Below, piece by piece: positions 1-41,910 of a stretch of 41,910 nt of DNA. The notes below the pieces were generated by a model. It searched no databases. It saw nothing but the letters and a program-made list of their open reading frames with translations, and had not been told where the DNA came from. The stretch spans positions 1 to 41,910 of the forward strand of contig CANHCT010000009.1 of NCBI GenBank assembly GCA_947459175.1, read 5' to 3'. The stretch is from Hymenobacteraceae bacterium. GTDB lineage: Bacteria > Bacteroidota > Bacteroidia > Cytophagales > Flexibacteraceae. The position numbers and the translations under genes are program-made. Positions within the stretch are counted from its first letter, which is position 1. Every line of letters begins with the position of its first letter.

Positions 1-822
1 AATGCCTTCAAAGGGCCGGTTTCCAATCCTGAAAACAAGGCCACCGACAGGGGGTATGCTGGCGGAAATCTGAGTGAAAAAGAAAATGCCAAAAGGGGTC
101 TGACCTCCACTTTCCCCGATGAAAAATCGCCGCTTTCGGGCATCAAGTATCTGGACATCCACGACAACTGGGCTCTGGCCGATCAGTTTGCCGAAAAGAA
201 CTGGGATGGCAGATTTGGGGTAGATGAAAGGGCCTTCAAGCTGGCTGCTACCCTGCTTTTTACCAGTCCGGGACCTCTGGTGCTGCACGGCGGTACGGAA
301 TTTATGCGCTCCAAAGGCCTGGCCCCCCTGAAGGAAGTGGTAAAGCAAACGGCCAAATCCGGACCTATGCAATACCACGGAAAGCGGGATACCTACAACC
401 TCCGCAATTGCAATCTTTTCCTTTGGGAAAACATAGGCAAGACCAAATCAGACAAGGGCAGCCACTGCGATTACAAGGGAATGCTGGCCTTTTGGAAAGG
501 ACTTATGGAGCTGAGAAACAGTGAAATCGGGAAGGTTTTCAGGACAGAAGAAAAGCTGCCCAAACATTATTATCAGTTTTTTGAGGAAGCCAATCAGGGT
601 TTGCTGGGCTATCTGGCAGATGGCAAAGTGCTGGTTTTGCTCAATGTAAGCGAAAAATCGGATGTGTTTCAGCAAGTAAATCTCCCCACCGGAAACTGGA
701 AACAAGTTGGCAACATACAATCCGTAAACCTTGAAGGCGTAAGGGGCCAGGGCTTGACTGGCGGCAAACCTCAGGATTTAAAAATCGGCGCTAAGGATTT
801 GAAGATTTGGGTAAAGGAGTGA
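1..822 (+). CDS. GH13 alpha-glucan hydrolase (pullulanase/amylase type), C-terminal part
   Basis: The 5' end is cut by the window; 273 residues remain. The fragment holds the end of a GH13 TIM barrel: the motif LDIHDNWALADQF, with HDN at fragment residues 54-56, is the conserved region IV His-Asp of the family, and it is followed by LLFTSPGPLVLHGGTEF, the strand-8 region seen in pullulanases. A tryptophan- and asparagine-rich loop comes next, then a small beta domain ending in LVLLNVSEK-type strands. The enzyme would hydrolyse alpha-1,4 or alpha-1,6 glucan bonds; the loop composition favours a pullulanase, but the catalytic Asp and Glu lie upstream of the window, so the bond specificity cannot be settled. 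A perfect 7-bp inverted repeat begins right after the stop. Confidence 0.8.
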   Translation, partial: NAFKGPVSNPENKATDRGYAGGNLSEKENAKRGLTSTFPDEKSPLSGIKYLDIHDNWALADQFAEKNWDGRFGVDERAFKLAATLLFTSPGPLVLHGGTEFMRSKGLAPLKEVVKQTAKSGPMQYHGKRDTYNLRNCNLFLWENIGKTKSDKGSHCDYKGMLAFWKGLMELRNSEIGKVFRTEEKLPKHYYQFFEEANQGLLGYLADGKVLVLLNVSEKSDVFQQVNLPTGNWKQVGNIQSVNLEGVRGQGLTGGKPQDLKIGAKDLKIWVKE

Positions 823-859
823 TGCCCTCCGCTATTCTGACGCTTCCGGGAAGAGGGCA
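823..859 (+). terminator. Hairpin directly after the GH13 stop
   Basis: TGCCCTC (823-829) and GAGGGCA (853-859) form a perfect 7-bp stem starting at the first base after the stop codon. The loop is long (23 nt) and the nearest T run (TTTTTT, about 877) is 17 bases further on, so this is a weak terminator or an mRNA 3'-end stabiliser. Bases 860-1070 hold no convincing gene. Confidence 0.3.
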
Positions 860-1074
860 CTCAAATCAATGAATTGTTTTTTCATTCCGTCCCAATGGAT
901 CGGAAAACCGTTTCATGCGCCGGAGAGATTTTTAGGAATGCTTTCCGGAAAGGATTAAAGCAGCTATGGTCACAGGCGTTCCATTGATTCCGGGAACACC
1001 AATTCAAGCAGATTTACCTGAAAAGACCTGTGCATCAAAGACCATTTTCCCAGCCAATCAGGCCGAAAATTCAG

Positions 1075-1134
1075 ATTGTAATATAAAAAATACGCCTGAT
1101 TTTTAGATTACAATATAAAATTCAGGCATATTTG
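1075..1134 (+). promoter_or_regulatory. Operator-like repeats upstream of the DUF4143 ATPase
   Basis: ATTGTAAT (1075-1082) and ATTACAAT (1107-1114) are perfect inverted repeats. They sit in longer direct repeats (AGATTGTAATATAAAA and AGATTACAATATAAAA, 14 of 16 identical). A second interleaved inverted pair is GCCTGA (1094-1099) and TCAGGC (1122-1127). A near-consensus Bacteroidota -7 box, CATATTTG (1127-1134), follows 19 bases before the ATG. The arrangement suggests a repressor or autoregulatory binding site over the promoter. The protein that binds it is unknown. Confidence 0.45.
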
Positions 1135-1153
1135 CCTTTTCATCCGGTAGCTT

Positions 1154-2287
1154 ATGTACCAAAGGAAACTGTCAGAAAACATTCAGCAGCAATGTTTTAA
1201 GGGAAAAGCCATCATACTTTTAGGGGCCAGGCAGGTAGGCAAGACCACGCTTCTCAATGCACTCGTAAAAAAAATGGATTGTCCCGTCGTGTGGCTCAAT
1301 GCCGAAGAGGCAGACATTGCCGAAGCTTTTGAAAAGGCAAAAACCAGTACGCAGTTGATTCAGTTGCTTGGCCCTGAAAGTCGCCTGGTCATCATCGATG
1401 AGGCCCAGCAAATTCCGGATATCGGTAAAAAGCTCAAACTCATTTACGACAATCGTCCTGATATTCAGATTATTGCTACTGGATCTTCTGCTTTTGAGTT
1501 GCAAAGCCATACAGCGGAGCCTTTGACCGGCAGAAAAAAAACGCTGCATCTTTTTCCGATCTCTTACTCCGAAATTGTTCAGAATACCTCGCCTTTGGAA
1601 GCCAGAAGATTGCTGGATACCCGCCTTGTATTTGGTTCGTATCCTGAAGTGGTGAACAAACCCGGGAAAGAAAAAGAGGCTTTGGTTGAAATTACGACCA
1701 GTTACCTGTATAAGGATGTACTGAAAATGGAAGGGGTAAGAAAGCCGGGCCACATCGAAAAATTGTTGAAAGCACTCGCCCTTCAAGTGGGTAGTGAAGT
1801 AAGTTATCACGAATTGGCCCAGACCATTGGAAACATCAATACCGCTACCGTAGAAAAATACCTTGACTTGCTGGAAAAAGCATTTGTCATCTTCAAGCTT
1901 TCCGCCTTCAGCAGAAATCAGCGCAACGAAATCAAAAAAGGGAAAAAGTACTACTTTTTTGACAATGGCATACGCAATGTGCTCATCAGTAATTTTTTAC
2001 CACCCGAAATGCGGTCCGACAAAGGGGCACTGTGGGAAAACTACCTGATTGCCGAGCGTATGAAGTTTAATGCCTATTCTGAAAAATATGTCAATACCTA
2101 TTTTTGGCGCACCCACGACGGGGCCGAAATAGATTACATTGAAGAATCCGATGGAATCCTGCATGCCTATGAATTTAAATGGAAGGAAAATCAGTTTCGG
2201 TTTCCGGCATCCTTCCTGCAGGCCTATCCGGGACATGAAACCAGACTGATAAACCGGGAGAATTATGAGGAATTTACGGGGAAATAG
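1154..2287 (+). CDS. AAA family ATPase with DUF4143 C-terminal domain
   Basis: The 377-residue protein has Walker A GARQVGKT (residues 24-31), Walker B LVIIDEAQ (78-85) and a sensor strand IIATGSSAFEL (106-116). This is the architecture of the widespread archaeal/bacterial 'ATP-binding protein' family (AAA_14 plus DUF4143). The C-terminal part has KKYYFFDNGIRN, then GALWENYLIAER, then GAEIDYI followed by AYEFKWK, which resembles a PD-(D/E)xK nuclease-like core as noted for DUF4143. The biological role of this family is not established. It tends to sit in accessory DNA, and here it borders a toxin-antitoxin array. It is a single-gene unit with operator-like repeats in front; the first ATG after the -7-like box is used as start. 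Confidence 0.88.
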   Translation: MYQRKLSENIQQQCFKGKAIILLGARQVGKTTLLNALVKKMDCPVVWLNAEEADIAEAFEKAKTSTQLIQLLGPESRLVIIDEAQQIPDIGKKLKLIYDNRPDIQIIATGSSAFELQSHTAEPLTGRKKTLHLFPISYSEIVQNTSPLEARRLLDTRLVFGSYPEVVNKPGKEKEALVEITTSYLYKDVLKMEGVRKPGHIEKLLKALALQVGSEVSYHELAQTIGNINTATVEKYLDLLEKAFVIFKLSAFSRNQRNEIKKGKKYYFFDNGIRNVLISNFLPPEMRSDKGALWENYLIAERMKFNAYSEKYVNTYFWRTHDGAEIDYIEESDGILHAYEFKWKENQFRFPASFLQAYPGHETRLINRENYEEFTGK

Positions 2288-2357
2288 TTGCAAGAAAAAC
2301 TTTGCCCGAAGCGAAGCCATCTTTCAGAAGAAAGTCCGGGATTCCGGCTGAGGGATA

Positions 2358-2410
2358 GCAGCGGAAAGCCCGCAACGAGGAACGAGTGAGGACTTGCAGT
2401 GGATAGCCCG
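2358..2410. repeat. Short degenerate direct repeat next to repeat copy A
   Basis: GCAGCGGAAAGCCCG (2358-2372) and GCAGTGGATAGCCCG (2396-2410) match at 13 of 15 positions, 38 bases apart, in the non-coding stretch between the DUF4143 gene and repeat copy A. They appear to belong to the same repetitive intergenic DNA. Bases 2288-2357 hold nothing I recognise. Confidence 0.5.
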
Positions 2411-2418
2411 ACCCCGAC

Positions 2419-2528
2419 GGAGGAGGGGGCAGCCCCTGACATTCCATGGTCTGTTGCAGGTATCGGCCTATCCGGAGAGATGGGGAATGTGGAAACGCAG
2501 CGAGGCAGAGCAACTCTACGCCGGGTGG
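2419..2528. repeat. Interspersed repeat, copy A (short form, about 110 bp)
   Basis: This segment is nearly identical to the right half of copies B and C. It holds GGGGCAGCCCC (an 11-base palindrome), ACATTCCATGGTCT, CTATCCGGAGAGATGGGG, GAATGTG and AGAGCAACT. Shared internal pairings include ACATTCC with GGAATGT and GTTGC with GCAAC, which are interleaved. It lies between the convergent ends of the DUF4143 gene and hepT. Frames that are open through it are not coding: they are open in several frames, differ between copies and lack any family resemblance. Confidence 0.85.
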
Positions 2529-2578
2529 CATTGGCGCATACTCAGAGACCGTTCGGCGAAAGAACGCTACAAATGGCC

Positions 2579-2932
2579 CTAAGACAAATTACTGTCGGAC
2601 GGTATAATCTTGCTTACCTGAACCTTTAAAACAGGAATGAAATTTTGTAAGACATCCCAAACAATCAGGTAGTTCACGCCAATGTAATCGTGGATAAGCC
2701 TGTCCCTCATTCCAGCCATATTTTTCCATGGAATTTCCGGCCAACGCAGTTTCTGGTCAACCGGGATTTTTTTGCTTGCTTCACCGATAATTTCAAGACT
2801 TCTGACCACTGCTCTTTTCCGTATTTCATCTCGCAGAAAGTTCTCCTGATCTAATCCTGATAAGCGCTGACTTTCCAGAAATTCACATTCAGCATATATA
2901 TGCCTGAGGAATTCTTCATAATGTTTAGACAT
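2579..2932 (-). CDS. hepT: HepT-like ribonuclease toxin (DUF86) of an MntA/HepT system
   Basis: This is the toxin half of a type VII toxin-antitoxin pair. Read from the ATG at 2932 the protein has 117 residues and begins MSKHYEEF. An upstream in-frame start would overlap the partner gene more and adds residues unlike the family. The RX4HXY signature of HepT (HEPN) RNases is present as RDRLIHDY, with R76, H81 and Y83. The helical pattern (RAVVRSLEIIGEASKKI, then WKNMAGMRDRLIHDY) is typical of DUF86. In characterised systems the tyrosine is AMPylated by MntA, which silences the RNase. It overlaps mntA by 8 bp, implying translational coupling. All key residues are intact. Confidence 0.92.
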   Translation of the reverse strand: MSKHYEEFLRHIYAECEFLESQRLSGLDQENFLRDEIRKRAVVRSLEIIGEASKKIPVDQKLRWPEIPWKNMAGMRDRLIHDYIGVNYLIVWDVLQNFIPVLKVQVSKIIPSDSNLS

Positions 2933-3221
2933 AAACCACCTCTGACAGAATATGAGGACCGATGTATGGGCTAAGGCCATTGGCGGTTACTACATCCACC
3001 CTGGTTTCGGGAAATGCTGATTCCAGTACCTCGCATGCATAATTAAAGTTGCTGAAATTTTCGCAGCCACTGCGGAAATGAAGGAGCACATCCAAATCAC
3101 TGTCTTTTCCGCTTTCACCTCTCAATGCAGACCCAAACAATCCAATCTGTGCAATTCCATGCTGGAACAGCAGCGGTTTTACTGCCTTAATACGGGAGGT
3201 GATTTCTGCGATGGTTTGCAT
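2925..3221 (-). CDS. mntA: MntA-like minimal nucleotidyltransferase antitoxin
   Basis: A 98-residue minimal nucleotidyltransferase. The GSx10DxD signature is intact: G30-S31, D42 and D44, with a third acidic residue D76 in the RVDVV strand. In studied MntA/HepT modules this enzyme adds AMP groups to the HepT tyrosine and neutralises the toxin; that activity is inferred here from family and from adjacency to an intact RX4HXY partner. Antitoxin first and toxin second is the usual order. The ATG at 3219-3221 lies 18 bases below a TATCTTTG promoter box carried by repeat copy B. Confidence 0.92.
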   Translation of the reverse strand: MQTIAEITSRIKAVKPLLFQHGIAQIGLFGSALRGESGKDSDLDVLLHFRSGCENFSNFNYACEVLESAFPETRVDVVTANGLSPYIGPHILSEVVYV

Positions 3222-3236
3222 AGGCCAACTTAACCC

Positions 3237-3500
3237 AACAAAGATAAGAAACGATTATGACTGGCCAATAGTCCTCCTTTCCTGAGTTTGAAACTCTGGA
3301 TGATAAATAAATTGCAGAGCCTGTCCCGACAGATAGGGAAACTAATACATAGTACGAAGTGCCGCAAGCGAACACTCCGGACAGGTGGGGAGGGGGCAGC
3401 CCCTGACATTCCATGGTCTGTTGCAGGTATCGGCCTATCCGGAGAGATGGGGGAATGTGCAGACGCGGCGAGGAAGAGCAACTCCACACTGGGTGGGGAA
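3237..3500. repeat. Interspersed repeat, copy B (long form, about 250 bp)
   Basis: From AACAAAGATAAG (3237) to AGAGCAACT (3483) this copy matches copy C at 4206-4450 at roughly 85-90% by eye, fading out by about 3500. The right half (about 3385-3500) also matches copy A. Internal structure: CCGGACAGG pairs with CCTATCCGG at 8 of 9 positions around the palindrome GGGGCAGCCCC and the CCATGG core. The left end carries a minus-strand promoter for mntA. Copies A, B and C are all in the same orientation. No transposase or terminal inverted repeats are evident. Confidence 0.9.
3239..3268 (-). promoter_or_regulatory. Promoter of mntA-hepT, inside repeat copy B
   Basis: On the minus strand TTG (3268-3266), a 19-base spacer and TATCTTTG (3246-3239) match the Bacteroidota primary promoter pattern TTG-N19-21-TAnnTTTG. 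The mntA ATG follows 17 bases after the box. The identical promoter, with the same spacing, is in copy C in front of the next antitoxin gene. Confidence 0.75.
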
Positions 3501-3573
3501 TGGCTTTACTCCAGTGCCACCAACTCTGCGGAAAATAGTCTTTGATCGAAGTTGATTTTGTAAATGGAAGTGT

Positions 3574-3635
3574 ACCTTGGCCCCTCTGAGATGGGCAGAC
3601 ACACCGCCGCAGAGTAACTCTAAGCCGAATGGGTA
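3574..3635. repeat. Degenerate partial copy of the interspersed repeat
   Basis: GGCCCCTCTGAGATGGG, then CAGACACACCGCCGC, then AGAGTAACTC and a GGGTAT tail follow the order of the right end of copies A to C (GGCCTATCCGGAGAGATGGG, CAGACGCGGCG, AGAGCAACTC) with substitutions and small gaps. It ends exactly at the stop codon of the RelE-like toxin gene (3636). Bases 3501-3573 between copy B and this fragment show nothing recognisable. Confidence 0.5.
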
Positions 3636-3965
3636 TCAAATTGAACTTTGTTCCAGTATTTTTCTTAGGTCGGCCTCGCTGATGTCTTCTTTTTCTGATT
3701 TGTCATAAATGGAAAGAAGCACTACTGTTTCCCGAACCGAAACTACACAGGTTATTACCCTCGCTCCGCCACTTTTACCTTGTCCCTTACTCTTTATGGC
3801 AAGCCGTATTTTGTAGCAATGCTTACCAATAGAGGTGCCTAAAATTGGATTTTGTTCAAGGTCTGTTTGAAGTTTTATTACATCCTCTTTGATTGAGGAA
3901 TATTTTTTTGAAAGTTTTTTTAACTCCTTTTCAAATATACTTGAGGCCTCAATTTTAAAGCTCAT
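3636..3965 (-). CDS. RelE/ParE superfamily toxin
   Basis: A 109-residue protein with the RelE-fold layout. A basic helical N-terminus (FEKELKKLSKKYSSIKEDVIKLQTDL) is followed by KIRLAIKSKG, a glycine/serine turn GKSGGARVITCVV, and the strand VVLLSIYDKSEKEDIS near the C-terminus. The GKSGGxRVI plus YDKSEKEDI pattern is typical of the RelE/HigB-like mRNA interferase branch, so ribosome-dependent mRNA cleavage is the expected activity, inferred from family. It overlaps its upstream antitoxin gene by 11 bp. No frameshift or truncation is seen. Its stop codon abuts a degenerate repeat fragment. Confidence 0.88.
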   Translation of the reverse strand: MSFKIEASSIFEKELKKLSKKYSSIKEDVIKLQTDLEQNPILGTSIGKHCYKIRLAIKSKGQGKSGGARVITCVVSVRETVVLLSIYDKSEKEDISEADLRKILEQSSI

Positions 3966-4188
3966 CCAAAATATCTTTGAGTGGCCTTGTCTTCAAAGTT
4001 CCTTTTTGCAGGGCTATGTAATCTTCCTTTAAATCGTTTATAATTTGTTCTTTGGTGCGTTCTCCTTCTTCCTCTTTTTGAATCAGCTCGGCAAGTTCGG
4101 CCCTTTGCTGCTGGCTAAAGTGAGCCCTGATCTGATTGGCCAATTCATTAAGGCTCAGACTGGCATAGATTTGAATTCGAGCTTCCAT
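3955..4188 (-). CDS. Putative antitoxin partner of the RelE-like toxin
   Basis: A 77-residue, highly charged and predicted helical protein (IQIYASLSLNELANQIRAHFSQQQRAELAELI, then EEEGERTKEQIINDLKEDYIALQKG). I do not recognise a DNA-binding fold with certainty. Its role as antitoxin is inferred from size, charge, its position immediately upstream of a RelE-like gene and the 11-bp overlap. The acidic/basic C-terminal tail (RPLKDILDEL) is the sort of segment that wraps a toxin. The ATG lies 19 bases below a TATCTTTG box supplied by repeat copy C. Confidence 0.75.
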   Translation of the reverse strand: MEARIQIYASLSLNELANQIRAHFSQQQRAELAELIQKEEEGERTKEQIINDLKEDYIALQKGTLKTRPLKDILDEL

Positions 4189-4205
4189 TTTGATTTGATC
4201 TTAAT

Positions 4206-4469
4206 AACAAAGATAAGAAACGATTATGAATGGCCAATAGTCCTCGTATCCCGAGTTTGAAAATCAGGATGAAAAAAAATGCAGCACCTGGCCCGATAAA
4301 TCAGGAAACTAATTGAAAGTACGGAGGGCCGCAGGCGAACACTCCGGACAGGTGGGGAGGGGGCAGCCCCTGACATTCCATGGTCTCTTGCGGGTATCTG
4401 CCTATCCGGATGGATGGGAGAATGTGCAGACGCGGCGAGGAAGAGCAACTATACGCTGAACGGGGCAAT
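4206..4469. repeat. Interspersed repeat, copy C (long form)
   Basis: This is the second long copy. It matches copy B from AACAAAG (4206) to AGAGCAACT (4450), with weak similarity on to about 4469. The right half is the better conserved part. Substitutions relative to B (GTCTCTTGCGGG for GTCTGTTGCAGG, GGATGGATGGGAG for GGAGAGATGGGGG) weaken the ACATTCC/GGAATGT pairing from 7 to 6 bp. It separates the minus-strand RelE-like pair from the plus-strand ParE-like pair. Confidence 0.9.
4208..4237 (-). promoter_or_regulatory. Promoter of the antitoxin-RelE pair, inside repeat copy C
   Basis: Minus strand: TTG (4237-4235), 19-base spacer, TATCTTTG (4215-4208), then 19 bases to the antitoxin ATG. Same sequence and spacing as the mntA promoter in copy B, so both modules are expected to be transcribed from repeat-borne promoters. 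Confidence 0.75.
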
Positions 4470-4559
4470 TCACAATTCTTGTTTTCCGCAGCCTTTCCTT
4501 TCTACTTTTTTTGGATTGCACTTTGGCGAATTTGACTTACTTTGAGTTCAAATAAAGGT

Positions 4560-4766
4560 ATGAAACAGGTCACCATTACATTGCCGGGAGAGCAATTGGA
4601 TTTTTTTGTTCAATTGGTTCATAAACTTGGTTTTGATGTTGAAGAGGAAACCGAAATTCCGGAGATACAAAAAAACATAGTGATGGAGCGCATCCGGGAA
4701 AGCAAGCCGGAAGAACTTCTTCAATGGAAAACGGCCAGAAAAAAGCTTGTTTTCAAAAATGAATAA
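4560..4766 (+). CDS. Small antitoxin of a ParE-type pair
   Basis: A 68-residue protein read from the ATG at 4560 (MKQVTITLPGEQLDFF); an ATG six codons upstream is possible but adds residues unlike the family. It has an N-terminal strand followed by FVQLVHKLGFDVEEETEIPEIQ and a C-terminal helix with RESKPEELLQWKTARKKLVF. Small Bacteroidota proteins of this type are commonly encoded just before ParE/RelE toxins; I know them as putative antitoxins without a described mechanism. It overlaps the toxin reading frame. No clear promoter box was found at normal spacing. Confidence 0.72.
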   Translation: MKQVTITLPGEQLDFFVQLVHKLGFDVEEETEIPEIQKNIVMERIRESKPEELLQWKTARKKLVFKNE

Positions 4767-5062
4767 TCCGGGCTTTAGTATTCTCATTGAGCCTGATGCC
4801 TTTTTGGATATTCAAAGTGCCATAGATTATTATGAAGAAGCTCAGATTGGTCTGGGCAAAAAGTTTGAAGACACTTTAAATCAATTTTTTTTAAAACTGG
4901 AAAAAGCTCCTTTTTTCCGCTGTTTGATATCTCAATGTTCATTGTGTACCAGTGCGTAAATTTCCGTTTATGGTGCATTATACAACAGATGAGAATCAAA
5001 GGAAAATTATAGTAAGGGCCGTGTTTCACACTTCTTTGGATCCGGTTCGCCGGAAGCGTTAA
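4759..5062 (+). pseudogene. ParE-like toxin, disrupted by a frameshift
   Basis: The first part (from MNNPGFSILIEPDAF at 4759, or MFSKM at 4747) reads DIQSAIDYYEEAQIGLGKKF and LEKAPFF, a classic ParE N-terminus. That frame then runs into CLISQCSLCTSA and stops at 4959. The missing C-terminus continues in the next frame from about 4928: YLNVHCVPVRKFPFMVHY, then RKIIVRAVFHTSLDP, ending at the TAA at 5060-5062. Skipping one base near 4924-4928 restores the expected spacing between the PFF and NV residues, so a one-base insertion is the simplest explanation. The module is probably a decayed antitoxin-only remnant unless this is a sequencing error or a programmed shift. Confidence 0.85.
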
Positions 5063-5266
5063 AATTCCGGCTGTTCGGGTTAATACTGGAAGTGAATGTT
5101 TGCCATCAAACACAGGGCTCTCAATTGGTTTCCCAAAAAAGAGGGAACTGATTTTTTATTGAGTACCGTCCCTGATGCCGCAAACGAAAACAAAGGAAAG
5201 CAGCATGAAGGAGGGAGCCTCTAAAAAAGTTTCGCCCGAAAGAAAGGTTTTTGCCAGTTTTGCCCA

Positions 5267-6214
5267 ATGGTAAGGGTGTATTACAAGGAAGGCAAAGACC
5301 TTCGCAAGGAAACATCCCTGGAGGAAATTCAGGAGCTGGATGATATTGTCTGGGTAGACCTCCAAAATGCATCGGACAAAGATGAAGACTGGATCGAAGA
5401 CCACTTCGGCCTCAGTTTTCAGACCCCGCAGGAAGTGATTGAAATTGAGAGTTCGAGCCGCTACATCGAGCGGGGAAAAACCATTATTGCCAACTCCAAT
5501 TTCCTCAGAATCAACCACCAAAAGCAGGAAGAAGCCTATCCGGTTGCCTTCCAGCTGAAGGAAGGGGTATTGTTTACCAGGCGCACAGGCGACAGCCGCA
5601 TCTTTGCCGACACGGTAAGGAAGATGAAAATCAGCAAGGAGCAGTTTCTCTCCGGTGCCGATGTGCTGCTGCGGCTTTTCGAAACCCAGATAGATTTTGA
5701 AGCCGATCTGGTAGAGAATGTGGCCCGGCAGGTAACGCAGATTTCCCGAAGCCTGAATACCGGAGGCCAGACCGACCGAAGCAACATCCTGATTATTAAC
5801 GAACTACAGGAAAACACCATGCAACTTCGTGAAGGCATTATAGACAAACAGCGGGTGCTTTCGGCATTTATGCGCTCGGGTTTGTTTCCCGAGGACAAGA
5901 AAGACCGGCTAAAGATTATTCTCAAAGATATTTCTTCTCTGTTGGAGTATACCCACTTCAACTTCGAAAGGCTGGAATATCTTCAAAATACATTGATGAA
6001 CCTGATTCAGCTGGAGCAAAACCAGATCATCAAGATCTTCACCGTTTTCAGTTTGGTTTTTTTGCCTCCTACCCTGATTGCCAGTATTTTCGGTATGAAT
6101 TTTACCATAATCCCGGGGTTAAATTCAGCCATGGGTTTCTGGATATCGCTGTTGCTGATGATGTTTTCGGGAATCGGCATCATCGCCTACTTCCGCAACA
6201 AAGGCTGGATATGA
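5267..6214 (+). CDS. corA: CorA-family magnesium/cobalt transporter
   Basis: 315 residues, the normal size for CorA. It has a long cytoplasmic N-terminal domain with the willow-helix region (LFETQIDFEADLVENVARQVTQ), then TM1 (about residues 253-275) ending in the selectivity motif GMN at 276-278 (FGMNF), a short loop, TM2 (about 288-308) and a basic C-terminus (YFRNKGWI). The periplasmic loop is IIPGLNSAMG in place of the common MPEL sequence. Expected role: pentameric Mg2+ uptake in the inner membrane. The ATG at 5267 lies 4 bases after CAGTTTTG, a one-mismatch -7 box, so the transcript may be nearly leaderless. It converges on rlpA with 9 bases between the stops. Confidence 0.93.
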   Translation: MVRVYYKEGKDLRKETSLEEIQELDDIVWVDLQNASDKDEDWIEDHFGLSFQTPQEVIEIESSSRYIERGKTIIANSNFLRINHQKQEEAYPVAFQLKEGVLFTRRTGDSRIFADTVRKMKISKEQFLSGADVLLRLFETQIDFEADLVENVARQVTQISRSLNTGGQTDRSNILIINELQENTMQLREGIIDKQRVLSAFMRSGLFPEDKKDRLKIILKDISSLLEYTHFNFERLEYLQNTLMNLIQLEQNQIIKIFTVFSLVFLPPTLIASIFGMNFTIIPGLNSAMGFWISLLLMMFSGIGIIAYFRNKGWI

Positions 6215-6223
6215 AAGGTGCTT

Positions 6224-6934
6224 TCAGTAGCTTCTCACAAATCCGCTGAAGCCCAGGTCCTTCAGGCAGGCAATTTCTTCCTGTGCCAGTTCGCGGTTGG
6301 GGTACTGATGCACCATTACCCTGTACAACTTTCCATCGGGCAGGGCCGCCACCTGGATGTACACATCTTTTATCCCCTTGAGGATTAGCTTTTGGCAGGT
6401 TTCACGGGCCGAGATGAGGTCGGTAAAAGCCCCGATCTGAAATCCGAATCCTTCCGGGTTTTTTGTTACACCCCAGAAGTTGTAGGTATTGCCGGGGAAG
6501 TAGAGGGCGGTATTCAAAACTTCATTTGGCGAAAAACCCTGTTGGTAGGGTCCTAAAGCAAGATTCGGGTCGGTTACCACTTCGATGGAAACCCTGGCCG
6601 CCCCGTATTTCATCAGGTCAATGACCCTGGCTGCTATCTTGGAAAGGTCTATTATTCTGGTTTTTACATGGGGGCCACGGTCGTTTATTTTCAGGATAAC
6701 CGATTTGCCGTTCATGAGGTTGGTCACCTTTACCCTGGTGCCAAAAGGAAGGGTCCGGTGTGCGGCAGTATATTTGTTGATGTCGAATTTTTCGCCGCTG
6801 GCAGTTCGCCTTCCGTGGAAGTCTTCGCCGTAGTAGGAAGCCCTTCCCCTGAGTTTAATCTTATTTCCTTTTTGCCCCAGAACATTGCCAAAAGCAAAAA
6901 TCCACAGGGCTGCGAGCACCGTTCGGAATTTCAT
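6224..6934 (-). CDS. rlpA: RlpA-like septal ring/lytic transglycosylase with SPOR domain
   Basis: 236 residues read from the ATG at 6934, which gives a clean signal peptide (MKFRTVLAALWIFAFGNVLG). The double-psi beta-barrel RlpA domain covers roughly residues 25-125, with the motifs RASYYGEDFHGRRTASGE, AAHRTLPFGTRVKVTN and INDRGPHVKTRIIDLSKIAA. A C-terminal SPOR domain (GFGFQIGAFTDLISARE to FSGFV) binds denuded peptidoglycan glycan at division sites. The family role is septal peptidoglycan processing; catalytic activity varies among members. A TATTTTTG box lies 31 bases upstream. Confidence 0.92.
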   Translation of the reverse strand: MKFRTVLAALWIFAFGNVLGQKGNKIKLRGRASYYGEDFHGRRTASGEKFDINKYTAAHRTLPFGTRVKVTNLMNGKSVILKINDRGPHVKTRIIDLSKIAARVIDLMKYGAARVSIEVVTDPNLALGPYQQGFSPNEVLNTALYFPGNTYNFWGVTKNPEGFGFQIGAFTDLISARETCQKLILKGIKDVYIQVAALPDGKLYRVMVHQYPNRELAQEEIACLKDLGFSGFVRSY

Positions 6935-6964
6935 TTTTTTATTCTTTGAATCAAAATGGGGGCG

Positions 6965-6972
6965 CAAAAATA
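6965..6972 (-). promoter_or_regulatory. -7 box of rlpA
   Basis: TATTTTTG on the minus strand, an exact match to TAnnTTTG, 30 bases before the rlpA ATG. No TTG is found at -33 spacing. Confidence 0.5.
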
Positions 6973-7127
6973 AGGGAAAGTATTGAAAAATCCCACTTTC
7001 CTCTCCATATCGTTTCGAAGGGCGTTTTTTCAGGCCACCGTGTACGGCATTTTTGCTTCTCTCTGAAAGGATTGTACTCCGTCCGGACAGAGTTATTGAA
7101 ATTTTTTTTTCAGGCAGAATTTTGCTC

Positions 7128-7135
7128 TATTTTTG
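7128..7135 (+). promoter_or_regulatory. -7 box of the PUR-domain gene
   Basis: TATTTTTG, an exact match to TAnnTTTG, 16 bases before the GTG start. The -33 region is a T-rich tract (7102-7110) with no TTG. TTGCTC (7123-7128) and GAGCAA (7135-7140) form an inverted repeat centred on the box and could be an operator. Confidence 0.5.
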
Positions 7136-7151
7136 AGCAAATTTTTTTGCT

Positions 7152-7469
7152 GTGGAAGAGAAAAACGACAGAGGCGAAATATTTGCCAAAAGGGTTAAAG
7201 CAGGGAAGAGGACCTATTTTTTTGATTTAAAATCTACACGATCCGAAGACTTTTTTCTGACCATTACGGAAAGCAAAAAGCGGTTTTCGCCCGACGGGAC
7301 TTTCGTTTTCGAGAAACACAAGATATTTCTCTACAAAGAAGATTTTGTAAAATTCATTGAGGCAATGAACGAAACTTTTGAAAAAGTAAAAGAACTCATG
7401 CCCGATTACGATTTCTACAAGCCCCCCGTTTTGCCCGAAGAAGAGGAAAAAGACCTGAATTGGGATTAG
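7152..7469 (+). CDS. PUR-family DNA/RNA-binding protein (DUF3276)
   Basis: 105 residues. GEIFAKRVKAGKRTYFFDLKSTRSEDFFLTITESKKRF is the single PUR repeat (DUF3276) conserved across Bacteroidota; the PUR-alpha fold binds single-stranded purine-rich nucleic acid. The start is GTG (7152), since no ATG precedes the conserved block in frame. The C-terminus is acidic (PPVLPEEEEKDLNWD), usual for these proteins. The cellular role in bacteria is not well defined. It is transcribed alone or together with the M50 gene 67 bases downstream. Confidence 0.9.
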   Translation: MEEKNDRGEIFAKRVKAGKRTYFFDLKSTRSEDFFLTITESKKRFSPDGTFVFEKHKIFLYKEDFVKFIEAMNETFEKVKELMPDYDFYKPPVLPEEEEKDLNWD

Positions 7470-7536
7470 CGGGTACCGGCTCTCGCATGGCTTCCCCCGC
7501 AGATAATTTTCTCCTGACTTCTCTTATCACCTTTCC

Positions 7537-8676
7537 TTGAATCCTGTAATACGGTTTTTATTTTTCTTTATCCTTACCCTGATTACCACCACATTGGCCG
7601 GTGCCGAGTGGATTACGGGCAATTTCTGGATAAATTTTGGTCAGGGCAAGACCCTGGGCCTCGATGATTTTTGGCGGGGAATGCAGTTTTCACTTCCTTT
7701 TATAGGCATCCTTACCTGCCATGAATTCGGCCATTACTTTTTTGCCAAAAAGTACAAAGCCGATGTCACACTTCCCTTGTATATTCCCGCCTGGCTTGGC
7801 TTTCTGGCTTGGCCCAGCATTGGTACTATGGGTGCTTTCATCCGGTTGAAGTCTCAGCTGCGGTCCCGGATGGAATATTTCGATGTCGGGGTTGCCGGGC
7901 CGCTTTCAGGTTTTGTGGTGGCTCTGGGTTTGCTTTGGTACGGATACAGCCATTTGCCTCCCCTGGATTATCTTTTTTCTATCCATCCCGAGTATGCCAA
8001 ATACGGAAAAGATTATGCCAAGTATGTATATAACAATCAGGCTGTCAATGGAGTAAATATTAAGATAGGCACCAGTTTGCTGATGCAGTTTTTTGAAAAG
8101 TTTGCTGTAGACGACCCTTCCCTTATTCCCAATGGCTATGAATTGATGCACTATCCCTTTTTGTTTGGCGGATTCCTGGCCCTGTTTTTTACCTCGCTCA
8201 ATTTGTTTCCCATCGGTCAGCTTGACGGCGGTCATATTTTGTATTCGGTGGCCGGCAGGAGGGTGCACAACCTCATTTCACCCCTCATTTTTGTGGGTTT
8301 TATTTTTTATGCCGGCCTGGGCACGCCTTTTCCCATTGATTTTGAGTACGATACCTTTTTGATGGAGAAGTTGTGGCAGAATCTGATTTTCCTCGTCATC
8401 ATTTTTGTGTCGGTGTCGCGGGTTTTTGAGAATGTGTGGAGCAATGTGAGCCTTGCGCTGGGCATCTTCGGGCTGCAGTATGTGCTGAAAGTTTTGTTTC
8501 CCCATTTGGAAGGTTACCCCGGCTGGACAGTTTTCGGACTTGTTTTGGGTCGTTTTTTAGGAATTTATCATCCTCCGGCTCAGGATGAAAGACCTCTGAC
8601 CATTGGAAGAGTGATAATTGCCATTCTTTCCCTTGTGGTTTTTGTCATTTGTTTTAGCCCCAGGCCTTTCGGGTGA
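7537..8676 (+). CDS. M50 family membrane metalloprotease
   Basis: 379 residues, multi-pass membrane protein. The zinc motif HEFGH (H62, E63, H66) lies in the second membrane segment, and the family's third ligand motif NLFPIGQLDGGH (N222 to D230) in a later one; together they mark a site-2-protease-type intramembrane protease related to the EGY-like branch. Likely role: regulated intramembrane cleavage; the substrate is unknown. The only start that keeps the first membrane segment is TTG at 7537, since a stop lies in frame at 7504 and the next ATG is at codon 49. The C-terminus carries several additional hydrophobic segments. Confidence 0.88.
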   Translation: MNPVIRFLFFFILTLITTTLAGAEWITGNFWINFGQGKTLGLDDFWRGMQFSLPFIGILTCHEFGHYFFAKKYKADVTLPLYIPAWLGFLAWPSIGTMGAFIRLKSQLRSRMEYFDVGVAGPLSGFVVALGLLWYGYSHLPPLDYLFSIHPEYAKYGKDYAKYVYNNQAVNGVNIKIGTSLLMQFFEKFAVDDPSLIPNGYELMHYPFLFGGFLALFFTSLNLFPIGQLDGGHILYSVAGRRVHNLISPLIFVGFIFYAGLGTPFPIDFEYDTFLMEKLWQNLIFLVIIFVSVSRVFENVWSNVSLALGIFGLQYVLKVLFPHLEGYPGWTVFGLVLGRFLGIYHPPAQDERPLTIGRVIIAILSLVVFVICFSPRPFG

Positions 8677-8809
8677 TTTCTGAGGCTATGGAGATGTTTT
8701 GCTGCCCGCCAGCCCATTTTTTTTAGCTTCAAAATTTGATCTCGCTCTCATGGGATACGACCGGCTTTGGAAATTAAATGCTCCACCCAAAAAAAATGTG
8801 ACGGTGCGG

Positions 8810-9808
8810 ATGTTTCTCTTCCTTCTTTTGCTTGGTCCTGTACTTCAGAACCGGGCTCAAATTCGGGTGATTGAAACTCAAACGCAGGCATCCTTCCGCG
8901 GCCTCTCTGTGGTTGATGATCGGGTGGCCTGGCTGGCAGGAAATCAGGGTACGGTGGGGCGCTCGGTTTCTGGAGGAAAAAGCTGGTCTTTTCAAGTCAT
9001 TCCCGGCTTTGAGAAAAGTGATTTCCGCACCCTTTATGCCTTTGATTCTCTGCGGGCCATTGTGGCCAATGCCGGGAGTCCGGGCGTTATTTTAAGAACA
9101 GAAAATGGCGGAGAAAGCTGGAAAGAAGTATTCCGCATTGACCACAAAGATGCCTTTTTTGATGGTCTTGACTTTTGGGATGAAAAACACGGCATCCTGT
9201 ACGGCGACCCGATAAATGGAAAACTGCTGCTGGTAAAGACCAGTGACGGTGGTCAAACCTGGAATAAAGCCACTGAAAATGAACGACCTGTATTGGACTC
9301 AGGAGAAGCTTCCTTTGCTGCCAGCGGCACCAACATCCGGCTCTGGGCAAAGAGGTATGTGGCCATTGCTACCGGTGGCCTGAAATCCGGAATTTGGTTT
9401 TCATCCAACAGGGGAAAAAACTGGAGTAAAATTGTGGTTCCCATCCTGCAGGGAACAGACAGCCGGGGTATTTTTTCTCTGGCCATTCAAGACCGAAACT
9501 GGCTGGTCGCGGGGGGTGATTACAAAATGGATACCCTCAAAAAGGACCATGTATTTTATTCCGGTGATGCAGGCAAAAGCTGGATTTTTCCGCAGCAGCC
9601 TACCGGAGGATACCGGGAATGTGCCGAATTTATGGATCCCGGATTGGTGGTGGCGGCAGGTCCCGGAGGGGTGGATTTATCTCAGGATGGAGGCAAAAAC
9701 TGGAAAACTATTTCCGGTCAGAAAGGCTTTCATGTGGTCAGAAAAGCCCGAAAAGGAAAGCTTGCAATCTTGGCAGGGTCCAAAGGCTTGGTAGGGATTT
9801 TGGAATAA
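8810..9808 (+). CDS. Secreted YCF48/BNR-repeat beta-propeller protein
   Basis: 332 residues read from the ATG at 8810, which starts a signal peptide (MFLFLLLLGPVLQNRAQ); a longer frame exists upstream but has no signal sequence. It contains at least six BNR/YCF48-like turns of the form G-x-[KSE]-x-W (GGKSW, GGESW, GGQTW, RGKNW, AGKSW, GGKNW), spaced as expected for propeller blades. In Bacteroidota such proteins are often listed as 'oxidoreductase' or 'glycosyl hydrolase' without support; I see no catalytic signature. Probably a periplasmic or surface protein. It ends before a hairpin-rich non-coding stretch. Confidence 0.82.
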   Translation: MFLFLLLLGPVLQNRAQIRVIETQTQASFRGLSVVDDRVAWLAGNQGTVGRSVSGGKSWSFQVIPGFEKSDFRTLYAFDSLRAIVANAGSPGVILRTENGGESWKEVFRIDHKDAFFDGLDFWDEKHGILYGDPINGKLLLVKTSDGGQTWNKATENERPVLDSGEASFAASGTNIRLWAKRYVAIATGGLKSGIWFSSNRGKNWSKIVVPILQGTDSRGIFSLAIQDRNWLVAGGDYKMDTLKKDHVFYSGDAGKSWIFPQQPTGGYRECAEFMDPGLVVAAGPGGVDLSQDGGKNWKTISGQKGFHVVRKARKGKLAILAGSKGLVGILE

Positions 9809-9834
9809 AGAAGATTGGGGGTGATGAGATTCAT

Positions 9835-9917
9835 TTCAATGTTTGGGGTTAATCCCCATCTCAAATATTTGGGGTTGAGACCCCAATTGATTTCAATTTT
9901 GGGGTTAAAACCCAAAA
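9835..9917. repeat. Three tandem hairpin units of about 28 bases
   Basis: Three similar units each centre on a GGGGTT core that forms a hairpin. Unit 1: TGGGG (9844-9848) with CCCCA (9854-9858). Unit 2: TTGGGG (9869-9874) with CCCCAA (9881-9886). Unit 3: TTTTGGG (9897-9903) with CCCAAAA (9911-9917). The flanks TTTCAATGTTTGGGGTTAA (9835) and TTTCAATTTTGGGGTTAA (9891) are direct repeats. The stems are kept although the sequences differ, which points to selected structure. They could act as a terminator or 3'-end protector for the YCF48 gene. Confidence 0.7.
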
Positions 9918-9926
9918 CAAGAAAAT

Positions 9927-9972
9927 GGGTCGCCCCTTTGGGGCTCGAATTTGAGTGCCGGCGGCACGACCC
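9927..9972. repeat. Compact three-stem (three-way junction) element
   Basis: GGGTC (9927-9931) pairs with GACCC (9968-9972) and encloses two perfect hairpins: GCCCC-TTT-GGGGC (9932-9944) and GTGCC-GGC-GGCAC (9955-9967). The first hairpin abuts the 5' strand and the second abuts the 3' strand of the outer stem, with a 10-base linker between them. It is followed by CTTCGGG and a run of eight T (about 9985-9992). This could be a structured repetitive element or part of a plus-strand terminator. Confidence 0.6.
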
Positions 9973-10092
9973 ACTTCGGGCCCTGTTTTTTTTCCTATGG
10001 CCGATTGGTCGTTTCAAATAATTTTGAGGCATTTTTTCAATGGGGTTATCCAAAAAGTCTGACTGCCCCGGGCAATAGAGCAGTTTGCCTGT

Positions 10093-10107
10093 CCGATTTC
10101 AAATCGG
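10093..10107. repeat. Short palindrome in the 9809-10660 gap
   Basis: CCGATTT-C-AAATCGG is a perfect 7-bp inverted repeat. No gene is supported between 9809 and 10300 on either strand; the stretch holds the hairpin repeats, this palindrome and the minus-strand terminator at 10150. Confidence 0.4.
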
Positions 10108-10149
10108 GAAAAGCTCAATAAACAACCTCTGGTTTCCGATGGGCACACA

Positions 10150-10180
10150 CAAAAAAAAAATCCCCCGCAGCGCAGGGGAT
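10150..10180 (-). terminator. Rho-independent terminator reading leftward
   Basis: On the minus strand ATCCCC pairs with GGGGAT around TGCGCTGCG, followed at once by ten T. This is the strongest terminator in the window, yet no annotated gene ends here. It therefore implies a minus-strand transcript coming from the 10190-10600 stretch. Confidence 0.75.
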
Positions 10181-10300
10181 CTTTAGCTTTTATTTCTAAA
10201 CCCTATTTATGGTCTTTTGGCCGGAGCCGTTACATGTCTTTTTTCGTTCTCAAATCAGCAGGGCTTGCCTTAAGGGTTAAAAAAATAAGTGGTTAAGTAG

Positions 10301-10387
10301 TTATCCGTTGTTTTTGTCCATAGTTCCGCGAGGAAAGCTTTTTACCGTTTTATTGTTGATTTCAGCAGGTCTTATCTGTGTTGCCAT
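10301..10387 (-). CDS. Possible 28-residue small protein
   Basis: An ATG at 10387 opens a short frame (MATQIRPAEINNKTVK to KNNG). It lies upstream of the strong minus-strand terminator at 10150 and downstream of a CACCTTTG sequence (10433-10440), one mismatch from a -7 box. I recognise no family. The transcript may equally be a non-coding RNA of about 280 bases; frames open on either strand between 10390 and 10650 look like chance. Confidence 0.2.
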   Translation of the reverse strand: MATQIRPAEINNKTVKSFPRGTMDKNNG

Positions 10388-10601
10388 CAGATGAGCCTTC
10401 TTAATTTTCGTATTGAAGTTTCCGTCAATGCGAACGATGCAAAGGTGCAGGGCAGAATCGAATAATTATGCGCCCGGTGCCTGTTTACCTTACTTGTAGA
10501 TTTTCCCTTCTTTTTAACATCAGATTTGGCTGCACCGAAAGGAGTTTTACCGGGCTCATTTTTCGCCACAGACTTGAAAATGAAAGTTGTAGAAAAATCG
10601 G

Positions 10602-10638
10602 CAAAGAAAAAATCGCTGTTACAAAAAGGCCCGTAACA
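10602..10638 (-). terminator. Terminator of the beta-barrel operon (minus strand)
   Basis: Minus strand: TGTTAC (10638-10633) and GTAACA (10622-10617) form a 6-bp stem, followed by GCGATTTTTTCTTTG. It sits about 25 bases after the stop of the gene at 10661. Confidence 0.55.
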
Positions 10639-10660
10639 ATGTACAGATTTGACTTTTTTA

Positions 10661-12763
10661 TCAGAATTTGTAGCGAAATTGTACCACAAAATCGCTTCGG
10701 CGGTTGCCGTTGATTTCTTCCAAACCTGAACCGAGGGTTTTTAAGTCTCTTTGGATGGTGCGGGCAAACCGGATCCAGATGTCCATTTTTCGGGTGGGTG
10801 AATATTGAATGAGCGAATAAAAACGGATACCCCGGCCATTGAGTGCGGGGATAGAAAAGGCATACAACACATTTTTCTCATACAGATACTGCCGGTTGTT
10901 GTAGTCATCGGTATCAAAAATGCTGTAGCGGTTGCTGATGCTGAATTTTCCCAAATCCAGATTCAGGTCCTGAGAAATGGCCAGACCTCTGGTCTGCGGG
11001 GGGCCTTTCTGCTGGTCCCACCAGCTTCCCTGTATTCTTGTCCTGAACGAAAGCCATTTGGTGGCTTTCATATCGGCCTGAATTACCCAGTTTTGGCGCC
11101 GCGTCGGAACCAGAATGTCTGCAGAAGCAGCGTTGCCTGCCAGGTTCCTTAGTTTGGTTTCGTCGCGGTACTGAATAAAAAACGAAGAGGTCCGGCCGGG
11201 CGTGAAGGTAATCCGGGCGAGATACTCATCCCCGCGTGAAGGTCCGTCGGCCTGAAATGCCAGATAAGGGAATGTAAACCGGTCGTAGTAAGCCCCGATG
11301 AGCCATTTCGGATGCAGGCGGTATTTCAAACCCCAGTAGATGCCTTTTTCATTTGCATTCCGTGTGGCTTCTCCGAATCCATTTCCGTAAAATGCATGGT
11401 AATTCACGGCATAATCTCGTATCACCATGCTGATATCCAATCCTTTACCAATGCTTCCAACCAATCCGCCCACCCATGCTTGTCCACCCGAGCGGCTGAG
11501 GGCTGCTTCGCTGAAAAAGGAAAAATTACGGTAATTGTACTGACCTGAAAATGAAAGGTTGCTGTTGATGCCGCCGTTGAAATCAAATTGATTGTAAAGG
11601 GTAAGCTGCCGGATGATGGGAACCTGATACTGAATGGTGGTACCCATAAACCCGAGTTCCCACTTGCCCGATTTCTCCTTGTACGCCACCGAAGCCCCGA
11701 GCATATCTTCCCGGTTGGTTTGTTTAGAGGCCAGTTCGGTGGGTGTGCGGTGCATACCGGTAATGTTGATGGAGGTGGCAAAGGTTTCAACGAGGTCCAC
11801 ATCGAGGGTGTCGTCCTGCGTGCGGATGTTGCCATCGACAAACTTGCGGCTGGCCAATGCCGTGATTTCCAGATTTTTGAATCCTACGGTAGCGGCCATA
11901 CCGCGGAAATAAAAACCCTCAAGCACCGAAGTATAGGGCCGTATTCCGGTGGAGGAGCGGCGCACGGTATTCACCGGCTCGGCGCCTTTGCCCACAGCAA
12001 AGCCCGCTGAATACACCAAGCCCTGACCAAACATATACTGGTAGTCGCCCACCAGAATTTTTCTGAAAATCCCCTTGTTTTCCAGCATCAGATGGGCCGA
12101 CCAAAAATCCATGCCATATTGTTTTTTGGAGGGACTCCAGGCCAATTGCTCGCCCGGATCCTTTTCAGCGGTAAATCCCACACTGAAATCTTTTGTGTGA
12201 CTCAGCCGGTAGCGGACAAACAGCTTCCCCGGGTCGCCGAGGTAGCGGGCAGGCAGATTGCCCTGTGCATCGGGAATGGCGCTTGTGTATCCTTTTTGCT
12301 CTTCCAGGGTTCGGCCCCAGCGCATGATGAGGCTATTGTTGGGCTCTTCCAGCATTCGCCTGAGCAGGCCGCGGTTGTCCTGGTTAAGGGGAGTTTCAGA
12401 CACCTCGGCAAAGGGCATGAGTGCATAAATGGTTTTCAGGTCAAAACCCGGAACAGCCTGAAGTTCGTAAACCGACAGGAGTTTTCCGTTTTTCTGCCGG
12501 TAAAGCAAAAAGGCCTGGATTTGTTCTTCACTCAGGATCATCGTATTTCTCAACTCATCGGGGCTGGCTGAATTGAGATCAAGGGGATTTGCATACATGA
12601 GCAGCAGTTGTTCGTACAAGTCTTCGTAATTGACATCGCTGCTTTGCAGATTAAACAATTGCTCAATGAAATCCTCCACATCTATCTCCGGCCTTTTGTA
12701 GGTTTGGGCTCCTGCCCTTGCGGCCCACAACAAGATGATAAACAGAAGAATACATTTCCGCAT
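10661..12763 (-). CDS. Helix-hairpin-helix outer-membrane beta-barrel protein
   Basis: 700 residues with a signal peptide (MRKCILLFIILLWAARAGA). Residues about 57-118 form a ComEA-like helix-hairpin-helix pair (NPLDLNSASPDELRN, then LLSVYELQAVPGFDLKTIYAL). The remainder alternates polar and aromatic residues, as in a large outer-membrane barrel, and ends in FVVQFRYKF with a terminal phenylalanine, a typical barrel insertion signal. This Bacteroidota-type protein is known only by domain; a link to DNA uptake is suggested by the HhH pair but unproven. It follows the PorQ-like gene by 13 bases, so the two form one operon. Confidence 0.8.
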   Translation of the reverse strand: MRKCILLFIILLWAARAGAQTYKRPEIDVEDFIEQLFNLQSSDVNYEDLYEQLLLMYANPLDLNSASPDELRNTMILSEEQIQAFLLYRQKNGKLLSVYELQAVPGFDLKTIYALMPFAEVSETPLNQDNRGLLRRMLEEPNNSLIMRWGRTLEEQKGYTSAIPDAQGNLPARYLGDPGKLFVRYRLSHTKDFSVGFTAEKDPGEQLAWSPSKKQYGMDFWSAHLMLENKGIFRKILVGDYQYMFGQGLVYSAGFAVGKGAEPVNTVRRSSTGIRPYTSVLEGFYFRGMAATVGFKNLEITALASRKFVDGNIRTQDDTLDVDLVETFATSINITGMHRTPTELASKQTNREDMLGASVAYKEKSGKWELGFMGTTIQYQVPIIRQLTLYNQFDFNGGINSNLSFSGQYNYRNFSFFSEAALSRSGGQAWVGGLVGSIGKGLDISMVIRDYAVNYHAFYGNGFGEATRNANEKGIYWGLKYRLHPKWLIGAYYDRFTFPYLAFQADGPSRGDEYLARITFTPGRTSSFFIQYRDETKLRNLAGNAASADILVPTRRQNWVIQADMKATKWLSFRTRIQGSWWDQQKGPPQTRGLAISQDLNLDLGKFSISNRYSIFDTDDYNNRQYLYEKNVLYAFSIPALNGRGIRFYSLIQYSPTRKMDIWIRFARTIQRDLKTLGSGLEEINGNRRSDFVVQFRYKF

Positions 12764-12776
12764 GGGAGCAGCCTGA

Positions 12777-13634
12777 CTATTTTTCGGGTGTTGATTCAGC
12801 CTTTATTTTTCCCCAACGCAGGGAAATACCCAGGGCATGGGTCCAACCGAGCAGCGGATGACGGGCGACACCGTAGTCGAGCACCATGTTTCGCCATTCG
12901 AAGCCTGCGCCACCGGAAACCTGTTCGATTTGAGAAGAAAAGCCGGTCCGAAGCCATATTTTTTCTGATATCTCGTATTCGATACCCAGTTTATAAATGG
13001 CCTCAAAATCGAGATCTTTCTGAACCTCAGCCAGCAGTTTCACCTTCGAGTTGGGCATAAAGGAGAGTCCGGCTCTGGCGATGGTGGGCAGTTTTTCATC
13101 TTGAAAATCAGAGGCTTTGCTTTGCAGAATATTGGAAATGGAAGCAGCAAAATGGATTTTGGGTGTAAGGTAGGCGAGTCCGCCGAAGTTGAGCAAAAAG
13201 TGGTGGCGGGCAGGAAAACCGGCGGCGGCCACCTGATACCACTGGGCTTCTGCACCCAGAGAAGCCAGTCCGAGAGTTTTGGCCCATCCCATTCCAGCCC
13301 TGGTTTGATTGAACAGGCCCGAACCAAAGCGCAGCGCACTGAACCCGAAGGTGCCCAAATTTCGGGTGACAAAAGCCGAACCAAAAGCCATCTGATTGAG
13401 GGCCTGAAGGTTGTAGCGATTTTCAAAGCAAACTGCAGCACCCGATTTTTCTATCCTACTCAGGGAGCCTGGATTGTTGCGCAGCGACCAGTAATCGGCA
13501 TGCAGGAGCCCGGAACCCCCTGTTGCCAGGGCCCTCGGGCCAAAAACAAAACCATCATTTCCCGCTTTTATGTGGTGTGAAAAATGGAAAAAGAAACCGA
13601 AAAGAAGAAGGAAAATCCGGAACTGCACAGCCAA
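12777..13634 (-). CDS. PorV/PorQ-family outer-membrane beta-barrel protein
   Basis: 285 residues. After a hydrophobic signal segment (RIFLLLFGFFFHFS) comes GPRALATGGSGLLHADYWSLRNNPGSLS, the N-terminal motif of PorV/PorQ-like proteins (positions of [GA]G-A, then NPA-type glycine turns). Repeated strands follow, ending in HALGISLRW. The family gives the T9SS its shuttle and outer-membrane components. Whether this one is PorQ itself cannot be decided. The start is TTG at 13634 or GTG two codons later; there is no usable ATG. It is divergent from the PorV-like/PorU-like operon, 146 bases apart. Confidence 0.72.
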   Translation of the reverse strand: MAVQFRIFLLLFGFFFHFSHHIKAGNDGFVFGPRALATGGSGLLHADYWSLRNNPGSLSRIEKSGAAVCFENRYNLQALNQMAFGSAFVTRNLGTFGFSALRFGSGLFNQTRAGMGWAKTLGLASLGAEAQWYQVAAAGFPARHHFLLNFGGLAYLTPKIHFAASISNILQSKASDFQDEKLPTIARAGLSFMPNSKVKLLAEVQKDLDFEAIYKLGIEYEISEKIWLRTGFSSQIEQVSGGAGFEWRNMVLDYGVARHPLLGWTHALGISLRWGKIKAESTPEK

Positions 13635-13735
13635 TAAATCAAGCCTTTAAATCAAGGGCAAGATGAAATCAAAATTTTGGCCCTGCAACGATTTTTCCAA
13701 AAAGATTACATCCCGGCTTGCCGGAGATTTTTGGA

Positions 13736-13766
13736 TTGGTTCGGGCCGGGTTATCTGCTATTTTTG
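13736..13766 (+). promoter_or_regulatory. Promoter of the PorV-like/PorU-like/DUF5686 operon
   Basis: TTG (13736-13738), 20-base spacer, TATTTTTG (13759-13766): a full match to the Bacteroidota promoter pattern. The ATG at 13781 follows 14 bases later, which also settles that start against the longer frame from 13718, whose ATG lies upstream of the promoter. Confidence 0.75.
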
Positions 13767-13780
13767 TAAGGTGTAAATGC

Positions 13781-14851
13781 ATGAAGCATAAACTGTCCGG
13801 GTTGATACCCGTATTTTTTTACCTGCTAAACCCTGTTTTTTGCCAATGGAGGGCACCCAAATACTCCAATGAGTTTTTGAGCATCGGCGCAGGTGCCGCC
13901 GGAATTGCCATGTCTGGGGCTCAAACGGCTTTGGTGTCGGATGTAACATCCGGCTACTGGAACCCGGCAGGGCTGGGATTTCAGTCCAAAAAGTACGATT
14001 TTTCGCTGATGCATGCCAGTTATTTTGCCGGTATTGCCAATTACGATTATGCCGGTTTTTCGGTAAGGGTAGACTCCAACAGCCACTTTGCCCTCAATTT
14101 CATCCGGCTTGGAGTGGACGACATTCCCGATACCCGCTTTTTGATTGACAACGGGCAGATTGATTACCGGCGCATCCGGTCCTTCTCCTCCGCCGACCAT
14201 GCTCTGTTTTTCAGTTATGGCCGAAAAAATGTTTTTTTTCCCGGCTTGTCGATGGGTGGCTCGCTCAAAATTATTTACCGCAATGCAGGGCAATTTGCCA
14301 ATGCCTGGGGATTTGGTCTGGATGCCGGCTTGCAGTACCGGGTAAAAAAATGGAGGATGGCCTTGATGGTTCGGGACATTACCACCACCTTCAATACATG
14401 GACCTACAACACCACGGAGTTTGAAAGCGTTTTTGCCCAAACCGGCAACGCCATTCCGGTAAGTTCGGTGGAGATTACCCTGCCTTCCATGTCGCTTGGC
14501 ATCGCCCGAACCTTCGAATTCTGGAAAAACCGTATTTCCGTCACGCCTGCTGCCGATGGGGTGCTCACATTCGATGGCCCCCGCAATACCCTGGTCTCCG
14601 GCAAGCCCGTTTCGCTGGATCCCCGCTTCGGACTCGAAACCGGTTTCTTCCGTCTGGTGTATGTGCGGGCAGGGACAGCGGGATGGCAAAAAATAAAGAA
14701 CTTTGAAGGCGGATACAACTGGACCTATCAGGTTAATTTTGGAGTCGGTTTGCGTTTTAAACGCCTCGGTCTCGACTATGCCATTACCGACCTGGGCAAT
14801 CAGGCGGAGGCCCTGTACAGCCATATTTTTAGCATTAAAGCCTCATTCTAA
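13781..14851 (+). CDS. PorV-like T9SS outer-membrane protein
   Basis: 356 residues with a signal peptide (MKHKLSGLIPVFFYLLNPVFC). The diagnostic PorV-family start KYSNEFLSIGAGAAGIAMSGAQTALVSDVTSGYWNPAGL follows, then a series of amphipathic strands, ending in LYSHIFSIKASF. PorV in characterised species binds T9SS cargo C-terminal domains after translocation and hands them to the PorU sortase. Here the gene directly precedes a PorU-like gene (7 bases between), supporting a carrier-sortase pair. It may be a second PorV paralogue dedicated to the PorU-like partner, since canonical porV usually follows porU. Confidence 0.8.
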   Translation: MKHKLSGLIPVFFYLLNPVFCQWRAPKYSNEFLSIGAGAAGIAMSGAQTALVSDVTSGYWNPAGLGFQSKKYDFSLMHASYFAGIANYDYAGFSVRVDSNSHFALNFIRLGVDDIPDTRFLIDNGQIDYRRIRSFSSADHALFFSYGRKNVFFPGLSMGGSLKIIYRNAGQFANAWGFGLDAGLQYRVKKWRMALMVRDITTTFNTWTYNTTEFESVFAQTGNAIPVSSVEITLPSMSLGIARTFEFWKNRISVTPAADGVLTFDGPRNTLVSGKPVSLDPRFGLETGFFRLVYVRAGTAGWQKIKNFEGGYNWTYQVNFGVGLRFKRLGLDYAITDLGNQAEALYSHIFSIKASF

Positions 14852-14858
14852 ACCAATT

Positions 14859-17800
14859 ATGCATCTGTTGAACCGAAAGGAAAAATTAGTCAGTGCCTTA
14901 ATAAAGCCTTGCATACTCCTGCTCTCTATGCTGACTTTGTCTCCGGGTTTGATGGCCCAAAATGGGCCGTCTTACACCGATTGGGTAAGGCCTGGACAAA
15001 CCTATGTGGAAATCAAGGTGGCCCGCGACGGAATTTACCGCCTGCCGGCCAGCCTCATCGGGCAATATTTCAGCAACCTGCCGGCCATGAATCCTGCAGG
15101 TTTTCAGATCTTCAGAAGGGGCAGGGAAATCGACATCCGTGTCAATGCCGGCTCCGACCAGATTCTGAACGGCAATGATTTCATAGATTTTGTGGGCTTT
15201 ATGAACGATGCCGCCTCCGAACTGGATATGTATCAAAGGCCTCTTGGCGCCATGAATCCGCACAGGGCTCTTTATGGTGATACCGCCTGTTATTACCTCA
15301 CCTACACCGGTTCACTCGACGGCAAAAGGGTGGAAGACAATGGCCTGAACAATAATACATCTGTCCCTTTTGAAGAGTATGCCTGGAGAAAAGCCTTCCG
15401 GTTCAATTATGTGGCCTACAACATGGGCCGCGGCCTGCGCAGCAACATTACCTTCTCCTCCTACTTTACTCCGGGAGAAGGCTGGGCCGGAGACGGTTCT
15501 TCTCTGAACTACAACGACAACCTGATTATCGGGAGTTCTTCTTATGCCGGCATAAACGGAATCAACAATGTATTCACCGGCGGGCCGGATGCCTCGGTTG
15601 AAATTTTGCAATACGGCAGAACCGATGCCTTCCATCTGTGTGAAGTGCGACTGAGTACCAATTTTGTACTGCTGGATACCTTTTCTTTTTTAAGCACGGG
15701 CTCGTATCTGCTGAAAAAGAACATTCCCCTCGGCCTTTTTCAAAGTGGCAGCCTCCACATCTGGGTACAACCCAAAGGGCAGGCCAATATTTGCAACGGC
15801 TATGCTATGGTGAGGTATCCGGCCAGTTTCCAGATGCCCAATGGGTTTGTAAACCAGCGCTTCGAACTCAATCCCAATCCGGCCAGCTACTCCCGCATCC
15901 GCATCCAGAATATTGCTTCACTGCCGGAGTTATACGACATCACCAACCCCGAAAAACCCGTTCGGATCGGAGTTGGCTTTTTGGGGGGAACCTATCTGGC
16001 CGGTGTGGAAAATACGCAGATTGCCAGAGAATTGATGATACAGCCTCAGGCCACGGTGGTATCGGCTGCTCAGGTATCAGGGCAAAGTTTCCAAAATTTC
16101 AATCCGCTGCAGTACAATTATATCATCGTTTCGCATCCCAAACTGCGCAAACCTGCTTTGGGCTATTCCGATCCGGTGCAGGCCTATGCAGATTTCCGCT
16201 CCTCACCGGAGGGCGGGGGATACAAAGTCCTCCTGATGGAAATGGATGAGGTGTACCGGCGCTTTGGATACGGCGATCGCAATCCACTGGCAATCAGAAA
16301 TTTAGGCGGATATTTCCTTCAAAAAAATGCTCCTCTGAAAGGCATGTTTCTGATAGGAAAAGGACTGACGGTAAAAACCCGGTTTGCTTCTTATTATAAT
16401 TCCGAAAATCTGGTGCCCACTTTCGGCGTGCCACCCTCCGACAATGCCTTTGCACTGGGTTTAGGCGAGCCTGGCCGCACCATGGCTTTTCCCGTGGGTA
16501 GGCTGGCAGCCAGAAGTTCGGCCCAGGTGGCGGTTTATCTGAACAAGGTAAAGGAAAACGATGCTTTCCCCTACAATGACCTGTGGAAGAAAAATGTATT
16601 TCACATCTCGGGCGGTATCACTCCTTTAGAGCAGAGTTTCTTCGCCAACATTGTAAAAAGCGATATGACCAACAGAATTACCGGTCGGTTTATGGGGGCT
16701 AAAGTGGGGGTTTACAACAAAATCAGCAATGCCAATGTGGAGTATGTGGATGTAAAAAAGGTATTGAACAGCGGCATCTCCATGATGAATATTTTTGGAC
16801 ATTCTTCCCAAAGTTCGCCCGATGTGGAAGTAGGCCGCGCCTCCGACCCGGTGCAGGGTTTCAACAACAAAGGCCGGTATCCTTTGGTAATCATCAACGG
16901 CTGCTTTTCGGGGAATGTGTATGACCTCAACTACTCCATGAACGAAGACTGGATTTTTGAGCCCGACAAAGGGGCAGTCCTTTTTTGGGCTGCATCGGAC
17001 GAGGGTTTTTCGGCTTTGCTCCGGCGGCATATGAGTACTTTCTACTCGGTTGCTTTCCAGGACTCATTGCAATTCGGCAAAAGTTTTGGAGAAATCCAGA
17101 AAGAAACCATGAGAAGGTATCTCTTGACCTTTTCTTCCGACCCCCGGCTGGACTCTGCCTTTATGCAGCAGTTTTGTCTTCACGGCGACCCGGTTATCCC
17201 GATTTTCGGGGCCAAAAAGCCCGATTACAAAACGAGCAATGCCGAGGTTTTTATTGCAGGGAGAAACCTGAATGCCTCCTCTCCCACCCTGCGTTTGGGC
17301 GTGGCGGTGAGCAATTTCGGCCGGCACAACGGGGATTCCTTGGACATCGGCATTACAAGAAGATTTTCGAACGGGCAAACCCGGCTTTATGCGTTTAAAG
17401 TAAAACCGGTTTCTTATCTGGATACATTTTATTTCGATTTACCTCAGAATGAAGGCTTTGTATATTCGGGCATGAACCGCATAGAAGCGGCACTCGATTT
17501 CCTGAATACCACCGACGAGATGAATGAAAACAACAACCGCGGAATTCTGGAAGTTTTTGTACCCGCAGCCAGTATTTTGCCCTTATTTCCAAGGAAGTAC
17601 AGCATCGTGTCAGGCCGGAATGTCCGGCTCACCGTGCAGGCCACTGATTTTTTTGCACCCGGCAGGCGGTATGTTTTTCAAATAGATACATCGGCGACCT
17701 TCAATTCTCCCCTGTTTGCCCAATCTCCTCCCATTTTGGCGGGCAACCTGTGTACATGGAATTACCTACTTCCTATTGACCGCGACTCCACGGTATTTTT

Positions 17801-19916
17801 CTGGCGTGTCAGGTTTGCCGATCAGATCATTACTTCGGATACCACATGGTTCCACATGAATTTTGAATACATCAAAAACGGTACCTCCGGCTGGGCGCAG
17901 TCGCATTTCTATCAGTTCAGAGAAACCGAGGACCTGGGCATCAGGAAAATATTTGACCAAAGGGCATGGACCTTTCCCGGTGTCAGTACCGAAATCGACC
18001 TGCAGATTTCAGGAGGGAGTTGGCAGGGCCCAAAATTCTACTCCGGCATAATAAATGGCGTCTCGGTTCTGACCGGTACCATTGGCACATCCGATTGTTT
18101 TCAAATCGGAGTTCCCCGTGTCTGCGGAATAGTTTTGGACAGGTGTAACCTGAAGCCCCGGTTTTGGGCATTTGATACAAATCCCAATTCATGGTATTTT
18201 ACCGGATGTGGGAAAATACCCTTTTCGGTCAACGCTTTTTTGGATTTTCCCTGGTACAATTCCCTATCCTACATAGATTCGTACATCCGTGATTTTGCAC
18301 AGGAAGGCGATTATGTCATCCTATTTCCGGTTGACTCTCTGGTCAATTTCAACACATTTAAACAAGCTGCAGCACCCTACCTGCCCTACATCGGGGTGGC
18401 CCCTGAAGTTATCAACAATCTGCAGCCCGGAAATCCTTTTATTATTGTAGGCAAGAAAACAAAAAATCCAAGTCCGGGTGAAGCCACAGTGATATTGCCC
18501 CAAAACAACGGTACCCCCTTCAACCGGCAAATACTCAGTCTGAAAAAAACCATAACCACCGGTTGTGCCTCCGGCACCATCACATCTTCCAAAATCGGCC
18601 CCTCCGCCGGCTGGTACAATTTGTACAATCGCTTCACCAATATACTGACAGACAGAGACAAAGTACGGCTTTCGGTGAAAGGCATCCGGTTCGACGGAAG
18701 CGATTCGGTGCTGGTGAGGCAAGTGCCTGCCTTTCCGTTTGACCTGAGCACCATTCCGGCCGATACCTTTCCCTATCTGCAACTGGAGGCCAACATTCAG
18801 GATTCGGCTGATTTCACCCCGGCCTTTCTGAAGCGCTGGATGGTAACTTATGAAGGAGTACCGGAAGGGGCCATCAATACCTCCGTTTTCCCGCCCGATG
18901 AATACAAGAGGGCCGATCTGCAGGAAGGCGACTCAGTGAAGTATCGCTTTGCCTTTACCAACATATCGGACAAGGCATTTTCGGATTCGGTAAAGGTAAA
19001 GTTCAACCTCAACAGCAGCCCGACGCAGTGGCAAAATCTGGGTAAAATTGTTCCCGGCCAAACCGTTCAATTCGATTTTCCCGGTATCTCCACCATCGGA
19101 AAAGGCGGAATCAACAATCTGCTTTGCCAGGTGAATCCAAGGCTCCAGGCTGAAGAATATTATGAAAACAATGCCCTGAATCTGAGCTTCAATGTGAAAG
19201 AAGACAAAATCCAGCCTCTGCTCGATGTCACCTTCGATGGTGTCAAAATCATGAACGGTGATTTTGTATCCAACATGCCCCTCATTTCTGTGACCCTCAA
19301 GGATGAAAACAAATTTTTGATTAAAAAGGATACCTCCGGTATCGTCCTGCTGCTGAATCGCCCCTGCACCGGATGCCTGCAGGAAAGAATTCCGCTGAAC
19401 TCGCCCCGCATCAAAGTTTTTCCGGCCGGGCAGGACAATTTTTTCAGGATTGAATACCGGCCCGAAAAGCTGGAAAACGGCAGCTACCGACTGGCTGTTC
19501 AGGGCGCCGATGTGAAAGGAAATGAATCCGGCTCCCAATTTTATCAGATTGATTTTCAGGTATCGGACCAAAAGACCATTACCCATTTTTATCCGTATCC
19601 CAATCCTTTTTCCACCTCCTGCCAGTGGGTGTTTACTGTGACAGGCGAAATACCCGGAGATTTTAAAATCCAGATTATGACCATCAGCGGGAAGGTGGTC
19701 CGTGAAATTGAAGCAGCCGAGCTGGGTCCCCTGCGGATTGGCAACAACATTACCTCTTACCGCTGGAACGGAACCGATGAGTTTGGCGACCGCCTGGCCA
19801 ATGGCGTGTATTTGTATCGTGTGGTAATGAAAGACCCTTCTACCTTTGCGAATCGTGAAACTGCCGCCGACCATACCTTTACCAAGGGATTCGGCAAATT
19901 GTACATCATTCGTTAG
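14859..19916 (+). CDS. C25-family cysteine protease, PorU-like sortase (PorU2 type)
   Basis: 1685 residues from the ATG at 14859, the first start after the porV-like stop, giving a signal peptide (CILLLSMLTLSPGLMAQ). The gingipain-like C25 domain has the catalytic His in NIFGHSSQ (H648) and Cys in IINGCFSGN (C682). The protein is much longer than classical PorU (about 1100-1200 residues). It has several Ig-like segments and ends with a FlgD/T9SS-type domain: YPYPNPF, then SGKVVREI, then GDRLANGVYLYRVV. This matches the group called PorU2 in genome annotation, whose function is untested as far as I know. Likely outer-surface protease or sortase cutting T9SS signals. It shares its frame with the downstream DUF5686 gene. 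Confidence 0.85.
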   Translation: MHLLNRKEKLVSALIKPCILLLSMLTLSPGLMAQNGPSYTDWVRPGQTYVEIKVARDGIYRLPASLIGQYFSNLPAMNPAGFQIFRRGREIDIRVNAGSDQILNGNDFIDFVGFMNDAASELDMYQRPLGAMNPHRALYGDTACYYLTYTGSLDGKRVEDNGLNNNTSVPFEEYAWRKAFRFNYVAYNMGRGLRSNITFSSYFTPGEGWAGDGSSLNYNDNLIIGSSSYAGINGINNVFTGGPDASVEILQYGRTDAFHLCEVRLSTNFVLLDTFSFLSTGSYLLKKNIPLGLFQSGSLHIWVQPKGQANICNGYAMVRYPASFQMPNGFVNQRFELNPNPASYSRIRIQNIASLPELYDITNPEKPVRIGVGFLGGTYLAGVENTQIARELMIQPQATVVSAAQVSGQSFQNFNPLQYNYIIVSHPKLRKPALGYSDPVQAYADFRSSPEGGGYKVLLMEMDEVYRRFGYGDRNPLAIRNLGGYFLQKNAPLKGMFLIGKGLTVKTRFASYYNSENLVPTFGVPPSDNAFALGLGEPGRTMAFPVGRLAARSSAQVAVYLNKVKENDAFPYNDLWKKNVFHISGGITPLEQSFFANIVKSDMTNRITGRFMGAKVGVYNKISNANVEYVDVKKVLNSGISMMNIFGHSSQSSPDVEVGRASDPVQGFNNKGRYPLVIINGCFSGNVYDLNYSMNEDWIFEPDKGAVLFWAASDEGFSALLRRHMSTFYSVAFQDSLQFGKSFGEIQKETMRRYLLTFSSDPRLDSAFMQQFCLHGDPVIPIFGAKKPDYKTSNAEVFIAGRNLNASSPTLRLGVAVSNFGRHNGDSLDIGITRRFSNGQTRLYAFKVKPVSYLDTFYFDLPQNEGFVYSGMNRIEAALDFLNTTDEMNENNNRGILEVFVPAASILPLFPRKYSIVSGRNVRLTVQATDFFAPGRRYVFQIDTSATFNSPLFAQSPPILAGNLCTWNYLLPIDRDSTVFFWRVRFADQIITSDTTWFHMNFEYIKNGTSGWAQSHFYQFRETEDLGIRKIFDQRAWTFPGVSTEIDLQISGGSWQGPKFYSGIINGVSVLTGTIGTSDCFQIGVPRVCGIVLDRCNLKPRFWAFDTNPNSWYFTGCGKIPFSVNAFLDFPWYNSLSYIDSYIRDFAQEGDYVILFPVDSLVNFNTFKQAAAPYLPYIGVAPEVINNLQPGNPFIIVGKKTKNPSPGEATVILPQNNGTPFNRQILSLKKTITTGCASGTITSSKIGPSAGWYNLYNRFTNILTDRDKVRLSVKGIRFDGSDSVLVRQVPAFPFDLSTIPADTFPYLQLEANIQDSADFTPAFLKRWMVTYEGVPEGAINTSVFPPDEYKRADLQEGDSVKYRFAFTNISDKAFSDSVKVKFNLNSSPTQWQNLGKIVPGQTVQFDFPGISTIGKGGINNLLCQVNPRLQAEEYYENNALNLSFNVKEDKIQPLLDVTFDGVKIMNGDFVSNMPLISVTLKDENKFLIKKDTSGIVLLLNRPCTGCLQERIPLNSPRIKVFPAGQDNFFRIEYRPEKLENGSYRLAVQGADVKGNESGSQFYQIDFQVSDQKTITHFYPYPNPFSTSCQWVFTVTGEIPGDFKIQIMTISGKVVREIEAAELGPLRIGNNITSYRWNGTDEFGDRLANGVYLYRVVMKDPSTFANRETAADHTFTKGFGKLYIIR

Positions 19917-19919
19917 GCC

Positions 19920-22337
19920 CTGAAAATCAAGTTTTCGTACATTTTTACCGGCCATCTCAGCGCATGGCTGGTCTTTTGTCTCGCCCTTTCGGCGCAGGCC
20001 CAGGACCACTGGCTGCATGGTTTTGCCCGGGACGCTGCCACAGGGAAACCCATTCCGTTTCCGATTGTGCTGGCCGACGGGGGAAAAATTCAGGCCATGG
20101 GCGATATGGAAGGCATTTTTTCGCTCAAAGTCCCCGCAGACAACCGACGCATTCAGGTGAAAGCCTATTCTTATCTGGAAGCCGATGTTTTTCCCGAAGA
20201 GGGCGATTCGGCCAGGGCATATTTGTATTTCGCCCATCCCTTTACCTTTCAAACCTATACCCATCCCAAAACCCGAAACCTGATTCGGAATCTTTGGAAA
20301 AACAGGGAAACAGCAGACCCTGACCAAGAGCGGGATTTTCAATACCAGAGCTACAATAAGCTGGTTATCACCACGCAGTATATTTCCAGCCTTAAACTTT
20401 ACCTCGAAAATCTGATTGCCCTCTTTGGCAAAGGAAGGATGACCCGCTTCGGCAGCGACCACCACATCCTGCTGATGGAATCTGCCAGCATCCGGCGGTT
20501 TCGGGCTCCCTTTGAACAAAAAGAAGTGGTGCAGACCTCCAAAGTTTCCGGCATCAACCGCCCCCCTGCCTTGTCTCTGGTTTCGGGCTTTGAGCCCCTG
20601 AGCGTGTACCAGCCTTTCCTGCGGATTGGCTCCAAAAAATACCTTTCTCCTTTAGGGAAAAGGCCCTTCAAACGCTACATTTTTTTCCTGCAGGACAGTA
20701 TCCGAACCGATTCGCAAACCATTTATGTAGTAAAATTCAATCCCCGCTCGGTGCGGAACAAGGAGTTGCTCCAAGGATTTCTGTACATAGCCAACAAGCC
20801 GGCCGGGGTGATGGGCTTTCAGATGTGGCCGGCATTTGACCGCGAAAGCACCTTCAGTCTGCTCCAGGAATGCAGTCTTTTGCCCTCCGGCAGATGGTTT
20901 CCTTCCCAAATCAAAACCACCTACCAGCGGGACCGTCTGGGTGCTCTGAAAATACCGATAGAGGCCAGCAGCAAGACCTATATCTTTAATTTTCAATCCC
21001 TTGACAAAGAAAGAAAAGACGAGTTTGACGAAGTCATCTTTGACTTTCAAAGGGATTCTCTTTTAAAGGAAACCGAATTTCCACCCAGACTGAGGCAGGA
21101 AAAACTGAGCGAAAAAGACAAAAACACCTATTCATTTTACGAGGAGGCCGGCTCGCTGGAAGGGGTAGACCGCTTCATCAATTTCGGGCAAAAACTGGCT
21201 TTGGGCCGCATCCCCTTCGGCAAGGTCGACCTGGTATTCCGCAGGGCCATCACCGTGAACGATGTGGAAGGTGTCCGCTTGGGGCTTGGGCTGCAAACCA
21301 CCGAAAAATGGTCGGCACGACACCAAACCGGTGGTTATTTTGCCTACGGACTGGGCGATGAGCGCTGGAAATACGGCCTCAACTACCAATATAACCTCAA
21401 CAAAATTTCGGCATTAAATTTTCAGTTTCAACATGATTTGGCCGAGCCGGGAATTCATCAGTTTGCATTCAACAAACTGCAGTATCCCACGGAGCAACTT
21501 CGGTCTATCCGGATTCCGAGATTCGATAAACTGGTATTGTTTGAGGCTGGTTTTCAGCATCGTATCCGCCGGAACCTGATGTCGAGGCTGGCCCTGAATC
21601 TGGGCGAAAGGACCCATTTGTTTGGCTACCGTTTTGCCCTTGCCCCGGATAAAAATCAATTTGGCGTGGGCGAGGTCAAATTCAGCCTGCACTGGGCGCC
21701 GGGAGAGCAATTTGCCCGCTTTGGAGAAGAAAGATTTTCGCTCGGAAGTCCTTATCCTGCCTTCTGGCTCCAGTTTACCAGAGGCATAAAAGGTTCCATG
21801 CCAGGCTCTTACGCCTTCAGCCGCCTGGAATCGAAAGTGCAATGGACACGGCGGATTGCCGGGCTAGGGGAAACGGGCATCCAGGTGTTGGGCGGGGTGA
21901 TGGATCCCGATGTGCCCTTTTCCCTTCTGTTTGCGGCAAGGGCCTCATTCAGAGACATTTCGCTTCTTTCCTTCAACAGTTTTGAAACTATGCGCTACGG
22001 CGAATTTGTGAACAACAGTTTTGTGCATGTCTTCTTTTCACACAAATTTTCAAAAATTCAGATATCTAATTTACCCTACCGGCCCTACTTTACCCTGTTG
22101 CACAACATGGGCTGGGGCAGGCTGGTAAATCCGGGCAACCACCAGCAATTGGAACTGAAAGGAATGCCCAAAGGATACTACGAGAGCGGCCTTTTTCTGA
22201 ACGACTTGTTCATGATTCCCCTTACGGGAGTCAATTTGGGTATTGGGGGAGGCTTTTTTGTCCGCTATGGCCCCTATTCGCTGCCGGGATACCTCAACAA
22301 TTTGGCTTTGAAGTTTTCGGCCAGTTTGAGCTTGTAA
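19920..22337 (+). CDS. DUF5686-type outer-membrane protein, non-canonical start
   Basis: About 805 residues. A secretion signal (KIKFSYIFTGHLSAWLVFCLALSAQAQ) precedes a carboxypeptidase-regulatory-like beta domain (FARDAATGKPIPFPIV), a middle region typical of DUF5686 (NKPAGVMGFQMWPAFDRES, PSGRWFPSQIKTTY) and a C-terminal barrel ending in LALKFSASLSL. The only start at the head of the signal peptide is CTG at 19920, two codons after the PorU-like stop TAG (19914-19916) in the same frame. The first ATG, GTG or TTG would be GTG at 20067, which deletes the whole signal and half the beta domain. CTG/ATC initiation, stop-codon readthrough or a sequence error are the options. Confidence 0.8.
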   Translation: MKIKFSYIFTGHLSAWLVFCLALSAQAQDHWLHGFARDAATGKPIPFPIVLADGGKIQAMGDMEGIFSLKVPADNRRIQVKAYSYLEADVFPEEGDSARAYLYFAHPFTFQTYTHPKTRNLIRNLWKNRETADPDQERDFQYQSYNKLVITTQYISSLKLYLENLIALFGKGRMTRFGSDHHILLMESASIRRFRAPFEQKEVVQTSKVSGINRPPALSLVSGFEPLSVYQPFLRIGSKKYLSPLGKRPFKRYIFFLQDSIRTDSQTIYVVKFNPRSVRNKELLQGFLYIANKPAGVMGFQMWPAFDRESTFSLLQECSLLPSGRWFPSQIKTTYQRDRLGALKIPIEASSKTYIFNFQSLDKERKDEFDEVIFDFQRDSLLKETEFPPRLRQEKLSEKDKNTYSFYEEAGSLEGVDRFINFGQKLALGRIPFGKVDLVFRRAITVNDVEGVRLGLGLQTTEKWSARHQTGGYFAYGLGDERWKYGLNYQYNLNKISALNFQFQHDLAEPGIHQFAFNKLQYPTEQLRSIRIPRFDKLVLFEAGFQHRIRRNLMSRLALNLGERTHLFGYRFALAPDKNQFGVGEVKFSLHWAPGEQFARFGEERFSLGSPYPAFWLQFTRGIKGSMPGSYAFSRLESKVQWTRRIAGLGETGIQVLGGVMDPDVPFSLLFAARASFRDISLLSFNSFETMRYGEFVNNSFVHVFFSHKFSKIQISNLPYRPYFTLLHNMGWGRLVNPGNHQQLELKGMPKGYYESGLFLNDLFMIPLTGVNLGIGGGFFVRYGPYSLPGYLNNLALKFSASLSL

Positions 22338-22421
22338 TACCTGAACAGGCAAATGAAAAAAATCGGCCCTTTTCATGGATGCCATAAACGACAAGACACC
22401 CATGATTTACATTTCTACAGC

Positions 22422-23579
22422 TTACAGCTTCTCGGCCAAAAAAATCACCAGAAAAGGAATAGCAAAGAAAATGAGGGTAAGATAGGCGAAGGCAAACGCC
22501 AGATTGTGGTGCGCCTTATTGGCTGTCCAGCGGGCCACTACCACAGGAATATTTCTGAATACCGGAAAAGGATAAAAAATCAGAACGCCGAAAAGATTGA
22601 ATAAAAAGTGGGCCAATGCAACTGCAATGGCGACCTCCGAACGGCCTATGGCCGCCATCAGTGCGGTTACCGTAGTGCCCACATTGGCACCCATGATGTA
22701 GGGAAACATTTTTTTGGGCGAGACCTTGTCGGTAGCCGCAATCATTACACAAAAAGAGGTGGTGACACTGGATGAATGAATGGCCGCAGTGGTACCGATG
22801 CCCGTTAGCAGTGAACGAAAGGGATTGGCCAGCCAGTTTTTCAAGCGCTTTCCGCCGTTACCCCGAAGCATTAAATACTTGAAAATCAGCGTGAGGGCAT
22901 AAATACTCATGAACAGCAGCACCAGGGAGCAAAAAAGAATAACAAGGGGCTGAACTTGTACGAGCCGGGGCAACCATGCGGCTATGGGAGCAATAATTTT
23001 GTCGTGGAAAGAAAACCAACTTGCACCCACGACTCCGGCATTTACCATGTGAGCAGCCAGATAATCGCTGGTACGGCTCAAAATTTTCCAGTAATACTCG
23101 AGGGGAAAAAAAATCAAGGCCGACAAAATATTGAAAACCGCATGGCTGCTGCCTGCCATAAAGCCCCGCCTGAAGGCTTTCGGACTCCCGAGATTGCCAA
23201 ATGCCACCATCAGGCCTGTAATGGAGGTTCCGATGTTGGAGCCCATCATCAGATAAACGGCTGTTTCGAGTTTGATGATTCCGGCCGCCACCAACACCAC
23301 CATGGTGGAAGTAACGGTACTGGAGCTGTGGATGAGGGCGGTAGCCAAAAGGCCGATAAACAGGGAAACTATGGGAAGGGAAGTGGTATGGATGATGCCT
23401 TCTGTAAATTCAGAACCCAGAAGTTTGCCCGAGGTAGCGATGAGTTCCAGTGAAATCAGAAAAAGAAAAAGGATGACCAAAGAAAGCAATATCTGCGCCC
23501 ATTTTACCCATTGCCGGTTCCATATGCTTTCGCTTGTTAATTCAGTATCTGTCAAGAATTCCTTGATTTCAATTGGCAA
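22422..23579 (-). CDS. Na/Pi cotransporter family protein (PNaS)
   Basis: 385 residues with two inverted repeats of the Na/Pi-cotransporter family. Each has the substrate-binding IHSSS motif (ALIHSSSTVTSTM and AAIHSSSVTTSF) and a GSNIGTS or GANVGTT turn, among about eight membrane segments. The usual PhoU-like tail is absent, so this is the short form. Likely sodium-driven phosphate uptake or export in the inner membrane. The frame opens with TTG at 23579, but that TTG is the end of a TAATTTTG promoter box (23584-23577); the real start may be the TTG at 23555 (377 residues). It converges with the DUF5686 gene. Confidence 0.88.
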   Translation of the reverse strand: MPIEIKEFLTDTELTSESIWNRQWVKWAQILLSLVILFLFLISLELIATSGKLLGSEFTEGIIHTTSLPIVSLFIGLLATALIHSSSTVTSTMVVLVAAGIIKLETAVYLMMGSNIGTSITGLMVAFGNLGSPKAFRRGFMAGSSHAVFNILSALIFFPLEYYWKILSRTSDYLAAHMVNAGVVGASWFSFHDKIIAPIAAWLPRLVQVQPLVILFCSLVLLFMSIYALTLIFKYLMLRGNGGKRLKNWLANPFRSLLTGIGTTAAIHSSSVTTSFCVMIAATDKVSPKKMFPYIMGANVGTTVTALMAAIGRSEVAIAVALAHFLFNLFGVLIFYPFPVFRNIPVVVARWTANKAHHNLAFAFAYLTLIFFAIPFLVIFLAEKL

Positions 23580-23584
23580 AATTA
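23577..23584 (-). promoter_or_regulatory. -7 box of the Na/Pi transporter gene
   Basis: TAATTTTG on the minus strand, an exact TAnnTTTG. It overlaps the first possible start codon of the gene, arguing for a later start. No TTG at -33 spacing. Confidence 0.4.
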
Positions 23585-23707
23585 AACCCGTGTTATCCCG
23601 GAACCTTGTTCGTATGAAGAATTAATCTTTTGGTAACAATGCGGTAACATAAGGCATAATCCCGGAAAACAATGCTCCATAAGATACCTAAGAAAAAATG
23701 TAAATGC

Positions 23708-24376
23708 CTATAGCCCGGCGAGAACCTGAAACCGGAATACGGCCACATTATCGCCCCGGGAGTTGTTGGCCAGTTTATCCATATTGTCCAGGTAGCGGGA
23801 ATTCACATTCAGCCAACCACCCTGAAAACCAATGCCCAGCTTAGGGTTAAACCAATATTGCGCTACCATTTGGATCGGAAACTGAATGGCATTTTGCCCA
23901 TAATCTTCTGATCGGTTCCGGGTTCGGGTACGGTTTACCAGCTCGTTGCCCTCAAAATCCTTCGGACTGAAATTGAACAAGCCCAAACCTAAACTCCCAA
24001 AAAGCTTAAATCCTTTGTATTCCAATGCTTTAAACTGAAATTCGGCGCCAAGAGAAATGAAATTTGTCTTAAACCGATTCACCGGGCTGAGCGAGGCATC
24101 TGCGGTAGCAGGAAGTCGGTAACTCCTGTCCTCCCCTATTACCTGACCAATAGTCAGGCCAAAAGTCAGATTCATGTTTTTTCTCACCCCCACAGACAAT
24201 CCTGCCTGAAGGGCCGGAGTCCATCTTTTGTACGAATCCTGCAGAGAGCCTTTGTAGGCCACCATATTCAGCCCTGCGAAAAGGTGCTTTGGTTTGGGAA
24301 TACGTTCTTTTCCCGCCCAAACCGGGGAAAAGGAAAGGATAAGAAAGAAGAGGAACAGAAGGTTTTTCTTCACCAT
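23708..24376 (-). CDS. Small outer-membrane beta-barrel protein
   Basis: 222 residues from the ATG at 24376, which begins a signal peptide (MVKKNLLFLFFLILSFSPVWA). The mature part alternates hydrophobic and polar residues with aromatic girdles (LFAGLNMVAYKG, LTFGLTIGQVIG, FISLGAEFQF, FKLFGSLGLGLFNF, GIGFQGGWLNVNSRY) and ends AVFRFQVLAGL, consistent with an 8-10-stranded outer-membrane barrel. It resembles the generic porin-like/OmpA-beta-type proteins of Bacteroidota. Function unknown. It is a single gene with its own upstream region of 425 bases. Confidence 0.78.
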   Translation of the reverse strand: MVKKNLLFLFFLILSFSPVWAGKERIPKPKHLFAGLNMVAYKGSLQDSYKRWTPALQAGLSVGVRKNMNLTFGLTIGQVIGEDRSYRLPATADASLSPVNRFKTNFISLGAEFQFKALEYKGFKLFGSLGLGLFNFSPKDFEGNELVNRTRTRNRSEDYGQNAIQFPIQMVAQYWFNPKLGIGFQGGWLNVNSRYLDNMDKLANNSRGDNVAVFRFQVLAGL

Positions 24377-24525
24377 CCAAAGGAACAGACCCTGTTTCAA
24401 AATTTTATGGCAATTTGAAAGGTTTTCTTTCACGCAATTCAGATGATTAAGGGCAGTGCAGAACGGTTTCGCAAAAAAATTTTCAGGAATTATTTGAGAA
24501 TCAGATTCAAAAGCTGTCTGTAAAT

Positions 24526-24560
24526 AAAAAAGCCTTTACCAATTGGCAAAGGCCTTTTCT
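24526..24560. terminator. Bidirectional terminator hairpin
   Basis: GCCTTTACC (24532-24540) pairs with GGCAAAGGC (24545-24553) at 8 of 9 positions around AATT. Plus strand is followed by CTTTTCTTT; minus strand by TTTTTTATTT, the better tract. It lies between two divergent genes, where no known transcript should end. Confidence 0.65.
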
Positions 24561-24675
24561 TTCACTTTTCAACCCAAAAATAAAACTTATGTTTTATGAA
24601 GGCAAAGGTTTGTGTTAATTTCCAAAAAACCAAATTTCCGGTACTTAAAAGGCTATTTTCTAATCTCAGGACTGC

Positions 24676-24707
24676 AAAAAAAAACACTTTCCTTCCGGTT
24701 TCGGAAG
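24676..24707 (-). terminator. Second leftward terminator-like hairpin
   Basis: Minus strand: CTTCCG and CGGAAG (24707-24692) around AAAC, then GAAAGTG and nine T (24684-24676). It is upstream of the hairpin at 24526 in the same divergent region, so a short minus-strand RNA could start between 24708 and 24801. Apart from these hairpins, 24377-24801 holds no supported gene. Confidence 0.4.
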
Positions 24708-24801
24708 ATTTACCCGGTTGAAGGCCTTGAACAGTTCTCATTTTTTTGGTTTGGAATGGTAAAATTCAATTTGATTGCAAAGCAGATTTTTATGTACTGA
24801 A

Positions 24802-25455
24802 ATGAAGACAAAAGAAAGATATCAATTTGTAATTGAATACTTTACAAAAGAAATGCCGGTGGCTGAAACCGAGCTGGAATATAATAATCCATTTCAATTG
24901 CTGGTGGCGGTCATTCTTTCAGCCCAGTGCACCGACAAGCGGGTGAACATGGTGACACCGGAACTATTCCGGCATTTTCCGGATGCGGCATCGCTCTCGC
25001 AAGCAGAATTTGACGAAGTCTTTGCCCTGATTAAAAGCATTTCCTACCCCAACAACAAAGCCAAACACCTGATGGGCATGGCCAAAATGCTGGTAGAACA
25101 ATTTGATTCTCAGGTACCCGGTACAGTGGAAGAATTGGTTCGCCTGCCCGGTGTGGGCAGAAAAACCGCCAATGTAATCGCTTCGGTAGTATTCGAACAA
25201 CCGACGATGGCGGTCGATACCCATGTATTCAGGGTGAGCCGGAGGATTGGTTTGGCCAAAAGCACTTCCAAAACGCCCCTTTCTGTAGAAATGGATTTGT
25301 ACCGTCATCTGCCCAAATCTGTCATTCCCAAAGCGCACCATTGGCTGATTCTGCACGGCCGCTATGTCTGCCTGGCCCGAAAACCCAAATGCGGGACCTG
25401 CGGTCTGCAACCTGTGTGCAAGTACTTTCAAAAAAATCCGGTCGCTGAAGTCTGA
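24802..25455 (+). CDS. nth: Endonuclease III
   Basis: 217 residues from the ATG at 24802 (MKTKERYQF), the normal length. The helix-hairpin-helix LPGVGRKTA contains the catalytic lysine and VDTHVFRV the catalytic aspartate. The [4Fe-4S] cluster ligands are intact at the C-terminus with Cx6Cx2Cx5C spacing (CLARKPKC, GTC, GLQPVC). It is a DNA glycosylase/AP lyase for oxidised pyrimidines in base-excision repair. An N-terminal extension of nine residues is possible from 24775 but unlike the family. Confidence 0.95.
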   Translation: MKTKERYQFVIEYFTKEMPVAETELEYNNPFQLLVAVILSAQCTDKRVNMVTPELFRHFPDAASLSQAEFDEVFALIKSISYPNNKAKHLMGMAKMLVEQFDSQVPGTVEELVRLPGVGRKTANVIASVVFEQPTMAVDTHVFRVSRRIGLAKSTSKTPLSVEMDLYRHLPKSVIPKAHHWLILHGRYVCLARKPKCGTCGLQPVCKYFQKNPVAEV

Positions 25456-25503
25456 CAACCACTTGAATACCATAAGCTTACATGAACGAAAACTCAAAAT
25501 AGT

Positions 25504-25533
25504 TTTGCTCCGGCATAAGACTTGCTAACTTTA
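25504..25533 (+). promoter_or_regulatory. Promoter of allB-alc
   Basis: TTTG (25504-25507), 18-base spacer, TAACTTTA (25526-25533), one mismatch from TAnnTTTG. The allB ATG is 15 bases downstream. The same variant box, TAACTTTA, precedes the HTH gene at 28032. Confidence 0.55.
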
Positions 25534-25548
25534 CTTTTTTATCAAAAA

Positions 25549-26892
25549 ATGGACAAGGACAACAAGGGAAGTTTAAAAATATATTCGCAAAGGTGCTTTC
25601 TGGAGGGCAGGTTGATGCCTGCCAGTATCTCAGCCACAGAAGGAAAAATCACAGAAATTGTTCCCGAAAAACAGCCTGATGCCATAGATTTCGGCAATGC
25701 AGTCATCATGCCCGGATGTCTGGATGCCCATGTGCACATCAATGAACCGGGCCGCACCGACTGGGAAGGCTTTGAAACTGCGACCCGGGCGGCTTTGGCC
25801 GGAGGAACAACTTCGGTAGTGGATATGCCCCTGAATTCCAGCCCGGTAACCGTTTCGGTCAAAGACCTGGAAGCCAAAGTGGAAGCAGCAAAGGGCAAAC
25901 TGCATTGCCATGTTGGATTTTATGGCGGGGTGATACCCGGCAACTCCGGTGAACTGGCCGGTCTTGCAAAAGCCGGAGTTTTGGGCTTCAAGTGCTTTTT
26001 GGTACACTCCGGCATCGACGATTTTCCCAATGTAAGCCGACAGGACCTGGAGGAAGCCATGCCCGTGCTGGACAAGTTCGGATTGCCCTTGCTGGCGCAT
26101 TGCGAATTTCCCGATAAAGAAGAATCCTCCGCCCTCATTATGAACCCCAAAAGCTACATGGCCTACCTGGAAAGCCGGCCCAAAAAATGGGAAAATGATG
26201 CTGTGGCCCTGATGATTGAGCTTTCAGAAAAATTCAATTGTCCCGTACATATTGTCCATGTTTCTTCGGCCGAAGCCCTGATTTTGATTCAGAAAGCCAA
26301 AGAGAAAGGATTGAAAATCACCGCAGAAACCTGTCCGCAATACCTGCTTTTTGATGCCGAGACCATACCCGACGGCAATACCCTGTACAAATGCGCACCC
26401 CCCATACGAGAAAAAGAAAACAACCTTTTGCTTAAAAAGGCCCTGAAAAACGGCATTCTCGATTTCATTGCCACCGACCACTCTCCGGCGCCGCCTGAAA
26501 TCAAAGAACTGGAAAGCGGCAATCTGGCCAAAGCCTGGGGTGGAATTGCGGGAATACAGTTTTTGCTTTCCGCTTCCTGGACTGCCCTCCGGGATGAGAT
26601 TTCAATTGAAAAATTTATTCCTTTGCTCACCGAAAATCCTGCCCGTTTTCTGAAAGTGGACTACAAAAAGGGAAAAATCAAGACCGGCTACGATGCCGAC
26701 CTGGTGGTCTGGAATCCGGAAGAAACCTTTGTGCCCCAAGAGGAAGATCTGCTCTTCCGGCACAAATTCAGCCCCTACACCGGCAAAAGGCTGACCGGCA
26801 GAGTTTTAAGCACCTATCTGGCAGGGAATCAGGTGTATTACCAACAAAAAATTACTTCATCACCACAAGGAATATGGCTCAGACAAGCGTAA
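25549..26892 (+). CDS. allB: Allantoinase (cyclic amidohydrolase family)
   Basis: 447 residues from the ATG at 25549. Metal centre of the cyclic amidohydrolases: H61 and H63 (DAHVHINEPGR), carbamylatable K148 (GFKCF), H184 (LLAHCE), H237 (VHVSS) and D310 (ATDHSP). The substrate assignment rests on allantoinase-like blocks (INEPGRTDWEGFETATRAA, VVDMPLNS, RHKFSPYTGKRL) and on the allantoicase gene overlapping its end; general dihydroorotases differ at these places. Reaction: (S)-allantoin plus water to allantoate. Cytosolic. No uricase, HIU hydrolase or OHCU decarboxylase genes are in the window. Confidence 0.88.
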   Translation: MDKDNKGSLKIYSQRCFLEGRLMPASISATEGKITEIVPEKQPDAIDFGNAVIMPGCLDAHVHINEPGRTDWEGFETATRAALAGGTTSVVDMPLNSSPVTVSVKDLEAKVEAAKGKLHCHVGFYGGVIPGNSGELAGLAKAGVLGFKCFLVHSGIDDFPNVSRQDLEEAMPVLDKFGLPLLAHCEFPDKEESSALIMNPKSYMAYLESRPKKWENDAVALMIELSEKFNCPVHIVHVSSAEALILIQKAKEKGLKITAETCPQYLLFDAETIPDGNTLYKCAPPIREKENNLLLKKALKNGILDFIATDHSPAPPEIKELESGNLAKAWGGIAGIQFLLSASWTALRDEISIEKFIPLLTENPARFLKVDYKKGKIKTGYDADLVVWNPEETFVPQEEDLLFRHKFSPYTGKRLTGRVLSTYLAGNQVYYQQKITSSPQGIWLRQA

Positions 26893-27896
26893 GCGAAATC
26901 ATCAAAACATCACCTGCTTTCACCCAACTCACCGACCTGGCAGCAGATCGGCTGGGGGGTAAAGTCCTCTTTGCTACAGATGATTTTTTTGCTGAAAAAG
27001 AAAACCTGATCAAACCGGGTCGGGGCATATTTATTGCTGACAAATACACCGACCGCGGCAAATGGATGGACGGCTGGGAAAGCCGCCGCAAGCGGGTACC
27101 CGGCCACGACTGGGCTGTAGTGCAACTGGCCACCACCGGAAAGATAAAAGGTATAGACATCGACACCCATTTTTTTCTGGGCAATCATCCGCCTCATGCC
27201 TCCATTGAGGCCGCACTGCTTCCTGAAAATGCATCGGTTGCCGATTGGGAAAACGGCATCAACTGGGTTGAAATTTTACCCAAATCGCCCCTGGACCCGG
27301 GTTCTCAAAACTTTTATTCCATTGGCCATGAAGGAATTTTCTCGCACATCCGCCTGCACATCTATCCCGACGGAGGGGTGGCCAGGCTGAAGGTGTATGG
27401 CGAGGTTTTCAAGCAATGGGACCATGTAAAGCAGGATACCGTTCTGGATTTGGCGGCTGCCCTGCACGGAGGCAAAGCCCTGGCATGCAACGATATGTTT
27501 TTTTCGGCCATGGGCAATCTGATAATGCCGGGCAGGGGAATCAATATGGGCGACGGTTGGGAAACCAAAAGAAACCGCACCCCGAACAACCGCGACTGGG
27601 TCATTTTGAAATTGGCTACACCCGGATATGTGCATGAATTTCAGGTAGATACCGCCCACTTCAAAGGCAACTACCCGGACCGCTGCAGCATAGAAGCTTG
27701 CCTGAGCGATAGGGATGATACCCTTACCGGTGAAGGCGTGCAATGGGAAACGGTATTGCCGGAATCGAAATTGCAGGCCGATACCATCCACCAATTTGAA
27801 AGTGCTATGAAAAACCGGATTTTTTCCCACATACGCCTCAATATTTTTCCCGACGGAGGTGTAAGCCGCTTAAGGGTACTGGGAAGAAAAAGTTAA
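26874..27896 (+). CDS. alc: Allantoicase
   Basis: 340 residues, normal size, built of two tandem allantoicase repeats (about residues 15-170 and 180-335). Equivalent motifs occur in each: GRGIFIADKYTDRGKWMDGWESRRKR and GRGINMGDGWETKRNR, then DTHFFLGNHP and DTAHFKGNYP, then FSHIRLHIYPDGGVARL and FSHIRLNIFPDGGVSRL. It converts allantoate to ureidoglycolate and urea, the step after AllB. Its ATG lies 19 bases inside the end of allB, so the two are translationally coupled. Neither ureidoglycolate lyase nor urease genes are nearby. Confidence 0.95.
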   Translation: MAQTSVSEIIKTSPAFTQLTDLAADRLGGKVLFATDDFFAEKENLIKPGRGIFIADKYTDRGKWMDGWESRRKRVPGHDWAVVQLATTGKIKGIDIDTHFFLGNHPPHASIEAALLPENASVADWENGINWVEILPKSPLDPGSQNFYSIGHEGIFSHIRLHIYPDGGVARLKVYGEVFKQWDHVKQDTVLDLAAALHGGKALACNDMFFSAMGNLIMPGRGINMGDGWETKRNRTPNNRDWVILKLATPGYVHEFQVDTAHFKGNYPDRCSIEACLSDRDDTLTGEGVQWETVLPESKLQADTIHQFESAMKNRIFSHIRLNIFPDGGVSRLRVLGRKS

Positions 27897-27994
27897 CTAC
27901 CAATCTGTTATGTGATTCAACCCTTGAATATACCCCTGTTTTATGTTCCTGCAGGGCCCGATCGGAAGCCATCCGGGCAGCATTTTTCAATAAA

Positions 27995-28027
27995 TTGTCT
28001 GCGAATGCCGCTGTTCAAATAACTTTA
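27995..28027 (+). promoter_or_regulatory. Promoter of the HTH gene, nearly leaderless
   Basis: TTG (27995-27997), 22-base spacer, TAACTTTA (28020-28027), then only four bases to the ATG at 28032. The expected transcription start falls at or next to the start codon. Confidence 0.5.
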
Positions 28028-28031
28028 CACA

Positions 28032-29027
28032 ATGAATCTGCCCTTTCAGGCCCGGCTGGTGGAAATTATCCGGCAGCAGGTGCCCCAAAATATTTCCCTG
28101 CCCCACGAACTCAGCACCCTGCTCGGGGTGAGTACCGACAGTGCTTACCGTCGCCTGCGCTGCGAAACAGCCTTCAGTCTGGACGAAACGGTAGCCCTTT
28201 GCCGGCATTTTGAGGTGCCCCTGGAATTGCTCAACGATATGCTCACCCATGTGGTGTCTTTCAGGTACTTGCCGCCGGGCAATACGGCTGCAGATTTCAA
28301 ACAGTTTCTCAGTCACTTTTTGGGCAGCATCAAATCTATCTCCCATTTCGGGCAGCGAAAGATTTTTTACGCCGCAGAAGACATTCCCCTTTTTCACCTT
28401 TACGCCTTCGAAAAGCTCAGTTCTTTCAAATTTTTCTATTGGAAAAAAACCATCCTGAGCCATGAAGACCTTCAGGGCCTTCGCTTTCGTATTTCTTATT
28501 CCGACCCGGAACTGTCCGAACTCGCCAACAAGGCCAGTCTGGCCTACGCCGAGGTAGAGAGCACTGAAATTTGGACCGAAGAAACCATGGGCAGCACCCT
28601 GAAGCAGATAAAATTTTACTGGGAAGCCGGCCTGTTTGAAAGCCGGGAAGATGCCCTGGAACTGCTGGAAGAACTCCGGCAATTGATTAAAAATCTACAG
28701 CGGCAGTGTGATTTGGGATTGAAAATCAGGCCCGGCGGGGCAGTGAGCCAAACCCCCTTTCACTGCTATGTCAGCGACCTGATGATTGGAAATAATTGTG
28801 TCCTGGTTCAAACCAATGAGCGCAAAACTACTTTTCTGGGCTACAATACTTTTTGCTACATGAGCACCGGAAGCCGGGCTTTCAACGAACAGAATGAAGC
28901 CTGGATGCAAAATCTGTTGGCCAAGAGTACCCTCATCAGCCGGACAGCCGAAAAAATCCGGAACCGCTTCATCAAGGTTCTGGAAAAACAAACCGATGAT
29001 TTACAAAAGTTTATCACCGAAAATTAA
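28032..29027 (+). CDS. Helix-turn-helix protein of unknown function
   Basis: 331 residues. The N-terminal 60 or so form an XRE/BetR-like HTH: ISLPHELSTLLGVSTDSAYRRLRCETAFSLDETVALCRHFEVPLELL. The long C-terminal part (FRYLPPGNTAADF, then KFFYWKKTI, then LLEELRQLIKNLQRQ, then FLGYNTFCYMSTG) has no domain I can name; it looks like a Bacteroidota-specific sensor or dimer region. No membrane segment. Its position after allB-alc with a similar -7 box suggests, but does not show, that it regulates allantoin use or stress genes. Confidence 0.75.
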   Translation: MNLPFQARLVEIIRQQVPQNISLPHELSTLLGVSTDSAYRRLRCETAFSLDETVALCRHFEVPLELLNDMLTHVVSFRYLPPGNTAADFKQFLSHFLGSIKSISHFGQRKIFYAAEDIPLFHLYAFEKLSSFKFFYWKKTILSHEDLQGLRFRISYSDPELSELANKASLAYAEVESTEIWTEETMGSTLKQIKFYWEAGLFESREDALELLEELRQLIKNLQRQCDLGLKIRPGGAVSQTPFHCYVSDLMIGNNCVLVQTNERKTTFLGYNTFCYMSTGSRAFNEQNEAWMQNLLAKSTLISRTAEKIRNRFIKVLEKQTDDLQKFITEN

Positions 29028-29080
29028 GGCCTTCAGCCCGGCGGGGTCTGTTAAACTTTTCGCCTTCGGGCGGACAGCCT

Positions 29081-29088
29081 TACCTTTG
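29081..29088 (+). promoter_or_regulatory. -7 box upstream of the aldehyde dehydrogenase
   Basis: TACCTTTG, an exact TAnnTTTG, 62 bases before the ATG; TTTT (29057-29060) is at -33 spacing in place of TTG. Confidence 0.45.
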
Positions 29089-29150
29089 CCGGCTATTTCG
29101 CCACCTGATTTCCGGTAGCCCCGGATGACACCAAAAGGATACCTCTGCGC

Positions 29151-30515
29151 ATGATATTTGAAAGCACCAATCCATACACCGAAAAGAAAATTGCTGAATT
29201 TCAATCTATTACAGAAAAGGATGCAGAAAAAAAGCTGGAAAAATCCCGGCTGGCATTCTCACTTTGGAGAAAAATAAGCCTGGAAAAGCGGCTCTCTTTT
29301 CTTGAAAATTTGGCCGGGGAAATTGAAAAAGTGACTGAATTCCTTTCGGCGGCTATGTCGGAAGAAATGGGAAAAACCATTGCGGAAGCCCGGGCAGAGG
29401 TAAGCAAATGCGCAACGGGAATCCGTTTTTTCATCGAAAAAAGTCCCGAATGGCTTCAGGCCCGGTCCGTAGTTTCCGATGCCCGGTCTTCAAAAATCCT
29501 TTTTCAGCCTTTGGGGGGAATTTTGCTGGTGATGCCCTGGAATTTTCCCCTCTGGCAGGTCCTGCGGGCAGCGGTGCCTGCCCTGTGCGTGGGCAATGTC
29601 ATCCTGCTTAAGCATGCCCCCAATGTATTTCGCTATTCCTTATTGATTGAGGACCTGTTCCGGAAGGCGGGCTTTCCCGAAGGGGTTTTCGAAAATTTCA
29701 TCATGCCTGCTGAGGGTCTGGAGCAATTGGTATCTTCGGAAGCGGTGGCAGCGGTTTCTCTGACAGGGAGCGAAAGAGCAGGGCGTTCGATGGCTGCACT
29801 GGCAGGAAAATACCTGAAAAAATGCGTTCTCGAACTGGGCGGCAGCGACCCTTTTGTGGTGATGCCCGATGCCGATTTGGCTTTCGCAGCCGGTATGGCA
29901 GCAAAAGCACGGCTGATCAACAACGGGCAAAGCTGCATTGCCGCCAAGCGCTTTTTGGTCCATCAAAGTGTGGAAGCCGACTTTTTGGAATTGTTCAGGG
30001 CCGAAATATCAAACTTCAAACCCGGAAATCCCCTTGAAAATGAAACACTTCTGGGTCCGCAGGCCAGAGAAGACCTGCGGCATAATCTGAAAGAACAAGT
30101 GGCCCGGTCTCTGCAGCAGGGTGCCCGCCTGTACTACAAAATGGAAGAAAAAACCGAAACCGGATTCTTCTTTTTACCCCATATCCTGTGCGGTGCACAG
30201 CCCGGCATGGCCTGCTTCGATGAAGAAGTATTCGGCCCGGTGGCTTCCGTTTCGGTGTTTTCGGAAGAAGAAGAAATGTTGTTTCTGGCCAACCAAACCC
30301 GCTTTGGACTGGGTGCCAGCATCTACACGGCCGATGTGGAGAAAGCAGAAAAAATGGCCCTTGAATTCGACTGCGGCACGGTAACCATCAATGCGATGGT
30401 GCGCTCCAAACCCGGTCTTCCTTTCGGAGGGGTTAAAGCATCGGGCTACGGCCGCGAATTGTCGGAGTTTGGTTTGCAGGAATTCTGCAACATCAAAGCC
30501 GTTTCGGTGGGTTAG
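29151..30515 (+). CDS. NAD(P)-dependent aldehyde dehydrogenase, succinate-semialdehyde type
   Basis: 454 residues, full ALDH fold. Residues: N131 (MPWNFPLWQ), K154 (LLKHAP), G-box LTGSERAG, catalytic E228 (LELGGSDPF) and C262 ([12 protein letters not shown]), plus EEVFGPV and [14 protein letters not shown] near the end. The short N-terminus ([17 protein letters not shown]) and the NNGQSC motif resemble the Sad/YneI succinate-semialdehyde dehydrogenase branch, so oxidation of succinate semialdehyde or another small acid semialdehyde is likely. Exact substrate is uncertain. It lies alone between the HTH gene and metG. Confidence 0.88.
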
Positions 30516-30561
30516 GAATCCGCTGGCTTTTTGGCAAATTTGCGGCCCTGATATTTTAAGA

Positions 30562-32622
30562 ATGGCCGAGAAAAAATTTGCCCGAACCCTGGTAACCGCA
30601 GCCCTCCCCTACGCCAATGGCCCCAAGCATATTGGCCATTTAGCCGGAGCCTATTTGCCTGCCGACATATATGTACGGCACAAACGCCTTAAGGATGAGG
30701 AGGTTGCCTTTATCTGCGGCAGCGACGAACATGGTGCAGCCATCACCATTCAGGCCATAAAAGAAAAAACCACCCCTCGGGCCATTGTTGACCAATACCA
30801 TGAGTTGCTCAAAACCTGCTTTCATGAGCTGGGCATAGAATTCGACATCTACCACCGGACCTCAGAACCCATTCACCATGAAACGGCCCAAGATTTTTTT
30901 ACCACACTTTACAACAAAGGCTGGCTCCGGGAAGATTTTTCAGAGCAATATTTCGACGAAGAAGCCGGGGTTTTTCTGGCCGACCGCTACATCAAAGGGA
31001 CTTGCCCGGTATGCGGAAATCCGGATGCCTATGGCGATCAATGTGAAAAGTGCGGATCTTCCCTTTCTCCCAAAGAACTGATCCGGCCGCATTCCACCCT
31101 ATCGGGCAGCCAGCCCGTTCTGAAACCTACCAAACACTGGTACCTGCCCCTGAACGAATTTGAGCCCTGGCTTCGGGACTGGATTTTGAAAACACATGAA
31201 AAAGACTGGAAACCAACCGTTTATGGCCAGTGCAAATCATGGATTGACAGCGGTTTGCAGCCCCGTGCCGTCACACGCGATCTGGACTGGGGGGTGCAGG
31301 TACCCCTGGAAGAAGCCAAAGGCAAAGTGCTGTATGTGTGGTTTGATGCGCCCATCGGATATATTTCGGCCACCAGGCAATGGGCCAAAGACCGGGGAGA
31401 AGACTGGGAAAAATGGTGGAAAAGCGAAGATACACGGCTCATTCATTTTATCGGCAAGGACAACATTGTTTTTCATTGCATCATTTTCCCTGCCATGCTC
31501 AAAGCATACGGCGGATTTATTTTGCCCGACAATGTGCCGGCCAATGAATTTTTGAATCTGGAGGGCGACAAAATGAGCACAAGCCGGGCCTGGTCGGTGG
31601 AAATGCAGCAGTATCTGGCCGATTTTCCGGGCAAACCCGATGCCCTGCGCTATTACCTGTGCAGCAACATGCCCGAAAACAAGGATGCCGAATTTACATG
31701 GAGAGATTTTCAGGCCCGGTACAACAACGAACTTGCTGATATTCTGGGCAATTTTGTAAACCGGGCGGCTGTCCTTACCCATAAATTTTGCGAGGGAAAG
31801 GTACCTGCTGCAGGAGAATCCGGCGAAAGTGAAAAGGAAATTCTGGAGGCCCTTCGCAACATTCCCCGACAGGTATCGGAGCACCTGGAGCAATTCCGTT
31901 TTAAAGCAGCCCTGGCCGAAGCCATGAATCTGGCCCGGGCAGGCAACAAATACATGGCCGATACTGAGCCATGGAAAACCGTGAAAACCGATACGGCCCG
32001 CACGCATACCATCCTCAATTTGTCGCTTCAGGTGGTGGCGAACTTGTCGGTTCTGATGGAGCCTTTTTTGCCTTTTACAGCAAAAAAAATTCAACAACTT
32101 ATTCATACAGAAGAAATTAAATGGAAAGAACTGGGAAGCACCCAACTCATTCCCGAAGGAACGCAGCTGGAGGTTTTTCCCATATTGTTTCAAAAAATAG
32201 AGGACAGCATGATTGAAAATCAACTCGAAAAACTTCACGGACAGCAAAAGCCGGAAGCAGCACCGGCACAGCCAGTCATCCCCATCAAACCTGATATCAG
32301 TTTTGAGCAATTTCAGGCCATGGACATTCGGGTGGCCACCATCCTGGAGGCCGAAAAAGTACAGGGAGCCGACAAATTGCTGAAACTGAAACTCGACCTG
32401 GGCAATGGATACCACCGCACCGTGGTGAGTGGAATTGCTCTGCACTATGAACCCGAAAACATCATCGGGCAGCAGGTTTCTTATCTGGCCAATCTGCAGC
32501 CGAGGAAACTGCGTGGCATCGTTTCGGAAGGCATGATTCTGATGGCCGAAGACCCCGAAACCGGGGCTTTGCGTTTTGTATCTCCCCTACCCAAAGCGGG
32601 AGAAGGCGCCACCATCAAGTAA
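30562..32622 (+). CDS. metG: Methionine-tRNA ligase
   Basis: 686 residues from the ATG at 30562 ([20 protein letters not shown]). The class I signatures HIGH (residues 23-26) and KMSTS (337-341) are present, with the zinc-knuckle [18 protein letters not shown] between them. A C-terminal tRNA-binding OB domain (about 578-686, [20 protein letters not shown] to [13 protein letters not shown]) is fused, as in many Bacteroidota enzymes. It charges tRNA-Met for initiation and elongation. An in-frame extension reaching 30391 lies inside the ALDH gene and is not part of the protein. Confidence 0.97.
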
Positions 32623-32648
32623 TCCCAAAAAACCATAACAACCTGTAA

Positions 32649-35096
32649 ATGAACTTCTCTGACCTGGTTGCCCTTTTCCCCGGAGCCCAATGTTCGCCCC
32701 CGGGCGAAGACATGGAAGTTCATTCCCTTTTTTACGACAGCAGGCTCATTTCCAATGGTTCAGGCGGTGTTTTCTTTGCCATCACATCCGAGCGTGCCGA
32801 TGGGCATATATACATTCCCCGTGCAGAAGAAAAAGGAGTAAAGTACTGGGTCGTTTCAGACCCTGCATGGGCCGAAAGGCTCTCGCAATCAGGCAAACAA
32901 CATTGGATTTTAGTAGAAGATGCGGTGGCCGCCCTGCAGAAAGTAGCGGCCGCAAAAAGAAAAGAATTTTCCGGTCCTGTGGTAGGAATAACAGGCAGCA
33001 ACGGCAAAACCATTGTAAAAGAATGGCTTTCTCAGGTGCTGGGTCACCGGTTTTTCATCTGTAAGAGCCCCAAAAGCTTCAATTCCCAAATCGGTGTTCC
33101 CATCTCGGTCTGGAATCTGAGTCCGGGCCATGACCTCGGTATTTTTGAAGCCGGGGTTTCCCGCTCCGGCGAAATGGAGAAACTGCAGGCCATCATCCGT
33201 CCCGACCTTGGCATTCTCACCAGCCTGGGTCCGGCACATGCTGAAGGATTTGCTGCTGAAGAAGAAAAATTTAAAGAGAAATGCCTGCTCTTCCGGGAGG
33301 CAAAGCATGTGCTGCTTTCGCACTCGCTTTTCGAAAAGCATAAATCCTGGCTGCCCTCCCTCCTGCCGAATACCCGTCTGCTCACCTGGCATTGGACCCA
33401 TCAGAAAGGAAATCTATATACACTTCATTTTCAAGATGATGTGTGCGATTTTGAATTGCCCTTTACCGATGTGGCCTCAGAAGAAAACCTTGGCAATGTC
33501 ATTTCTATGTCCCTTTTTCTGGGGCTAACTTCAGCAGAAATTCAAGGGGTTTTGCCCATGCTGAGCCTGCCCCGAATGCGCCTGAGCCTGAAGGAAGGCA
33601 TGGCAGGAAACCAACTGATAGACGACAGCTATACCAACGACCTGGCCGGCCTGGAAGCGGCACTGCAATTTGCACGGCTTCAAAGGCGGGGTGAACAAAA
33701 TCTTTGTTTGATTGTAAGCGATCTGGAGGAAATACGGATTGAAAAAAGTGCACTGGAGCAAAAACTCAGACAACTGGTCCTCGATTTTCATGTCAACCTT
33801 CTGATTACCATAGGAAGGCAGTTTTCGGAAAGCCTGGCCTTCGGAGAGTTCGGGCATCTGCATTTTGATTCAGCAGAAGATTTGCTGAAAAGCCATTGGT
33901 ACAGAGGAATTTCGGATTCGGTTTTGCTCATTAAAGGAGCAAGAAGATTTGGACTGGAGAATCTGGTGAAAGCCTGGCAAAAAAAAATACATGGTACCCG
34001 CCTGGAAATCAACCTGGATGCCATGGTTTCCAATCTGAATTTTTATAAAAGTCAGCTCCCGAAAGGAACCGGCATCATGGCCATGGTAAAGGCCCTGGGC
34101 TACGGAAGCGGTGGGGAAGAGATTGCCCGCTTGCTGGAATTTCACAATGTGGAATACCTGGCTGTGGCCTATGCCGACGAAGGCATCAAACTCCGGGAAG
34201 CCGGCATCCGGCTGCCGGTAATGGTCATGAATCCCATGCCGGAGGTACTAGAAAGTCTGATTGTGCATCAGCTGGAGCCGGAGATTTACAACTTCCGAAT
34301 ATTGGAAGAATGGCTGCAGACAATTGAAAATCAGCCGCGGGAAAAAATCCCCGCCCTGCACCTGAAGCTGGATACCGGCATGCACCGCCTGGGATTTTTC
34401 AACCATGAACTGGAAAAACTGGTGGCCGTACTGAACCAAAACCCCGGTTTAAAACTGGCCACTGTTTTCAGCCACATGGCCGCTGCCGACGAAGACCGGC
34501 ATCAGGACTACAGCCTGGAGCAAATCCGGCTTTTTGAAGAAGGAACTGCCTATTTAAAAGAGCATCTTTCTGAAAATCAAAACTTTAAACGGCACCTCAT
34601 GAACTCGGCCGGCATTTTGAGATTCCCTCAGGCGGCCTTTGATTTGGTGCGCCTCGGTATCGGGCTGTACGGGGTAGAGGTAAATTCCTGGTACCAAAAC
34701 CAATTGCTTCCGGTATCGGCATTGAAAACCACCATTTCGCAAATAAAATCACTGAAAAAAGGACAGACGGTAGGCTACGGAAGAAAAGGTATTCTGAGCC
34801 GCGACAGTGAAATTGCGACCATTTCCATTGGATATGCAGATGGCTTCCGCCGTGATTTTTCTTTGGGCAATGCAAAAGTAAAAGTCAAACAATCCTGGGT
34901 TCCGGTTGTTGGAAATGTGTGTATGGACATGACCATGATTGATGTAACAGGCCTGAGTGCAGAGGAAGGAGATGAGGTCATTATTTTTGATGATTCCGAA
35001 TCGCTTCTTTATCTTGCGAAGGCCGCCGGTACGATACCCTATGAAATTTTAACCGGTATTGGCCACCGTGTTAAACGAATATACTTCAGAGAATGA
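32649..35096 (+). CDS. Bifunctional MurF ligase / alanine racemase
   Basis: 815 residues, a fusion common in Bacteroidota. The N-terminal half is UDP-MurNAc-tripeptide:D-Ala-D-Ala ligase-like, with P-loop GITGSNGKT (K120) and PKSFNSQIGVPISVWNL. The C-terminal half (from about 455) is a PLP alanine racemase: K481 in MAMVKALGYGSG binds PLP, GYGR (in TVGYGRKGILS) carries the usual active-site region, and VGNVCMDMTMIDVT and ISIGYADGFRR are family blocks. The PLP motif reads VKALGYG in place of the classical VKANAYG. It links D-Ala supply to peptidoglycan precursor assembly in the cytosol. Its stop overlaps the next gene's ATG by 4 bp. Confidence 0.95.
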   Translation: MNFSDLVALFPGAQCSPPGEDMEVHSLFYDSRLISNGSGGVFFAITSERADGHIYIPRAEEKGVKYWVVSDPAWAERLSQSGKQHWILVEDAVAALQKVAAAKRKEFSGPVVGITGSNGKTIVKEWLSQVLGHRFFICKSPKSFNSQIGVPISVWNLSPGHDLGIFEAGVSRSGEMEKLQAIIRPDLGILTSLGPAHAEGFAAEEEKFKEKCLLFREAKHVLLSHSLFEKHKSWLPSLLPNTRLLTWHWTHQKGNLYTLHFQDDVCDFELPFTDVASEENLGNVISMSLFLGLTSAEIQGVLPMLSLPRMRLSLKEGMAGNQLIDDSYTNDLAGLEAALQFARLQRRGEQNLCLIVSDLEEIRIEKSALEQKLRQLVLDFHVNLLITIGRQFSESLAFGEFGHLHFDSAEDLLKSHWYRGISDSVLLIKGARRFGLENLVKAWQKKIHGTRLEINLDAMVSNLNFYKSQLPKGTGIMAMVKALGYGSGGEEIARLLEFHNVEYLAVAYADEGIKLREAGIRLPVMVMNPMPEVLESLIVHQLEPEIYNFRILEEWLQTIENQPREKIPALHLKLDTGMHRLGFFNHELEKLVAVLNQNPGLKLATVFSHMAAADEDRHQDYSLEQIRLFEEGTAYLKEHLSENQNFKRHLMNSAGILRFPQAAFDLVRLGIGLYGVEVNSWYQNQLLPVSALKTTISQIKSLKKGQTVGYGRKGILSRDSEIATISIGYADGFRRDFSLGNAKVKVKQSWVPVVGNVCMDMTMIDVTGLSAEEGDEVIIFDDSESLLYLAKAAGTIPYEILTGIGHRVKRIYFRE

Positions 35097-37318
35097 AAAA
35101 GTGGCTTCCCGTATTGCTATTGATTTTCAGTTTCTTTTTTGAATCTGCAGCCACGCACATTGTGGGAGGAGGATTTTCCTATCAGCGTCTGACAGGTAAC
35201 AATTACCGGTTTCAACTGACCCTGTATTTCGACCTGATCAACGGCAATCAGGGGGCCCGTGACCCGGATGCCGAATGCCATATTTTTTCCAAAACCGGTA
35301 ATTTCTACATCAGCTCGTACAACTTCGGCTTGGTATCGAGCGGAAATGAATTGCCCTTCACCTCTACAGGATGTGCTTCAGCCGGTTTTGTGAAGACTGA
35401 AATTCTGATCTATGAAAGCATTATAGAGCTCAGTCCTTCGCAATTTTCAGACCCGGGCGGCTACTACATCGTCTGGGAACGCTGCTGCCGCAATGGCGGA
35501 ATTACCAATCTCTCTCAGCCGGGAGACAACGGACAAACTTTTTACATGGAGTTTCCGGCTGTAAGGCGAAACAATCAGCCGTATCTGAACAGCTCCCCGG
35601 TTTTCAGAACCATTGTCTCTGATTACCCCTGCATCAATTATCCTTTTCAATTGTCTTTCGGTGCCGACGATGCCGACGGCGATTCTTTGGCATATTCTCT
35701 TGTGGACCCGCTCAGGGGAAACTCCAGCAGAAATGACCCCCGGCCTGCCAATCCGGTTCCTGCACCCTATTCGATTGTGAGCTGGTCACCGGGCTATTCC
35801 GCAGGCTTGGCCATACCCGGAAATCCCGCATTGGGAATTAATCCCCGAACCGGTATTCTCAACCTAAACGCCTCACAGCAAGGGCTTTTTGTTTTTTCAG
35901 TCTTGTGTCAGGAGTTCAGATCGGGCAGAAAAATCGGAGAGGTTCGAAGAGAAATGCAGCTTTTTGTAAAAGAATGTCAACCCAATAACCCGCCTGTGAT
36001 TGCTGCTTCCAACCCCCTCAGCGGATCGGCACTTCAAAACAACGATACCTTAGTTCTGGAAGGCAAAACCGGCAACTCCTGCTACTCCGTCAAACTCACC
36101 GACGAGCAGATGAATCAGGATGTGCGCTTCCGGGCTTTTCCATTTTCGGCCAACACCCCGGCAACCATTACCAGAGACACTTTGGTGCGCATCATTTCTT
36201 CAGGAGACTCGGTAAATGTGCGTATTTGCCTGCCGCCTTGCGCATCAACCGAAGGCCTGAATCCATGGCGCATTCTGCTGACCGCAACCGATCAGGCATG
36301 CGGCAATCCTCAGGCAGACAGTCTGATACTCTTTGTAAAAATAAAAAAACCGGAAACCCTCCCCCCTGCTTTCATTGCAAAAGATTTTCCGGAAGACACC
36401 ATCCGAATCAACCAAACCGAGCCTTTCCAAATGGGCTTTGAGGGACAGCAAACGCAAAATGCGAATCTGAATATTTCCAGCACCCTTAAAGACAGGCTGG
36501 GTCAGAATGTACCGGTACAGGCCAATGGGATTGATTTGCCCCAAAGTAGCGGTCAGGGAAAAACCGAGGCCACCTTTTCATGGCCCGAGATTTGTTTTCT
36601 TCCTGAAAATCAACCCCTTAAACTCACCAGCATTCTACGGTCCACCGTATGCAATGAGACCAAAACCGACACCATCGTACGCTGGATGTTCATACAACCC
36701 AAAAGCCTGACGGTCAACATCCTGAGTTCAGCCAACCCCGATGCCGGACCGGAGGATATCATTCCCCTCAGTATTCCTGCACCGGGTTTGGGACTGGACT
36801 TCGAACTGACCGGGAGCGTATCGGAAGACAGGCCCGTGCGCTTGTATGCCACCGGCCCGCTGTTAAATCTCGAAGGCTTTCAGTTTCCCGGCGGAGCGGA
36901 TTTCAAGCAGGTTTCATCACCCTTCCGGTTTACTCCCAATTGCAATACCCCGGCCGGTTTTTACCGCGTTACCTTCCTGAGCGAAAGCCGCTTTTGCGGA
37001 AAAAATTTCCGCGATTCGGTCAGCTATGTCATCGATTTCAGGGAAGACAGCGACTCGGTCGGCACCATCCCCAATCTCCTTACCCTGAACGGAGACAGCA
37101 AAAACGACTTTCTTTCCATGGAAAAGATATTCCCGGAAGACAATTGCAAGTTGAAGTTTAAATTTATCCGCATTGTAAACCGCTGGGGTAAGGAAGTATT
37201 TTATTCTGAGGACATTGGCTTCCGTTGGGATGCTGCAAATCTGGAGCCCGGCACCTATTATTTGTTTCTGGACCTGGAGAATAAAAAATTCAAATCCTGG
37301 ATTTTTTTGCTGAAGTAA
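35093..37318 (+). CDS. Secreted protein with T9SS type B (gliding-motility) C-terminal domain
   Basis: 741 residues with signal peptide (MKKWLPVLLLIFSFFFESAA). Several beta-rich segments follow, including DADGDSLAYSLVDP (a cadherin/Ig-like calcium-binding turn) and many cysteines, some likely paired. The C-terminal about 85 residues are the CHU_C/type B T9SS sorting domain: IPNLLTLNGDSKNDFLSM, then IRIVNRWGKEVFYSE, then WDAANLEPGTYYLFL. It is thus cargo of the PorV/PorU-type machinery, ending on the cell surface or outside; its binding target is unknown. It begins within the murF-alr stop (ATGA overlap). Confidence 0.87.
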   Translation: MKKWLPVLLLIFSFFFESAATHIVGGGFSYQRLTGNNYRFQLTLYFDLINGNQGARDPDAECHIFSKTGNFYISSYNFGLVSSGNELPFTSTGCASAGFVKTEILIYESIIELSPSQFSDPGGYYIVWERCCRNGGITNLSQPGDNGQTFYMEFPAVRRNNQPYLNSSPVFRTIVSDYPCINYPFQLSFGADDADGDSLAYSLVDPLRGNSSRNDPRPANPVPAPYSIVSWSPGYSAGLAIPGNPALGINPRTGILNLNASQQGLFVFSVLCQEFRSGRKIGEVRREMQLFVKECQPNNPPVIAASNPLSGSALQNNDTLVLEGKTGNSCYSVKLTDEQMNQDVRFRAFPFSANTPATITRDTLVRIISSGDSVNVRICLPPCASTEGLNPWRILLTATDQACGNPQADSLILFVKIKKPETLPPAFIAKDFPEDTIRINQTEPFQMGFEGQQTQNANLNISSTLKDRLGQNVPVQANGIDLPQSSGQGKTEATFSWPEICFLPENQPLKLTSILRSTVCNETKTDTIVRWMFIQPKSLTVNILSSANPDAGPEDIIPLSIPAPGLGLDFELTGSVSEDRPVRLYATGPLLNLEGFQFPGGADFKQVSSPFRFTPNCNTPAGFYRVTFLSESRFCGKNFRDSVSYVIDFREDSDSVGTIPNLLTLNGDSKNDFLSMEKIFPEDNCKLKFKFIRIVNRWGKEVFYSEDIGFRWDAANLEPGTYYLFLDLENKKFKSWIFLLK

Positions 37319-37344
37319 TTCGGGGCTGAAGCCTTTCCTTTTTT

Positions 37345-37352
37345 TACTTTTG
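37345..37352 (+). promoter_or_regulatory. -7 box of the gene at 37358
   Basis: TACTTTTG, an exact TAnnTTTG, with only five bases (CCCGG) before the ATG, so the mRNA would be leaderless or nearly so. No TTG at -33. Confidence 0.5.
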
Positions 37353-37357
37353 CCCGG

Positions 37358-37666
37358 ATGAACCGGCACAACAAAGCATATCTTTCCAAACTTGAAGACC
37401 TGATTTCAGAAGGAGGCTATATGGTCAGGTATGAAAGGGGCAATTTCAAATCGGGATACTGTGTGCTGAAAGACACCAAACTGGTGCTGGTCAATAATTT
37501 TCTGCCAGTAGATGGTCGGGTAAATTGTCTGCTGGAATTGGTGCAACAGCTTCCCCTCAGCACCGAAGAGATGTCAGAAAAAAGCCGGAAAATACTGCAC
37601 GAATTGCGGCAGTCGTCCATCGGACAAACTGAAATTGAGTTCAACGCCGAAACGCAGAAAGATTGA
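37358..37666 (+). CDS. Small conserved protein of unknown function
   Basis: 102 residues, no signal peptide, no membrane segment. The central part reads YMVRYERGNFKSGYCVLKDTKLVLVNNFLPVDGRVNCLLELV, a pattern I recall only from uncharacterised Bacteroidota proteins encoded beside the MBL hydrolase; no function known. The C-terminus is helical and charged. It overlaps the next gene's TTG start through the sequence TTGA, so the two are probably co-translated. Confidence 0.7.
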   Translation: MNRHNKAYLSKLEDLISEGGYMVRYERGNFKSGYCVLKDTKLVLVNNFLPVDGRVNCLLELVQQLPLSTEEMSEKSRKILHELRQSSIGQTEIEFNAETQKD

Positions 37667-38427
37667 AAATCACATTTTTAGGAACCGGAACTTCACAAGG
37701 TGTGCCCTTGATTGGCTGTCCATGCAGCGTTTGCCAATCGCTTGATTACAGGGATAAAAGGTTGCGCACTTCCTTGCTGGTAGAGGACGGAGAAACCACC
37801 CTGGTGGTAGATGCCGGTCCCGATTTCAGACAGCAAATGCTTCGTGCCGGGGTCAAAAATCTGGATGCCCTGCTCATCACCCATGAGCACAAGGACCATC
37901 TGGCCGGGCTGGACGATGTACGGGCATTTAATTTTCTTCAAAAAAAACACATCCCGATCTACGGCCTGCCGAGGGTGCTGGAGCGCATCCAAGTGGAATA
38001 TGCCTATGCCTTTGCCGAAAAAAAATATCCCGGTGTGCCGCAGCTCGACCTGTACCCTGCCACAGAAGCATTTTTTGAATTCGGAAGTATCAAAGTTTGG
38101 CCTATTCCGGTGATGCATGCCCGCTTGCCCGTATTGGGATATCGCTTCGGAAATTTCACCTACATCACCGATGCCAATCACATCGGACCTGAGGCCAGAG
38201 AAATTATCCGCGGAAGTGATTTTTTGGTACTGAATGCCCTTCAGAAAGAGCCTCATATTTCGCATTTTACTTTGGAAGAAGCCATCGGAGTAGCCCGCGA
38301 ACTGGAAGTGCCGAATGTGTATTTCACCCACATGAGCCACAAAATGGGTCGCCATAAATTGATTGAAAAAGAGTTGCCCCCGGGCATTCAACTGGCCTGG
38401 GATGGTTTGATTATCAGGACTTCATGA
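37663..38427 (+). CDS. MBL-fold hydrolase, PhnP-like
   Basis: 254 residues. It opens MKITFLGTGTSQGVPLIGCPCSVC; the CPCSVC cysteines (C19, C21, C24) resemble the structural zinc site of PhnP. The metallo-beta-lactamase motif HEHKDH gives H74, H76, D78 and H79; further ligands are in IPVMHARLPVLGYRF, YITDANHI and FTHMSHKMG. Family members cleave cyclic phosphodiesters such as phosphoribosyl 1,2-cyclic phosphate; here the substrate is unknown and no phn genes are nearby. Start is TTG at 37663, the only start before the conserved first strand. Confidence 0.88.
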   Translation: MKITFLGTGTSQGVPLIGCPCSVCQSLDYRDKRLRTSLLVEDGETTLVVDAGPDFRQQMLRAGVKNLDALLITHEHKDHLAGLDDVRAFNFLQKKHIPIYGLPRVLERIQVEYAYAFAEKKYPGVPQLDLYPATEAFFEFGSIKVWPIPVMHARLPVLGYRFGNFTYITDANHIGPEAREIIRGSDFLVLNALQKEPHISHFTLEEAIGVARELEVPNVYFTHMSHKMGRHKLIEKELPPGIQLAWDGLIIRTS

Positions 38428-38534
38428 ACCTGACTTTTATCCTGCCATATAAAATAGAGCCGCCCGCCTGCCCTGTGTCATATTTCTTCACCTTGCTTAT
38501 AATTTTGCCATTGATTTTAAATTTTAGTGGCGAA

Positions 38535-38563
38535 TTGTCTTTTTTTGCCAAACTTTACCTTTG
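38535..38563 (+). promoter_or_regulatory. Promoter of the coiled-coil lipoprotein gene
   Basis: TTG (38535-38537), 18-base spacer, TACCTTTG (38556-38563), then 32 bases to the ATG. It also excludes the longer frame that opens at 38527. Confidence 0.65.
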
Positions 38564-38595
38564 AAATCAACACGCACATTTTAAATCTGTACAAC

Positions 38596-39486
38596 ATGAA
38601 AAAAATCCTGTTTATCGCCGTATCCGTACTCGCATTTGCCTGCGGAAGGGTGGAAGATTCGAAAGAATATAAAGAACTGCAGCAGAAATATGATTCACTG
38701 CTTGCTGTGAGTTCCGGCAAATCAACTGAGAATGCCGAACTGAACCGCATGATGGAAGAAATCGAAGCCAACCTGGATTCGGTAGCCAAAGATCAGTTGG
38801 TGGTCAATGAGTTGAACAAAGAAGGCTATGCCAATCAAAAGGAAAAAATTGATGCCATGATAGCCGGCATCAACAGCTACATGGAGCAAAACAAAGCCAA
38901 AATGGAAGCTGTGGAGAAAAAGCTGAGAAAATCAAAAAAGGGAAATACTGCTTTGAAAAAACTGGTGGAAACCCTCAAAAAACAAATTGCAGACAAAGAA
39001 ATTCAGATTGCCGAAATGCAGAAAACGATTCAGGGACTTGAAACCCAGGTGGGAGAACTGAATATGACTGTGGCCGGAAAAGACCAGGAAATTGCTGCCA
39101 AAAATGAGGAAATAAGCAATAAGGACAATGAACTGGTAGAAAGACAGCGGGTGATTGAAACCAAAGAAACCGAGCTCACCACTGCCTACTACACCTTTGG
39201 TACCCGGAAAGAACTGGCCGAGTCGGGGGTAATCAAAAGAGAAGGGAACATTCTGGCCAAGATTTCCAAAATTTCGGACAGGTTGGACAACAGCAAGTTC
39301 AAAAAGGTGAATATGAAGTCATTAACCGAAATCAAACTGGGTATTGTTTCGAAAAAGAAGGTAGTCTCGGCCCATCCCGAAACCTCTTATTATTTCACCC
39401 AATCGGGCAATGAGGTGATTCTGAAGATATCAGATTACAGCAAATTCTGGAGCCTCACCAAATACTGTGTAATTGAAATTGACTGA
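38596..39486 (+). CDS. Coiled-coil lipoprotein
   Basis: 296 residues from the ATG at 38596. A short signal ends in a lipobox-like LAFAC with Cys16-17 as lipidation site, followed by RVEDSKEYKELQQKYDSLL. Residues about 20-200 are a long heptad-rich coiled coil (KKLRKSKKGNTALKKLVETLKKQIADKEIQIAEMQKTI region). The C-terminal about 90 residues are a compact globular part (YYTFGTRKELAESGVIKREG to SLTKYCVIEID) that recurs in Bacteroidota lipoproteins of this type. Some databases, as I recall, label similar proteins as adhesins; that is unsupported here. A clear promoter precedes and a clear terminator follows, so it is monocistronic. Confidence 0.8.
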   Translation: MKKILFIAVSVLAFACGRVEDSKEYKELQQKYDSLLAVSSGKSTENAELNRMMEEIEANLDSVAKDQLVVNELNKEGYANQKEKIDAMIAGINSYMEQNKAKMEAVEKKLRKSKKGNTALKKLVETLKKQIADKEIQIAEMQKTIQGLETQVGELNMTVAGKDQEIAAKNEEISNKDNELVERQRVIETKETELTTAYYTFGTRKELAESGVIKREGNILAKISKISDRLDNSKFKKVNMKSLTEIKLGIVSKKKVVSAHPETSYYFTQSGNEVILKISDYSKFWSLTKYCVIEID

Positions 39487-39511
39487 TCCGAAAGGGGAAA
39501 GATCCGAAAAA

Positions 39512-39540
39512 GCCGCCCCTCCGGGTGGCTTTTTTGTTTT
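39512..39540 (+). terminator. Rho-independent terminator after the lipoprotein gene
   Basis: GCCGCCC (39512-39518) pairs with GGGTGGC (39523-39529), with one G-T pair, around CTCC, followed by TTTTTTTGTTTT. Confidence 0.8.
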
Positions 39541-39587
39541 CAGGGCACGCTCATTACAATCCGAACCGGACAAATTTTATAAATGCA

Positions 39588-39595
39588 TACCTTTG
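39588..39595 (+). promoter_or_regulatory. -7 box of cysS
   Basis: TACCTTTG, an exact TAnnTTTG. The ATG at 39601 is five bases downstream, giving a leaderless or very short-leader mRNA. An earlier ATG at 39583 lies upstream of the box and is therefore an unlikely start. Confidence 0.5.
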
Positions 39596-39600
39596 CCGAC

Positions 39601-41088
39601 ATGCCGCACACGCTCCGACTTTATAATTCGCTGACCAGACAAAAGGAAGAATTCAAACCCATCAATCCCCCATTTGTGGGCTTATATGTCTGCGGACCAA
39701 CGGTTTACAACTATGTCCACCTGGGCAATGTGCGTACCTTCCTCACATTTGATATTTTGTACCGGTACCTTCAGCATCTGGGGTATAGGGTTCGCTATGT
39801 ACGCAACATAACAGATGTGGGCCACCTGAGCGATGATGCCGATCAGGGAGAAGACAAAATCGGGAAAATGGCCCGGCTGGAACAGCTGGAACCCATGGAA
39901 ATTGTGCAGCGCTACACCAACGATTTTCACCGGGTATTGGAAAAGTTCAACCTTCTGCCCCCTTCCATCGAACCCACCGCGACAGGCCACATTCTGGAAC
40001 AAATAGAAGCCACAAAAGCCCTGATTGACAAGGGTTTGGCCTATGAATCGAATGGCTCGGTCTACTTTGATATTGCCGGATACAACAACAAGGGCAATGA
40101 ATACGGCAAGTTGTCGGGCCGCGTTCTGGATGAATTGCTGGTAGAAAGCAGGGAACTGGAAGGCACGGAAGAAAAAAGAAATCCCCTTGATTTTGCGCTT
40201 TGGAAAAAAGCTGCACCGGAGCACATTATGCAATGGAATTCTCCCTGGGGAAAAGGCTTTCCCGGCTGGCATCTGGAATGTACCTGCATGAGCACCAAGT
40301 ATTTGGGAGAAGAATTCGACATTCACGGCGGGGGTATGGATTTAAAATTTCCACACCACGAATGCGAAATTGCGCAAGGCAAAGGATTGAGCGGCAAGGA
40401 CCCGGTTCGCATCTGGATGCACAGCAATATGCTCACAGTGAACGGGCAGAAAATGTCCAAGTCGCTGGGAAACAGCTTTTTGCCGAACGAACTTTTCAGT
40501 GGCAGCCATCCTCTGCTGGAGCAGGCCTACAGCCCCATGACCGCCCGCTTTTTTATGCTGCAATCGCAGTACCGCAGCACCCTCGACTTTTCGAACGAGG
40601 CCCTGAAAGCCGCAGAAAAAGGCTATAAGCGCTTGATAAACGGTCTGAAAGTAGCCAAATCCCTCAACTACCAGTTTTCTCAAACAGAACCGGATCTGAA
40701 AAAAATTCAGGAAATCGAAACCTCCCTCAAAGGATTTCATGAAGCCCTCTGCGATGACCTCAACACATCCGTAGCCCTCGCCGAATTATTTAACCTCCTG
40801 AAATTCATCAACATGCTGAATACAGGACAACTCAGTGCTGCAGCATTGGGCGAAAGACCCTTCCGCGACCTGGTGCAAAATTTTATTGACTTTACCGAGA
40901 ACATTCTGGGCCTGATCGAGGAGCCGGTTGGCGCAGAACATTTGACAGAAGGAATGCTGGAACTGTATAAGGAATATAAGAGCAGCAAAGAGTATGGCAA
41001 AGTTGACCAAATCCGCAGCTGGTTCAGGCAGCAGGGACTGGTAATCAAAGACCTGAAAGACAGGATTGAATGGGCCTATGCAGAGTAA
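39601..41088 (+). CDS. cysS: Cysteine-tRNA ligase
   Basis: 495 residues from the ATG at 39601. The class I HIGH-type motif is HLGN (residues 40-43) and KMSKS is at 284-288 (GQKMSKSLGNS). Zinc ligands include C31 (YVCGPTVYNY), with the later Cys and His in GWHLECTCMS and PHHECEIAQ. It charges tRNA-Cys. The C-terminal helical anticodon-binding region is complete (SSKEYGKVDQIRSWFRQQGL). Start chosen because it matches the family N-terminus and lies after the promoter box. Confidence 0.97.
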   Translation: MPHTLRLYNSLTRQKEEFKPINPPFVGLYVCGPTVYNYVHLGNVRTFLTFDILYRYLQHLGYRVRYVRNITDVGHLSDDADQGEDKIGKMARLEQLEPMEIVQRYTNDFHRVLEKFNLLPPSIEPTATGHILEQIEATKALIDKGLAYESNGSVYFDIAGYNNKGNEYGKLSGRVLDELLVESRELEGTEEKRNPLDFALWKKAAPEHIMQWNSPWGKGFPGWHLECTCMSTKYLGEEFDIHGGGMDLKFPHHECEIAQGKGLSGKDPVRIWMHSNMLTVNGQKMSKSLGNSFLPNELFSGSHPLLEQAYSPMTARFFMLQSQYRSTLDFSNEALKAAEKGYKRLINGLKVAKSLNYQFSQTEPDLKKIQEIETSLKGFHEALCDDLNTSVALAELFNLLKFINMLNTGQLSAAALGERPFRDLVQNFIDFTENILGLIEEPVGAEHLTEGMLELYKEYKSSKEYGKVDQIRSWFRQQGLVIKDLKDRIEWAYAE

Positions 41089-41156
41089 AAGCCGGACACA
41101 ATTTTACGACCTGAATGAAGACTCGGGAAACCATGCCGCTTCCCGGGAATCTCTGT

Positions 41157-41164
41157 TAATTTTG
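41157..41164 (+). promoter_or_regulatory. -7 box of the DUF423 gene
   Basis: TAATTTTG, an exact TAnnTTTG, 22 bases before the TTG start and 40 before the first in-frame ATG. No TTG at -33. Confidence 0.45.
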
Positions 41165-41186
41165 CCTTTTTGAATCCTCGATAACC

Positions 41187-41567
41187 TTGATCAAACCAAA
41201 CATCATGATGGCCGGCGGTGCGTTGCTGGCATTTTTGGCGGTTGCCCTCGGGGCCTTCGGTGCACATGCCTTTCGTGATTTTCTTTTGGCTGCCAACCGA
41301 ACCGGCACCTATGAAACTGCTGTTCATTACCAGTTTTTTCATGCCGTAGCCCTGATTATCACCGGCATTATGGCGAAGTTGTTCCCAAACAAAGCATTTT
41401 CAGTTGTTGCCATTCTGTTTGCCTCCGGAACCCTGATTTTCTCCGGCTCATTGTATCTCATTTGCGCAACCGGCATTACCTGGCCCGGTGCATTGGCGCC
41501 ACTGGGTGGACTGGCATTTCTTTCAGGATGGGCTTTGCTGGCACGGCAGGCTTACCTCTTGAAATAA
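41187..41567 (+). CDS. DUF423 small membrane protein
   Basis: 126 residues with four hydrophobic segments. Family blocks are MAGGALLAFLAVALGAFGAHAF (first helix), YETAVHYQFFHAVALI (second) and a glycine-rich final pair (LAPLGGLAFLSGWALL). DUF423 proteins (YgdD-like) are inner-membrane proteins of unknown function. The start may be TTG at 41187 or ATG at 41205 (MMAGGAL); the ATG would give 120 residues. It is monocistronic as far as the window shows. Confidence 0.88.
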   Translation: MIKPNIMMAGGALLAFLAVALGAFGAHAFRDFLLAANRTGTYETAVHYQFFHAVALIITGIMAKLFPNKAFSVVAILFASGTLIFSGSLYLICATGITWPGALAPLGGLAFLSGWALLARQAYLLK

Positions 41568-41698
41568 AAGTAATTCCGATTCAGGAATGAGCAGGCCAAT
41601 GGCTTCTGCCCAAATTTTGATTTTTTGCAGAAATCAGAAAATGAATGACTTGAAAACCCAATGCGCCATTTTGATGTTGAAGATTATCCACCGCCGGA

Positions 41699-41910
41699 TC
41701 AGTTTTTTCGCATCTTTCTTGGGAGAATCAGAGTAACTGTAGTCCCCTCTCCGGGCTCAGAATCAAGTTCCATTTTACCTCCCAGTCCCTCGGCCAGTAA
41801 GCGGCAGAGATACAAGCCAAGGCCTTTTCCGGACACACCGGGGCAAAAAGTTTTGTACAATTTACCCACCTGAGGCCCGATTTTTTCCATATCCATTCCC
41901 CTGCCATTGT
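41699..41910 (-). CDS. Sensor histidine kinase, C-terminal ATPase fragment
   Basis: The 5' part lies beyond the window. The visible 70 residues are the end of a HATPase_c domain: NGRGMDMEKI (G1 box, its first Asp just outside), LYKTFCPGVSGKGLGLYLCRLLAEGLGGK (G2 box, F-box region) and SEPGEGTTVTLILPRK. This is the ATP lid and last strands of a two-component histidine kinase. Its sensor domain and response regulator are not visible. It reads toward the DUF423 gene with about 130 unoccupied bases between. Confidence 0.88.
   Translation of the reverse strand, partial: NGRGMDMEKIGPQVGKLYKTFCPGVSGKGLGLYLCRLLAEGLGGKMELDSEPGEGTTVTLILPRKMRKN

Follow-up and report, generated by a model that had tools for sequence, protein, structure and literature searches.

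Two unrelated toxin-antitoxin (TA) operons in the analyzed DNA of a Hymenobacteraceae bacterium (a contig stretch of 41,910 nucleotides, hereafter the window) are very probably transcribed from sigma-A promoters of near-identical sequence, which are located inside the homology between two copies (B and C) of a composite repeat. On the basis of sequence comparison, we consider it likely that a block consisting of the promoter, a REP element and a core repeat was duplicated once locally and joined at the promoter box of the second operon, which would have placed near-identical promoters in front of both operons.

The minus-strand ends of copies B and C read TTGGCCA(G/T)TCATAATCGTTTCTTATCTTTGTT, corresponding to the motif TTG-N19-TATCTTTG. 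Promoter B (3239–3268, minus strand) has TATCTTTG at 3246–3239 and TTG at 3268–3266, and promoter C (4208–4237, minus strand) has them at 4215–4208 and 4237–4235, respectively. The spacer between TTG and the box is 19 nt at both promoters, and the distance from the box to the start codon is 17 nt for promoter B (ATG at 3221) and 19 nt for promoter C (ATG at 4188). Thus, the matching minus-strand promoters that the preliminary description of this region had placed 17 and 19 nt before two antitoxin start codons were confirmed in both coordinates and spacers. It had also placed the end of the B/C similarity just past the box, which agrees with our local alignment starting 2 nt beyond it. TAnnTTTG has been described as the -7 box of the Bacteroidota primary sigma factor (PMC9723704; PMC7366714), occupying positions -12 to -5 (PMC9723704). 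When the boxes are placed accordingly, transcription is predicted to start at ∼3234 (leader of ∼13 nt) and ∼4203 (leader of ∼15 nt), near the 3232 and 4201 suggested before. With such starts, the DNA common to B and C would end at about -3 and each transcript would be gene-specific.

Promoter statistics were computed within the window only. The two strands together contain 37 instances of TAnnTTTG (0.035 per 80 nt). The box is found within 80 nt upstream of 10 of the 35 open reading frames (ORFs), with ∼1.2 expected from box density, an enrichment that is not due to chance; the full motif occurs six times, four of them before ORFs. It should be noted that the B and C boxes are identical because of the common origin of the two segments and are therefore not independent evidence. 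A scan for E. coli-type sigma-70 promoters identified no more sites than in shuffled sequences and none at the B and C boxes, as expected for this phylum. From these features of the sequence we infer promoter activity for both segments.

The two operons are of different types. The first gene behind promoter B encodes an MntA-like (MNT) antitoxin (2925–3221, minus strand; Pfam PF01909, 5e-9), which also matches PADLOC candidate PDC-S09, and it is followed by a HepT-like (HEPN) toxin gene (2579–2980, minus strand; Pfam PF01934, 1e-25). As in type VII MntA-HepT systems, genes for a HEPN RNase and an MNT nucleotidyltransferase are found in one operon, with both Pfam domains over the cut-off and the NCBIfam equivalogs (MntA_antitoxin and HepT_toxin) below it. 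AMPylation and neutralization of HepT by MntA is a candidate function of this pair. Behind promoter C, the first gene encodes a putative antitoxin (3955–4188, minus strand) and overlaps the start of a RelE-type toxin gene (3636–3965, minus strand; Pfam PF06296, 1.4e-7). Homologs of this antitoxin were detected in nine other genomes of the order, and no accepted family was assigned to it by the Pfam and NCBIfam profiles. Two further features were observed nearby: a TA-like pair to the right of copy C (4560–5061, plus strand), the toxin of which appears to be broken by in-frame stops, and an AAA_14/DUF4143 ATPase gene (1154–2287) with a full-length match to PADLOC candidate PDC-S01.

The repeat itself is composite and consists of decayed elements of the REP type. 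In the B/C local alignment (3237–3498 versus 4206–4465), the two copies are 87% identical, with 35 of 262 columns differing. Copy B comprises a segment of ∼85 bp that is common to B and C only, as defined by this alignment, and holds the promoter (3237–3321, minus strand), a decayed REP-type hairpin element designated type 1 (3322–3388, plus strand; 28 invariant columns among eight copies, with congener copies adjoining a RAYT gene) and a core repeat (3389–3498, plus strand) common to copies A, B and C. Copy C (4206–4465, plus strand) contains the same three parts. In copy A, the core forms the right part (2422–2528, plus strand), which matches B at 93% and C at 89%, and the left part (2310–2436, plus strand) is a Flavo-1-like element (RF01705) without an outward promoter. 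The latter scored 31.9 bits in cmscan, below the Rfam gathering threshold of 42 bits, with the match at 2342–2417. The same element is repeated in the organism's own genome (G000; contigs C168, C52, C11 and C39), where the copies end in GGGGGCAGCCCC, and in congeners; a literature search on Flavo-1 RNA yielded nothing. One of these copies is located upstream of the second MNT gene of the genome (L116, 1440–1559 and 1767, contig C168), which is preceded, 13 nt before its ATG, by a TACTTTTG box of its own.

Several observations connect the REP and core part with RAYT transposases. Directly to the right of copy B, positions 3496–3629 are 86% identical to positions 4509–4375 of contig C149 of the same genome, which comprise the end of a RAYT gene and its downstream element. 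Within this region, we identified what remains of the C-terminal end of a RAYT (TnpA_REP, Y1_Tnp) gene, decayed and with one internal stop (3498–3565, plus strand; tblastn EWLYSSATN / CGK*SLIEVDFVN, E 1.3e-4) and, downstream of it, a REP-like piece (3585–3632, plus strand) that by eye is similar to the core's right half. RAYT genes are present in the organism's own genome and in sister genomes. Intact copies of the type 1 hairpin read GTCCTGAGTG-CCGCAAGCGAA-CACTCAGGAC-AGGTGG and adjoin a RAYT transposase gene in sister genome G001 (contig C121), whose product was over the cut-off of NCBIfam REP_Tyr_transpos. In folding analysis, an intact congener copy reached -14.6 kcal/mol (z -3.4), and the z values of copy C and the degenerate copy B were -1.8 and -0.4, respectively. 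Both features of a RAYT-REP system (REPtron) were found: an intergenic palindromic element present in several copies (in both G000 and G001), and its position beside a Y1_Tnp RAYT gene (C121 of G001 and C149 of G000, with the decayed gene end beside copy B). The REP and core part of the repeat would thus be RAYT-REP debris, with the RAYT gene end surviving beside copy B.

Homologous operons in other genomes indicate what might have preceded the current arrangement. In most homologs of the C antitoxin, TAnnTTTG is located 19–24 nt before the ATG; it is 53–56 nt away in two others and missing from one. In the two nearest MNT homologs (L072 and L073), TATTTTTG precedes the ATG by 20 nt; in more distant MNT homologs the box is often absent. 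All these boxes are located in unrelated DNA without the B/C repeat. Since a box ∼20 nt before the ATG is found in most close homologs of both antitoxins in unrelated DNA, its position belongs to the operons. The leader that follows the box of promoter C, AGATCAAAT, is similar in L063 and L065, two distant homologs of the C antitoxin (p ∼0.01, uncorrected for 12 comparisons), a weak similarity that fails strict correction. No such match was observed between the mnt leader and its nearest homologs L072 and L073. The resemblance of the C leader to those of distant antitoxin homologs weakly suggests that promoter C is the older one and B the recipient.

Considering these data, we infer the following scenario. 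In the ancestral state, a separate box would have stood here in each operon family. An intergenic block, composed of the sigma-A promoter segment (∼85 bp), the decayed REP hairpin and the core as a second REP-like part, would then have been copied once within the TA island from one operon to the other and joined through microhomology at TTTGTT, in the second operon's promoter box. As a result, the two unrelated operons would be preceded by near-identical promoters, each keeping its own leader. Read from two copies only, the direction and mechanism of this duplication are tentative. A broader version, in which TA islands repeatedly recombine at the promoter box, so that REP-flanked intergenic blocks are copied and fused at TTTGTT and unrelated TA operons come under one promoter and become co-regulated, appears very improbable.

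An alternative explanation, which we regard as unlikely, is that the blocks mark where the TA units of a tandem array meet, the array having been generated by unequal crossing-over and the genes between the repeats replaced later by cassette-like homologous recombination. The three cores, which are separated by TA operons, start at 2422, 3389 and 4356, that is, exactly 967 and 967 nt apart despite the unrelated operons in between. Moreover, the core is a mosaic, A and B being identical over the first 64 nt (2422–2485 versus 3389–3452) and B and C being closer in the last part, which suggests exchange between copies. However, the two operons are unrelated, the equal spacing is probably a coincidence, the left half of copy A differs (Flavo-1-like), and homologous operons in sister genomes show no match to these repeats.

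The preliminary description had proposed that the repeat ends as a ready-made promoter expressing any gene next to it, as would be the case for a promoter-bearing mobile or repeated element. Both copies with such an end do carry a promoter, with two unrelated operons behind them. However, that description had itself named copies lacking the box as an outcome that would count against the proposal, and such copies predominate. Of the two element types, 15 copies from the organism's own genome and two congeners had enough flank, and we searched for the box up to 160 nt on the corresponding side (contigs C26 and C164 have overlapping terminal matches, which were counted as one copy). Only B and C had it, and it was absent at 13 of the 15 copies, that is, copy A and 12 others. 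No significant third copy of the promoter segment was found in the own genome or four congeners, although, the own genome being a draft of 243 contigs, the assembly may lack additional copies or have collapsed them. The full block had no match in 291 genomes of the order, 395 genomes of the class, plasmids or phages, and spread on plasmids, phages or viral contigs was rejected, no match being found there. The 19-base pattern had a single match in 257 Gb of contigs (L010, Prevotella), approximately the chance expectation, and inverted repeats of at least 60 nt were absent from the window. Thus, a promoter-bearing repeat family was rejected and such an element is a very doubtful explanation here. 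Integron attC-like sites were also rejected, having been considered by eye only.

Selection keeping the shared segment similar, with both operons needing the same operator or regulator, is a very improbable reading and was rejected. The first 40 nt of the B/C alignment show one difference versus 34 in the other 222 columns, but this stronger conservation of the promoter part does not reach significance (Fisher p = 0.06), a stretch of 52 nt within the REP and core part is likewise free of differences, and no regulator or operator was identified. The same regulation of both TA modules is a possibility.

The individual parts (a sigma-A promoter, REP debris and TA operons) are ordinary, and the mildly interesting point is that one promoter appears to have come to precede two unrelated TA operons through a local duplication. 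REP debris and local duplication could together produce such a small case of promoter sharing; a portable promoter as a general device is not supported, and the arrangement looks like a local accident.

With regard to the Bacteroidota sigma-A promoter (-7 TAnnTTTG and -33 TTTG/TTG), a TAnnTTTG box with a TTG ∼19 nt upstream is present at both promoters; the box, the -33 TTG, the spacer and the short leader all match, and the predicted promoters show no difference from it in sequence. The Flavo-1 RNA model is matched over its whole length by the left half of copy A, yet the score remains below the threshold, and B and C carry a different left half. Repeats that carry promoters are known, such as Correia elements and IS with outward promoters. 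The repeat end described here likewise aims a promoter at the neighboring gene; unlike in those elements, the promoter is found at two copies only. Finally, RAYTs of the Bacteroidetes subclass 2.6 have the motifs NH[LIV]H and YIH[QN]NP, and their genes are flanked by atypical structures (PMC6006769). The RAYTs found here carry the close motifs NHxH and Y(I/L)H(Q/N)NP, the hairpin adjoins RAYT genes and copies occur elsewhere in the genome. In contrast with such RAYT-associated REP sequences, copies B and C have decayed, and they additionally contain an 85-bp promoter segment absent from all other copies.
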